Below the pieces are notes generated by a model, which made no database searches, was not told where the DNA came from, and saw only the letters and a list, made by a program, of their open reading frames with translations. Made by a program: the position numbers and the translations under genes. Below are positions 1-51,458 of a DNA stretch of 51,458 nucleotides, in pieces (the first letter of the stretch is position 1; every line of letters begins with the position of its first letter). The DNA comes from Paracoccaceae bacterium (GTDB lineage: Bacteria; Pseudomonadota; Alphaproteobacteria; Rhodobacterales; Rhodobacteraceae): contig SKYA01000042.1 in assembly GCA_007128135.1 (NCBI GenBank), positions 1 through 51,458 on the forward strand. The letters run 5' to 3'.

Positions 1-491
1 AGCGCGCGCGGCACCTCGCAAAGGGGAATATGGATGGTGACCGGCACCACGCGCAACGTCGGACACGCAAGCATCATCACCACCGGGACCCCGCCTGCCA
101 GTTCGGCCAGATACTCGGTATGGCCGGGACTGGCAAAGCCTGCCCCGGCCTTGAGCGCGGCCTTGTTGATCGGGCATGTCACGATCCCCGCGACCTCACC
201 GGATTGTGCCAGCCCAACTGCCCGCGCAATCACCGCGACAATCGCGGGTGCGTTGGCGGGGTCGGGCTGGCCGAAGCGGGCGGGGGCAGGGAAGGGGTGC
301 GCGAGCACCGGCAACACATCGCGCGGCACATCTCGCGCCACCTCCGGCGACAGGACCTCCACCCATGCCGCCCCTGCGGGCAGATGCGCCGGATCTCCCA
401 GCCAGACAAAGGGCACATCCCCGGCGCGACGCGCCTTGAGCGCAATCTCGGGGCCTATTCCTGACGGGTCGCCACAGGTCATTGCCAGCAT
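1..491 (-). CDS. pdxA: 4-hydroxythreonine-4-phosphate dehydrogenase PdxA (N-terminal part; cut by window edge)
   Basis: The frame reads from an ATG at 491 to the window edge without a stop, so only about 163 N-terminal residues are present. The start MLAMTCGDPSGIGPEIALKA is the PdxA N-terminal signature, and a VTCPINKAAL segment followed by FASPGHTEYLAELAG is the family core that carries substrate- and metal-binding residues. PdxA oxidises 4-phosphohydroxy-L-threonine with NAD in the DXP-dependent vitamin B6 pathway, in the cytosol. An in-frame ATG at 482 and a TTG at 512 are other possible starts; 491 gives the usual short lead-in to the GDPSG motif. The next gene upstream is the DUF2059 gene on the same strand, 47 bases away. 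Confidence 0.9.
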   Translation of the reverse strand, partial: MLAMTCGDPSGIGPEIALKARRAGDVPFVWLGDPAHLPAGAAWVEVLSPEVARDVPRDVLPVLAHPFPAPARFGQPDPANAPAIVAVIARAVGLAQSGEVAGIVTCPINKAALKAGAGFASPGHTEYLAELAGGVPVVMMLACPTLRVVPVTIHIPLCEVPRA

Positions 492-538
492 TGTCCCCGC
501 GGCCCTTTCCAAGCTTCTTTCAGACAGTCCCGACCGCC

Positions 539-1039
539 TCAGTCGAGGATTTCCATCAGCTTCGGCAGGATCACCTCCATGCGGCTTTCCACCAGTTCCA
601 TGGTCATGGGCATCTGGGCCTCGGCCAGTTGCGGCAGCTTCAGCATCACAGACCGTCCCGCCGGGGTCATGTAGAAGGCGTAAAGTTCCTCGATCTCGGT
701 CAGGGTGAAGAGATCGGCCATGATCTCGTCCTGCGCGCGCATGATCTCGACCATCGGCTCGGCCATGTTCTCGAGATAAAGCTCCTCGATCGCGGCCTCC
801 TGCGCCTCGCTCACCTCGACACCGCCGGCCCGCACCTGCGCCAGCAGCGGCCGATACATGGTGCGCACAAGCTCTGCCACGTCCAGATCCTCGAGCGTTG
901 CGGCAATATAGGCCTGGGCGACGGTCAGCCGCGCATCGCGCCCGGCATCGGCATACGCCGCCAGAGGCGGCAGGCAAAGCGCAAGTGCACAGACGAGGCC
1001 GGCGAGGGCCGTCCGGGGCGCGCGTGAGAAATACAGCAT
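539..1039 (-). CDS. Secreted DUF2059 family protein
   Basis: 166 residues. The N-terminus has a basic stretch and a hydrophobic core ending in an AYA-DA type signal peptidase site near residue 31, so the protein is probably periplasmic. The rest is helical and matches the DUF2059 pattern, including the FYMTPAGRSVMLKLPQL segment near the C-terminus. The family has no established biochemical role. The ATG at 1039 was chosen over an in-frame start at 1069 because AAAGGA lies six to seven bases upstream and the signal peptide then starts normally. It lies between mnmA and pdxA on the same strand, but nothing in the sequence ties it to either pathway. Confidence 0.8.
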   Translation of the reverse strand: MLYFSRAPRTALAGLVCALALCLPPLAAYADAGRDARLTVAQAYIAATLEDLDVAELVRTMYRPLLAQVRAGGVEVSEAQEAAIEELYLENMAEPMVEIMRAQDEIMADLFTLTEIEELYAFYMTPAGRSVMLKLPQLAEAQMPMTMELVESRMEVILPKLMEILD

Positions 1040-1142
1040 GAACAATCCTTTCAAGATGAAAAACGACAAAGACGACCGGATCGTGTCACCCTAGCGTGCG
1101 CAGCGCGGCTCGGAAAGCGCCTTGCGGCGGGAAAAGGGCGGA

Positions 1143-2282
1143 TCACTGCCCCTTCCAGATCCAGCCGCCGCCCAGCACCCGGCTGCTCCGGGGTGCATAG
1201 AAGACACAGGCCTGACCCGGACTGACCCCTTGCTCGGGGCTCAGCAATTCGACCTCGGCCTCGGTCGCGGACAGCGGGCGCACCAGTGCGGGTGCGGGTG
1301 GGCGCGTCGAGCGCAGCTTGACCTCCAGCACCCATTCCGGACACGAGGTGAAGGGCGCGTCCCCCAGCCAGTTGACCTCGCGCACCGGCACCGTGCGCGT
1401 GGCAAGCGCTGCCTTCGGCCCCACCACCACACGCCGCGCCTCGGGATCGAGTCGCACGACATAGAGCGGTTCGGCCAGCCCCCCGATGCCCAGCCCCTTG
1501 CGCTGCCCGATCGTGTAATGAATCACACCATCATGGCGCCCCAGCACATGGCCGTCCAGGTCGACAATCTCGCCCGGCTCGGCAGCACCTGGGCGCAGCT
1601 TCTCGATGACACGCGCATAATTCCCGTCGGGCACGAAGCAGATGTCCTGGCTGTCAGGCTTGTCGGCCACGCTCAGACCGTGACGCGCGGCAAGTGAGCG
1701 GGTCTCGGCCTTGGTTTCCAGATGGCCCAGCGGAAAGCGCAGGTAGTCAAGCTGCTTGGGCGTGGTCGAGAACAGGAAATAGCTCTGGTCGCGCACCGGG
1801 TCGGCGGCGCGGTGCAATTCCGGCCCAAGCGCGCCGATCTTGCGCTGGATGTAATGCCCGGTCGCCATGCAGTCCGCCCCCAGATCGCGCGCGGTCTCCA
1901 TCAGGTCGCGGAATTTCACCCGCTCGTTGCAGCGGATGCAGGGCACAGGGGTGGCGCCTGCGAGATAGGCATCGGCGAATTCATCGATCACCGAGTCGCG
2001 GAACTGCGATTCGTAATCGAGCACATAATGGGGAAACCCCATCGCCTCGGCCACGCGCCGCGCATCATGGATGTCACGCCCCGCACAGCAGGCCCCTTTC
2101 TTCGCAAGCGCCGCGCCATGGTCGTAAAGCTGCAGCGTGACACCCACCACGTCATAGCCCTCGCGCGCCAGTTCTGCGGCAACAACGGAACTGTCCACGC
2201 CGCCCGACATGGCCACGACCACCCGCGTCTCGGCGGGCGGCTTGGGCAGGCCAAGCGAATTCAGGGGTGGATCATAGGGCAT
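1143..2282 (-). CDS. mnmA: tRNA-specific 2-thiouridylase MnmA
   Basis: 379 residues, the usual length for alphaproteobacterial MnmA. The ATP-pyrophosphatase PP-loop SGGVDSS is at residues 26-32. The two catalytic cysteines are visible as C118 in the RCNERVKF motif and C215 in [11 protein letters not shown]. MnmA activates U34 of the Lys, Glu and Gln tRNAs with ATP and inserts sulfur passed along a persulfide relay, giving 2-thiouridine. A second tRNA-wobble or T-loop modification pair, trmFO and gluQ, lies about 6 kb further on but in a separate operon. It is followed on the same strand by the DUF2059 gene after a 103-base gap. Confidence 0.96.
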
Positions 2283-2428
2283 CGGGCCTCTCCGGTGACG
2301 ATGCGTCGGAATATAGGAAAAAGCAATCTATTCTCAAGCCCCGTAACCCGTTCCGGTCAACCCTGCATTAAGGACATGGCGCGATTCTGACCCCATCCAG
2401 AGGGTATGGGTGAAGAAGGACGACAACG

Positions 2429-2707
2429 ATGTATATCAAGAGAGTGGACGGGCCCCGCGCTGTCACGCTTGCCGATGGCACTATCCTGACCCTGGCCGAC
2501 CTGCCGCCGAAGGAAACCCGGCGCTGGGTCGCAAGCCGCAAGGCAACGGTCATTCACGCGGTCGATCACGGGCTGATCTCGAAGAAGGCGGCGCTTGAAC
2601 GCTACGGATTGTCGGAAGAGGAGTTCGACCTGTGGCGCAAGGCGATCCATGACCATGGCATTGATGCGCTGAAAGTCACGGCCTTGCAGAAATATCGACA
2701 ACTTTAA
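2429..2707 (+). CDS. sciP: CtrA inhibitor SciP (DUF1153)
   Basis: 92 residues, all helix-forming, with a helix-turn-helix-like centre (HAVDHGLISKKAALERYGLSEEEF). This is the DUF1153 family, whose Caulobacter member SciP binds CtrA and blocks recruitment of RNA polymerase at CtrA-dependent promoters. The start ATG at 2429 has GAAGGA about 7-12 bases upstream. The gene ends 85 bases before ctrA on the same strand, and its TAA stop codon forms part of a TTAA-N7-TTAA box. The adjacency suggests linked expression of the regulator and its antagonist; that is inference from position. Confidence 0.92.
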   Translation: MYIKRVDGPRAVTLADGTILTLADLPPKETRRWVASRKATVIHAVDHGLISKKAALERYGLSEEEFDLWRKAIHDHGIDALKVTALQKYRQL

Positions 2708-2718
2708 GTTGTTTTTAA
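2704..2718 (+). promoter_or_regulatory. Candidate CtrA binding box TTAA-N7-TTAA
   Basis: TTAAGTTGTTTTTAA is an exact TTAA-N7-TTAA, the consensus spacing for CtrA boxes. It overlaps the sciP stop codon and lies 75-89 bases before the ctrA start. Two further TTAAC half-sites lie at 2746-2750 and 2771-2775, closer to the gene. Autoregulation of ctrA by CtrA is established in Caulobacter; that it happens here is inferred from the site. At about 65% G+C the pattern is expected about 0.05 times per window by chance. Confidence 0.65.
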
Positions 2719-2792
2719 AATCGATTTGTGCACGGTAACGAGGAGTTAACTTTTTTGCGCAACGGTAAGGTTAACGGCATAAGAGGAGAACC

Positions 2793-3521
2793 TTGATGCG
2801 TGTCCTGCTTGTTGAAGACGATACCACCACCTCCCGCAGTATCGAGTTGATGCTGACGCATTCCAATTTCAACGTCTATTGCACGGATCTCGGCGAGGAT
2901 GCGGTCGAACTCAGCAAGCTCTACGACTATGACCTGATCCTGCTGGATCTCAACCTGCCCGACATGGCCGGGCTCGAGGTTCTGCGCCAGATCAGGTTGG
3001 CACGGGTGGACACGCCGATCCTCATTCTCACCGGCGACACCAACACCGAAACCAAGCTGCGCGGTTTCGGAGGCGGTGCGGATGACTATCTGACCAAGCC
3101 CTTCCACCGCGAGGAACTTGTTGCACGCATCCACGCCATCATCCGCCGCAGCCAGGGACACGCGCAATCCATGATCCGGACCGGCAAGATCTGCGTCAAT
3201 CTGGATGCCAAGACCGTCGAGGTCGAGGGCAAGACCGTGCATCTGACGGGCAAGGAATACCAGATGTTCGAACTGCTGAGCCTGCGCAAGGGCACCACGT
3301 TGACCAAGGAGATGTTCCTCAACCATCTTTATGGCGGCATGGACGAACCCGAACTGAAGATCATCGATGTTTTCATCTGCAAGCTGCGCAAGAAACTCGC
3401 CGAGGCTACGGGGGGCGAGAACTATATCGATACGGTCTGGGGCCGTGGATATGTGTTGCGCGACCCGGTCGAGAACGACGTGTCCCTTGCCAACCAGCCA
3501 GGCAAGGCGCTGTCCGCCTGA
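2793..3521 (+). CDS. ctrA: Cell-cycle response regulator CtrA
   Basis: 242 residues in two domains. The receiver domain (1 to about 115) has the acidic pair E7/D8-D9, the phosphorylatable D51 in [11 protein letters not shown], the ILTGD switch and K101 in the LTKPF motif. The winged-helix DNA-binding domain (about 125-228) contains [13 protein letters not shown] and the recognition region ending in TVWGRGYVL. CtrA is the master cell-cycle regulator of Alphaproteobacteria; in Rhodobacteraceae it is mainly known for controlling flagella, motility-linked genes and gene transfer agents. The ribosome site is AGAGGAG seven bases before the ATG. A 9-bp perfect inverted repeat follows the stop codon by five bases. 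Confidence 0.97.
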
Positions 3522-6243
<2,722 letters not shown>

Positions 6244-6244
6244 C

Positions 6245-8335
6245 ATGGCCAGCCGGCCCGAGATCCTGTTTCCGCTTTTCGCTGCGCTGGACGTGCTGGA
6301 GGGAATCGGACCCAAGACCGCGCGTCATTTCGCGACGATGGACATCGAGACCCCGCGCGATCTGCTGTTTCACCTGCCCCATAACCTGATCGACCGTACC
6401 CGGCGCGAGACGATTCGCGGCCTCGACATGCCGGCAATGGCCACGGTCGAGGTGACCGTGGGCGCGCATCAGCCCGCCCGCGCGCGTGGGCGGCCCTACC
6501 GGGTGCAGGTGCGCGACAGCCTGCAGGAGTTCCAGCTTGTCTTCTTTCAGGCGCGCGGCGACTATCTGCACAAGTTACTTCCCACCGGCCAGAAGCGGCT
6601 GGTCTCGGGCAAGGTGGAACTGTTCGACGGAATCGCGCAGATGGTCCATCCCGACTATGTCCTGCGACCCGACGAGGCCGAGACACTACCGCGGGTCGAA
6701 CCGGTCTATCCGCTGACCGCCGGGATCACGCAGAAGGCCCTGCACAAGGCCGCCCATGGCGCGATTGCCCGTGCGCCCGAGCTTGCCGAATGGATCGACC
6801 CGGCGCTGAAGGCGCGCGAAGGCTGGCCCGACTGGCGCACGGCAATCGGACAGGTCCATGCGCCCCGGAGTCTGGCCGATCTTGCCGCCAGCACGCCTGC
6901 GCGCGCGCGGCTGGCCTATGACGAACTGATGGCGCATCAACTGACGCTGGCACTTGCGCGGGCCCGACAGCGCCGCAAGCCGGGGCGGGTCAGTCAGGGG
7001 ACAGGCGCGCTTGCGGCCCGTGTTCTGGCAGCCCTCGACTACGCACCCACGGGCGCGCAGACCCGCGCGATTGCCGAGATCACCGCCGACATGGCCGCCG
7101 GGCGGCGCATGAACCGGCTGTTGCAGGGCGATGTGGGCGCAGGCAAGACGCTGGTGGCCTTCATGGCGCTTCTGACAGCGGTCGAGGCAGGCGGGCAGGG
7201 GGTGATGATGGCCCCGACCGAAATCCTCGCCCGCCAGCATCTCGAAAGCCTGACCCCGCTGGCACGGGCCGCCGGTGTCTCGCTCACGCTGATGACCGGG
7301 CGTGACAAGGGGACCGAACGCGCCGCCAAACGCGCCGATGTGGCCGAGGGGCGCGCGCAGATCGTGCTGGGCACGCATGCCGTGTTCCAGAAGGGCGTCG
7401 AATTCGCCGATCTGCGGCTGGCCATCATCGACGAGCAGCACCGTTTCGGCGTGGCGCAGCGCGCGGCCCTTGCCGGCAAGGCCGAAAACGCGGATGTGCT
7501 GGTGATGACTGCCACGCCGATTCCGCGTTCGCTGGCGCTTGCCCAGTATGGCGACATGGATGTGTCCGTGCTGGACGAGAAACCCCCGGGCCGACAGCCG
7601 GTCGCGACCGCACTGGTCTCGACCGCGCGGCTGGAGGAAGTGATCGCGCATCTGCGCACGGCCATGGCCGAAGGACGGCAGGCTTACTGGGTCTGCCCGC
7701 TGGTCGAGGAATCCGAGGTCAGCACCCTGACCGCGGCCGAAGCCCGTTTCGAGCATCTGCGCGCAGCCCTGGGCGAGGGGGTGGTCGGGCTGGTGCATGG
7801 CCAGCTCCCCCCGGCCGAGAAGGACGCCGCCATGGCCCGCTTCGTTGCCGGCGAGACGAAACTGCTGGTGGCGACAACCGTGATCGAGGTGGGCGTGAAT
7901 GTGCCCAATGCGTCGATCATGGTGATCGAGCGTGCCGAGAGTTTCGGGCTGGCACAGTTGCACCAGTTGCGCGGGCGGGTGGGACGCGGCGCTGCCGCCT
8001 CGACCTGCCTGCTGATGTACGAGCCGCCGCTTGGCGAGACTGCGGTGCGGCGCCTGAAACTGCTGCGCGACACCGAGGACGGCTTTCGGATTGCCGAAGA
8101 AGACATGGCCATTCGCGGCGCGGGTGACCTGATCGGCACCGCGCAATCGGGCCTTCCGCGATTCCGCGTGGCCGATCTGGAACGCCAGTCCGGGCTGATG
8201 ACGCTCGCGCAGCAGGATGCACGCAAACTGCTCTCGGATGACCCGGCACTGGAGAGCGCGCGCGGCAAGGCCGCGCGGGTGCTTTTGTGGCTGATGCAGC
8301 AGGACCGTGCCATCCGCTATCTCTCGATCGGTTAA
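6245..8335 (+). CDS. recG: ATP-dependent DNA helicase RecG
   Basis: 696 residues. An N-terminal wedge domain (IGPKTARHF, LLFHLPHNLIDR) is followed by the helicase core: Walker A GDVGAGKT at 295-302, DEQH box in IIDEQHRFG, TATPIPRSLAL, then motifs IV-VI including TTVIEVGVNVPNA and QLRGRVGRG. RecG regresses stalled forks and unwinds branched DNA. It starts one base after the ligA stop, so translation is probably coupled. Immediately after its stop codon, with a one-base gap, lies the LexA-type box of the next transcription unit; recG itself does not appear to be under that box. Confidence 0.97.
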   Translation: MASRPEILFPLFAALDVLEGIGPKTARHFATMDIETPRDLLFHLPHNLIDRTRRETIRGLDMPAMATVEVTVGAHQPARARGRPYRVQVRDSLQEFQLVFFQARGDYLHKLLPTGQKRLVSGKVELFDGIAQMVHPDYVLRPDEAETLPRVEPVYPLTAGITQKALHKAAHGAIARAPELAEWIDPALKAREGWPDWRTAIGQVHAPRSLADLAASTPARARLAYDELMAHQLTLALARARQRRKPGRVSQGTGALAARVLAALDYAPTGAQTRAIAEITADMAAGRRMNRLLQGDVGAGKTLVAFMALLTAVEAGGQGVMMAPTEILARQHLESLTPLARAAGVSLTLMTGRDKGTERAAKRADVAEGRAQIVLGTHAVFQKGVEFADLRLAIIDEQHRFGVAQRAALAGKAENADVLVMTATPIPRSLALAQYGDMDVSVLDEKPPGRQPVATALVSTARLEEVIAHLRTAMAEGRQAYWVCPLVEESEVSTLTAAEARFEHLRAALGEGVVGLVHGQLPPAEKDAAMARFVAGETKLLVATTVIEVGVNVPNASIMVIERAESFGLAQLHQLRGRVGRGAAASTCLLMYEPPLGETAVRRLKLLRDTEDGFRIAEEDMAIRGAGDLIGTAQSGLPRFRVADLERQSGLMTLAQQDARKLLSDDPALESARGKAARVLLWLMQQDRAIRYLSIG

Positions 8336-8336
8336 T

Positions 8337-8381
8337 GTTCCATTAATGTTCTTGACATGATCGCAGGTGTGTGAGAACAAT
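8337..8381 (+). promoter_or_regulatory. LexA-type SOS box and promoter for the 33-aa peptide gene
   Basis: GTTCCATTAATGTTC at 8337-8351 is an exact GTTC-N7-GTTC, the LexA operator consensus of Alphaproteobacteria. It abuts a consensus -35 hexamer TTGACA at 8352-8357. A weak -10 (AACAAT, 8376-8381) follows with an 18-base spacer. A repressor bound here would cover the -35 region. The motif is expected about once per window by chance at this G+C, so the placement directly on a promoter in front of a small gene is the real evidence. Confidence 0.72.
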
Positions 8382-8410
8382 ACGGCAACAAACAGCCAAA
8401 GGAGGATGTG

Positions 8411-8512
8411 ATGTTCCGAAATGTTCCCGCCACGTTCTGGCAAGACCTCACCGGCGCCGTCGCCCTTGGCGTTCTGGTTATCGTCACGCTCCACCTGCCG
8501 CTGTTTGCCTGA
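8411..8512 (+). CDS. 33-residue single-pass membrane peptide, probably SOS-induced
   Basis: The reading frame begins [12 protein letters not shown] and continues into a hydrophobic stretch (about residues 13-32, [20 protein letters not shown]) before the stop. It has a short polar N-terminus carrying R3 and D12 and one membrane segment that nearly fills the rest. The ribosome site AAAGGAGG five bases before the ATG is the strongest in this region. It is framed by its own LexA box and promoter upstream and a strong intrinsic terminator downstream, so it is a complete independent transcription unit. I do not recognise it as a named family. In size, topology and regulation it parallels SidA of Caulobacter, a 29-residue SOS-induced inner-membrane inhibitor of cell division; homology is not claimed. 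Confidence 0.75.
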
Positions 8513-8540
8513 GACCTGCGCACTGCCTCGACCCAGCCTC

Positions 8541-8576
8541 GCGCCGCCATGCCGCCCCGCATGTGCGGCGCTTTTT
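8541..8576 (+). terminator. Intrinsic terminator after the 33-aa peptide gene
   Basis: GCGCCGC-CATGC (8541-8552) pairs with GCATG-t-GCGGCGC (8559-8571), giving a 12-bp stem with one bulged base and a six-base loop, followed by TTTTT at 8572-8576. It separates the peptide gene from trmFO. Confidence 0.85.
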
Positions 8577-8640
8577 CTTCGCGTTTGCCAAGCAGGTGCA
8601 GACTGGCTATCTCAGGAGAGTGTCAGGCAGGAGAAGGCAG

Positions 8641-9993
8641 ATGAGCGAGGCGCTGCATATCGTGGGCGGTGGCATGGCGGGGGCCGAAGCGGCATGGCAG
8701 GCCGCCAATGCCGGTGTGAAGGTGGTCCTGCACGAGATGCGTCCCACGCGCGGCACCTTTGCCCATCAGACCGACCATCTGGCCGAGATGGTCTGCTCGA
8801 ACTCCTTCCGTTCGGATGATGACGAACAGAATGCGGTGGGCCTGTTGCACTGGGAGATGCGCGCCGCCGGTGGCCTGATCATGGCCATGGCCGACCGCCA
8901 TGCCCTGCCTGCGGGCGGTGCGCTGGCGGTGGACCGCGACGCTTTTGCCCAGGCCGTGACCGAACGGTTGCGCACGCATCCCGGCATTCACGTGGAGCGA
9001 GGCGAGATCACCAGCCTGCCCGAGCGCGGGCACTGGATCATTGCGACCGGGCCGCTGACCTCGGACGCGCTGGGCGCGGCGATCCGCGCCGAGACCGGCG
9101 CCGAGGCACTGGCCTTTTTCGACGCCATCGCGCCTATCGTCTATTTCGACAGTATCGACATGACCAGGGCGTGGTTCCAGTCGCGCTATGACAAGGGCGA
9201 GACCGAGCAGGAGCGCACGGCCTATCTCAACTGCCCGATGACGCGGGCGCAATACGAGGCCTTCATCGACGCGTTGCTGGCTGCCGACAAGACCGAGTTC
9301 CACGAGGGCGAAACCGCCGGGTATTTCGACGGCTGCCTGCCCATCGAGGTCATGGCCGAACGCGGGCGCGAGACATTGCGCCATGGGCCGATGAAGCCCG
9401 TCGGGCTGACCAACCCGCACGCACCGGACCACAAGCCCCATGCCGTGGTGCAGTTGCGCCGCGACAATGCGCTAGGCACGCTCTACAACATCGTAGGCTT
9501 CCAGACCAAGATGAAGTATGGCGCGCAAACCGATGTTTTCAGAATGATTCCCGGTCTTGAAAATGCAAGCTTCGCGCGTCTTGGCGGAATCCATCGCAAC
9601 ACCTTTCTCAATTCGCCAACGCTGCTGGACGATCATCTGCGGATGAAATCGCGCCCGCATATCCGCTTTGCAGGCCAGATTACCGGGGTCGAGGGCTATG
9701 TCGAATCCGCCGCCATGGGGTTGCTTGCGGGGCGTCTTGCCGCAGGCGAGATTCTGGGCCATCGCGCCAGCGCGCCCCCGCGCGAGACGGCCATGGGCGC
9801 GCTTGTCCATCACATCACCGGCGGGGCCGAGGCCAAGACCTTTCAGCCGATGAATGTCAATTTCGGCCTGTTTCCGCCCATTGATGCCAGAGGCGGGCGC
9901 CGGGGCCGCCGCGACCGCTTCAGGGCCTATACCGACCGTGCAAAAGCGGCCTTCACCCAATGGCTGGGCGCGCAGGCGCGCAATGCCGCCTGA
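8641..9993 (+). CDS. trmFO: tRNA (uracil-54-C5)-methyltransferase TrmFO, folate/FAD-dependent
   Basis: 450 residues from the ATG at 8641, which has AGGAG about nine bases upstream; the frame is open further 5' but lacks family sequence there. The FAD-binding motif [12 protein letters not shown] begins at residue 7, followed by the family block [19 protein letters not shown] and the late segment [28 protein letters not shown]. TrmFO makes ribothymidine at position 54 of tRNA, taking the methyl carbon from methylenetetrahydrofolate and reducing it with FADH2. This is the route used in organisms without TrmA. Its 3' end overlaps gluQ by 11 bases. Confidence 0.96.
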
Positions 9994-10828
9994 GCGCGTC
10001 ACCCGCTTCGCCCCATCGCCAACGGGTCCGCTGCATCTGGGCCATGCCTATTCCGCGTTGATCGCGGCACAGCGCGCCGGGGCAGGGCGCTTTCTGCTTC
10101 GGATCGAGGATATCGACCGCGCGCGCAGCCGCCCGGCATGGGAAGCACAGATTTTCGACGACCTGCACTGGCTTGGCCTGCGCTGGCCCATACCGGTGAT
10201 GCGCCAGTCCGACCGGTTGCCCGCCTATCGCGCCGCGCTCGACCGTCTTGGCGCGATGGGGGTGCTCTATCCGTGCCGCTGCAGCCGCGCCGATATCCGT
10301 GCAGCACTTGCAGCCCCGCAGGAGGGCGCAGCGCAGCACGGGCCGGACGGGCTGATCTATCCGGGCAACTGCCGGGGGCGGCCTGTAGGCGAGGCCGGGC
10401 CAGATGACGCACTCCGGCTCGACCTGCGCGCGGCGCTGGCGCTGACAGGGCCATTGGCGTTCCGCGAACTGGGGCCTGTCCATGCCGGCATGCACCGGCC
10501 CGAGCCGGACAGGATTCTGGCCGAGGTAGGCGACGTCGTGCTGGCGCGACGGGACATGGGAACCTCCTATCACCTTGCGGTCGTGGTCGATGATGCTGCA
10601 CAGGGCATCACCGAAGTGACGCGGGGCGCCGACCTGTTTGACGCCACGATGATCCATGTCCTGCTTCAGGTCTTGCTTGAGATTTCGTCACCAACATATT
10701 GGCATCACGATCTTATCCGTGACGAATCTGGCAGGCGCCTTGCCAAGCGTGACGATGCCCGCGCGATTGCGCATTATCGCGCCGAAGGTGCCACGCCCGA
10801 AGATATCCGCGCTATGGTCGGTCTGTGA
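9983..10828 (+). CDS. gluQ: Glutamyl-queuosine tRNA(Asp) synthetase GluQ
   Basis: 281 residues from the ATG at 9983, inside the end of trmFO. It is a truncated GluRS-like class I catalytic domain lacking the anticodon-binding part. The HIGH motif is HLGH (residues 18-21) in [18 protein letters not shown], the KMSKS equivalent is LAKRDDA near the C-terminus, and the zinc ligand pattern CRCSR ... YPGNC is present. GluQ attaches glutamate to the queuosine base at position 34 of tRNA(Asp) and so acts in tRNA modification, not translation charging. The overlap with trmFO suggests coupled translation. The 3' end overlaps the convergent hisI by 17 bases. Confidence 0.94.
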
Positions 10829-11180
10829 CCGGCGCCATCAACTCCACTTCGATCCCCTCGCGCACGGCCGTGTAGAAGCAGCTCTGCCGCAGCGTGTGGC
10901 AGGCAGGCCCTGTCTGTTCGACCAGCACCAGCAGGCAGTCGCGGTCGCAGTCGAACCGGAAATCCACCAGCCGCTGCTCATGCCCAGAGCTTTCGCCCTT
11001 CACCCAGAAGACCTGACGCGAACGGGACCAGTAGGTGACACGCCCTGTTGCAAGCGTGCGCAGCACGGACTCGGCATTCATCCAGGCCATCATCAGCACC
11101 TGCCCCGAGCCATGGTCCTGCGCAATGGCCGGGATCAGGCCGTTTTCGTCGTAACATAGGGTTTGCGGATCGAAACGCAT
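10812..11180 (-). CDS. hisI: Phosphoribosyl-AMP cyclohydrolase HisI
   Basis: 122 residues, a stand-alone cyclohydrolase without a fused HisE domain. The family core is clear: VLMMAWMNAESV, GRVTYWSRSRQVFWVKGESSGHEQ, then the metal-binding DCDRDCLLVLVEQTGPACHT and SCFY. It opens the adenine ring of PR-AMP in the third step of histidine synthesis. The position after CHT is leucine here; it is variable in the family. The gene converges on gluQ with a 17-base overlap of coding ends and is divergent from the NifU-like gene, with 60 bases between the two start codons for shared promoters. Confidence 0.95.
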   Translation of the reverse strand: MRFDPQTLCYDENGLIPAIAQDHGSGQVLMMAWMNAESVLRTLATGRVTYWSRSRQVFWVKGESSGHEQRLVDFRFDCDRDCLLVLVEQTGPACHTLRQSCFYTAVREGIEVELMAPVTDRP

Positions 11181-11240
11181 GCATTATCTCATTGGGCAAC
11201 ACAGCCCCCTGATAGCGCAGGGCGAAGCCAAGGAAAAGCC

Positions 11241-11693
11241 ATGGGCGAGAATGCCGATCTGATGAAACTCTATTCCAGCCGCATCCTCGCGCTGGCCGCC
11301 GACATTCCGCATCAGGCCCGGCTCGAGGCCGCACAGGCAAGTGTCCGTCGCCGCTCGCCGCTATGCGGCTCGACGGTGACTGTCGATCTCGACATGGAAA
11401 ACGGGCGCGTCATCCGCTTCGGGCAGGATGTGAAGGCCTGCGCGCTGGGGCAGGCGGCGGCGGCGGTGCTGGGGCAGGTGGTGCTGGGGCGCAGCACCGA
11501 GGAACTGGCGTGTGCCCGTGACCAGTTGCGCGCCATGCTGACCGAGGGCGGCCCTGTGCCCGATGCCCCGTTCGAGGGCTATGAGGTGCTGTCTCCGGCG
11601 CGCGACTACCGCAACCGCCACGCCTCTATCCTGCTGGCGATCGAGGCGGCCGCCGAAGCGGCCGGCCAGCTCGAACCCGCGCAGTCCTGCTGA
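11241..11693 (+). CDS. IscU/NifU-like iron-sulfur cluster scaffold protein
   Basis: 150 residues from the ATG at 11241, preceded by AAGGA; an upstream in-frame start at 11163 would overlap hisI and adds non-family sequence. The fold pattern of the NifU N-terminal domain is present: C42 in SPLCGSTVTVDL, then C67 in VKACALGQAAAAVLG, with a further cysteine C91. The usual GCGAC-type second motif is replaced by ACALGQAA, so it belongs to the divergent alphaproteobacterial branch. It presumably assembles or carries Fe-S clusters. No isc or suf genes are nearby, so its partners cannot be read from context. Confidence 0.75.
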   Translation: MGENADLMKLYSSRILALAADIPHQARLEAAQASVRRRSPLCGSTVTVDLDMENGRVIRFGQDVKACALGQAAAAVLGQVVLGRSTEELACARDQLRAMLTEGGPVPDAPFEGYEVLSPARDYRNRHASILLAIEAAAEAAGQLEPAQSC

Positions 11694-11772
11694 ACTCGGC
11701 CAACCCCGGCTACGCGCGAGCTGCGGGCGGCAAGGCAGGACAAGGCTGCAAGCACCCGTTTTCGGCGCCCGC

Positions 11773-13479
<1,707 letters not shown>

Positions 13480-13539
13480 TCATGGCGACCAGATGGTGCA
13501 AATTGGCCCGAAAGCAGACGCAGCAGCGGAACAGGTGAC

Positions 13540-15321
13540 ATGCGGATACTGGTGTTCAATGCGGGCAGTTCATCGCTGAAATTCGGCGTGTTCGACCTCG
13601 CGCCGGGTGGTGCGCTGGCGCAGGCCCGCCAACTCTACAAGGGCAGCTTCGACCGTTTCGGGCCGGAGGGATGCGATTTTCGTGACAATGCGCAACTGCA
13701 GCCCGCGCCTCATCGAACCCTTGACGAGGCCATCCGCGCCGTGCCTGACGCGATCCGCGGGATCGAAGGCATCACCGCCATCGGCCACCGCATCGCCCAT
13801 GGCGGAGAGGCTTACGACGGGCCTGTACAGATCACGCCGCAGATTCGCGCAGGGATCGAGGCGCTGACGCCGCTGGCCCCGCTGCACAACCCCGCCAATC
13901 TGGCCGCGCTCGATCTTGCGACCCGGATCTGGCCGGACCTGCCGCAATGGGCAGTGTTCGACACCAGTTTCCACCTGACCAATCCGGCGCGCGCCACCAC
14001 CTATGCCGTGCCGGCCGAATGGCGCCAGGCCGGGCTGAGGCGCTACGGGTTTCACGGCACGTCGCACAAATATGTCGCCCGGCGCGCTGCCGAGGCGTTG
14101 GGGCAGAAATTGCGCGCGCTGCGTGTCCTGTCCCTGCATCTGGGCAATGGCGCAAGCGCCTGCGCCGTGGCCTTTGGTCAGAGCATAGATTCGTCGATGG
14201 GCATGACACCGCTGGAAGGGCTGGTCATGGGCACGCGCTCGGGTGATGTCGATCCGGGGCTGTTCGGCTATCTGGAGCGCCGCCTTGGGCTGGACATCGC
14301 ACAGATCGAGGCCGCCCTTTACAGCGAGAGCGGGCTGCTGGGGCTGACCGGTTCGTCCGACATGCGCGATGTCGAGGCCCGCGCCGCCGATGGCGACGCG
14401 GAAGCGCAGCTCGCCATCCATATCTACGCCTATCGTGCGCGCAAGTATATCGGCGCCTATGCCGCGGCCATGGGCGGGCTTGATGTGCTGGTCTTCACCG
14501 GCGGGATCGGCGAGAACTCGCCTTCTATGCGGCGCCGGATCTGCGACGGGCTTGAGTTCATGGGGCTGAAGCTCGACCATGACCGCAACCTTGCGGTCGA
14601 TCTGGATAATCGCGCCGCACCGCAGATTCAGGCCTATGGTGCGCGGGTCAATGTGCTGGTGACCGAGACTGCCGAACAGCTGATGATCGCGCATGAGGTG
14701 GCCAGCGCCATGGCAGCCCCCGAAAGGACGCCGCTGCGCGTGCCGGTCGCCGTCTCGGCGCGGCATGTACATCTGTGTGCGCACGCGGTCGAGGCGCTGT
14801 TCGGAAAGGGCTACACCCTGACACCGGACAAGCCCCTGCGCCAGAAAGGCCACTGGGCCGCGCACGAGCGCGTTACGCTGCATGGCCCCAAGGGCGAGAT
14901 TGCCAATGTCGCGATTCTGGGTCCGCTGAGGGAACGCACGCAGGTCGAGATCTCGCGCACCGATTCCTTTGCCCTCGGTGTCGATGCCCCGGTCCGGCAA
15001 AGCGGACTGCTCGACGGCACGCCGCAAATCCGGCTGATCGGTCCGGCCGGGCAGTTCGACACGGACGGGCTGATCATTGCCGCGCGCCATATCCACATGA
15101 GCAGCGCGGATGCCGAATGCTGGGGTCTTGCCGACGGCGACAGGGTCGATGTGTCTCTCGACAGGACCGGACGCGGGCTGACCTTTGCCGGGGTGCTGGT
15201 GCGCGTGGCCGAGAATGCCTTTACCGAGATGCATATCGACACCGATGAGGCCAATGCCGCAGGCATCATCGGCGGGGCCGAAGGCGAACTTGGCCCCGAT
15301 GTGGTCCATGCCCAGATATGA
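13540..15321 (+). CDS. Acetate kinase fused to PduL-type phosphotransacetylase
   Basis: 593 residues in one uninterrupted frame. Residues 1 to about 390 are a full acetate kinase: VFNAGSSSLKFGVF at the N-terminus, RRYGFHGTSHKYVA, LHLGNGASACAV, SMGMTPLEGLVMGTRSGDVDP and FTGGIGENSP. After a short linker, residues about 395-593 are a PduL-type phosphate acyltransferase: RVPVAVSARHVHLCAHAVEALFG, an internal REISRTDSF-like segment, and IIAARHIHMSSADAECWGL. The paired H-x-H zinc ligands (HVHL and HIHM) are both present. Together the domains would convert acetyl-CoA, Pi and ADP to acetate, CoA and ATP or the reverse, through acetyl phosphate. There is no stop, frameshift or second start suggestive of two genes. 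A weak ribosome site (AGGTGA) precedes the ATG. Confidence 0.93.
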   Translation: MRILVFNAGSSSLKFGVFDLAPGGALAQARQLYKGSFDRFGPEGCDFRDNAQLQPAPHRTLDEAIRAVPDAIRGIEGITAIGHRIAHGGEAYDGPVQITPQIRAGIEALTPLAPLHNPANLAALDLATRIWPDLPQWAVFDTSFHLTNPARATTYAVPAEWRQAGLRRYGFHGTSHKYVARRAAEALGQKLRALRVLSLHLGNGASACAVAFGQSIDSSMGMTPLEGLVMGTRSGDVDPGLFGYLERRLGLDIAQIEAALYSESGLLGLTGSSDMRDVEARAADGDAEAQLAIHIYAYRARKYIGAYAAAMGGLDVLVFTGGIGENSPSMRRRICDGLEFMGLKLDHDRNLAVDLDNRAAPQIQAYGARVNVLVTETAEQLMIAHEVASAMAAPERTPLRVPVAVSARHVHLCAHAVEALFGKGYTLTPDKPLRQKGHWAAHERVTLHGPKGEIANVAILGPLRERTQVEISRTDSFALGVDAPVRQSGLLDGTPQIRLIGPAGQFDTDGLIIAARHIHMSSADAECWGLADGDRVDVSLDRTGRGLTFAGVLVRVAENAFTEMHIDTDEANAAGIIGGAEGELGPDVVHAQI

Positions 15322-15348
15322 CGTCGCCGGAGAGACGGTGCCCGGAGC

Positions 15349-16482
15349 CTAGCTGCCCTGCGTCGGCGCGGGCCGCAGCGTGATGCTGCCGTCATCGGCC
15401 ATGCCGCGCACGGTCGCGGCAATCCGGTTCAGCGCGGTCTCCAGCGCGTCTGGGTCGGGGGGCGGCAAAGCGCTTGCCTCTTCGCGCAGCATTTCGGCCG
15501 CGCGCCTGGACATGTTCTCGAGCAGGAAATCGACCACAGGCTGATCTTCGCGTCGATTGGTGGCAATCACCACCATCAGGTCGTCCTTGGGCAGCACGCG
15601 GATGATGGCCGGCACGTCGCGGGCCGCAACCCGGTCGGGAACATGATGGAAGATGAAGATCGACTCGCGCACTCCGGATGCGAATTCGGCATCGGCGCTG
15701 GCCAGCTGGTCGAGCAGTTGCTGGCGCAGCGCGGCAGGCGAGGCATTCAGTATCTCGCCCATCCGCTTGCTGGGGGACGCGCTGAAGGCACGCGCGGGAC
15801 GGGCGCTGACCTGTTCGGCCAGTGTTGCGCCAATGCGTGCCACGGCTTCGGGAGCAATATCCTCGGTCCTGGCGATGGCAATCGCCAGCCCCTGGGCCAG
15901 TTCGGACGACAGGCGCATGAGCAGCCGCGCAGCCTTGTCGGTGCTCAGCTTCGACAACAGCACAGCCCCCACGACCTGCGCCTCGGCCTTCAGGATCTCG
16001 ATCAGGTCGGCCTCCTCCACGAGTTCCAGCACGCTCCACGGGTCGCCAGTCCCGTCGCCGCGGGTCAGCGCGCGCAACTGGCGCGTGGCGCGGTCATCGA
16101 GCTTGCCATCAAGCAGCGACAGCGCCCCCTCCAGCCCGTCGGGAAAGGACAGGCCCACCTGCTCGAGTGTCTCGACAAATTCCTCCACCACGGCGGCCAT
16201 GGTGGCGCGGTCCACCAGCCGCATGCTGCCCAGCGTCCGGGTCAGGACGGCCTGCATGTCAGGGGGTAGCGCCGAAATGGGTGTATCAAGCCCCTCGGAG
16301 AGCAGCACCCGAACCACGATCGCAGCCTTTTGCGCGCCACTCAGATGGTCGGTGCGGGCGCGTGGCGCCGGGGCAGGGCGGGACGGGCCGCGCGGGCCAT
16401 TGCCCCGGAGCGGAGTTGAAACGGGGGAAATGGTGCCGCCCTTCGTGGGGGGCATGACGAGTTCCCGAGGCTCCTGCGACAT
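15349..16482 (-). CDS. fliG: Flagellar motor switch protein FliG
   Basis: 377 residues. A Pro/Arg-rich extension of about 45 residues precedes the FliG N-domain (LSGAQKAAIVVRVLLSEG). The middle domain and the C-terminal torque domain follow; the latter shows VPAIIRVLPKDDLMVVIATN and the conserved DFLLENMSRRAAEMLREEASAL. FliG sits at the rotor of the basal body and interacts with the stator. It stands alone here, 17 kb from the flagellar cluster, convergent with the ackA-pduL fusion gene. The ATG at 16482 has AGGGA directly against it; the ATG at 16455 (MPPTKGG) with GGAA upstream is an alternative. Confidence 0.9.
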   Translation of the reverse strand: MSQEPRELVMPPTKGGTISPVSTPLRGNGPRGPSRPAPAPRARTDHLSGAQKAAIVVRVLLSEGLDTPISALPPDMQAVLTRTLGSMRLVDRATMAAVVEEFVETLEQVGLSFPDGLEGALSLLDGKLDDRATRQLRALTRGDGTGDPWSVLELVEEADLIEILKAEAQVVGAVLLSKLSTDKAARLLMRLSSELAQGLAIAIARTEDIAPEAVARIGATLAEQVSARPARAFSASPSKRMGEILNASPAALRQQLLDQLASADAEFASGVRESIFIFHHVPDRVAARDVPAIIRVLPKDDLMVVIATNRREDQPVVDFLLENMSRRAAEMLREEASALPPPDPDALETALNRIAATVRGMADDGSITLRPAPTQGS

Positions 16483-16564
16483 TCCCTGCGCCCTGTATCG
16501 ACCGGTTTGCGCCGATCATTGCGCGCAAGGGTGAAGATCCGGTTTATCGGCGCGGGCGCTGGAG

Positions 16565-16599
16565 AAAAAAAACGCCCCGGGGCCATGGGGCACGGGGCG
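16565..16599 (-). terminator. Intrinsic terminator of the 54-aa exported peptide gene
   Basis: On the minus strand CGCCCCG and CGGGGCG form a 7-bp G+C stem around a 13-base loop, followed by eight T residues (A-run at 16565-16572 on the plus strand). It lies 40 bases after the stop codon of the small gene. Confidence 0.85.
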
Positions 16600-16638
16600 C
16601 AAGCTTCTTGCGTGATCTTGAATCAGGCCAGAGAGCGA

Positions 16639-16803
16639 TCAGCTGCTGACCGGCTCGATGCAGGTTGCGCTGTCGGAATCCCAGACCTGACCTTCGGCAC
16701 AGGCCGATGCCGTCTGCGCCGGTTTCATGCTCGAACACATGGCCGAGGCCAGAGCCGGCGCGAACCCCAGGACCAGGGCAGCGAGAGCAACTTTCAGTTT
16801 CAT
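16639..16803 (-). CDS. Small exported cysteine-containing protein (54 aa)
   Basis: MKLKVALAALVLGFAPALASA is a textbook signal peptide with cleavage after ASA near residue 21. The mature part of about 33 residues has three cysteines (C23, C35, C48) and the pattern CAEGQVWDSDSATC, which resembles small chitin-binding-like Cys knots seen in Rhodobacteraceae hypothetical proteins. The ribosome site AAGGAG about eight bases before the ATG is strong, and a terminator follows the stop, so it is a monocistronic gene. It would be periplasmic or secreted. The function is unknown; an odd number of cysteines would allow a free thiol or dimer. Confidence 0.78.
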   Translation of the reverse strand: MKLKVALAALVLGFAPALASAMCSSMKPAQTASACAEGQVWDSDSATCIEPVSS

Positions 16804-16871
16804 GAACATTCTCCTTCTGCAATGGGCACAAGCTTAGCACGATTCTTTCAAAAGCAACCTCGTGACGGGAA

Positions 16872-18176
16872 TTATCCTGCGAAAACCCGTGAAAAAATCG
16901 TCTCGACATGCCTGGTATGGTAGTCAAGGTCAAATCTTGAGCGGATATCATCTTCGGTCATCGCCGCGCGCACCTCTGAATCCGCGAGCAATTCCTCCAG
17001 AAAGTCGCGCCCGTGTTCCCAGACCTTCATTGCATTGCGTTGCACCAGTACATAGGCATCCTCGCGGCTGACCCCGGCCTGTGTCAGCGCCAGAAGCACA
17101 CGCTGCGAATGGATCAGCCCGCGAAACTTGTTCATGTTGGCGATCATGTTGTCGGGATAGACCACCAGCCTGTCGATCACGCCGGTCAGACGGGCGAGGG
17201 CGAAATCCAGCGTCACGGTCGCATCGGGACCGATCATCCGCTCGACCGAGGAATGCGAGATATCGCGTTCGTGCCAGAGCGCCACGTTTTCCATCGCCGG
17301 AATGACTGCCATGCGCACCAGCCGCGCCAGCCCGGTCAGGTTTTCGGTCAGCACCGGGTTGCGCTTGTGCGGCATCGCGCTGGAGCCTTTCTGCCCCTCG
17401 CTGAAAAACTCTTCAGCCTCCAGCACTTCGGTGCGCTGCATGTGGCGGATTTCGATGGCGATATTCTCGATGCTGCTGGCGATCACACCCAGCGTGGCAA
17501 AGAACATTGCATGCCGGTCGCGCGGGATGACCTGGGTACTGATCGGCTCGGGGGTCAGGCCCATCTGCGCGCAGACATGCGCCTCTACCGAGGGGTCGAT
17601 ATTGGCAAATGTACCGACTGCGCCGGAAATGGCGCCGGTGGCAACTTCGGCGCGCGCGGCGCGCAGCCGGTCGCGGTTGCGCGCCATTTCAGCGTAAAAC
17701 CGCGCGAAGGTCAGGCCCATTGTCGTAGGCTCGGCATGGATGCCATGGCTGCGCCCGATGCGAATGGTAAACTTGTGCTCCATCGCACGGCGCTTCAGCG
17801 CTGCGAGCAGCGCGTCCATATCCGCCAGCAGCAGGTCGGCCGCACGCACAAGCTGAACGTTCAGCGTGGTGTCCAGCACATCCGAGCTTGTCATGCCCTG
17901 ATGCACGAACCGCGCTTCCTCATTCCCGATGATCTCGGCCAGATGCGTCAGGAAGGCGATGACATCATGCTTGGTCACGGCCTCGATCTGGTCGATGCGC
18001 GCCACATCAAACTCGACATCGCGCGCATTCCAGACCGCCTCGGCGCTGGCGCGGGGGATGACGCCAAGGGCGGCTTGCGCGTCGCAGGCATGCGCCTCGA
18101 TCTCGAACCAGATGCGGAACTTCGTCTCGGGCGACCAGATGGCGACCATCTCGGGGCGGGAATAGCGCGGGATCAT
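16872..18176 (-). CDS. purB: Adenylosuccinate lyase PurB
   Basis: 434 residues from the ATG at 18176, which has AGAGG eight bases upstream; a start at 18194 would add six residues. The N-terminal [20 protein letters not shown], the [14 protein letters not shown] block near residue 147 and the fumarase/lyase signature [11 protein letters not shown] at about 264-273, containing the catalytic serine, identify it. It cleaves SAICAR to AICAR and adenylosuccinate to AMP in purine synthesis. The 54-residue peptide gene follows 68 bases downstream on the same strand, with its own ribosome site. Confidence 0.97.
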
Positions 18177-18667
18177 CAGCAGGGCCTCTTGCACATGGGG
18201 AATGCGCGCGTCTTACTGGCTGCGCCTTGGGGCCGCAAGCATTGCGCATTAATTAACATAATACTGATTATGGGTATTATTGATGCCCTGACTCGCTTCC
18301 CCGCTCGGGAAGTGCTGCCATGCTCGAGAAAGAGCGGGCAATCCCTTGGGCCACACAGGCGAGCGACGCGCAGGCCAGTGGCGCAGGGCCGCGCCCCATA
18401 ACTTGCATGATGATGGATGCAGGACCGGTGCCAACCCCCTCGACACGAAGCCATTTCTTCGGCAAGCCGGACGCAGGCTCCAGCCCATGTTGCGCGCAAT
18501 CCAGCCGCACTTATCCCCAGAATTCTGCACCCTGCATGAGATTTCCCTTTACAGGGCTGTTGTTTGCCCACACCATATCTAGTAAGCGCACCCCAAGAGG
18601 CGCAAACTTATAGCGGTCTCACTCTGTGTCTTGGGACTCATGGCACAGGCAACCCAAAGAGGCGGGC
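18177..18667. other. 491-bp non-coding region with AT-rich inverted repeat
   Basis: The segment nearest purB is AT-rich and contains TTAATTAAC (18249-18257) followed by a perfect inverted repeat, ATAATAC (18258-18264) and GTATTAT (18274-18280), a likely operator. CTTCCC/GGGAAG (18296-18312) can form a short hairpin. Further on are TTATCCCCA (18513-18521), one base from a DnaA box, and ACACCATATCTAGTAA (18570-18585), which resembles an NrdR-type box. A 77-codon minus-strand frame from a GTG at 18510 and an opposing plus-strand frame have poor codon bias and no family resemblance, so I do not call them genes. Confidence 0.5.
18258..18280. promoter_or_regulatory. AT-rich inverted repeat upstream of purB (possible operator)
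   Basis: ATAATAC and GTATTAT are exact reverse complements separated by nine bases, 82-104 bases before the purB start, inside the lowest-G+C patch of the window. The symmetry and position suit a dimeric regulator; which one is unknown. Confidence 0.4.
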
Positions 18668-19171
18668 ATGTCAGCAGCAGAGCTTTATCTTTCAACCGAC
18701 AGCCTTCACCCGATTGACATGGTCGAAACCCTCGCCGAGCACCACGCCTGGGATTTCGATCGCATGAACGAGGACCAGATCGCCATGGCGGTCGAGGGGC
18801 AATGGCGCACCTATTCGGTCACGCTGGCACTTGCCCCCGGCGAAAACATGTTGCGGCTGGTCTGCACCTTCGAGATGGACCCCCCGGACTCCGCCCGCGC
18901 CGCGCTATATGAAACGATCAGTCGCGCCAATGACATGGTCTGGTCCGGCGCCTTCAGCTTCTGGGAAAGCCAGCGTCTGATGGTCTGGCGCTATGGCCTC
19001 ATCCTGGCGGAAGATCAGCCTGCGGGAATCGACCAGATCGAACGCATGATCCGCTCTGCCATCATGGCGGCCGAACGGTTCTATCCTGCCTTCCAGCTGG
19101 TCGCCTGGGCCGATCACGGCCCTGCGGCCGCGCTCGAGGTCGCGCTGGCCGAGGCGGTCGGGCGCGCATGA
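18668..19171 (+). CDS. YbjN domain-containing protein
   Basis: 167 residues from the ATG at 18668 (AGAGG upstream). The sequence has the YbjN layout: an N-terminal HPIDMVETLAEHHAWDFDR segment, a strand-rich core (GQWRTYSVTLALAPGENMLRLVCTFEMDPP) and a long C-terminal helix (IDQIERMIRSAIMAAERFYPAF). YbjN proteins are cytosolic and loosely linked to type III secretion-chaperone folds and stress; no biochemical role is settled. Its position directly before proC on the same strand, 69 bases apart, is common in Rhodobacteraceae. Confidence 0.82.
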   Translation: MSAAELYLSTDSLHPIDMVETLAEHHAWDFDRMNEDQIAMAVEGQWRTYSVTLALAPGENMLRLVCTFEMDPPDSARAALYETISRANDMVWSGAFSFWESQRLMVWRYGLILAEDQPAGIDQIERMIRSAIMAAERFYPAFQLVAWADHGPAAALEVALAEAVGRA

Positions 19172-19240
19172 ACCACGCCTGCTCTTGACCCTGTGCCGCG
19201 CTGGCGCGACAAAGGGGCAAACCGAAACAGGGAGCAGGCC

Positions 19241-20053
19241 ATGTCACTCGACCCGATCGCACAGCGCGGTATCGTGCTGCTGGGCTGCGGCAGGATGGGC
19301 TCTGCCCTGCTTGCTGGTTGGCTGGCGCGGGGCCTCGCGCCGCAACATGTCCATGTCATCGACCCGGCTCCGTCCGACTGGCTGAGCAAACTGGGGGTGC
19401 ATCTGAACGCGCCGCTGCCTGATGCACCGGCCGTGGTGCTGCTGGCCGTCAAGCCACAGATGATGGGCGATGCCCTGCCCGCGATTGCAGCGTTTGGCGG
19501 CGGCGGCACCCTGTTTCTTTCGATTGCCGCCGGCACGATGCTGGCCCGGTTCGAGGAGTCGCTCGGCAGGCAAAGCCCGATCATCCGCGCCATGCCCAAC
19601 ACACCGGCCGCAGTCGGACGAGGGATCACCGCGCTGATCGGCAACGCGCGGACATCCGATGCCGACATGGTGCTGGCAGAGGCACTCATGCAGGCGGTCG
19701 GGGCCACGTTGCGGCTGGAAAGCGAGGCGCAGATGGATGCGGTCACTGCCCTCTCCGGCTCGGGTCCGGCCTATGTCTTTCACCTGATCGAGGCCATGGC
19801 CGCGGCAGGCGAGGCTCAGGGCCTCGCCCCCGATATGGCCATGCAACTTGCCCGCGCCACAGTGACGGGGGCTGCCGAACTCGCGCATCAGGCGCCCGAG
19901 AGCGCAGCAACGCTGCGCGAGAATGTCACCAGCCCCGGTGGCACCACGGCCGCAGCGCTGGAGGTGCTGAGGGAACCTGCAACGGGCCTTGCCCCGCTGA
20001 TGGCGCGGGCCATCGCCGCCGCGACGGCCCGCTCAAAAGGGCTTTCACAATGA
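19241..20053 (+). CDS. proC: Pyrroline-5-carboxylate reductase ProC
   Basis: 270 residues from the ATG at 19241, preceded by GGGAG; an in-frame start at 19193 adds non-family residues. The Rossmann motif LLGCGRMGSALLAGWL is at the N-terminus, followed by LLAVKPQMM, the RAMPNTPAAVGRGITAL block and the C-terminal signature ALSGSGPAYVFHLIEAMA ... TSPGGTTAAALEVL. It reduces pyrroline-5-carboxylate to proline with NAD(P)H. The last four bases overlap the next gene (ATGA), so the tRNA-binding protein is translated in concert. Confidence 0.96.
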   Translation: MSLDPIAQRGIVLLGCGRMGSALLAGWLARGLAPQHVHVIDPAPSDWLSKLGVHLNAPLPDAPAVVLLAVKPQMMGDALPAIAAFGGGGTLFLSIAAGTMLARFEESLGRQSPIIRAMPNTPAAVGRGITALIGNARTSDADMVLAEALMQAVGATLRLESEAQMDAVTALSGSGPAYVFHLIEAMAAAGEAQGLAPDMAMQLARATVTGAAELAHQAPESAATLRENVTSPGGTTAAALEVLREPATGLAPLMARAIAAATARSKGLSQ

Positions 20054-20388
20054 TAACAATATCATATGATGACTTCCTGAAGCTAGACATTCGCGCAGGC
20101 CGTGTCCTGCGTGTCGAACCCTTCCCCGAGGCCCGTAAACCCGCCTTCAAGCTCTGGATCGATTTCGGCCCCGACATAGGCGAGAAGAAATCTTCCGCCC
20201 AGATTACCGACCTCTACACGCCCGATGCGCTGCTGGGACGTCAGGTCATGGCCGTGGTCAACTTCCCGCCCCGCCAGATCGGTCCCTTCATGTCCGAAGT
20301 TCTGGTGCTGGGGGCCTCGGATGCCGAGGGGCGCATTTCACTGCTCGCCCCTGATCATGACGTTCCCACTGGCGCGCGGATGCACTAG
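20050..20388 (+). CDS. CsaA-like tRNA-binding domain protein
   Basis: 112 residues forming one OB-fold tRNA-binding domain. The pattern DDFLKLDIRAGRVLRVEPFPEARKPAFKLWIDFG ... EKKSSAQITDLY ... VVNFPPRQIGPFMSEVLVLG is that of CsaA and of the C-terminal domain of some methionyl-tRNA synthetases. CsaA has been described as an export chaperone in Bacillus; a tRNA-related role is equally possible. The ATG overlaps the proC stop by four bases, and the downstream dehydrogenase starts three bases after its stop, so all three are one operon. Confidence 0.88.
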   Translation: MITISYDDFLKLDIRAGRVLRVEPFPEARKPAFKLWIDFGPDIGEKKSSAQITDLYTPDALLGRQVMAVVNFPPRQIGPFMSEVLVLGASDAEGRISLLAPDHDVPTGARMH

Positions 20389-20391
20389 GCC

Positions 20392-21345
20392 ATGGCAGAA
20401 CTCTACATAACACGCCCCCTGCCCGATCGCGTCCTGCAGGCTGCCGAGGCGCGTTTCAACGTGACCACGCGCATGTTGACCACACCCCTGAAAAAGGGCG
20501 AGATGCGCGCGGCACTGGTGCTCTATGATGTGGTGATCCCGACTCTGGGCGATCTCTTCAGTGCCGAAGTGTTCGAGGGCATGCAGGGCGCGCGCTGCCG
20601 GTTGCTCGCGAATTTCGGTGTCGGCCATAACCATATCGATGTCGAGGCCGCCCGCGCCGTTGGCATCGCCGTTACCAACACGCCCGGCGCCGTGACAGAG
20701 GCCACGGCCGATATCGCGCTGATGCTGATGCTGATGAGCGCGCGCCGCGCGGGCGAGGGCGAGCGACTGGTGCGGTCGGGCAAGTGGTCGGGCTGGCACC
20801 CCACCCAGATGCTGGGTCTGCACCTCGGCGGCAGGACCTGCGGCATCATCGGCATGGGCCGTATCGGCCAGGCCATTGCAAGGCGCGCGCATTACGGGCT
20901 GGGAATGGAGGTGATCTATCACAACCGCTCGGCCCGCCAGATCGACACCCCCGCACGCCAGGTCGGAACGCTGGACGAAGTGTTGGGCAGCGCCGACTGC
21001 GTCGTACTGGCAGTGCCCGGCGGGCCCGGGACGCGCCACCTGATCAGCACGCGCGAACTCGGGCGGATGCGACCCCAGGCCCATCTCATCAATATCGCGC
21101 GCGGCGATGTGGTCGATGAGGCCGCACTGATCGAGGCGCTGGACTCCGGCAGGATCGCGGGCGCAGGGCTCGATGTCTACGAACATGAGCCCGATGTGCC
21201 TCTGGCCCTGCGCCGGCGCGAGAATGTCACCCTGCTGCCCCATCTCGGCACAGCCGCGCTGGATGTGCGCGAGGAAATGGGGATGATGGCACTCGCCAAT
21301 GCCATCGCCCATCTCGACGGCAAGCCGTTTCCCAACCTGCTCTGA
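20392..21345 (+). CDS. D-2-hydroxyacid dehydrogenase (glyoxylate/hydroxypyruvate reductase type)
   Basis: 317 residues. The NAD-binding motif is GIIGMGRIGQAIA near residue 146. The catalytic triad of the D-isomer family is visible: R237 in NIARGDVVDE, an acidic residue in YEHEP (E264/E266) and H284 in LLPHLGTA. The substrate loop ANFGVGHNHIDV resembles glyoxylate reductases. It probably reduces glyoxylate or hydroxypyruvate with NAD(P)H, but the exact substrate cannot be read. It closes the proC operon. A hairpin repeat lies downstream before the convergent pepF. Confidence 0.88.
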   Translation: MAELYITRPLPDRVLQAAEARFNVTTRMLTTPLKKGEMRAALVLYDVVIPTLGDLFSAEVFEGMQGARCRLLANFGVGHNHIDVEAARAVGIAVTNTPGAVTEATADIALMLMLMSARRAGEGERLVRSGKWSGWHPTQMLGLHLGGRTCGIIGMGRIGQAIARRAHYGLGMEVIYHNRSARQIDTPARQVGTLDEVLGSADCVVLAVPGGPGTRHLISTRELGRMRPQAHLINIARGDVVDEAALIEALDSGRIAGAGLDVYEHEPDVPLALRRRENVTLLPHLGTAALDVREEMGMMALANAIAHLDGKPFPNLL

Positions 21346-21384
21346 ACGCATCAGCGGCACAAGGCGCCTGTCCCCGCCCCCATC

Positions 21385-21432
21385 ACCCTTGCCAAAATAT
21401 CCTCGGGGGGTGCGGGGGGCAGACAGCCCCCC
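21385..21432. repeat. Rhodobacteraceae-type intergenic palindromic element between convergent genes
   Basis: A GCCAAAATATCCTCGGGGGG stretch leads into GGGGGGC (21414-21420) that pairs perfectly with GCCCCCC (21426-21432) around AGACA. Elements of this form, with a CCAAATAT-CTCGGGGG lead, recur in intergenic ends of Rhodobacteraceae genomes in my knowledge. On the minus strand the hairpin is followed some bases later by ATATTTT, so it may also terminate pepF. Only one copy was noticed here. Confidence 0.55.
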
Positions 21433-21468
21433 GCCGCCGTCAGCGAAGCGTGCCGCCGCCCGGGGGCA

Positions 21469-23274
21469 CTACTCCATGGCCTCCAGTTCGTCGATGAACC
21501 CCTCGATCATTGCCAGCCCCTTGTCCCAGAAGGCCGGGTCAGTCGCATCCAGCCCGAACGGGGCCAGCAATGCCTTGTGGTGCTGCGACCCGCCTGCCGA
21601 AAGCAGGGAGAAATACCTGTCCTCGAACCCCTCGGGCGCTGCCTCATAGGCAGCATAGAGCGCATTCACCAGCCCGTCGCCAAAGGCATAGGCATAGACA
21701 TAGAAAGGCGAATGCACGAAATGCGGGATATAGGTCCAGAAACTCTCATACCCGTCCATGAACTCGAACACCGGGCCGAGGCTCTCGGCCTGCACGGACA
21801 TCCACAGCGCGTTGATGTCATCGGGCGTTATCTCGCCCTCGCGCCGCGCCGCGTGCAGCTTGCATTCGAAATCATAGAACGCGATCTGGCGCACGACCGT
21901 GTTGATCATGTCCTCGACCTTGCCCGCCAGCAGCACCTTGCGCTCTTCCTGCGTGGCGGCCTTCTCCAGCAGCTTGCGGAAGGTCAGCATCTCGCCAAAG
22001 ACCGAGGCGGTCTCGGCCAGGGTCAGCGGGGTCGAGGCCAGCAACTCGCCCTGCCCCGCAGCCAGTCGCTGGTGCACGCCATGCCCCAGTTCATGCGCCA
22101 GCGTCATCACATCGCGCGGTTTTCCCAGATAGTTCAGCATCACGAACGGATGCGCATCAGTCACGGTCGGATGCGCGAAGGCGCCCGGCGCCTTGCCCGG
22201 TTTCACTGCCGCGTCGATCCAGCCTTGCGTGAAGAACGGTTCGGTCAGTTCGGCCAGTCGTGGCGAGAAGCCGGAGAACGCCTCGATCACCGTCGCGCGC
22301 GCCTCGTCCCAGCCGATCTTGCGCGGTGCTTCCATCGGCAGGGGCGCGTTTCGGTCCCAGATCTCCAGTTTTTCCAGCCCAAGCCACCGCGCTTTCAACG
22401 CATAGTAACGATACGACAGGCGCGGATAGGCGGCGACCACGGCATTGCGCAGCGCCTCGACCACTTCGGGCTCGACATGGTTTGCCAGATGGCGCGACGT
22501 CTGCGGCGTGGGCATCTTGCGCCAGCGGTCCTCGATCTCCTTTTCTTTCGCCAGCGTGTTATGAACGCGCGCGAACAGCTTGATATTGCGTGAAAACACC
22601 ATCGCCAGGGCGCGCGCGCCCGCCTCGCGGCGGGTGCGGTCGGGGTCGGTCAGCAGGTTCAGCGTGGCCTCCAGTCCAAGGGGGTCATCCTCGCCCTCGA
22701 CTTCGAATTCCAGCCCTGCCATGGTCTCGTCGAACAGCCGGTTCCATGCCGCGGCCCCGACCGTGGACTGGTCGTGCAGGAATCTTTCCAGTTCGTCGGA
22801 CAACTGGTGCGGGCGCATCGCACGCATCCGCTCGAACAGGGTACGGAAGCGGGCAAGATCAGCATCGGCCGCGAGCAGGGCCTCGAATGCGACATCCTCG
22901 ATGCGGTTCAATTCCAGAGTGAAGAAGACCAGCGGCGTCGTTGCCACGGTCACTCGGTCCTGCGCGTCCGACATGAACTTGGCGCGGGACGGGTCACTCG
23001 TGTTCTGGTAATAGCGCAGCCCTGCATAGGACATGATCCGTCCGGCCACCATGTCGATCGCCTCGTAGCGACGCACGCATTCGAGCATGCCGCCTGCGTC
23101 CAGTGACGCGAGATTTCCCTCGTAAGTCTCTGCAAAAGATTTGCATTTCTTGTCCAGCCAGGTCAGGTCGCGGGCGAATTCGGGCGCGTCGGGCGCGGCA
23201 TAGAGCGCGCTCAGGTCCCAGTCCGGCAGATCACCGAATTCGGTTTGCGTATGGGTGAGCTGGTCAAGGGCCAT
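21469..23274 (-). CDS. pepF: Oligoendopeptidase F (M3 family metallopeptidase)
   Basis: 601 residues, full length for the PepF branch of M3 peptidases. The zinc site HELGHGVHQ is at residues 394-402 within MTLAHELGHG, with the downstream glutamate helix TLAETASVFGEMLTF. The C-terminal FVHSPFYVYAYAFGDGLVNALY is also characteristic. It is a cytosolic zinc peptidase acting on oligopeptides, in peptide recycling. It is followed by a palindromic element, and its start lies 61 bases from the next minus-strand gene (DUF4389). Confidence 0.95.
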   Translation of the reverse strand: MALDQLTHTQTEFGDLPDWDLSALYAAPDAPEFARDLTWLDKKCKSFAETYEGNLASLDAGGMLECVRRYEAIDMVAGRIMSYAGLRYYQNTSDPSRAKFMSDAQDRVTVATTPLVFFTLELNRIEDVAFEALLAADADLARFRTLFERMRAMRPHQLSDELERFLHDQSTVGAAAWNRLFDETMAGLEFEVEGEDDPLGLEATLNLLTDPDRTRREAGARALAMVFSRNIKLFARVHNTLAKEKEIEDRWRKMPTPQTSRHLANHVEPEVVEALRNAVVAAYPRLSYRYYALKARWLGLEKLEIWDRNAPLPMEAPRKIGWDEARATVIEAFSGFSPRLAELTEPFFTQGWIDAAVKPGKAPGAFAHPTVTDAHPFVMLNYLGKPRDVMTLAHELGHGVHQRLAAGQGELLASTPLTLAETASVFGEMLTFRKLLEKAATQEERKVLLAGKVEDMINTVVRQIAFYDFECKLHAARREGEITPDDINALWMSVQAESLGPVFEFMDGYESFWTYIPHFVHSPFYVYAYAFGDGLVNALYAAYEAAPEGFEDRYFSLLSAGGSQHHKALLAPFGLDATDPAFWDKGLAMIEGFIDELEAME

Positions 23275-23335
23275 GTCTGTCTCCGGGGTTGGGTTATGCC
23301 CCCAGACCTAGACCGCCTTGCGCGGCGCTTCAAGC

Positions 23336-23626
23336 TCAGTCCATCTCCTTGAACGGCCAGGGCTTGGCATCGGTCGCGACCACCATGTAGCGCGCGGCCT
23401 TGGCGACCCATGCCCCCACCATGCAGCCGAAATCGGCAAGCCGCTCGTTGGGCTGGCGATTGTCGATCAGGATCACGATGAACTGGATCACGGCGATCAG
23501 GAACAGAATCGACTGCGCAATCGAGATCATCGCCGCGATGATCAGCATGTAGACCAGCCTTTGCCAGAGCGGCTCGGCGGGTTTCTCGATGGGCGGAGAC
23601 GGGCGGTCGTCGTCGATATCCTGCAT
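23336..23626 (-). CDS. DUF4389 family membrane protein
   Basis: 96 residues. A charged N-terminal tail (DIDDDRPSPPIEKPAEPLWQRLVYMLII) leads into a hydrophobic region of about 40 residues (AAMISIAQSILFLIAVIQFIVILI) that makes one or two membrane passes. The C-terminal DNRQPNERLADFGCMVGAWVAKAARYMVVATDAKPWPF is the DUF4389 signature. The family is common in Proteobacteria and has no assigned function. It sits between anmK and pepF on the same strand with normal spacing. Confidence 0.85.
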   Translation of the reverse strand: MQDIDDDRPSPPIEKPAEPLWQRLVYMLIIAAMISIAQSILFLIAVIQFIVILIDNRQPNERLADFGCMVGAWVAKAARYMVVATDAKPWPFKEMD

Positions 23627-23686
23627 GGTCGTCCCTCTGATCTGACTGGGTCATCATACTGCAAAGCCGACAGGCGCGCCAGCACC

Positions 23687-24778
23687 TCACGGCGCGCTCA
23701 TCTGCCCGCCCCCCACAGCCGCTGCAACCCCTGTCGTCGAAGGGCAGGAGGTGGGCAGCCCGCGCGCGACCCGCATGGCGAGATAGGCAAAGGCCTGCGC
23801 CTCGATCATGTCGCCATCCAGCCCCACGGCCTCGACCGGGGCGACGGGACAGGGCAGATGCGCGGCGATGGCATGCATCAGATGCGCATTATGCCGCCCG
23901 CCCCCACCGACCAGAACGCGCTCGGGGGGCACGGGGCAGAAGCCGATCCCCTCTGCAACCGCGGCGGCAGCGCATTCGGTCAGTGTTGCCAGGGCATCGG
24001 CCTCGGCAAGATGTGCCACCCGCGCGGCCATGCCGCCGAAACCGCGATCAAGCGATTTGGGCGGCATGCGGAAGAAGAAGGGCTCTTGCAGGAACGCCTC
24101 CACCACCTTCTGATCGATCCGCCCGCGCGCGGCCAGTGCGCCGCCCTCGTCGCGCGCGATCCCGAGCCGCGCATGGCACAGATCATCGAGCGGCGCATTG
24201 GCGGGGCCCGTGTCGAAGGCCAGCAGCGCGCCTTCGTCTTCGGGCCTTGCCTTGCGTGGGTCCACCCAGGTCATGTTTCCCACTCCGCCAAGGTTGAGGA
24301 ACACGAGTGGCGCCTCTGCACCGATATGGCGTGCAAGCGCGAAATGATAGAACGGGGCCAACGGCGCACCCTGCCCGCCCAGTTGCACGTCCGACGAGCG
24401 GAAATCCCACACCACCGGCCCGCCCCAGACCAGCGCCAGCACGGCACCCGAACCCGCCTGATGCGTGCCCCGCCCGCCCGGCTCGTGCGCCAGCGTCTGG
24501 CCGTGAAAGCCCGCGAGCGCTATGTCCGTGAATCCGGCCATGACCTGGGCATGGGCGGTCTCGACCACTTCGGCGGCCTCCTCCACGCCCGGCTCTCCCG
24601 GCCAGCGCCCCATCGCGGCGCGCAGGACCGCGCGCTCGGCTTCGCTGTAGGGGCGGAAGGCCGTTGGCCCGAAGCCTGCAATCCGCTCGCCATCGGTCTC
24701 GATCACGGCCGCATCCACCCCGTCGAACGAGGTGCCCGACATCATCCCCAGCACGCGCTGCACTTCGGCTTTCAACAT
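23687..24778 (-). CDS. anmK: Anhydro-N-acetylmuramic acid kinase AnmK
   Basis: 363 residues from the ATG at 24778, preceded by AAGGA eight bases upstream; the in-frame start at 24820 lies in the tyrS promoter region and lacks a ribosome site. The N-terminal phosphate loop [20 protein letters not shown], the [10 protein letters not shown] segment, [13 protein letters not shown] and [15 protein letters not shown] identify the family. It phosphorylates and opens 1,6-anhydro-MurNAc released by lytic transglycosylases in cell-wall recycling. It is divergent from tyrS with 65 bases between starts. Pairing of anmK with tyrS is common in Proteobacteria. Confidence 0.95.
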
Positions 24779-24843
24779 GGGCTTTTCCTTGGGCCATGGC
24801 AGGGCTATAGATCGCCCCAATCTGCCAGCCGGGACAAGCGAAA

Positions 24844-26115
24844 ATGACCTACAGCTACAAATCCGACTTCCTGCGCATCATGGCCGAGCGTGGCTTCCTT
24901 GCCGATTGCACTGATCCGCAGGGGCTGGACGAGGCGCTGCTCAGGGGCGTCGTGCCTGCCTATATCGGCTATGACGCCACGGCGAAGTCGCTGCATGTCG
25001 GGCATCTGCTGAACATCATGGTTCTGCGCTGGTTCCAGAAATGCGGCCACAAGCCGATCACGCTGATGGGCGGCGGCACCACCAAGGTGGGCGACCCGTC
25101 CTTCCGGTCGGAAGAGCGTCCGCTGCTGGATGCGCAGGCGATTGACGCCAATATCGACGGCATGAAGCAGGTCTTCGCGAAATACCTGTCCTATGATGAT
25201 GGCCCGACTGGCGCGATCATGCTCAACAATGCCGAATGGCTGGACGGGCTGAATTACCTCGATTTCCTGCGCGATGTGGGGCGGCATTTCTCGGTCAACC
25301 GGATGCTGAGTTTCGAAAGCGTCAAGTCGCGACTGGACCGCGAGCAGTCGCTGTCGTTCCTCGAATTCAACTACATGATCCTGCAGGCCTATGATTTCGT
25401 GGAAATCCATCGTCGGCATGGCTGCCTGTTACAGATGGGCGGGTCCGATCAATGGGGCAATATCGTCAATGGAATTGATCTGGCCCGCCGGATTGCGAAT
25501 GCCGAGATCTACGGGCTGACCACGCCGCTTCTGACCACTTCGGACGGGCGCAAGATGGGCAAGTCGCAAGGGGGTGCCGTCTGGCTGAATGCCGACATGC
25601 TGAGCCCTTACGAGTTCTGGCAGTTCTGGCGCAACACCACCGATGCCGATGTCGGGCGCTTCCTGAAGCTCTATACCGAATTGCCGGTTGCGGAATGCGA
25701 CCGGCTGGGTGCGCTGGAAGGCTCCGGGATCAATGCCGCCAAGGTCATCCTTGCCAATGAGGTGACGACACTGTGCCACGGGCGCGAGGCCGCGCAGGCC
25801 GCCGAGGCCACGGCGCGCGAGGTATTCGAGAAAGGCGGGATGGGCGAGGATCTGCCAACGCTGGCGCTGAGCGCGCAGGATCTGGCGCAGGGGGTTTCCA
25901 TGGCGCAACTTTTCGTGCGCACGGGACTGGTGAAATCGGGCAAGGAAGCCAAGCGCCTGATAGCAGAGGGCGGCGCACGGGCCAATGACGCAGCCGTCAC
26001 CGATGCCGGTCAGATGGTACATGCCGCTGACCTGAAGCGCCCGCTGCGGCTGACGGCCGGAAGGAAGCGCCACGCGCTGGTGACCTGCACCGAAACGCAG
26101 GTGCCTACCGGCTGA
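24844..26115 (+). CDS. tyrS: Tyrosyl-tRNA synthetase
   Basis: 423 residues. The class I HIGH motif is HVGH at residues 51-54 and the KMSKS motif is KMGKS at 237-241. The tyrosine-binding [12 protein letters not shown], the [11 protein letters not shown] block and an S4-like C-terminal RNA-binding domain ([25 protein letters not shown]) are all in order. It charges tRNA(Tyr) in the cytosol. The gene converges on the DUF3422 gene, leaving 44 bases between stops with no clear U-tract terminator. Confidence 0.97.
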
Positions 26116-26159
26116 GCCACACAGCTCGACCGGCAGGCCGTAGCGCCCGCAGCGCCGCG

Positions 26160-27443
26160 TCAGAAATGACGCTGGCGGATACGCCGCACCATGGCCCAGA
26201 CCCCCAGCACCACCACTGGTGCCAGCAGCGCCATGGCCAGAGTCCGGGACATGCCCATCGGCTCGGCCAGCGGCATGACCAGGTAGCTAGCCAGATTGAC
26301 GGCGTAATAGCTGATCGCGACCACCGACAGCCCCTCGACCGTGTTCTGCAACCGCAGTTGCAGATCGGCGCGGCGGTCCATGCTTTCGAGCAGTTTCTGG
26401 TTCTGGGCCGAACGCTCGACATCCACCCGCGTGCCCAGTAGCTGGCCGGCGCGCATGGCGCGCTCGGCCATCTTGGTCAGCCGTGCTTCGGTCGATTTCA
26501 CGGTTCGCATCGCAGGGTCATAGCGTCGGGTCATGAATTCTCTCAGCGTCTGGCGATTGTGGAACCGTTCCTCGCGCAGCACCTCGATACGCTGATGCAC
26601 CAGCGCCTCATAGGCCCCGGTCGCGCCAAAGCGGAACGAGCTTTCCACCATCATGTTCTCCAGCTCGGACGAGATGCGCAACAGCTCTTCCAGCGTCTCT
26701 TCCGAACGCGAGCCGGGTTCCTTCATCACCCGCGTGAGCGCCGAGAGCTTCTCGTCCAGCACGCCCATCTTCGGCGCCATCTCGCGCACACGCGTCAGCC
26801 CCAGCATGGAGATGGTCTTGTAGGTCTCGATCTCGCACAGGCGCTGCACGATCCGCCCGACGCGCCGCCCCCCCGTTTCAGGGCGCACAAAAACCGCCAT
26901 GCGGATATGGCCCGCACGGTCGATCCGGAAATCGCTGGCGATGACCGCGGCACCGTCGAGCACCTGCACGGCGGCCAGCGCCTCGGGCACGAACCACTCT
27001 GCGAGCTTGTCGGCAACGGCCTGCCCATCATCGGTCAGCGGCTCGATCTGGAACAGGATCGAGGTCAGCCGCCTGCCGGGGGCCTCGCTCAGCCATTCGT
27101 CGGGAAAGACATCAAAGGCCGCCGGGTCGAAGGCGCGCGCGCCGGTGCCCTGCTCGAAGGTCATGTAGGTGACGAATTCGGTATGGCTTTCCCATTTCAG
27201 CCGGTGCCTGCCGACTTCGGCAGTATGATAGGTGGCATCTGGCGGCGGGTGGCCCGCGCCATGCCGGTCGAGCAGGGCAAGCAGATGGGCGCGGTCCCTG
27301 TCGCGCGGGCGCTGTGCCGCATTCTGCTCGGGCTTGATGGCCAGAAAGGTCGCGATGCTGGGCACGGGAATGCGCGCCGCCGGGCGGGCGTGCAGTTCGT
27401 TGACAAGCGCGTAGCGTTGCGGGTGATCAGCAATCGGGGGCAT
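26160..27443 (-). CDS. DUF3422 family membrane-anchored protein
   Basis: 427 residues. The N-terminus HPQRYALVNELHARP and the central WESHTEFVTYMTFEQG are the DUF3422 signatures. A long helical, partly coiled-coil region (about 250-370) is followed by two C-terminal membrane segments (VVAISYYAVNLASYLVMPLAEP and LAMALLAPVVVLGVWAMV), then a short basic tail. It is thus a cytosolic domain anchored by its C-terminus. The family is conserved in Alpha- and Betaproteobacteria with no known function. It converges with tyrS. Confidence 0.88.
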   Translation of the reverse strand: MPPIADHPQRYALVNELHARPAARIPVPSIATFLAIKPEQNAAQRPRDRDRAHLLALLDRHGAGHPPPDATYHTAEVGRHRLKWESHTEFVTYMTFEQGTGARAFDPAAFDVFPDEWLSEAPGRRLTSILFQIEPLTDDGQAVADKLAEWFVPEALAAVQVLDGAAVIASDFRIDRAGHIRMAVFVRPETGGRRVGRIVQRLCEIETYKTISMLGLTRVREMAPKMGVLDEKLSALTRVMKEPGSRSEETLEELLRISSELENMMVESSFRFGATGAYEALVHQRIEVLREERFHNRQTLREFMTRRYDPAMRTVKSTEARLTKMAERAMRAGQLLGTRVDVERSAQNQKLLESMDRRADLQLRLQNTVEGLSVVAISYYAVNLASYLVMPLAEPMGMSRTLAMALLAPVVVLGVWAMVRRIRQRHF

Positions 27444-27621
27444 GATGGCAGGCTCATGGGACAGGTCACGTCAGAGCATATGCTGCGGGGCCGCAAAGAA
27501 AAGCCCGCGCTCGGCACCCCATGGCACACTTGTAATTCTGCCACAGGGTATTCGTCCAGGGCGGGAACACCTTCATGAACGCACAAGAGCCCAGCAGACG
27601 GGACATATGCCTGACGCAGTT

Positions 27622-28071
27622 TCAGCAATCGCGCGCTTCAGCCCCGATCCAGCACAAAACATGGCGCGCGGCCACTTCGTCATGCAAACGGAGCTTGATC
27701 TCGCCATATCGCGTCAGCGTCGCCGCCGAAAAGCGAGCCAGTGTGTCCCCTGCCCGGACCATCCCGGCAAGGAGCACCGGTTTCCTGAAATACCACAATA
27801 CCCACTTCTGGTTGAGGACGGCGGAACAGAGCCACTTTCCCTGTGTTTCAAGTCGAAGTTCGTGCTTGATGAACCCGTGTCCTGACGGACGAATGGTCAT
27901 CCCCGACGGAAACGCCGCCAGAGCGATGGCAAGATATGCCTTGCGCGCGCCCTGTTCGAGTGATCGCATTTCGCGCAATTGCAGATCCAGCTTGTCACGG
28001 TCGGCCAGCAATCTTGCCTCCTTGGACACAAGCCAGTCTGCAAGGTAACCGATACCGCGCTCAGCCGCCAT
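27622..28071 (-). CDS. Hypothetical protein, 149 aa, not recognised
   Basis: The frame runs from an ATG at 28071 to a TGA at 27622. The first half is charged and helical (LADWLVSKEARLLADRDKLDLQLREMRSLEQGARKAYLAIALAAF), the second half is strand-rich and aromatic (KWLCSAVLNQKWVLWYFRKPVLLAG). There is no signal peptide or membrane segment. The ribosome site is weak (GATGAG). Codon use is less G/C-biased at third positions than in the neighbours, and it sits alone between DUF3422 and the pnt operon with about 180 and 125 bases of free DNA on either side. It may be a lineage-specific or acquired gene. Confidence 0.55.
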   Translation of the reverse strand: MAAERGIGYLADWLVSKEARLLADRDKLDLQLREMRSLEQGARKAYLAIALAAFPSGMTIRPSGHGFIKHELRLETQGKWLCSAVLNQKWVLWYFRKPVLLAGMVRAGDTLARFSAATLTRYGEIKLRLHDEVAARHVLCWIGAEARDC

Positions 28072-28150
28072 GTCTCATCAGATCGATTGCAAGGCGATAT
28101 GACAGGCAGCAAATGTTTCCATCTGAAAGGTGGGTTCTGCATATACGAAA

Positions 28151-28172
28151 CCCCCGGCCGAAAAGCCGGGGG
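28151..28172 (-). terminator. Terminator of the pntA-pntB operon
   Basis: CCCCCGGC (28151-28158) pairs with GCCGGGGG (28165-28172), an 8-bp perfect stem with a six-base loop; on the minus strand a short TTTC run follows. It lies 24 bases after the pntB stop. Confidence 0.75.
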
Positions 28173-28196
28173 TCAGGTCAATTTCATCCGTCACGA

Positions 28197-29699
28197 TCAG
28201 TCGATCATCGGCAGCAGGCTGTCCACAGACGCCTTCGCATCGCCATAGAACATCCGCGTGTTCTCCTTGTAGAAGAGCGGGTTCTCGATGCCCGAATAGC
28301 CCGTCCCCTGCCCGCGCTTGGAGACAAACACCTGTTTCGCCTTCCAGACCTCAAGCACCGGCATCCCGGCAATCGGCGAATTCGGGTCGTCCTGCGCGGC
28401 GGGGTTCACGATGTCGTTCGAGCCGATGACGATGACCACATCGGTGGACGGGAAGTCGTCATTGATCTCGTCCATCTCCAGCACGATGTCATAAGGCACC
28501 TTGGCCTCGGCCAGAAGCACGTTCATGTGCCCCGGCAGACGCCCTGCAACAGGGTGAATGGCAAACCGCACGTTCTTGCCCTTGGCGCGCAGCTTGCGGG
28601 TCAATTCCGACACGCTCTGCTGCGCCTGCGCAACCGCCATGCCATAGCCCGGAACGATGATCACGCTGTCGGCCTCGTTCAGCGTTGCAGCAACACCGCC
28701 CGCATCAATCGCGACCTGCTCGCCCTCGACCTCCATCTGGGGGCCGGATGTGCCGCCAAAACCGCCAAGGATCACGCTTACGAAGCTGCGGTTCATGGCC
28801 TTGCACATGATATAGGACAGGATCGCCCCCGAGGAACCCACCAGCGCCCCCACCACGATCAGCAACTCGTTGCCAAGGCTGAAGCCGATGGCCGCCGCCG
28901 CCCAGCCGGAATAGGAGTTCAGCATCGACACGACCACCGGCATGTCGGCGCCGCCGATGCCCATGATCAGGTGATAGCCGATAAAGAGCGCCAGAGCGGT
29001 CAGAACCAGCAGCGACAGGATCGCGACAATCTGGTTGTCGGCAAAGACGAGGTAGAGCGCCGCGAACAGCACCGAGAGTGCGGCCGCACCGGCGTTCAGC
29101 ATATGCCCGCCGGGCAGTTTCCTGGCCGCCGTGTCCACCCTGCCCGCCAGTTTGCCATAGGCGATGATCGAGCCGGTAAAGGTGACAGCGCCGATCCAGA
29201 TGCCGATCATCAGTTCGATGCGCAGGATAGTGATCTCGACAGCCGTTTTCTTGCCGATGATGGCGGCAAAATTGGTCAGGCTCAGCCACAGCTCATAGGC
29301 CGGCACCGACATCAATCCAGCCGGCTGCGGAAAGGGCAGATCGGCCGAGGCAAAGGCCGCCGCGACGCGGTCGATCTCCAGATGGGCATTGAAGCCCACC
29401 AGAACCGCCGCAAGCCCCACCAGCGAATGCATGAAGGCCACAAGCTCGGGCATCTGCGTCATCTGCACGCGGGTGGCCAGTTGCCAGCCCACCACGGCGC
29501 CGATCGCGATCAGCACCAGTGTCAGCCCCCACAGGCCAGAGCCGGGGCCGACCATGGTGGCCAGCACCGCAATCGCCATACCCGCGATGCCATACCAGAT
29601 TGCGCGCTTGGCGCTTTCCTGACCTGAGAGTCCACCCAGCGACAGGACGAAGAGAACAGTCGCGACAGCATAGGCCGCAATCGTGAAACCGAAATCCAT
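28197..29699 (-). CDS. pntB: NAD(P) transhydrogenase subunit beta PntB
   Basis: 500 residues. Roughly nine membrane segments fill the first 290 residues (domain II). The NADP-binding domain III follows, with [15 protein letters not shown], the [21 protein letters not shown] block, and the C-terminal [15 protein letters not shown] ... [16 protein letters not shown]. With PntA it forms the inner-membrane proton-translocating transhydrogenase that reduces NADP with NADH at the expense of the proton gradient. It starts 19 bases after pntA with GGAGG upstream. A hairpin terminator closes the operon. Confidence 0.97.
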
Positions 29700-29718
29700 C
29701 TCTTGTTCCTCCTGCCGG

Positions 29719-31287
29719 TCAGGACTTCTGGAACATGGCGAGCATGCGCCGTGTCACCATGAATCCGCCGAAGATATTGACAGCCGCCATCAGCAGCCCG
29801 AGCGCGGCCATGAGCGTGATCAGCACAGAGGTGGAGCCAATCTGCAACAGCGCGCCGACGATGATGATGGACGAGATCGCATTGGTCACGGCCATCAGTG
29901 GCGTGTGCAGGCTGTGCGAGACCTTCCAGATCACCTGAAAGCCCACGAACACCGCCAGCACGAAGATGATGAAATTGCGCATGAAGGCTTCGGGCGCGAC
30001 AAGCCCGACCGCCAGCACGAAGGCACCCCCGGCGGCCAGCAGCGCCACCTGGTTGCGTGTCTGCGTCCTGAAGGCCGCGATTTCCTGCGCGCGCTTTTCG
30101 GCTGCGGTCAGTTCCTTGACCTTTTCCTTGGGCTTGGCGGCGATTGCCTTCACCTTTGGTGGCGGCGGCGGGAAGGTGATCTCGCCGGCATGGGTCACGG
30201 TCGCGCCGCGGATCACGTCGTCTTCCATGTTATGGTTGACGACGCCATCCTTGTTCGGTGTCAGGTCATGCAGCATATGCCGGATGTTGGTCGCGTAAAG
30301 CGTCGAGGATTGCGCGGCCATGCGGCTGGGGAAATCGGTATAGCCGATGATGATGACGCCGTTTTCCGTCACAAGCCGCTCGTCGGGCACTGTCAGGTCG
30401 CAATTGCCGCCCTTTTCCGCAGCAAGGTCCACGATGACCGAGCCGGGCTTCATCATCCGCACCATGTCCTCGGTCCAGAGCTTGGGCGCGGGGCGACCGG
30501 GGATCAGCGCCGTGGTGATGACGATGTCCACATCCGGGGCCAGTTCGCGGAATTTCTCAAGCTGCTTTTCGCGGAACTCCGGGCTGGAGGGGGCCGCATA
30601 GCCACCTGTCTCGGAGCCGTCCTGCGCTTCCTCGAATTCCAGGAAGACGAACTCGGCCCCCATCGACTCGATCTGCTCGGCGACTTCGGGGCGCACGTCG
30701 AAGGCCATGGTGATCGCGCCAAGGCTGACACTTGTTCCGATGGCGGCCAGACCCGCGACCCCTGCCCCCACGACCAGCACCCGCGCAGGCGGGATCTTGC
30801 CCGCCGCGGTCACCTGCCCGGTGAAGAAACGTCCGAAATTGTTGCCCGCCTCGATCACGGCACGGTAGCCCGCGATATTGGCCATGGACGAGAGCGCGTC
30901 CATCTTCTGCGCGCGGCTGATGCGCGGCACCATGTCCATCGCGATCACGGTCGCACCGCGCGCTTTCGCGGCCTCCAGCATCTCGGCATTCTGGGCAGGC
31001 CAGAAGAACGATATCAGCGTCTGGCCCTCGCGCAGGCGGTTGACTTCCTCCATCTCAGGCTCGCGCACCTTGATGAGCGTGTCCACGGCCTCGATCAGCG
31101 CCTGCGCATCGGGCAGCACGGTGACACCGGCGGCGGCATACAGTTCGTCACTGAACCCCGCGGCAACGCCCGCCCCTGCCTCGATGAAGCAGTCATGGCC
31201 CAGTTTCCCGATTTGCTGCGCGCTGTCCGGGGTCAGCGCGACTCGCGCTTCCCCGGGCTTGATTTCCTTCAACGCCCCGACTTTCAA
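29719..31287 (-). CDS. pntA: NAD(P) transhydrogenase subunit alpha PntA
   Basis: 522 residues. The NAD-binding domain I ([53 protein letters not shown]) is followed by four C-terminal membrane segments. This is the full-length, unsplit form of the alpha subunit, in contrast to the two-piece PntAA/PntAB form. The start codon is TTG at 31287, directed by GAGAGGGGG about eight bases upstream; no in-frame ATG fits the conserved N-terminus. It is the first gene of the pntA-pntB operon; about 190 bases upstream hold its promoter, though I see no clear -35/-10 pair. Confidence 0.96.
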
Positions 31288-31479
31288 GTGCGGTCCCCCT
31301 CTCGTTCAGGTTGCGTCTGGCCCCTGTCTGCGCACGGGCCCGTGATTTTGCGCCTGCATAACCCGGCCCCGCACGATCCACAAGCGGCCAAAGGACACAG
31401 GTGCGCGGCGAATTGACGTTGTTTCATTGAGCGGTGACGCATTGGCCGGGCCAGTGCAACGCTGTTGCGATGCAGCGCC

Positions 31480-31926
31480 TCACACCCAGCGGCGGGTGCG
31501 CGCGAAAAAGGCATCGGCCTGTGCTCCGAAGGCCGCGCGCAGCCGGGCCTCCTCGGGCAGGATGAAGCGCACTGTCAGGATCCGGCCAAGAACCGGCACC
31601 AGCACCAGCCCCGAGAGCGCCCCCCAGTGCAGGGCAAGCCCGGCAAGGATCAGCATGTCGCCCAGGTAGATCGGGTTGCGCGAGAACCGGTAGAGCCCCG
31701 TGGAGATCAGCGCGCTGGGCGCGCGGTGCGGCACGATGGTCGAGCACGCGCGCAGGAAGGAGAGCGCGGCAAGGGCCAGCAGCGCCAGCCCCAGCCAGAA
31801 CAGTGCCGAGCCCAGCATGGCAAGCAAGGGCAGGTCGAACGCCCGCCCCCAGAGCGAGACCTCGGCCCACGCGATGGCCAGCGCCGCAAGCAGCCAGACC
31901 GGCGGATAATCCAGTGCCCGCATCAT
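31480..31926 (-). CDS. Isoprenylcysteine/phospholipid methyltransferase family membrane protein
   Basis: 148 residues from the first of two tandem ATGs at 31926, with GGAG eight bases upstream. Three to four membrane helices (YPPVWLLAALAIAWAEV, MLGSALFWLGLALLALAALSFL, MLILAGLALHWGALSGLVLVPVL) are followed by the conserved SAM-binding region: GLYRFSRNPIYLGDML and the C-terminal ILPEEARLRAAFGAQADAFFARTRRW. This is the ICMT/PEMT-like fold found in many bacteria, where the substrate is usually unknown. The frame is open upstream over the antisense of kynU, but no family sequence lies there. Confidence 0.85.
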   Translation of the reverse strand: MMRALDYPPVWLLAALAIAWAEVSLWGRAFDLPLLAMLGSALFWLGLALLALAALSFLRACSTIVPHRAPSALISTGLYRFSRNPIYLGDMLILAGLALHWGALSGLVLVPVLGRILTVRFILPEEARLRAAFGAQADAFFARTRRWV

Positions 31927-32127
31927 CGGCGCTGCTCCGGGCGTCTTCGGGTGCTGCCTGTCGCTGCTGCCTGGCCTGCCCCGTCCCTGCGCATTCTCGA
32001 TGCCTCCCACGCCTGAATGCACGCACAGTCGCGCGCCCGGGCCGTGTGCGCAAGTGCGAAACCTGCGCTCTTGACCTTTGCCCCGCGCCACGGCATCCGA
32101 TAGCACAGCCCAGCCGGAGGACCCTCG

Positions 32128-33321
32128 ATGACCGATTTCAACGCCACCCGCGCCCGTTTCGACCTTCCCGAGGGCGTCATCTATCTTGATGGCAATTCGC
32201 TGGGCCCGCTGCCGCGCGGCGTGGCCGCGCGCGTGGCGCAGGCAATCACCGGGGAATGGGGACAGATGCTCATCACCGGCTGGAACAAGGCTGGCTGGAT
32301 GGACCTGCCCGCGCGCGTGGGCGACCGTGTGGGCCGCCTGATCGGGGCCGCGCCGGGGACTGTGACCATGGGGGACACGCTTTCCATCAAGGTCTATCAG
32401 GCGCTTGCCTCGGCGCTGGAGCTGCGCCCAGACCGGCGCGTGATCCTGTCGGATACGGGCAATTTCCCCTCCGATCTCTACATGGCCGACGGGCTGTGCC
32501 GCACGCTGGGGCCGGACTACACGCTCCGGACCGTTGCCCCCGAGGATGTCGAGGCCGCCATCGACGAGAGCATTGCCGTACTGATGCTGACCGAGGTCGA
32601 TTATCGCACTGGCCGCAAGCACGACATGGCAAGCCTGATCGCCAGGGCCCATGCGGCAGGCGCGCTTGTGGTCTGGGATCTGGCGCATTCGGCAGGCGCG
32701 ATCCCGGTGGATGTGACCGGGGCGGACGCCGATTTCGCGGTCGGATGCAGCTACAAGTATCTCAATTCCGGCCCCGGTGGCCCGGCCTTCATCTATGTTG
32801 CCCCGCGTCTGGCCGAGGCCACCCGCCCTGCCCTGTCCGGCTGGCTTGGCCATGAAGCCCCCTTTGCCTTCGATCTCGACTACCGCCCCGGTCGCGGGGT
32901 CGAGCGGATGCGCGTCGGCACGCCCCCCATCCTGCAACTCGCAGCACTTGATGCCGCGCTTGATGTCTGGGATGGTGTCGATATGCAGGACCTGCGCGCG
33001 CGCTCCATCGAATTGCAGGAGAGCTTCCTTGCCCGTGTCGAGGCCGGAAGCCGCGAGCTGACCCTCGCCTCGCCCCGCGACCCTGCCTTGCGCGGCTCGC
33101 AGGTCAGTTTCCGCCACCCCCAGGGCTATGCCATCATCCAGGCACTCATCGCCGAGGGCGTGATCGGCGATTTCCGCGCGCCCGACATCCTGCGTTTCGG
33201 CTTCACGCCGCTCTATCTGTCGCCCGAGGATGTGGACGAGGCCGCCGACAGGCTCTGTGCGATCATGGCCGCGCGAAGCTGGGACCGGCCCCAGTTCCAT
33301 GCGCGCGCGAAAGTAACCTGA
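32128..33321 (+). CDS. kynU: Kynureninase
   Basis: 397 residues. The N-terminal IYLDGNSLGPLP, the WNKAGWMDLPARVGDRVGRLIGA segment, WDLAHSAGAIPVDV and the PLP lysine K210 in GCSYKYLNSGPGGPAF are all kynureninase signatures. It cleaves kynurenine (or 3-hydroxykynurenine) to anthranilate (or its hydroxy derivative) and alanine in tryptophan breakdown. GGAGGA lies about seven bases before the start. No other kyn gene is in the window. It is divergent from the ICMT-type gene and precedes the flagellar cluster with a 106-base gap. Confidence 0.95.
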   Translation: MTDFNATRARFDLPEGVIYLDGNSLGPLPRGVAARVAQAITGEWGQMLITGWNKAGWMDLPARVGDRVGRLIGAAPGTVTMGDTLSIKVYQALASALELRPDRRVILSDTGNFPSDLYMADGLCRTLGPDYTLRTVAPEDVEAAIDESIAVLMLTEVDYRTGRKHDMASLIARAHAAGALVVWDLAHSAGAIPVDVTGADADFAVGCSYKYLNSGPGGPAFIYVAPRLAEATRPALSGWLGHEAPFAFDLDYRPGRGVERMRVGTPPILQLAALDAALDVWDGVDMQDLRARSIELQESFLARVEAGSRELTLASPRDPALRGSQVSFRHPQGYAIIQALIAEGVIGDFRAPDILRFGFTPLYLSPEDVDEAADRLCAIMAARSWDRPQFHARAKVT

Positions 33322-33364
33322 AGCCGCGCGCCGCCGGCGGCAATGCGTTGGCCGCCACGACCCC

Positions 33365-33382
33365 GGTTACCAAATCTCAACC
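33365..33382. promoter_or_regulatory. Candidate CtrA-like site upstream of the flagellar export operon
   Basis: The reverse complement reads GGTTGAGATTTGGTAACC. Its last 16 bases agree at 11 positions with the sequence at 44440-44455 in front of fliI, and the form approximates TTAAC-N5-GTTAAC. It lies 46-63 bases before the transglycosylase start. It is weaker than the box at ctrA and is offered as a candidate only. Confidence 0.35.
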
Positions 33383-33427
33383 AGAATCAGTCTCACTGGG
33401 CGCGTCACTTCCGCGATGTGAGGCGCC

Positions 33428-34150
33428 ATGTCCGACCAGTTCCTTCCCCGCCACCGCAAGGTCCTGCCCTGGGGCTGCATTGGTGCTGCGCTTGCGCTGA
33501 TCGCCAGCATCCTGCTCTGGCCACTGCTGGCCCGCGCTGCGAACCCGGCCCGACTTTGCGATCTGGCCGCGATGAACGCTGCCCAGCGGCATGGCGTGCC
33601 GCTGGACGTGATGCAGGCCGTCGCGCTGGTCGAGACCGGGCGGGACCTCGGCGGACAGATGCAACCCTGGCCATGGGCGATCCATGCCGAAGGGCGCGGC
33701 CACTGGCCCGCAACCCGCGACGACGCGCTGGCACTTGTGCGCGCCAGCATGGACAGGGGCGCGCGCAACATCGACCTTGGCTGCTTCCAGATCAACCTGC
33801 GCTGGCATGGCGCGCGGTTTGCCTCGCTCGAGCAGATGATCGACCCCGAAAGCAATGCCGATTACGCGGCCCGCCTGCTGGGGGGGCACAAGGCGCGGCT
33901 GGGGTCGTGGGAAGCGGCCGCAGGCGCCTATCACTCGGCCACACCCGCGCTTGCCGCGCGTTACCGTGCGCGCTTTGCACAGTTGCGCGGCCATGCTGCG
34001 GTCGTCCCCCGAACCCCGCCACCCGACCCGCTGGCCGAAAACCGCTTCGTGCTGCTGCGGGCTGCCGGGAACGGTGAGTTCGGCTCGCTCGTGCCGCAGG
34101 CGCTGACCGAAGGACGCAGGCGGCTGATTGATCTCGATCCGGGGCATTGA
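33428..34150 (+). CDS. Lytic transglycosylase, SltF-like (flagellar rod penetration)
   Basis: 240 residues. One N-terminal membrane segment or uncleaved signal (VLPWGCIGAALALIASILLWPLLARAA) leads into an SLT-type catalytic domain: the catalytic glutamate is E69 in VMQAVALVETGRD, followed by NIDLGCFQINLRWHG and AAGAYHSATPALAARYRARF. It would cut peptidoglycan in the periplasm to let the growing rod through. In Rhodobacter the flagellar muramidase SltF is separate from FlgJ, and the position at the head of flhA-fliR-flhB supports the same role. The C-terminal 60 residues are not conserved in the SLT fold. flhA begins four bases after its stop. Confidence 0.82.
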   Translation: MSDQFLPRHRKVLPWGCIGAALALIASILLWPLLARAANPARLCDLAAMNAAQRHGVPLDVMQAVALVETGRDLGGQMQPWPWAIHAEGRGHWPATRDDALALVRASMDRGARNIDLGCFQINLRWHGARFASLEQMIDPESNADYAARLLGGHKARLGSWEAAAGAYHSATPALAARYRARFAQLRGHAAVVPRTPPPDPLAENRFVLLRAAGNGEFGSLVPQALTEGRRRLIDLDPGH

Positions 34151-34154
34151 ACAC

Positions 34155-36239
34155 ATGAGCCTGAGCTTGCAAGGCATCTTCAAGCCCACGATCCTGCTCG
34201 CGCTGGCGCTGATGGCAGTCATCGTGATGATGATCCTGCCGATCCCGGCATGGATGCTCGATCTCGGGCTCGCGGCCAGCTTCGCGCTGGCGATCCTGAT
34301 GTTCACGGTCACGCTCTTCATCCAGCGCCCGCTGGATTTTTCCATCTTTCCGACGGTCCTGCTGGCATCGCTCATGTTGCGGCTGTCGCTGAACGTGTCC
34401 TCGACCAAGCTCATCATCGGCGAGGGCCACACTGGCACACATGCTGCCGGCGGGGTCATTCAGGGCTTTGCCAGCTTCGTCATGAGCGGGTCGATCTTTC
34501 TGGGCGTGGTGATCTTCCTGGTCTTGCTGATCGTCAATTTCATCGTCATCACGAAGGGCGCGGGGCGCATGGCCGAAGTCGGCGCGCGCTTCGCGCTCGA
34601 CGGGATGCCGGGCAAGCAACTTGCCATCGACAGCGACATGTCGGCCGGCGCGATCGACCATCAGGAGGCAAAGCGCCGGCGCGAGACCGAACAGGCCGAG
34701 ACCAATTTCTACGGTTCGCTCGACGGTGCGTCGAAATTCGTCAAGGGCGATGCGGTAGCCGGTCTGCTGATCACGCTTCTGAACATCGTGATGGGGCTGA
34801 TCAATGGGACCATGATCCATGGCATGAGCCTTGGCGCGGCGTTTGAGGCCTATGCCATCCTGACCGTGGGCGACGGGCTTGTCAGCCAGATCCCGGCGGT
34901 CATCATCTCGATTGCGGCGGCACTCCTGCTGGCGCGCGGGGGCGCGAATGGCGCCACCGACAGCCAGCTTTTCGAGCAACTGGGCCGCTACCCCTCGGCG
35001 ATCGCGACAGTGGGGTTCCTGATGGCGCTCTTTGCCTTCGTGCCGGGACTGCCCTTCGTCCCCTTCGTGATCGGTGCGGCCGCGCTGCTGGGTCTGGCCT
35101 GGCTGTCGCGCAACGCGCAGGCGCGCGCCGCCGAAGCCGCAAGCATACCGCCCGAACACCCCTCCGAACCACCCCGCAACGCGCTGGGAGATGCGCTCGA
35201 CCTCGACGAGATCCATGTCCAGTTCGCCCCGGATCTTGTGCCCATGGTGCTTGATCCGCGGCTGGGACTGGACGGGCGTATCTCGAATATCCGCGCGCAT
35301 GTCGCGCGCGAATTCGGTCTCATCCTGCCCGAGATCCGTCTGACGGATGACACGCGCCTGCCCGAAGGCCATTACGCCATTCTCATCCACGGGGTCGAGC
35401 AGGCGCGCGACTGCCTGCGCCCCGACCGGATGCTGGCGCTGGTGCAGGATGCCGCGGGTTTCGAGATCGAGGGCGAGGATGTGAAGGAGCCGGTCTATAA
35501 AAGCCCCGCACGCTGGATCGATGCGCGCTCTCAGGAAGAGGCCGCGTTGTCGGGCACCACGGTGGTCAGCCCGATCGAGGTTCTGGCCACCCATCTGCTG
35601 GAAGTGCTGAAAGGCAATTTCGCCCGGCTGATGACCTACAAGTCCCTGCACCGTCTGCTTGATGAACTGACCAGCCTCTCCGACAACGCGCGCGCCGATG
35701 CCAACCGACGCCTGCTGGGCGAGATGATCCCCGACAAGGTGCCGGTCGATCTGCTGCTGGGCGTACTGCGCCTGCTGCTGGAAGAGCGCGTCTCGATCCG
35801 CAATCTGCCGCTGATCCTCGAGGCCATGTCCGAAATGCGCACATTGCTGCAAGGCCCCGAAGCCGTATGCGAGCATGTCCGCCAGCGGCTGGGCTTTCAG
35901 CTTGTCGCCCCGCTCAAGCGCGCCGACGGCACGCTGCCACTGGTGCAACTCGCCCCCGACTGGGAAGAGATCTTCGCCACCTACCAGCTTTCGGGCGAGG
36001 CAGGAGCAAGCGATGTCGCCCTGCCGCCCGAGGATTTCGCGCGGCTGAGCGAGCGCATCGCCCAGAGCCTCGGCAAACTGGCGCAGGACGGCATCAGCCC
36101 TGCGCTTGTCACCTCCTCGCGCCGCCGACGCTTCCTGCGCACAGTGCTTGCGGCACGTGGGCTTGCGGCCTCGGTCCTGTCGTATGAGGAAATCGGCCTC
36201 GACGCCCGCCCGGCCCTTGTCGGGACGATCACCGCATGA
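34155..36239 (+). CDS. flhA: Flagellar export gate protein FlhA
   Basis: 694 residues from the ATG at 34155; an in-frame ATG at 34128 overlaps the preceding gene and precedes the conserved start. Eight membrane helices fill about the first 330 residues and include the FHIPEP-type loop (VITKGAGRMAEVGARFALDGMPGKQLAIDSDM). The cytosolic domain (from about 345) binds chaperone-substrate complexes: EVLATHLLEVLKGNFARLMTYKSLHRLLDEL and VPVDLLLGVLRLLLEERVSIRNL. FlhA is the core of the flagellar type III export gate in the inner membrane. Its stop overlaps the fliR start by four bases (ATGA). Confidence 0.97.
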   Translation: MSLSLQGIFKPTILLALALMAVIVMMILPIPAWMLDLGLAASFALAILMFTVTLFIQRPLDFSIFPTVLLASLMLRLSLNVSSTKLIIGEGHTGTHAAGGVIQGFASFVMSGSIFLGVVIFLVLLIVNFIVITKGAGRMAEVGARFALDGMPGKQLAIDSDMSAGAIDHQEAKRRRETEQAETNFYGSLDGASKFVKGDAVAGLLITLLNIVMGLINGTMIHGMSLGAAFEAYAILTVGDGLVSQIPAVIISIAAALLLARGGANGATDSQLFEQLGRYPSAIATVGFLMALFAFVPGLPFVPFVIGAAALLGLAWLSRNAQARAAEAASIPPEHPSEPPRNALGDALDLDEIHVQFAPDLVPMVLDPRLGLDGRISNIRAHVAREFGLILPEIRLTDDTRLPEGHYAILIHGVEQARDCLRPDRMLALVQDAAGFEIEGEDVKEPVYKSPARWIDARSQEEAALSGTTVVSPIEVLATHLLEVLKGNFARLMTYKSLHRLLDELTSLSDNARADANRRLLGEMIPDKVPVDLLLGVLRLLLEERVSIRNLPLILEAMSEMRTLLQGPEAVCEHVRQRLGFQLVAPLKRADGTLPLVQLAPDWEEIFATYQLSGEAGASDVALPPEDFARLSERIAQSLGKLAQDGISPALVTSSRRRRFLRTVLAARGLAASVLSYEEIGLDARPALVGTITA

Positions 36240-37027
36240 TGCCCGAACTTCTCGACCTGCTGGACACCCTGAGCAGCGATCTGGCCGATCTGGCCGCCGG
36301 CGGCCTGGGCGTGTTCATCCGCGTGGGCGCAATGATGGCGCTGGTCCCGGCGTTCGGCGAACAGGTCATTCCGGTACGTGTGCGCCTGGGCATAACGCTC
36401 GCCTTCACTGCCATCACGGCCCCCGCCATCGCACCCGACATGCCGCCTGCCAGCTTCACGCCCGGTCCCCTGATGCACCTGATCGCAACCGAGGCGCTGG
36501 CGGGACTCGTGCTCGGGATCGGATTGCGGCTGCTCATCATGGTGCTGCAGATCGCGGGCACAATCGCCGCGCAGGCCACTTCGCTGTCGCAGTTCTTCGG
36601 CGGGGCCGGTGCGGACCCGCAACCGGCCATGTCGCAGATCATGGTCATGGCCGGACTGGCGCTGGCCCTCATCGGCGGGCTGCATGTGAAACTCGCAGCC
36701 CTTGTCGTGCATTCCTACACCCTGTTCCCGGCCGGGCAGTTCCCCGATGCCGCCAATCTCGGAGAATGGGGCGTGACACATGCGGCGCGCGCCTTCACGC
36801 TGGCCTTCACGCTGGCCATGCCCTTCGTCATCCTGTCGCTGCTCTACTATGTTGCGCTGGGCGCGATCAACAAGGCCATGCCGCAACTGATGGTCGCCTT
36901 TGTCGGTGCGCCCGCGATCACCTTTGCCGGTCTCGCGGTGCTGCTGCTGACGGCCCCCATGATCCTGCCGCTGTGGCATCAGACGCTGGAGGGGTTCCTG
37001 CTCGACCCGGAGGGTCTGCCGCGATGA
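36236..37027 (+). CDS. fliR: Flagellar export protein FliR
   Basis: 263 residues, about six membrane helices. The conserved FIRVGAMMALVPAFGEQVIPVRVRLGITLAFTAI near the N-terminus and QAATSLSQFF-like segment (AAQATSLSQFFGGA) at about residue 115 are FliR hallmarks. FliR is part of the FliPQR helical export channel. It starts inside the flhA stop and its own stop overlaps flhB by four bases, so the three are translationally coupled. fliP is not in the window, although fliQ is present in the opposite operon. Confidence 0.95.
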   Translation: MMPELLDLLDTLSSDLADLAAGGLGVFIRVGAMMALVPAFGEQVIPVRVRLGITLAFTAITAPAIAPDMPPASFTPGPLMHLIATEALAGLVLGIGLRLLIMVLQIAGTIAAQATSLSQFFGGAGADPQPAMSQIMVMAGLALALIGGLHVKLAALVVHSYTLFPAGQFPDAANLGEWGVTHAARAFTLAFTLAMPFVILSLLYYVALGAINKAMPQLMVAFVGAPAITFAGLAVLLLTAPMILPLWHQTLEGFLLDPEGLPR

Positions 37028-38112
37028 GCGAGGAAGCGGGCAGCGGCGAGAAGGAATTCGAGGCAAGTCCCCGCAAGCTCGAGGAAAGCCGCCGCAAGGG
37101 CGAGGTGCCGCGCTCGACTGATCTCAACACGGCGGCCGCCTTCTTCGGCCTGCTGGTGGGCGCGCTGATCGTCGGCCAGGGGGCGCTGGTCGGGCTTGGC
37201 ACGGCCGGAGCAGTTCTGCTGGGCCAGGCTGGAGAGATTTCGGCGCAACTTCGCGCGCAGGCCACACCCGTCATCGGCGGGCTGATGCTGCATGTTGGGC
37301 TTGCGCTGCTGCCGCTTCTGCTGGTGCCGTTTCTCGCCGTCTGGGCGGGGCTTTTTGCACAGCGCGGGGTCATCTTCGCCCCCGAGAAGCTGAAGCCAAA
37401 GCTCTCGCGCATCTCGCCCATCGCGAATGCCGGCAACAAGTACGGCCGCAACGGATTGTTCGAATTTGCGAAATCGGCGGTCAAGCTGGCCATCATCTCG
37501 GCCGTGCTCTGGCTTTTCCTGATGCGCAACCTGCCGATGATCCTTGCCACGCTGCATCTGACCCCGGCCCTGGCAACGCGCGAGTTGCTGCTTCTGGTGG
37601 TCCGTTTCCTCGCCCTGGTCTTCGTCGTCAAGCTGGCCATCGGCGCGGTCGATTATTTCTGGCAGCGCGCAGAGCATCTGCGGCGCAACCGCATGTCGCA
37701 CAAGGAAGTGCGCGACGAGATGAAACAGGCCGAGGGCGACCCCCATGCCAAGGGCGAGCGGCGTCGCCGCGGGCGCGAGATCGCCACCAACAGGATGCTC
37801 GAACAGGTCGGCGAGGCCAGCGTGGTGATCGTCAATCCCACCCATTATGCGGTCGCGCTGAAATGGTCGGCAAAAGACCTCGGCGCGCCTGTCTGCGTGG
37901 CAAAGGGAGTGGACGAGATCGCTACGCGCATCCGCGAACGCGCCACTGCTGCGGGTGTGCCGATCCATTCCGACCCGCCCACGGCCCGCGCGTTGCATGC
38001 CACGGTCGAGATCGACCGCGAGATCGCACCCGAGCATTACGCGGCCGTTGCGACGGCCATCCGCTTTGCCGAGAAGATGCGCGTGAAAGCGGCGAAAGCG
38101 CGCTGGACATGA
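37024..38112 (+). CDS. flhB: Flagellar export switch protein FlhB
   Basis: 362 residues from the ATG overlapping the fliR stop. A charged N-terminus (SPRKLEESRRKGEVPRSTDL) precedes four membrane helices, then the linker HKEVRDEMKQAEGDPHAKGERRRRGREIATNRM. The self-cleavage motif NPTH is at residues 271-274 in VIVNPTHYAVAL, and the cytosolic FlhBc tail follows. Cleavage at NPTH switches export from rod/hook to filament substrates. The first bases of the next small gene overlap its stop. Confidence 0.97.
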   Translation: MSEEAGSGEKEFEASPRKLEESRRKGEVPRSTDLNTAAAFFGLLVGALIVGQGALVGLGTAGAVLLGQAGEISAQLRAQATPVIGGLMLHVGLALLPLLLVPFLAVWAGLFAQRGVIFAPEKLKPKLSRISPIANAGNKYGRNGLFEFAKSAVKLAIISAVLWLFLMRNLPMILATLHLTPALATRELLLLVVRFLALVFVVKLAIGAVDYFWQRAEHLRRNRMSHKEVRDEMKQAEGDPHAKGERRRRGREIATNRMLEQVGEASVVIVNPTHYAVALKWSAKDLGAPVCVAKGVDEIATRIRERATAAGVPIHSDPPTARALHATVEIDREIAPEHYAAVATAIRFAEKMRVKAAKARWT

Positions 38113-38438
38113 CGCGCGATCGCCTTGAGAGGCTATGCCGACTTGCACAGATGGTGCACGAGCATGAACTGGCCCGCACCAGCCGCCTGAGTGCTGCGCG
38201 CGAGGCAACGCGCGCAAGGCTCTGCAAATTGACGACCCCGGTGCCGCTGGCGCTCGACCCGGCGCTGTTTGCTGCGCGGCAGGCGCATCTGCAATGGGCA
38301 GCGGCGCAGCGGATGCGCCTCAACCAGCGCCTTGCCCTGGAAAGCGCGAGACTGATCGAGCAGCGGCGCAGGACCGCGCGCAGCCTGGGCCGGGTAGAGG
38401 CGCTCGGGAAATTGCGCAGGAGCCATGCGCCATGCTAG
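38109..38438 (+). CDS. Small basic helical protein coupled to flhB
   Basis: 109 residues from an ATG that overlaps the flhB stop by four bases (ATGA). The sequence is almost entirely alpha-helical, rich in Arg, Leu and Ala (ERLCRLAQMVHEHELARTSRLSAAREATRARL, QRRRTARSLGRVEAL), without membrane segment or signal peptide. Size, composition and coupling to an export-gate gene resemble small cytosolic export factors such as FliJ, but I see no specific FliJ motif and do not assign it. It ends four bases before the stop of the convergent M29 peptidase. Confidence 0.72.
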   Translation: MTRDRLERLCRLAQMVHEHELARTSRLSAAREATRARLCKLTTPVPLALDPALFAARQAHLQWAAAQRMRLNQRLALESARLIEQRRRTARSLGRVEALGKLRRSHAPC

Positions 38439-38442
38439 GCGC

Positions 38443-39717
38443 TCAATCCAGCCATTCGCCCCCTCGCATCAGCGCCACTGCTTCGCCCGCGCGGGTCAAC
38501 CCGTCCACATCCATCGCCTCCGAGCCGATCATCCAGTCCACATGGATGAGACTGGAATTGCCACCGCGCGCGCTGATTGCCTCTTTCGACAGGCCCTCGC
38601 CTCCCTCGAGACAGGATGCATAGCATTGCCCCATCGCGATATGCGAGGCGGCATTCTCGTCGAACAGCGTGTTGAAATACAACAGGCCGCTTTGCGAGAC
38701 GGGCGAACTGTGCGGGACCAGCGCCACCTCGCCCAGCCGCGCTGCGCCCTCGTCGGTGGACAACATCTCGCGCAGGACATCACCACCGCGCGCGGCCCGC
38801 GCCGAGACCGCGCGCCCGGCCTCGAAACGCATCTCGATCTCCTCGATCAGGCTGCCCTGATGCGACAGCGGCTTGGTCGCGCGCACATGCCCATCGACCC
38901 GCGCGGCATGAGGCGTGGTAAAGACTTCCTCGGTCGGGATATTGGGGTTGCAGCGCACGCCGTTGCGCGCGGTCGAGGCCCCGCCCTGCCACAGATGCCC
39001 CTCGGCCAGCCCGACACGCAGATCGGTGCCGGGGCCGTGAAACTGCAGCGCGTCGAAACGCGCAGCATTGAGCATGGCACAGCGCGCGCCCAGGGCGGCG
39101 TTATGCGCCGTCCATGCCGCCGCCGGATCGGGCTGATCGAGCCGTGCAGTACGCGCGATGGCGTCGGCCAGCCGCGCAAGCGCAAGGCCGGGCGCGAGGT
39201 CGGGAAAGACCCGCGCCGCCCAGTCCGGTGTCGGGCAGGCGATGATCGACCAGTTGATCTCGAAGCCGGAGATCGCCGCCAGTGCCGGCCGGTAGGCCAG
39301 CGCATTGGCGCGGTTGGCCCGGGCGACACGCCCGGCATCCTGCCCGGTCATCAGCATCGGGTCCTCGCCCACCAGTGCCAGCCGTGCCGCCCCCTGGTCA
39401 AAGGCCTTCGCCATCCCCTCGTAAAGCCAGCCCGGCGCGTGATCGAAACTCGCGTCATGGCCTTCTCGAAAGCGCGCCAGCACTATCTCGCTGTCGCTGA
39501 TCAACGGCGTGACCAGACCCGCCCCGGCGCGATAGGCCGCCTGCGCGACCGCGCGCGCAAGCGGCAGGGCCGCAAGCGGGGTCGTCATCACCAGATCCTG
39601 CCCCGGTTGCAGGTTCAACCCCACGCGCACGGCAAGAACCGCCAGCCCGTCAAGCATGTCTGGCGGCAGCGTGCCGGGCTCCGTCGCGGTCTGGTTGGGT
39701 CCTGCTTCATGCGGCAT
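38443..39717 (-). CDS. M29 family aminopeptidase (AmpS/PepS type)
   Basis: 424 residues from the ATG at 39717, with AGGAG seven bases upstream; an in-frame start at 39780 adds a stretch that is not conserved. The metal-binding set of the thermophilic M29 family is visible: NIPTEEVFTTP with paired glutamates, GLLYFNTLFDENAASHIAMGQ with Y and H, and SLIHVDWMIGS. It is a cytosolic metallo-aminopeptidase for peptide turnover. It lies between two flagellar operons but has no evident flagellar role. It converges with the flhB operon and follows fliL on the opposite side. Confidence 0.9.
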   Translation of the reverse strand: MPHEAGPNQTATEPGTLPPDMLDGLAVLAVRVGLNLQPGQDLVMTTPLAALPLARAVAQAAYRAGAGLVTPLISDSEIVLARFREGHDASFDHAPGWLYEGMAKAFDQGAARLALVGEDPMLMTGQDAGRVARANRANALAYRPALAAISGFEINWSIIACPTPDWAARVFPDLAPGLALARLADAIARTARLDQPDPAAAWTAHNAALGARCAMLNAARFDALQFHGPGTDLRVGLAEGHLWQGGASTARNGVRCNPNIPTEEVFTTPHAARVDGHVRATKPLSHQGSLIEEIEMRFEAGRAVSARAARGGDVLREMLSTDEGAARLGEVALVPHSSPVSQSGLLYFNTLFDENAASHIAMGQCYASCLEGGEGLSKEAISARGGNSSLIHVDWMIGSEAMDVDGLTRAGEAVALMRGGEWLD

Positions 39718-39793
39718 GGCGTACTCCTGTCGGTCACATCCTGCGCGCGCAGGCTGCGGCAAGAGCACCACCAAGGTCAAGCCCCCGGGGGAC

Positions 39794-40264
39794 TTACGCG
39801 CCCGTGCGCAGCAGATCCGTGATCAGGACGCCCAGCACCACACCCTCCCCCAGGGCATGCTGCGCGGCCTCGAGCAGGTTGCGCCGCAGCAGACCGAGCG
39901 TGTCATGCGCGGTAAACGCCCCCCGGAACCCGCCGGTATTTGCGTGATCGAACATCACCTGCAAGAGCCGGTCGCGCAGTCGCGGCGCACTGGCCACCAC
40001 CAGCGCGCGGCTGTCATTGCGGATCTCGAGTGCGAGTTGCACCACGATCATGGCAGTGATCCGGTCGTCTGTCACCAGCGGGACCATGAAATGATTGGGA
40101 AATTCGAAAAGGCCGATCTCGGTGGCGGCCAGTTGTTGCGGCTGCGGGGCCGGCGCGCTGTCGGCCTTGTCCTCTGGCATAGGTGCTGGGCGCAGCATCA
40201 GCCCTGCCCCCAACCCGGCGCCAAGACCCAGCACGATCAGCAGAACCGGGATGAGTTTGCCCAT
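39794..40264 (-). CDS. fliL: Flagellar basal-body protein FliL
   Basis: 156 residues. One N-terminal membrane helix (LIPVLLIVLGLGAGLGAGLML) is followed by an acidic/Pro-rich linker and a periplasmic stomatin-like domain (FEFPNHFMVPLVTDDRITAMIVVQLALEI ... LRDRLLQVMFDHANTGGF). FliL surrounds the stator and supports torque. AAGGAGG precedes the ATG by about seven bases. It is the last gene of the minus-strand flgB operon, 29 bases after flgH. The C-terminus (LGVLITDLLRTGA) carries the usual FliL ending. Confidence 0.85.
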   Translation of the reverse strand: MGKLIPVLLIVLGLGAGLGAGLMLRPAPMPEDKADSAPAPQPQQLAATEIGLFEFPNHFMVPLVTDDRITAMIVVQLALEIRNDSRALVVASAPRLRDRLLQVMFDHANTGGFRGAFTAHDTLGLLRRNLLEAAQHALGEGVVLGVLITDLLRTGA

Positions 40265-40293
40265 GCGGATGCCTCCTTCGTGCTGGCTCGTGT

Positions 40294-41025
40294 TCAGAAC
40301 GGCGCCAGGATTTCCGTGATCTGTTCGCCATAGCGGGGCTGCTGAACAGTCGAGATGATGCCGCGCCCGCCATAGGAAATCCGCGCACCCGCGATCTTGT
40401 CATAGGTGATCTCGTTCTGCCGCGAGATATCCTCGGGGCGCACGAAGCCCGTGACCAGCAACTCGCGCAACTCGTGGTTGACGCGCACTTCCTGCCGTCC
40501 CTCGATCCGCATCACGCCATTGGGCAGGCGCTCGACCACGGTCGAGGCCACGCGCAGCATGAGCTTTTCGTTACGGCGAACCGAGCCATTGCCCGAGAAG
40601 CTGCTGGAACTGCTGGTCTCGATCCCGGCGCCAAGGCTCAGGCCACCGGGAAGCCTGCGGTCGATCGCCTGCGGGATACCGAAGAATTGCGGCACGCCCA
40701 TGCTGCTGTTGCCCGTGCGTCCGCGCGCAGTGGTATTGGATATCTCGGCGCTGTCATTGATCTCGATGACGACCGTCAGGATATCGCCCTGCCGGGTCGC
40801 GCGCCGGTCGCCCAGCAGCGAACGCTGGCTTGCCGACCAGAGCGAGGCGTTTTCCGATGCGCGCTGCGGCTCGACACGGTCCTGCAGCGCGATGCGGTAG
40901 AGCGCGGCATGCTCGACGCTATATTCCGGCGGGCTGAAGGCGGGCGCGCGGCCGACCTCGCCGAGGGGCTGGCACCCCGCAAGACCAAGGGTCGCGACAA
41001 GGGTCAGGAGAAATGGCTGCCGCAT
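40294..41025 (-). CDS. flgH: Flagellar L-ring protein FlgH
   Basis: 243 residues from the ATG at 41025, preceded by AAAGGGA. The signal peptide ends in a lipobox LAGC at residues 15-18, so it is an outer-membrane lipoprotein. The family core is RQGDILTVVIEINDSAEISN, then VRRNEKLMLRVASTVVERLPNGVMRIEGRQEVRVNHELRELLVTGFVRPEDI. FlgH forms the L ring that carries the rod through the outer membrane. An in-frame start at 41070 would overlap flgA and precede the lipobox by too much. Confidence 0.96.
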   Translation of the reverse strand: MRQPFLLTLVATLGLAGCQPLGEVGRAPAFSPPEYSVEHAALYRIALQDRVEPQRASENASLWSASQRSLLGDRRATRQGDILTVVIEINDSAEISNTTARGRTGNSSMGVPQFFGIPQAIDRRLPGGLSLGAGIETSSSSSFSGNGSVRRNEKLMLRVASTVVERLPNGVMRIEGRQEVRVNHELRELLVTGFVRPEDISRQNEITYDKIAGARISYGGRGIISTVQQPRYGEQITEILAPF

Positions 41026-41066
41026 GGCATGTCCCTTTTGCAGATGCGAGTGCTGTCCGTGTTGCG

Positions 41067-41501
41067 TCATGGCATGCTCCCGGCCGAGCCTGCGACCTCG
41101 ACCATTCCGTAGGTGGTGACAATGCCGCGCACCGACTGGCGCGAGCCCAGGTTCATCACCGTTACAGTGTCACCCAATGCACCCCGCCCGAGTGCACGCC
41201 CTTCGGAGATGATAATCACCCCGCCACGGCGATAGACCATCTGCACGAGTTCATTGCGCTCGATGACGGCGGCGGGGCCCAGGTCGGCCAGCCGGACCGG
41301 ACGGCCCGGATAGATCGCGACCCGCGCCTCGAGGCCGATGACCTGATCGGGGCGGGAGGCGGCGCCGGTAACGGGCTCTGGCCGGCGCGCGATATCGCCC
41401 GGCGCGATCACTTCGGTCGCGCGGATAAGCCGCGTTGCAACCAGGCTCTCGGCCCCGGCAAGCGTTGGCCAGAACAGCGCAAGTAGGAGCAGCACCCGCA
41501 T
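41067..41501 (-). CDS. flgA: P-ring assembly chaperone FlgA
   Basis: 144 residues. A signal peptide (MRVLLLLALFWPTLAGA) is followed by a SAF domain: VATRLIRATEVIAPGDI, IGLEARVAIYPGRPV and VYRRGGVIIISEGRALGRGALGDTVTVMNLGSRQSVRGIV. It acts in the periplasm to help FlgI polymerise into the P ring. It is shorter than enterobacterial FlgA, lacking the N-terminal domain, as usual in Rhodobacteraceae. The start overlaps the last base of the flgG stop (TGATG). flgI itself is not in the window. Confidence 0.93.
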   Translation of the reverse strand: MRVLLLLALFWPTLAGAESLVATRLIRATEVIAPGDIARRPEPVTGAASRPDQVIGLEARVAIYPGRPVRLADLGPAAVIERNELVQMVYRRGGVIIISEGRALGRGALGDTVTVMNLGSRQSVRGIVTTYGMVEVAGSAGSMP

Positions 41502-42286
41502 CAGCGCACCTGTGTCGTCGCGCCGAGCATCTGATCAGCGGCCGTGATGACCTTGGAATTCAGCTCATAGCCGCGCTGCGCCTTGATAAGCTCGGTCATC
41601 TCGCGCACCGGATCGACCGAGCTTTCCTCGAGATACCCCTGTCGCAGCGTGCCCAGCCCGTCGGTGCCCGGCATCCCCACCTGTGCAGGGCCGGATGCCG
41701 CCGTTTCCTGAAAGAGGTTGGAGCCGATCGCCTCCAGCCCCTTTTCGTTCGAGAAACTGGCGAGCGATATCTGTCCCAGCAGTTGCGGCTGAACCTGGCC
41801 CGCGAAATAGGCGTAGATCTCGCCCTGGGCATTGATCGAGATCGAGCGCGCGTCATCGGGAATGGTTATGCCCGGCACGACCTCGAACCCCTCGAAATTG
41901 ACGATCAGCCCGTCTCCGGTGCGCTTCAGCCCGCCATCTCGGGTATAAGCGGCCTGTCCGTCCGGCAGCGTGACCTCCAGATAGCCGCGCCCTTCGATGG
42001 CCAGGTCCAGATCGCCACCGGTGAAGTTAGAGGCCCCCTGCTGCATCTGCATGCTGACCGCCGCCGGACGCACGCCAAGACCCACCTGCACGCCCGTCGG
42101 CAACACCGTGCCGTCCTGTGCGCTGATCGCTCCGGCGCGGGCGAATTGCTGGTAATGCAGATCGGCGAATTCGGCGCGGCGAGCGTTATAGCCGGTGGTG
42201 CTCATGTTGGCGAGATTGTTGGCGATGGTATCGACGCGCATCTGCTGCGCGCTCATGCCGGTTGCGGCGATATGCAGGGACTTCAT
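41501..42286 (-). CDS. flgG: Distal rod protein FlgG
   Basis: 261 residues. The N-terminal rod signature SLHIAATGMSAQQMRVDTIANNLANMSTTGYNARRAEFADL, the LAIEGRGYLEVTLPDG block and the C-terminal LEESSVDPVREMTELIKAQRGYELNSKVITAADQML are typical of FlgG. It builds the distal rod and is exported through the FlhA/FlhB/FliR gate. It follows flgF with a 21-base gap and has AGGAGT upstream of its ATG. Confidence 0.97.
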   Translation of the reverse strand: MKSLHIAATGMSAQQMRVDTIANNLANMSTTGYNARRAEFADLHYQQFARAGAISAQDGTVLPTGVQVGLGVRPAAVSMQMQQGASNFTGGDLDLAIEGRGYLEVTLPDGQAAYTRDGGLKRTGDGLIVNFEGFEVVPGITIPDDARSISINAQGEIYAYFAGQVQPQLLGQISLASFSNEKGLEAIGSNLFQETAASGPAQVGMPGTDGLGTLRQGYLEESSVDPVREMTELIKAQRGYELNSKVITAADQMLGATTQVR

Positions 42287-42307
42287 CGGGATACTCCTGT
42301 TTTCTCG

Positions 42308-43024
42308 TTACCTGCCGAGGGTCTGGATCACGTTCTTGATGCGCTCGTCCTCGCGTTCGAGCAGGCGCTGGCCCTGTTCATAGGCGCGTTGCACCTCGAT
42401 CATGCGGGCAAGCTCGAACAGGGGTTCGACATTCGATTCCTCCAGAAAACCCTGCAGGATCGTTGGGGCCTCAACCGGTTCGGTCGCGCCATCGACAGCA
42501 AAGAGCGTGCCTGCCGCGCGCGTCATCGTCACCGGGTCGACGGGCCGCACGAGGCCCACCTGCGCGAAGGGCTGCCCATCGCCCGAAAGCGTGCCGTCGC
42601 GCGCCAGCACGATGCTGCGCGCATCGGGCGGCACGAATATCGGTGCGCCGCCTGCATCGAGCAGGCGGTGGCCATCCATGTTGACCAGTTCACCCGCCTC
42701 GTTGGGGGTAAAGACGCCCGCACGGGTCAGGCGAATCCCCACAGCAGTCTCAAGCTGGAAATAACCCTCGCCTTCGATGGCCATGTCGAACGCGCCGTTG
42801 GTCTGCGCGAAGGCCCCCTGCATCCGATAGGTCTGGCGGGTGTTTCCCAGCGCCATCGAAAGCGAGGGTTCCTGACGTTCGGTGCCGACGACGAATTCGG
42901 AAAACACCACCGCCTCGCGCCGGAACCCGGTGGTGCCGGCATTGGCGATATTGTGGGCGATGACCTGCATCTCGCGCTTGAGCCCCGCCATGCGGGTCAG
43001 GGTGACATAGGCGGCGCTGTCCAT
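42308..43024 (-). CDS. flgF: Proximal rod protein FlgF
   Basis: 238 residues. Like FlgG it has the rod N-terminus (AYVTLTRMAGLKREMQVIAHNIANAGTTGFRREAVVFSEF), MAIEGEGYFQLE and a C-terminal LEESNVEPLFELARMIEVQRAYEQGQRLLE. The absence of the FlgG-type NNLAN and its place before flgG fit FlgF. It starts two bases after the fliQ stop. It builds the proximal rod in the periplasm. Confidence 0.94.
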   Translation of the reverse strand: MDSAAYVTLTRMAGLKREMQVIAHNIANAGTTGFRREAVVFSEFVVGTERQEPSLSMALGNTRQTYRMQGAFAQTNGAFDMAIEGEGYFQLETAVGIRLTRAGVFTPNEAGELVNMDGHRLLDAGGAPIFVPPDARSIVLARDGTLSGDGQPFAQVGLVRPVDPVTMTRAAGTLFAVDGATEPVEAPTILQGFLEESNVEPLFELARMIEVQRAYEQGQRLLEREDERIKNVIQTLGR

Positions 43025-43026
43025 GC

Positions 43027-43293
43027 TCAGAATCCCGCGATCAGGGGCACGATCTCGCCCTGGAAGAAGCTGACCAGCGTTGCGGTCATGAAACTCATCG
43101 AGGCCCAGTACACGACCACGATGGCCGCAAGCTTGGGCACGAAGGTCAATGTCATTTCCTGGATCGAGGTGAGCGCCTGGAACAGCCCCACGGCAACCCC
43201 GGTCACAAGTGCAGCCATCAGGATGGGGGTCGCGATCATCGTGGCGACCCAGAGTCCGTGGCGCAGCGTGTCGAAAAAGACGGCCTCACTCAT
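43027..43293 (-). CDS. fliQ: Flagellar export protein FliQ
   Basis: 88 residues with two membrane helices (LWVATMIATPILMAALVTGVAVGLFQALT and TLTFVPKLAAIVVVYWASMSFMTATLVSFFQ). The central TSIQEMTLTFVPKL is the family signature. FliQ forms part of the FliPQR export pore. Its place between fliE and flgF is characteristic of the alphaproteobacterial order. It starts three bases after the fliE stop. Confidence 0.96.
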   Translation of the reverse strand: MSEAVFFDTLRHGLWVATMIATPILMAALVTGVAVGLFQALTSIQEMTLTFVPKLAAIVVVYWASMSFMTATLVSFFQGEIVPLIAGF

Positions 43294-43296
43294 GCT

Positions 43297-43587
43297 TCAG
43301 ACCGGCATCCGCAGGATTTCGAGATAGGCCTCGACCACCTTGTCGCGCACGGCCACCGTGGTCTCGACCGCGAGTTCGGTGGCGGCAAGCGCCTGCACCA
43401 GCGCATGCGGATCGGCACCCGACACCATCGAGGCCGTGGCCGTCGCCTCGGCCTGTTGCAGCGCGGCGGAAAACGACCCCAGCGCCGCGCCAAATGCCGC
43501 CTCGCCGCGTTCGGTCGCTTGCGCCGGGGCTGCGGCGCTGCGCCCCTGGTCATAGGTCTGGATGGCAATGTTGGAAGAAATGTTCAT
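43297..43587 (-). CDS. fliE: Flagellar hook-basal body complex protein FliE
   Basis: 96 residues, helical. The C-terminal ASMVSGADPHALVQALAATELAVETTVAVRDKVVEAYLEILRMPV is the FliE signature. It is the adaptor between the MS ring (FliF) and the rod and is an early export substrate. It follows flgC by 24 bases. fliF is not in the window. Confidence 0.95.
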   Translation of the reverse strand: MNISSNIAIQTYDQGRSAAAPAQATERGEAAFGAALGSFSAALQQAEATATASMVSGADPHALVQALAATELAVETTVAVRDKVVEAYLEILRMPV

Positions 43588-43611
43588 GATGTCTGTCCCT
43601 TGATGTACTGT

Positions 43612-44004
43612 CTAGCGGCGCAGCAGGTCCAGCAGCCCCTGCGCCATCTGCCGTGTCTGGTCGAAGATACGCAGATTGGCCTCGTAGCTGCGGCCAGCCT
43701 CGCGCGCATCGGCGATCTCGATCATCAGATCGACGCTCGAGCCCTCGTAGAAACCCTGTTCATCGGCCAGGGCATGGCCTGGATCATAGACCCGCGGCAA
43801 TTCGCGCCGGTCGAGCTGCACCGGGCCTGTGGCAATGCGCCCAAGCCCGCTCGCGCGGTCCATCTCTGCCCGGAAATCGATGGTCTTGCGCCGGTAGCCG
43901 GGCGTGTCCGCATTGGCGATATTCTCCGAGACATGGCGCAGGCGGCGCGCCTGCGCTTCCATCCCCGAGGCGGCGAGCGAAAAGCTCTGGAACAGGTCTG
44001 CCAT
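43612..44004 (-). CDS. flgC: Proximal rod protein FlgC
   Basis: 130 residues from the ATG at 44004. A GTG at 44013 directly after the flgB stop would add three residues; the ATG gives the conserved start and GGCAGGG lies just upstream. The N-terminal SLAASGMEAQARRLRHVSENIANADTPGYRRKTIDF and the C-terminal DLMIEIADAREAGRSYEANLRIFDQTRQMAQGLLDLL are FlgC. It is a proximal rod subunit. The flgB stop is nine bases before the ATG. Confidence 0.95.
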   Translation of the reverse strand: MADLFQSFSLAASGMEAQARRLRHVSENIANADTPGYRRKTIDFRAEMDRASGLGRIATGPVQLDRRELPRVYDPGHALADEQGFYEGSSVDLMIEIADAREAGRSYEANLRIFDQTRQMAQGLLDLLRR

Positions 44005-44013
44005 CCCTGCCAC

Positions 44014-44391
44014 CTATCGTCCGAGCGCGGCGCGCAGGATCGTGCGCGCCGAGGCATAGGTTGCAAGCGCCATGTCATGGGCCTGCCGCGTCTCGGCCGC
44101 GCGCATCATCTCGCGCTCGAGCGAGACCGTGTTGCCATTGGGGGCAAAGGCGGGCGCGTCGCGATCGGGTCGCGGGGTGATGCGGGCGGGGGTCGGGGCG
44201 GCGTCGAGATGGGTCGGGCGCGTCGCGGTCAGGCTGCCTGCCTGCAGACCGGCACTGAAGGAGGGCAGGTCGCGGGCGCGAAATCCCGGTGTGTCCGCCT
44301 GCGCGACATTCTGGGCGATTACGGCCTGGCGTGCCGCGGAATGGCGGGCCAGGTCCTGCGCGGTGCGCATCAGGTCGGGTATGTCGAACAT
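44014..44391 (-). CDS. flgB: Proximal rod protein FlgB
   Basis: 125 residues from the ATG at 44391, with GGGAG nine bases upstream; an in-frame start at 44421 lies in the promoter region. The N-terminal RTAQDLARHSAARQAVIAQNVAQADTPGFRARDL motif and the C-terminal ERE-MMRAAETRQAHDMALATYASARTILRAALGR fit FlgB. It heads the minus-strand operon flgB-flgC-fliE-fliQ-flgF-flgG-flgA-flgH-fliL, divergent from fliI with 84 bases between start codons. Confidence 0.94.
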   Translation of the reverse strand: MFDIPDLMRTAQDLARHSAARQAVIAQNVAQADTPGFRARDLPSFSAGLQAGSLTATRPTHLDAAPTPARITPRPDRDAPAFAPNGNTVSLEREMMRAAETRQAHDMALATYASARTILRAALGR

Positions 44392-44424
44392 GAGGGCTTC
44401 TCCCGTCAATCGATACACCAAGCT

Positions 44425-44455
44425 TTAAGACTGATTCGCTTAAATATCGGTAACC
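44425..44455. promoter_or_regulatory. Divergent fliI/flgB control region with TTAA half-sites
   Basis: TTAA at 44425-44428 and 44440-44443 is followed by GGTAACC (44449-44455). TTAAATATCGGTAACC (44440-44455) approximates the TTAAC-N5-GTTAAC CtrA site with mismatches and shares 11 of 16 positions with the element upstream of the transglycosylase gene. It lies 21-51 bases before fliI and 34-64 before flgB, so it could serve both. I see no sigma-54 -24/-12 motif here. Confidence 0.4.
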
Positions 44456-44475
44456 AGGAACTGAAAGGACTGCAG

Positions 44476-45813
44476 ATGGATGTGCTGGAAGACCTGCGCG
44501 CGCAGGTCGCTCGACTGCGCCCGGTTCGCGTGTATGGGCGGATCAACCGGATCGACGGGCAGCTTGTCTCGGTCGAGGGGCTGACGGACACCGCGCGTAT
44601 CGGCGACTGGCTGGAGATCACGACGCGGGCGAGAATGCGGGTCGGAGCGGAGATCCTGCGCCTGACCGCGACCGAGGCTCATGCCCTGCCCGACGGGCCG
44701 TGCGACGGGCTGGCCATCGGCGACAGGGCCGAACATCTGGCGGCGCGCGGGATCGCCCCTGATGACAGCTGGATCGGCCGCGTGATCGATCCTTACGGCC
44801 GCCCGCTCGATGGCCGCCCGCTGATACCCGGCACGCGCGCAAGGGCGCTCGACACCCCTGCCCCGGAACCCGCTCGGCGCGGTCGTCTTGGCGCAAGGCT
44901 CGATACCGGCATGGCGATCTTCAATACGCTGCTGCCTGTGGTCCGTGGCCAGCGGATCGGGCTGTTTGCCGGCTCTGGCGTGGGCAAGTCGATGCTGCTG
45001 GGCAAGTTCGCGCGCGCCATGCAGGCCGATGTGGTGGTGATCGCGCTGGTGGGCGAACGCGGGCGGGAACTGCGTGAATTCGTCGAGGATGTCCTGGGGC
45101 CGGAGGGGCTGGCGCGTGCGGTGGTGGTGACCGCGACCTCGGACCAGCCGCCGCTGACGCGGCGGCGTTGCGCCCAGGCCGCGATGTGTGCGGCCGAGCA
45201 TTTCCGCGATAAGGGCAAGCATGTGCTGCTGCTGTGCGACAGCATCACGCGCATGGCCGAGGCGCATCGCGAGGTTGCCCTTGCCGCAGGCGAGGAGCCC
45301 AGCCTGCGCGGCTACCCGCCGACAGTCGCGCACCGGATCATGGCACTGGCAGAACGCGCAGGACCTGGGCGCGATGATCGTGGCGCGATCACTGCGGTGT
45401 TCACGGTTCTGGTGGCAGGCTCCGACATGGAAGAGCCGGTGGCGGACATCCTGCGCGGAGTGCTGGACGGGCATGTGGTGATGGACCGCGCCATAGCCGA
45501 GCGCGGGAGGTTTCCCGCCATAGACGTGCTGCGCTCGGTCAGCCGCGCGCTGCCCGCCTGCGCCACGCCCGAGGAAAACGCCCGCATCTCCGAGGCACGG
45601 CGCTATCTCGGGGCCTATGACCGCGCCGAGATGATGATCCAGGCCGGGCTCTACGAGGCAGGCTCCGACCCGCTGGTCGATCGCGCGATCGAGATCTGGC
45701 CCGCGCTCGACGCCCTTGTCGGCGAAGACGCCGCCCATGGCATCAAGGGCGCCTTCGCTCGGCTGGGGCAATGCCTGGAGGCGCGCGGGACCACAGGGGC
45801 AGGCAGGCGATGA
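44476..45813 (+). CDS. fliI: Flagellum-specific export ATPase FliI
   Basis: 445 residues from the ATG at 44476, with AAAGGA five to ten bases upstream; the frame stays open far upstream without family sequence. The Walker A motif AGSGVGKS ends at K171-S172, Walker B is KHVLLLCDSITRMAEAHREV, and ALVGERGRELREFVED and GYPPTVAHRIMALAERAG are conserved in the FliI/HrcN family. It powers delivery of substrates to the export gate in the cytosol. It is divergent from the flgB operon; no fliJ or fliH gene follows on this strand. Confidence 0.96.
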   Translation: MDVLEDLRAQVARLRPVRVYGRINRIDGQLVSVEGLTDTARIGDWLEITTRARMRVGAEILRLTATEAHALPDGPCDGLAIGDRAEHLAARGIAPDDSWIGRVIDPYGRPLDGRPLIPGTRARALDTPAPEPARRGRLGARLDTGMAIFNTLLPVVRGQRIGLFAGSGVGKSMLLGKFARAMQADVVVIALVGERGRELREFVEDVLGPEGLARAVVVTATSDQPPLTRRRCAQAAMCAAEHFRDKGKHVLLLCDSITRMAEAHREVALAAGEEPSLRGYPPTVAHRIMALAERAGPGRDDRGAITAVFTVLVAGSDMEEPVADILRGVLDGHVVMDRAIAERGRFPAIDVLRSVSRALPACATPEENARISEARRYLGAYDRAEMMIQAGLYEAGSDPLVDRAIEIWPALDALVGEDAAHGIKGAFARLGQCLEARGTTGAGRR

Positions 45814-46008
45814 CATGGCCGGGTTTTCCGATACCGGCCCGCTTGGCACCGGGGCCCGGGTCGCGCGCAGTCTGCAGCGCACCAGCGGTGTTCCGGACCC
45901 GCCGCGCCAGCGGCGGGCCTGCGCGAGGGCGACATCTTGCCAATCAGGGTTTCCTCTTGGTGCGGAATTGCTCTAGATGGGCCGATACCGCTTCATCCGG
46001 GGACAGAC

Positions 46009-47724
46009 ATGGCGCGCATCCTGATCACGTCGGCCTTGCCGTATATCAATGGAATCAAGCATCTGGGCAATCTGGTGGGCAGCCAGTTGCCCGCGGACCT
46101 GTATGCCCGCTATGCCCGGGCGCGCGGACATGAGGTGATGTTCATCTGCGCCACCGATGAACACGGCACGCCCGCCGAAATCGCCGCGGCCAGGGCAGGC
46201 CAGCCGGTGGATTCATATTGCGCCGAGATGCACGAGGTGCAGGCCGCGCTCGCACGCGGTTTCGGGCTGTCCTTCGACCATTTCGGGCGCTCCTCGAGCG
46301 CGCGCAACCATGCGCTGACGCAGCATCTGGCGGCAAGGCTCGGGGATGCCGGGCTGATCGAGGAAGTGGCGGAAAAGCAGGTCTATTCCCATACCGACGG
46401 CCGTTTTCTTCCCGACCGCTATATCGAGGGCACCTGCCCGAATTGCGGCCACACGCGCGCGCGCGGTGACCAGTGCGAGGAATGCACCAAGCAGCTTGAC
46501 CCCACAGACCTGATCGATCCGCGCTCGGCCATTTCGGGGGCGACCGATCTGGAAGTGCGCGAGACGCGCCATCTCTATCTGCGCCAGTCGGCCCTGCGCA
46601 ACACGCTCGACGCCTGGATTGACAGCCAGACCGGCTGGCCGGTGCTGACCACTTCGATTGCCCGCAAATGGCTGCATGATGGGAACGGGTTGCAGGACCG
46701 GGGCATCACGCGCGATCTGGACTGGGGGGTGCCGGTGCAGTTCGAGGGCGCGCCCTGGACCGGGATGGAGGGCAAGGTCTTCTATGTCTGGTTCGACGCA
46801 CCCATCGAATACATCGCCGCGACGGCGGAATGGGCCGATGCGCAGGGGCTGGACGACAGCGCCTGGCAACGCTGGTGGCGCACCGACATGGGTGCGGGGG
46901 ACGTGCGCTATGTCCAGTTCATGGGCAAGGACAATGTGCCGTTCCACACGCTCAGCTTCCCGGCGACGCTGATCGGCTCGGGTGAGCCGTGGAAGCTGGT
47001 GGATTACATCAAGTCCTTCAACTACCTGAATTACGATGGCGGGCAGTTCTCGACCAGCCTCGGTCGCGGCGTGTTCATGGATCAGGCGCTCGAGGCGCTG
47101 CCGTCGGATTACTGGCGCTGGTGGCTGTTGTCACATGCGCCGGAAAACAGTGATTCCGAGTTCACATGGGAAAACTTCCAGGTCTCGGTCAACAAGGATC
47201 TGGCCGATGTCCTGGGTAATCTGGTCAGCCGCGTGACCAAGTTCTGTCGCTCGAAATTCGGCGAGGCGGTGCCCGGGGGCGGCACGACCGGCGCGCGCGA
47301 GGCGCAGCTTGTCGCGGACCTGACCGCGCGCCTGCGCGTATATGACGCCCATATGGAAGCGATGGAGATTCGCAAGTCGGCCAATGAGCTGCGCGCGCTC
47401 TGGGTGCTGGGCAACGAATACCTGCAGGAGGCCGCGCCCTGGTCGGCCTTCAAGACCGACCCCGAACAGGCGGCCGCGCAAATTCGCCTCAGTCTGAACC
47501 TGATCCGGCTCTATGCCGTGCTCTCGCAGCCCTTCATCCCGGACGCATCCGCCCGGATCATGGCCGACCTGCGCTGCAAGGACTGGTCATGGCCCGAGGA
47601 TGTCGCGACGGCGCTGGAGGTGCTGGCGCCGGGCCATGACTTCATTGTGCCGGAGGTGCTGTTCGCAAAGATCAGTGACGAAAGCCGCGTCGAGTGGGAA
47701 ACCCGGTTTTCCGGCACGCGCTGA
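46009..47724 (+). CDS. metG: Methionyl-tRNA synthetase MetG
   Basis: 571 residues from the ATG at 46009 (GGGGACAG upstream). The HIGH-equivalent HLGN occurs in [17 protein letters not shown]. The zinc cluster is [17 protein letters not shown]. The KMSKS region reads [12 protein letters not shown], with no lysine, a variant of the KFSTS-RGVF form found in other alphaproteobacterial enzymes. The anticodon-binding helical domain follows. There is no C-terminal EMAP-like tRNA-binding domain; the CsaA-like gene at 20.0 kb encodes that fold separately. The 195 bases between fliI and this gene hold no supported gene. Confidence 0.95.
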
Positions 47725-47746
47725 CCGCTTCGGGTTGATCTGGCAC

Positions 47747-49039
47747 CTATTTTACCAGCCGGATCGCGGTCAGTTCCTCCTCGTCGAACTCGACCTCGCT
47801 GTCGAGCGGGTCGCCACAGCCGCGGAAGGTGTTGGCGCTGTTGTAGGTGATGGTCCCCAGAGCCTCGACATGGGCCCCGTGGCTGGTGCGGATATTGGAA
47901 TTGAACGGAACGTTCCCCTGCGACAGCACAAGCGTCCCACGCAGCTCGATATTGGAGTTGAAGGTCACATCCCCCAGCGAGAAGAGATAGGAGGAATAGA
48001 CCTCGCGACTGCAGAAATCAGGGGTGATGCTGCCGATATTGACATTCGAGGCTGTCGTGATGTTGCCTTCCGCTGCCAGAAGCACGTCATTGAGCCTGAC
48101 ATTCGATCTGACATTGATATTGCCGGTGGCGTAGATGGCGACATCCTCGAACAGGCGCGGGCCGCGCAGGGTCACGTAGCCATCCACGATGTAGAGCATT
48201 CCGCGCTGCAACGACTGCGATTGCGTGATCTGGTTCAGATAGACCGGCCCGCCGATGATCTGCGGTGGCAGCGCAGTGCCCGAAATGCCGTCATCGAGTA
48301 TGCGGCCGAACAGATCCGGCAGCCCCTCGGCGCGCGCGAAATCATGCGACCCGAGCTTCAGCGCATCGAAGAGGCCGTGATTGTTCCTGTGCTCGTGCAG
48401 GTTGGCCAGGTCCGGCAGGCTGACGCGCGTACCGGACTCGAAATGGTTGTTGTTGTGCAGATGGATCGCGGTTTCGCCATGCAGACAGAACCCGTCGAGA
48501 TAACTGTTCGCGGAATTGCCGGTGACGCTGCCGCGGGCGACAAACCCGCCACCGCTGCAATGAATCTTGATTTCACTTGCACTCCCGACGCCGCCGGCGG
48601 CCACTGTCCCGGCGGCCACGTCAATGCTGCGGATACCCACCAGAAACAGAAGTTGCGTCATCAGCGGATTGTCACTCGCTCGGGTCCGACGCGCCATGAC
48701 CCTGACCGCAACCGGCGTGCTTTCGTCCGCTGTGAAGATGCCATCTTTCCATGTGCCGATGACGATATCCTCGTCTCGCAACAATCCGGAGCCATGCATG
48801 TCTGCATGGTCAATGGCCGCCATGCGCACGGCCTCTATCCCGTCGGCCAGATGCCGCGCGCCGGCCAGCGCGGCTGAATCCGCCACAGCCTGCAATTGCG
48901 CGCGGGTATGAACCGCATTGGTGTAGTCGATGGCCACACCGCCAACCAGAAGCACGGCTATGAAGATGTAGAGTCCGGCGATCGAGCCGATCCCGCTCTC
49001 GTCAGCCCATGCAATGCGGATACGCTGTGTGAACGACAC
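47747..49039 (-). CDS. TadG-like pilus-assembly protein with repeat-rich C-terminal half
   Basis: 430 residues from the GTG at 49039, spaced six bases from GGAGG; the GTG at 49045 overlaps that ribosome site. The N-terminal 60 residues form a TadE/TadG-type anchor (ESGIGSIAGLYIFIAVLLVGGVAIDYTNAVHTRAQLQAVADSAALAGARHLADG). Residues about 150-430 are unlike typical TadG: repeated short beta units such as GNINVRSNVRLNDVLLAAEGNITTASNVNIGS, GDVTFNSNIELRGTLVLS and GNVPFNSNIRTSHGAHVEA suggest a beta-solenoid. The product would be anchored in the inner membrane with the bulk in the periplasm. It overlaps the tadE-like gene and is convergent with metG. Confidence 0.8.
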   Translation of the reverse strand: MSFTQRIRIAWADESGIGSIAGLYIFIAVLLVGGVAIDYTNAVHTRAQLQAVADSAALAGARHLADGIEAVRMAAIDHADMHGSGLLRDEDIVIGTWKDGIFTADESTPVAVRVMARRTRASDNPLMTQLLFLVGIRSIDVAAGTVAAGGVGSASEIKIHCSGGGFVARGSVTGNSANSYLDGFCLHGETAIHLHNNNHFESGTRVSLPDLANLHEHRNNHGLFDALKLGSHDFARAEGLPDLFGRILDDGISGTALPPQIIGGPVYLNQITQSQSLQRGMLYIVDGYVTLRGPRLFEDVAIYATGNINVRSNVRLNDVLLAAEGNITTASNVNIGSITPDFCSREVYSSYLFSLGDVTFNSNIELRGTLVLSQGNVPFNSNIRTSHGAHVEALGTITYNSANTFRGCGDPLDSEVEFDEEELTAIRLVK

Positions 49040-49041
49040 CT

Positions 49042-49440
49042 TCACCCTCCTTCCTGCAAACTGGATTCGGGCGGAATGACCTGGAACACCACGACCTGCA
49101 TGTCCCCGGCCAGGGACAGGACGAACCCGGTCCCGACACTTGAGAAAGGTATCGACAGCCGGGTCGCGAGCATCTCTCCGTCAGGAAAGAACTGCCCCGA
49201 ATAGGGCGTCGTCTGCCCGATAATCGCCTCGGCCTGGGCAATGGTCATATGCCCCATGACCACGGCGCGCGACAGGTCGCTGGCCAGGTGCAACATGTTG
49301 GCACGCACCAGAAAGGCCGCGGAGGTATCCGCCACGATCAGAAAGAACAGAAAGAACACCGGCAGCCAGAGAGCGAACTCCACCGAGATACTGCCGTCTT
49401 CGCACCATAACCAGCTTATTTCACTTCTGCAAAGCTGCAC
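49042..49440 (-). CDS. TadE-like pseudopilin
   Basis: 132 residues from a GTG at 49440, with ACAGGG upstream; no ATG lies between it and the conserved segment. The block EDGSISVEFALWLPVFFLFFLIVADTSAAFLVRANMLHLASDL is the TadE signature, and G-SISV-EF fits the type IVb prepilin cleavage pattern (G, four residues, then EF). It would be a minor pseudopilin processed by a TadV-type peptidase in the inner membrane. The stop overlaps the start region of the TadG-like gene (GTGA), so the two are coupled. No other tad/cpa genes are in the window. Confidence 0.78.
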   Translation of the reverse strand: MQLCRSEISWLWCEDGSISVEFALWLPVFFLFFLIVADTSAAFLVRANMLHLASDLSRAVVMGHMTIAQAEAIIGQTTPYSGQFFPDGEMLATRLSIPFSSVGTGFVLSLAGDMQVVVFQVIPPESSLQEGG

Positions 49441-49652
49441 GTGCCACCCTGTCTCGATGTGTTCAGCAACATCCCCCAATGGGGTTATGGCGTCTGGCGT
49501 GGCCGTTTCATGGCAGCAATGTGGAAAGGTATTGGCGTTCGGGTCTCGATGACCGCCCCCACGCCGGTCCTTGCGTACCATCCGCAGGCGACCCGGTCAG
49601 TGCGGAAGGCCCGTTTTTCGGCTTTCCACGCGAGCCGGGCTGCACTAGGCTC

Positions 49653-49913
49653 ATGTGCATGTTTACAATCGAGCATGATTTCGACGCGACCGTGATCACA
49701 TTGGTCGACGAGGGTGCGGTCCCGGCCGAGGCGCTGCGCGAGGATGTCATCATCACCGCCTTCGAGGATTGCGTGACACTGCGCCAGTTCGACCCGCTTC
49801 GCGATGACGAGGTGGTCATCACCCTGTCGATTGCCCAGCTCAACGAACTGGCGGCAGCGCTGAACCTGCCCGAGGGGGTCTATCGGCTGGGGAAACGCAA
49901 CGCACGCAAATAA
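49653..49913 (+). CDS. Small hypothetical protein (86 aa)
   Basis: The frame starts MCMFTIEHDFDATVITLVDEGAVPAEALREDV and continues through DVIITAFEDCVTLRQFDPLRDDEVVITLSIAQLNELAAALNLPEGVYRLGKRN. The composition is acidic, strand-helix mixed, with no signal or membrane segment. The codon use is typical of the genome. Two starts (49653 and 49659) are possible; AGG lies five bases before the first. It looks like a conserved small cytosolic protein of the family group, but I do not recognise a domain. It is divergent from the tadE-like gene (212 bases) and followed after 136 bases by the aminotransferase. Confidence 0.65.
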   Translation: MCMFTIEHDFDATVITLVDEGAVPAEALREDVIITAFEDCVTLRQFDPLRDDEVVITLSIAQLNELAAALNLPEGVYRLGKRNARK

Positions 49914-50049
49914 GCGCGCGACTCATTTGACTTTCCCCCCGGACCTCTGACAGTCTCGGCGCAGACCAGCGCGGTCCGATATGCGCCGCGCGGCAGACCC
50001 CCGACACTCAGACAGGCAGGCGCGGACAGGCTTGCCGGAAAGGACGACC

Positions 50050-51426
50050 ATGCTGACCAATGACCAGCTCGATCAATGGGACCGCGCTCATTTCCTGCAT
50101 CCCTCGACCGCCTACGGGCAGCATGTACGCGGAGAAAGCCCGACACGGATCGTGACCACGGCCCGCGGCGTTTTCATCGAGGATCGCGACGGCAACCGCC
50201 TGCTCGATGCCTTTGCCGGGCTCTATTGCGTGAATGTGGGCTACGGGCGCACCGAGATTGCCGAGGCGATTGCCGCGCAGGCACATGAACTGGCCTATTA
50301 CCACGCCTATGTCGGCCACGGAACCGAGGCTTCGATCACCCTGGCGCGCATGGTGGCCGAACGCGCACCGGCGCATATGAACAAGGTGTATTTCGGTCTT
50401 GGCGGGTCGGATGCGAACGAGACCAACATCAAGCTGGTCTGGTATGTCCAGAACGTTCTGGGCCGCCCCGAGAAGCGCAAGATCATCTCGCGCTGGCGGG
50501 GCTATCATGGCTCGGGGCTGATGACGGGGTCGCTGACCGGTCTGGTGCCGTTCCACAACAAGTTCGGCCTGCCGCTTGCCGAAGTGCTGCATACCGAGGC
50601 GCCCTATTATTTCCGCCGCCCCGACCCCGACATGTCGGAAGCGGCCTTCACCGCGCATTGCGTGGCCGCACTTGAAGATCTGATCGCGCGCGAGGGCGCC
50701 GACACGATCGGCGCTTTCATCGGCGAGCCGCTTCTGGGCACCGGTGGGATCGTGCCACCGCCCGCAGGCTACTGGGAGGCGATTCAGGCGGTGCTGCGCA
50801 AGCATGACATCCTGCTGATCACCGACGAGGTCGTGACCGGATTTGGTCGCATGGGCACCATGATGGGCTCGGAGCATTACGGGATCACGCCCGACATCAT
50901 CACCATCGCCAAGGGGCTTACCTCGGCCTATGCGCCGCTCTCGGGCTCGATTGTCAGTGATGATCTGTTCAGGGTGCTGGAAGAGGGCACGGACAGGTTC
51001 GGCCCCTTCGGGCATGGCTGGACCTATTCGGCCCATCCCATCGGGGCCGCCGCCGGAGTTGCCAACCTGAAACTGGTTGACAGCCTCGGGCTGGTGGCGA
51101 ATGCCCGCGACACCGGTGCCTATTTCCGCGCGGCCATGGCCGAGGCTCTGGCCGGGCACCGGTTTGTCGGCGATGTGCGCGGCGACGGGATGCTGGCCGC
51201 TGTCGAGCTGCAGCGCGACCCTGGCGCACGCGTGGATTTCGACCCGTCAGAGAAAGTGACGGCGCAGGTCGTGGCCGAGATGGCCCGACGCGGCGTAATC
51301 GCGCGAGCGATGCCGCAGGGCGAGATCATCGGCTTCGCCCCGCCGCTGTGCCTGAGCAAGGCAGAGGCGGATACAGTGGTCGAGGTGACGCGCGATTCGC
51401 TCGAGGCGGTGACCAGGGCAATGTAA
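50050..51426 (+). CDS. Class III PLP-dependent aminotransferase (omega-amino acid/amine:pyruvate type)
   Basis: 458 residues from the ATG at 50050, with AAAGGA eight bases upstream. The N-terminus DRAHFLHPSTAYGQHVRGESPTRIVTTARGVFIEDRDGNRLLDAFAGLYCVNVGYGR and the PLP lysine K288 in IITIAKGLTSAYAPLSG, with the aspartate in LLITDEVVTGFGRMG, identify the class III fold. The active-site and substrate segment FGPFGHGWTYSAHPIGAAAG is that of pyruvate-accepting transaminases such as those for putrescine, taurine or ectoine-derived amines. The substrate cannot be read. It ends 32 bases before the window edge. Confidence 0.9.
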   Translation: MLTNDQLDQWDRAHFLHPSTAYGQHVRGESPTRIVTTARGVFIEDRDGNRLLDAFAGLYCVNVGYGRTEIAEAIAAQAHELAYYHAYVGHGTEASITLARMVAERAPAHMNKVYFGLGGSDANETNIKLVWYVQNVLGRPEKRKIISRWRGYHGSGLMTGSLTGLVPFHNKFGLPLAEVLHTEAPYYFRRPDPDMSEAAFTAHCVAALEDLIAREGADTIGAFIGEPLLGTGGIVPPPAGYWEAIQAVLRKHDILLITDEVVTGFGRMGTMMGSEHYGITPDIITIAKGLTSAYAPLSGSIVSDDLFRVLEEGTDRFGPFGHGWTYSAHPIGAAAGVANLKLVDSLGLVANARDTGAYFRAAMAEALAGHRFVGDVRGDGMLAAVELQRDPGARVDFDPSEKVTAQVVAEMARRGVIARAMPQGEIIGFAPPLCLSKAEADTVVEVTRDSLEAVTRAM

Positions 51427-51458
51427 CCCTCTTTTCTACCCTTTCCGGGCAGGGCGCG

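Follow-up and report, generated by a model that had tools for sequence, protein, structure and literature searches.

A Putative LexA-Controlled Single-Pass Membrane Peptide Encoded After recG in Rhodobacteraceae

The window considered here, i.e., the whole stretch of 51,458 nucleotides of DNA from a Paracoccaceae bacterium that was analyzed, carries a compact unit of 240 bases with recG upstream and trmFO downstream. The upstream gene encodes the ATP-dependent DNA helicase RecG (6245..8335, + strand; NCBIfam PRK10917 equivalog, E 0), and a single base separates the end of its stop codon from the LexA-type operator GTTCCATTAATGTTC (8337..8351, + strand), an exact GTTC-N7-GTTC, a pattern conserved in the family loci, here with the core CATTAAT. 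The -35 hexamer TTGACA (8352..8357, + strand) adjoins the operator and, after an 18-nt spacer, the -10 hexamer AACAAT (8376..8381, + strand) completes the one promoter-like site found in 8000-8900, where shuffled sequences gave a mean of 0.0 (sd 0.2). A near-copy of the operator (8375..8389, - strand), which reads GAAC-N7-CAAC on the + strand and GTTG-N7-GTTC on the - strand, covers the -10 hexamer and the probable start. The leader, counted from this inferred start, would be about 23 nt long, and the ribosome site AAAGGAGG (8398..8405, + strand), similar to sites that precede the start in relatives, leads into a 33-codon gene for a predicted single-pass membrane peptide (8411..8512, + strand). 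Its ATG lies at 8411 and its stop codon at 8510-8512; a GTG 3 bases upstream of the ATG is a possible alternative start. A first-pass annotation of this DNA had described the box, the two promoter hexamers, the ribosome site and the 33-codon frame, and each of these elements was recovered where it had been placed.

The same annotation had closed the unit with a strong intrinsic terminator (8541..8576, + strand). The fold of -23.6 kcal/mol (z -3.17), which only 1 of 200 shuffles equaled, and the UUUUU that follows it agree with this assignment, although a simple terminator scan did not list the site, the stem of which has a bulge. That scan gave two other sites instead, one in recG (8259-8277) and one inside the peptide frame (8458-8471), with a shuffle mean of 0.6. 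Further downstream lies trmFO (8641..9993, + strand; NCBIfam PRK05335, E 1e-200). In a tblastn comparison of the neighbors, most loci of the genus had a recognizable trmFO on the downstream side and no locus compared from another genus did, and trmFO is therefore placed outside the unit.

The LexA protein of alphaproteobacteria binds GTTC-N7-GTTC. Exact copies of this pattern occur three times in the window, a number reached by 6 of 100 shuffles (shuffle mean 0.85), and 82 times in the whole genome, versus 65 for a reversed control pattern. The earlier estimate that the box alone would be expected about once per window by chance was thus a fair one. Because the count in the window is close to chance, the box alone proves nothing, and it is the joint arrangement together with its conservation that carries weight; the first-pass annotation had likewise relied on the joint arrangement, and its conservation across relatives bears this out. 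The two other exact copies in the window both have a G+C-rich core. One is located at 25021-25035, and the other, at 8423-8437, falls within the codons of the peptide and, given its core, is probably a coding coincidence.

Upstream of the peptide, an exact GTTC-N7-GTTC is present in 57 of 57 family loci from the genus search and the wider family search (59 loci, minus L031 and L039 with their short flanks) and in 33 of 33 further family loci, all of which also have the recG end upstream. The latter comprise the 30 best of the 366 genomes matched in an order-wide profile search and three loci from a class-wide sample. Both sets hold the best-scoring loci of each search, while the weak end of the family is covered by the 16 retested loci presented below. 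Conservation of the box in relatives, which had been proposed as a check, is accordingly exact in both sets, and it rules out the box as a chance occurrence despite the near-chance count in the window. The 57 loci had not been chosen by their promoter, and they keep TTKAC at the -35 place, bar a few. In two of them, L017 and L019, three GTTC half-sites follow each other with spacers of 6 and 7: the pair adjoining the -35 hexamer is the one with 6 bases between its halves, and the exact N7 pair has moved so that it overlaps the -35. Across a combined set of 137 promoters, i.e., the 57 loci and 80 loci from a promoter scan whose pattern itself fixes the half-sites and some promoter letters of those 80, it is the box, the two promoter hexamers (-35 and -10) and the second element that hold most of the information. 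At most 0.4 bits remain in the spacer and, with the exception of one position, in the region that begins about 18 bases past the -10 GAAC. The upstream element thus appears to be a conserved LexA-type box with its promoter, to which LexA would bind.

A search with the single peptide sequence detected the family in 34 of 36 genomes of the genus, the own genome included (E 0.002 or better), and gave only chance-level matches (E 0.31 or worse) in 4 of 24 genomes of other families. In a wider sample of the family, a single sequence matched 91 of 295 genomes at E 0.1. A profile made of 41 peptides (A1) reached 366 of 390 genomes of the order and 135 of 139 genera, and every genome listed in this search is labeled as belonging to the same family. 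Twenty of the 24 genomes missed by the profile were retested with a broader one (A2), which yielded 17 matches at E 1; in 16 of these the match is a small frame preceded by an exact box, and the recG end was recognized in 14 of the 16. Four of the 20 retested genomes (G403, G226, G546 and G567) had no recognizable member. The expectation that the same unit of box, promoter and small frame would be found in related Rhodobacteraceae therefore holds for nearly all sampled genomes. Eleven of the listed genomes (G105, G176, G245, G351, G415, G455, G489, G509, G530, G588 and G624) display one more match to the profile (E 0.01 or better), which could be either a second copy or chance.

In a class-wide sample of 289 genomes, four members of the family were matched and three other genomes gave marginal matches (E 0.006-0.008); the 282 genomes without a match are mostly not listed by name or family. 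No box was found near the three marginal matches, which were for this reason treated as chance. A family wider than Rhodobacteraceae was rejected, as these three were the only matches outside it in the class sample. As far as sampled, the peptide family seems to be confined to Rhodobacteraceae, a family name that we take from the record titles of the named loci and from our understanding of where those genera are placed. Plasmids and phages gave no match with one blended query, which would miss divergent members. A mobile origin was rejected in view of this result and of viral promoter matches that come without recG or peptide.

The promoter can also be taken as the starting point. Its pattern (box, TTKAC, 14-20 bases, GAGAACA) was scanned by itself through a collection of 84,980 species' genomes and matched at least 118 stretches. 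Among the matches listed, recG ends upstream in 116 of 118, and the family peptide follows the promoter in 116 of 118. The two stretches without recG have only 65 and 22 bases of stored upstream DNA, and in the two without the peptide the stored DNA runs on for only 116 and 77 bases. Since all exceptions are cut by the ends of the stored DNA, every testable case among the matches listed carries both recG and the peptide. Their record titles give a genus or, failing that, a broader rank (Alphaproteobacteria or Pseudomonadota, for example), and the genera so named presumably belong to Rhodobacteraceae. The same pattern gave three matches in 2.9 million viral contigs, none of them with recG or, as judged by eye, with a family-like frame; two of the three are identical and lie within a long open frame.

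The second, opposite-facing element is absent from the first-pass annotation. Counted from the first base of the conserved GAAC at the -10, a half-site begins 11 bases further on, which gives GAAC-N7-xAAC. At the spacing of 7, this half-site fits GAAC at three or more of four bases in 118 of 118 among the promoter-scan matches listed, the scan pattern having fixed only the first half of the element. Other spacings are fitted in at most 16 of 80 loci (80 of the at least 118 promoter-scan loci). Read on the other strand, the element is GTTG-N7-GTTC; like the first box, it has its A+T-rich side adjacent to GTTC, and it is one base off the consensus in nearly all copies. An initial count, which took the first GAACA found and covered 80 listed of the at least 118 scan loci, had given the spacing of 7 in 77 of 80 scan loci and 43 of 55 other loci; 12 of the 55 had a full match at a spacing of 6, and the searched range lacked a GAACA in 2 of 57. 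The later count used 118 loci and was anchored on the matched GAACA, and we read the spacing-6 cases as likely matches to an earlier GAACA (GAACATATGAGAAC). The second element is taken for a putative weaker LexA site, facing the opposite way, over the -10 and the start; it may instead be a feature of the start site itself.

The peptide encoded in the window has 33 residues, and its relatives have 31-47, with 40 residues in 51 of 79, lengths that are affected by the choice of start. The Asp and Gly of a D-x-x-G motif are invariant in the 59-member alignment A2, which comprises 58 of the 79 promoter-scan peptides and that of the window. D-x-x-G is found in 133 of 136 peptides and D-x-x-G/A in 135; beyond the conserved Asp, all 136 are free of K, R, D and E, and in 111 of the 135 peptides with D-x-x-G/A the chain ends exactly 21 residues after this Asp. 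The best 18-residue mean hydropathy is 1.7 or higher in all 136 peptides, and AlphaFold2 models the peptide of the window as one helix at residues 7-32 (mean pLDDT 92, pTM 0.50). Both results agree with the single membrane helix that had been proposed for the 33-codon frame, and the peptide is predicted to consist of one. The N-terminal part has on average 2.4 K+R versus 2.2 D+E, the conserved Asp counted; because acidic and basic residues are nearly equal in number, the positive-inside rule points only weakly to an N-terminus on the inside. This N-terminal part has a mean amphipathic moment of 0.36 versus 0.24 in shuffles (sd 0.12; 99 peptides), and it is missing from the two Paracoccus peptides measured (31 aa).

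The codon pattern was examined over the final 26 codons in 31 sequences of the genus. Dividing median pN by median pS gives 0.32 for the proper reading frame, versus 1.30 and 2.60 when the frame is shifted. Departures from the majority occur in.17 of cases at codon position 1, in.09 at position 2 and in.38 at position 3. Some single pairs gave dN/dS values of 0.7-0.94, which are noisy at 26 codons each. Frame conservation and synonymous-site bias, on which the earlier interpretation had been made to depend, are thus both found, and the pattern argues that the 33-codon frame evolves as a protein and is a real protein-coding gene. No convincing library family for the peptide emerged from Pfam, NCBIfam, PHROG, PADLOC or PDB. 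The best matches (NCBIfam 0.0063, in 2 of 41 members; Pfam 0.074, in one; PHROG 0.0042, in one) were not accepted as kin, PADLOC had no match at 0.1 and PDB none at 1. LysM was absent from the Pfam matches of the 41 members at E 0.1, the chain ending with the helix. As no Pfam or NCBIfam model was found, standard annotation probably overlooks the gene.

Elsewhere in the genome, lexA and recA are preceded by the same box, LexA being over the profile cut-off and recA being recognized by eye. Boxes with an A+T-rich core lie near accA, dnaE2, lexA, a photolyase gene, uvrD and recA (L127, L128, L130, L132, L133 and L135; assigned by eye, lexA by profile), and this set forms a plausible SOS regulon. 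SulA (Pfam PF03846) had no match in the own genome, and none of 101 genomes of the order had a match over the cut-off; the E. coli control was positive, and one match below the cut-off is broken by two stops.

Another box (L134:1532-1546, in the own genome C43:8831-8845) is located at the start of a leader that resembles the sRNA UpsM, at the dcw division cluster; we take the conserved leader before mraZ to be UpsM from its position. In the genus (L286-L314), 29 loci were examined, 27 of them with enough upstream DNA, and 20 of these 27 have an exact GTTC-N7-GTTC 422-449 nt before the MraZ KVDxKGR codons. Outside the genus, a forward box was seen in 1 of 29 loci, with a G+C-rich core, and one of the other 28 has a reverse-facing box. 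The division-cluster box was rejected as part of the finding at recG, since it is a lineage feature that is nearly absent in other loci of the order. The leader itself (L134:1764-1885, relatives L286-L314) exhibits striking conservation across the genus; of 61 genomes examined in the order, 58 match it, and the four loci tried gave no Rfam match at the gathering threshold. In the main text of the UpsM paper, neither 'LexA' nor 'SOS' appears (PMC5089854). If the division-cluster box is real, SOS would also touch the division cluster itself in this genus.

The closest likeness by description is SidA of Caulobacter crescentus, which is reported to be a 29-residue inner-membrane SOS division inhibitor that acts on FtsW (PMC4211646); the filamentation of lexA-deleted Caulobacter requires sidA, according to two further papers (PMC12700426; PMC13384398). 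SidA and the peptide family are alike in their LexA-type control, their size of about 30-40 residues and their one membrane helix with no further domain. They are likened by description and not by sequence, and the family differs from SidA by its fixed place after recG in Rhodobacteraceae. YneA of B. subtilis acts on, or blocks, FtsW, and AlphaFold 3 models also put SidA, SosA and ChiZ at FtsW, although the authors consider these models not to be of high confidence (PMC13396833). Like the role proposed here, YneA, SosA and ChiZ (of B. subtilis, S. aureus and M. tuberculosis) are described as damage-induced small single-pass division inhibitors (PMC13396833, PMC6851548). YneA has a LysM domain outside the membrane, whereas the peptide chain here stops at the helix end. 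DidA of Caulobacter (71 aa) is likewise a damage-induced single-pass division inhibitor, but it is SOS-independent and about twice the size (PMC4211646). SulA of E. coli, a LexA-controlled division inhibitor, would be a functional analogue if the peptide indeed brakes division, but it inhibits FtsZ and belongs to another family. Titles and abstract openings of the open-licence literature contained nothing about this peptide and named no SOS division brake for Rhodobacteraceae, and the word recG is absent from the main text of a LexA-site study of Dinoroseobacter shibae (PMC6473078).

The conserved frame, the box and the linkage to recG count in favor of a dedicated SOS gene, as does the fact that the promoter alone predicts the peptide gene. 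We consider the chances evenly balanced that the product is a LexA-repressed inner-membrane peptide that delays division in the manner of SidA, a target that is suggested by analogy only. In undamaged cells, LexA would shut the promoter from two sites, the perfect operator at the -35 and the weaker, opposite-facing one over the -10. Upon DNA damage, RecA-stimulated cleavage of LexA would free the promoter, and the short leader together with the strong ribosome site could then permit a burst of the small peptide. The peptide would insert as one transmembrane helix, with its N-terminal part possibly at the inner face; this part is amphipathic in longer relatives and short here, and it would be followed by the conserved Asp and a charge-free helix that mostly ends 21 residues on. 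The helix might bind a membrane partner and thereby hold back a late division step until repair is done. The precedents of SidA and YneA make the division machinery the likeliest partner by analogy, presumably the septal wall machinery (FtsW/FtsI/FtsN), and the lack of a SulA over the cut-off in 101 genomes of the order was counted for a brake on division. The one-base deviation of the second element, the 6-base spacer in L017 and L019, and the four genomes without a member were counted against the proposal.

The same observations may be accommodated by other explanations. The SOS-induced peptide could control another inner-membrane protein, such as a protease, a transporter, an envelope enzyme or the release of gene transfer agents, and the family-wide inheritance, the length-fixed helix, and the conserved Asp and Gly would all suit a specific protein partner, which the sequence itself does not name. 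To our knowledge, however, SOS membrane peptides of comparable length target either division or membrane potential, and we deem such a different target rather unlikely, if a serious candidate. That the unit holds no protein gene at all, and is instead a small RNA under LexA control or a frame that arose by chance between recG and trmFO, would be compatible with a short transcript unit that ends in a terminator and with the near-chance count of boxes in the window. The codon test contradicts this idea, Asp and Gly are invariant in the 59-member alignment and Rfam has no match at 8300-8650, so that a small RNA or chance frame is ruled out for practical purposes.

The remaining candidate is a membrane-damaging toxin that would send damaged cells into dormancy. 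TisB and DinQ of E. coli are SOS-controlled small membrane peptides, as proposed here. Both act as toxins in type I systems, which are marked by an antisense RNA and a long structured leader. LexA-type control, the small hydrophobic chain and a doubled operator, as if leaky expression were costly, would suit a peptide of this type. At the peptide locus, however, there is no sign of antisense RNA control: the leader is short, Rfam offers no match in the region given above, and no consensus promoter-like site was found on the - strand in 8000-8900, where a non-consensus antisense promoter is possible. The absence of any charge after the Asp in the 136 peptides also speaks against a toxin. Toxin-antitoxin loci are typically patchy in their distribution or carried on mobile elements, whereas the peptide gene occupies one conserved place in nearly every sampled genome (366 of 390) and has no plasmid or phage copy detectable with the one blended query. 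A toxin-like role is less favored because of this near-universal inheritance beside recG, the lack of a mobile copy and the short leader, and we consider it improbable.

A braking role in division therefore remains our preferred interpretation of what appears to be a new peptide family of the SOS-induced single-pass kind. In its most explicit form, the proposal is that Rhodobacteraceae use an undescribed peptide family, sharing no descent with SidA or SulA, as their family-wide SOS checkpoint effector. Nearly every lineage would keep the gene directly behind recG, two convergent LexA operators would bracket the promoter and shut it, and Asp-x-x-Gly together with a length-fixed helix free of charges would make up a minimal module able to stall the synthase of the septal wall; we put this forward tentatively, as a hypothesis that falls somewhat short of an even chance. 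Rhodobacteraceae form a large bacterial group that is abundant in the sea, and a near-universal gene after recG makes damage-linked division arrest directly testable in their tractable strains. The length-fixed helix with its two conserved residues would also be a good minimal system to understand how one helix may hold a membrane enzyme.
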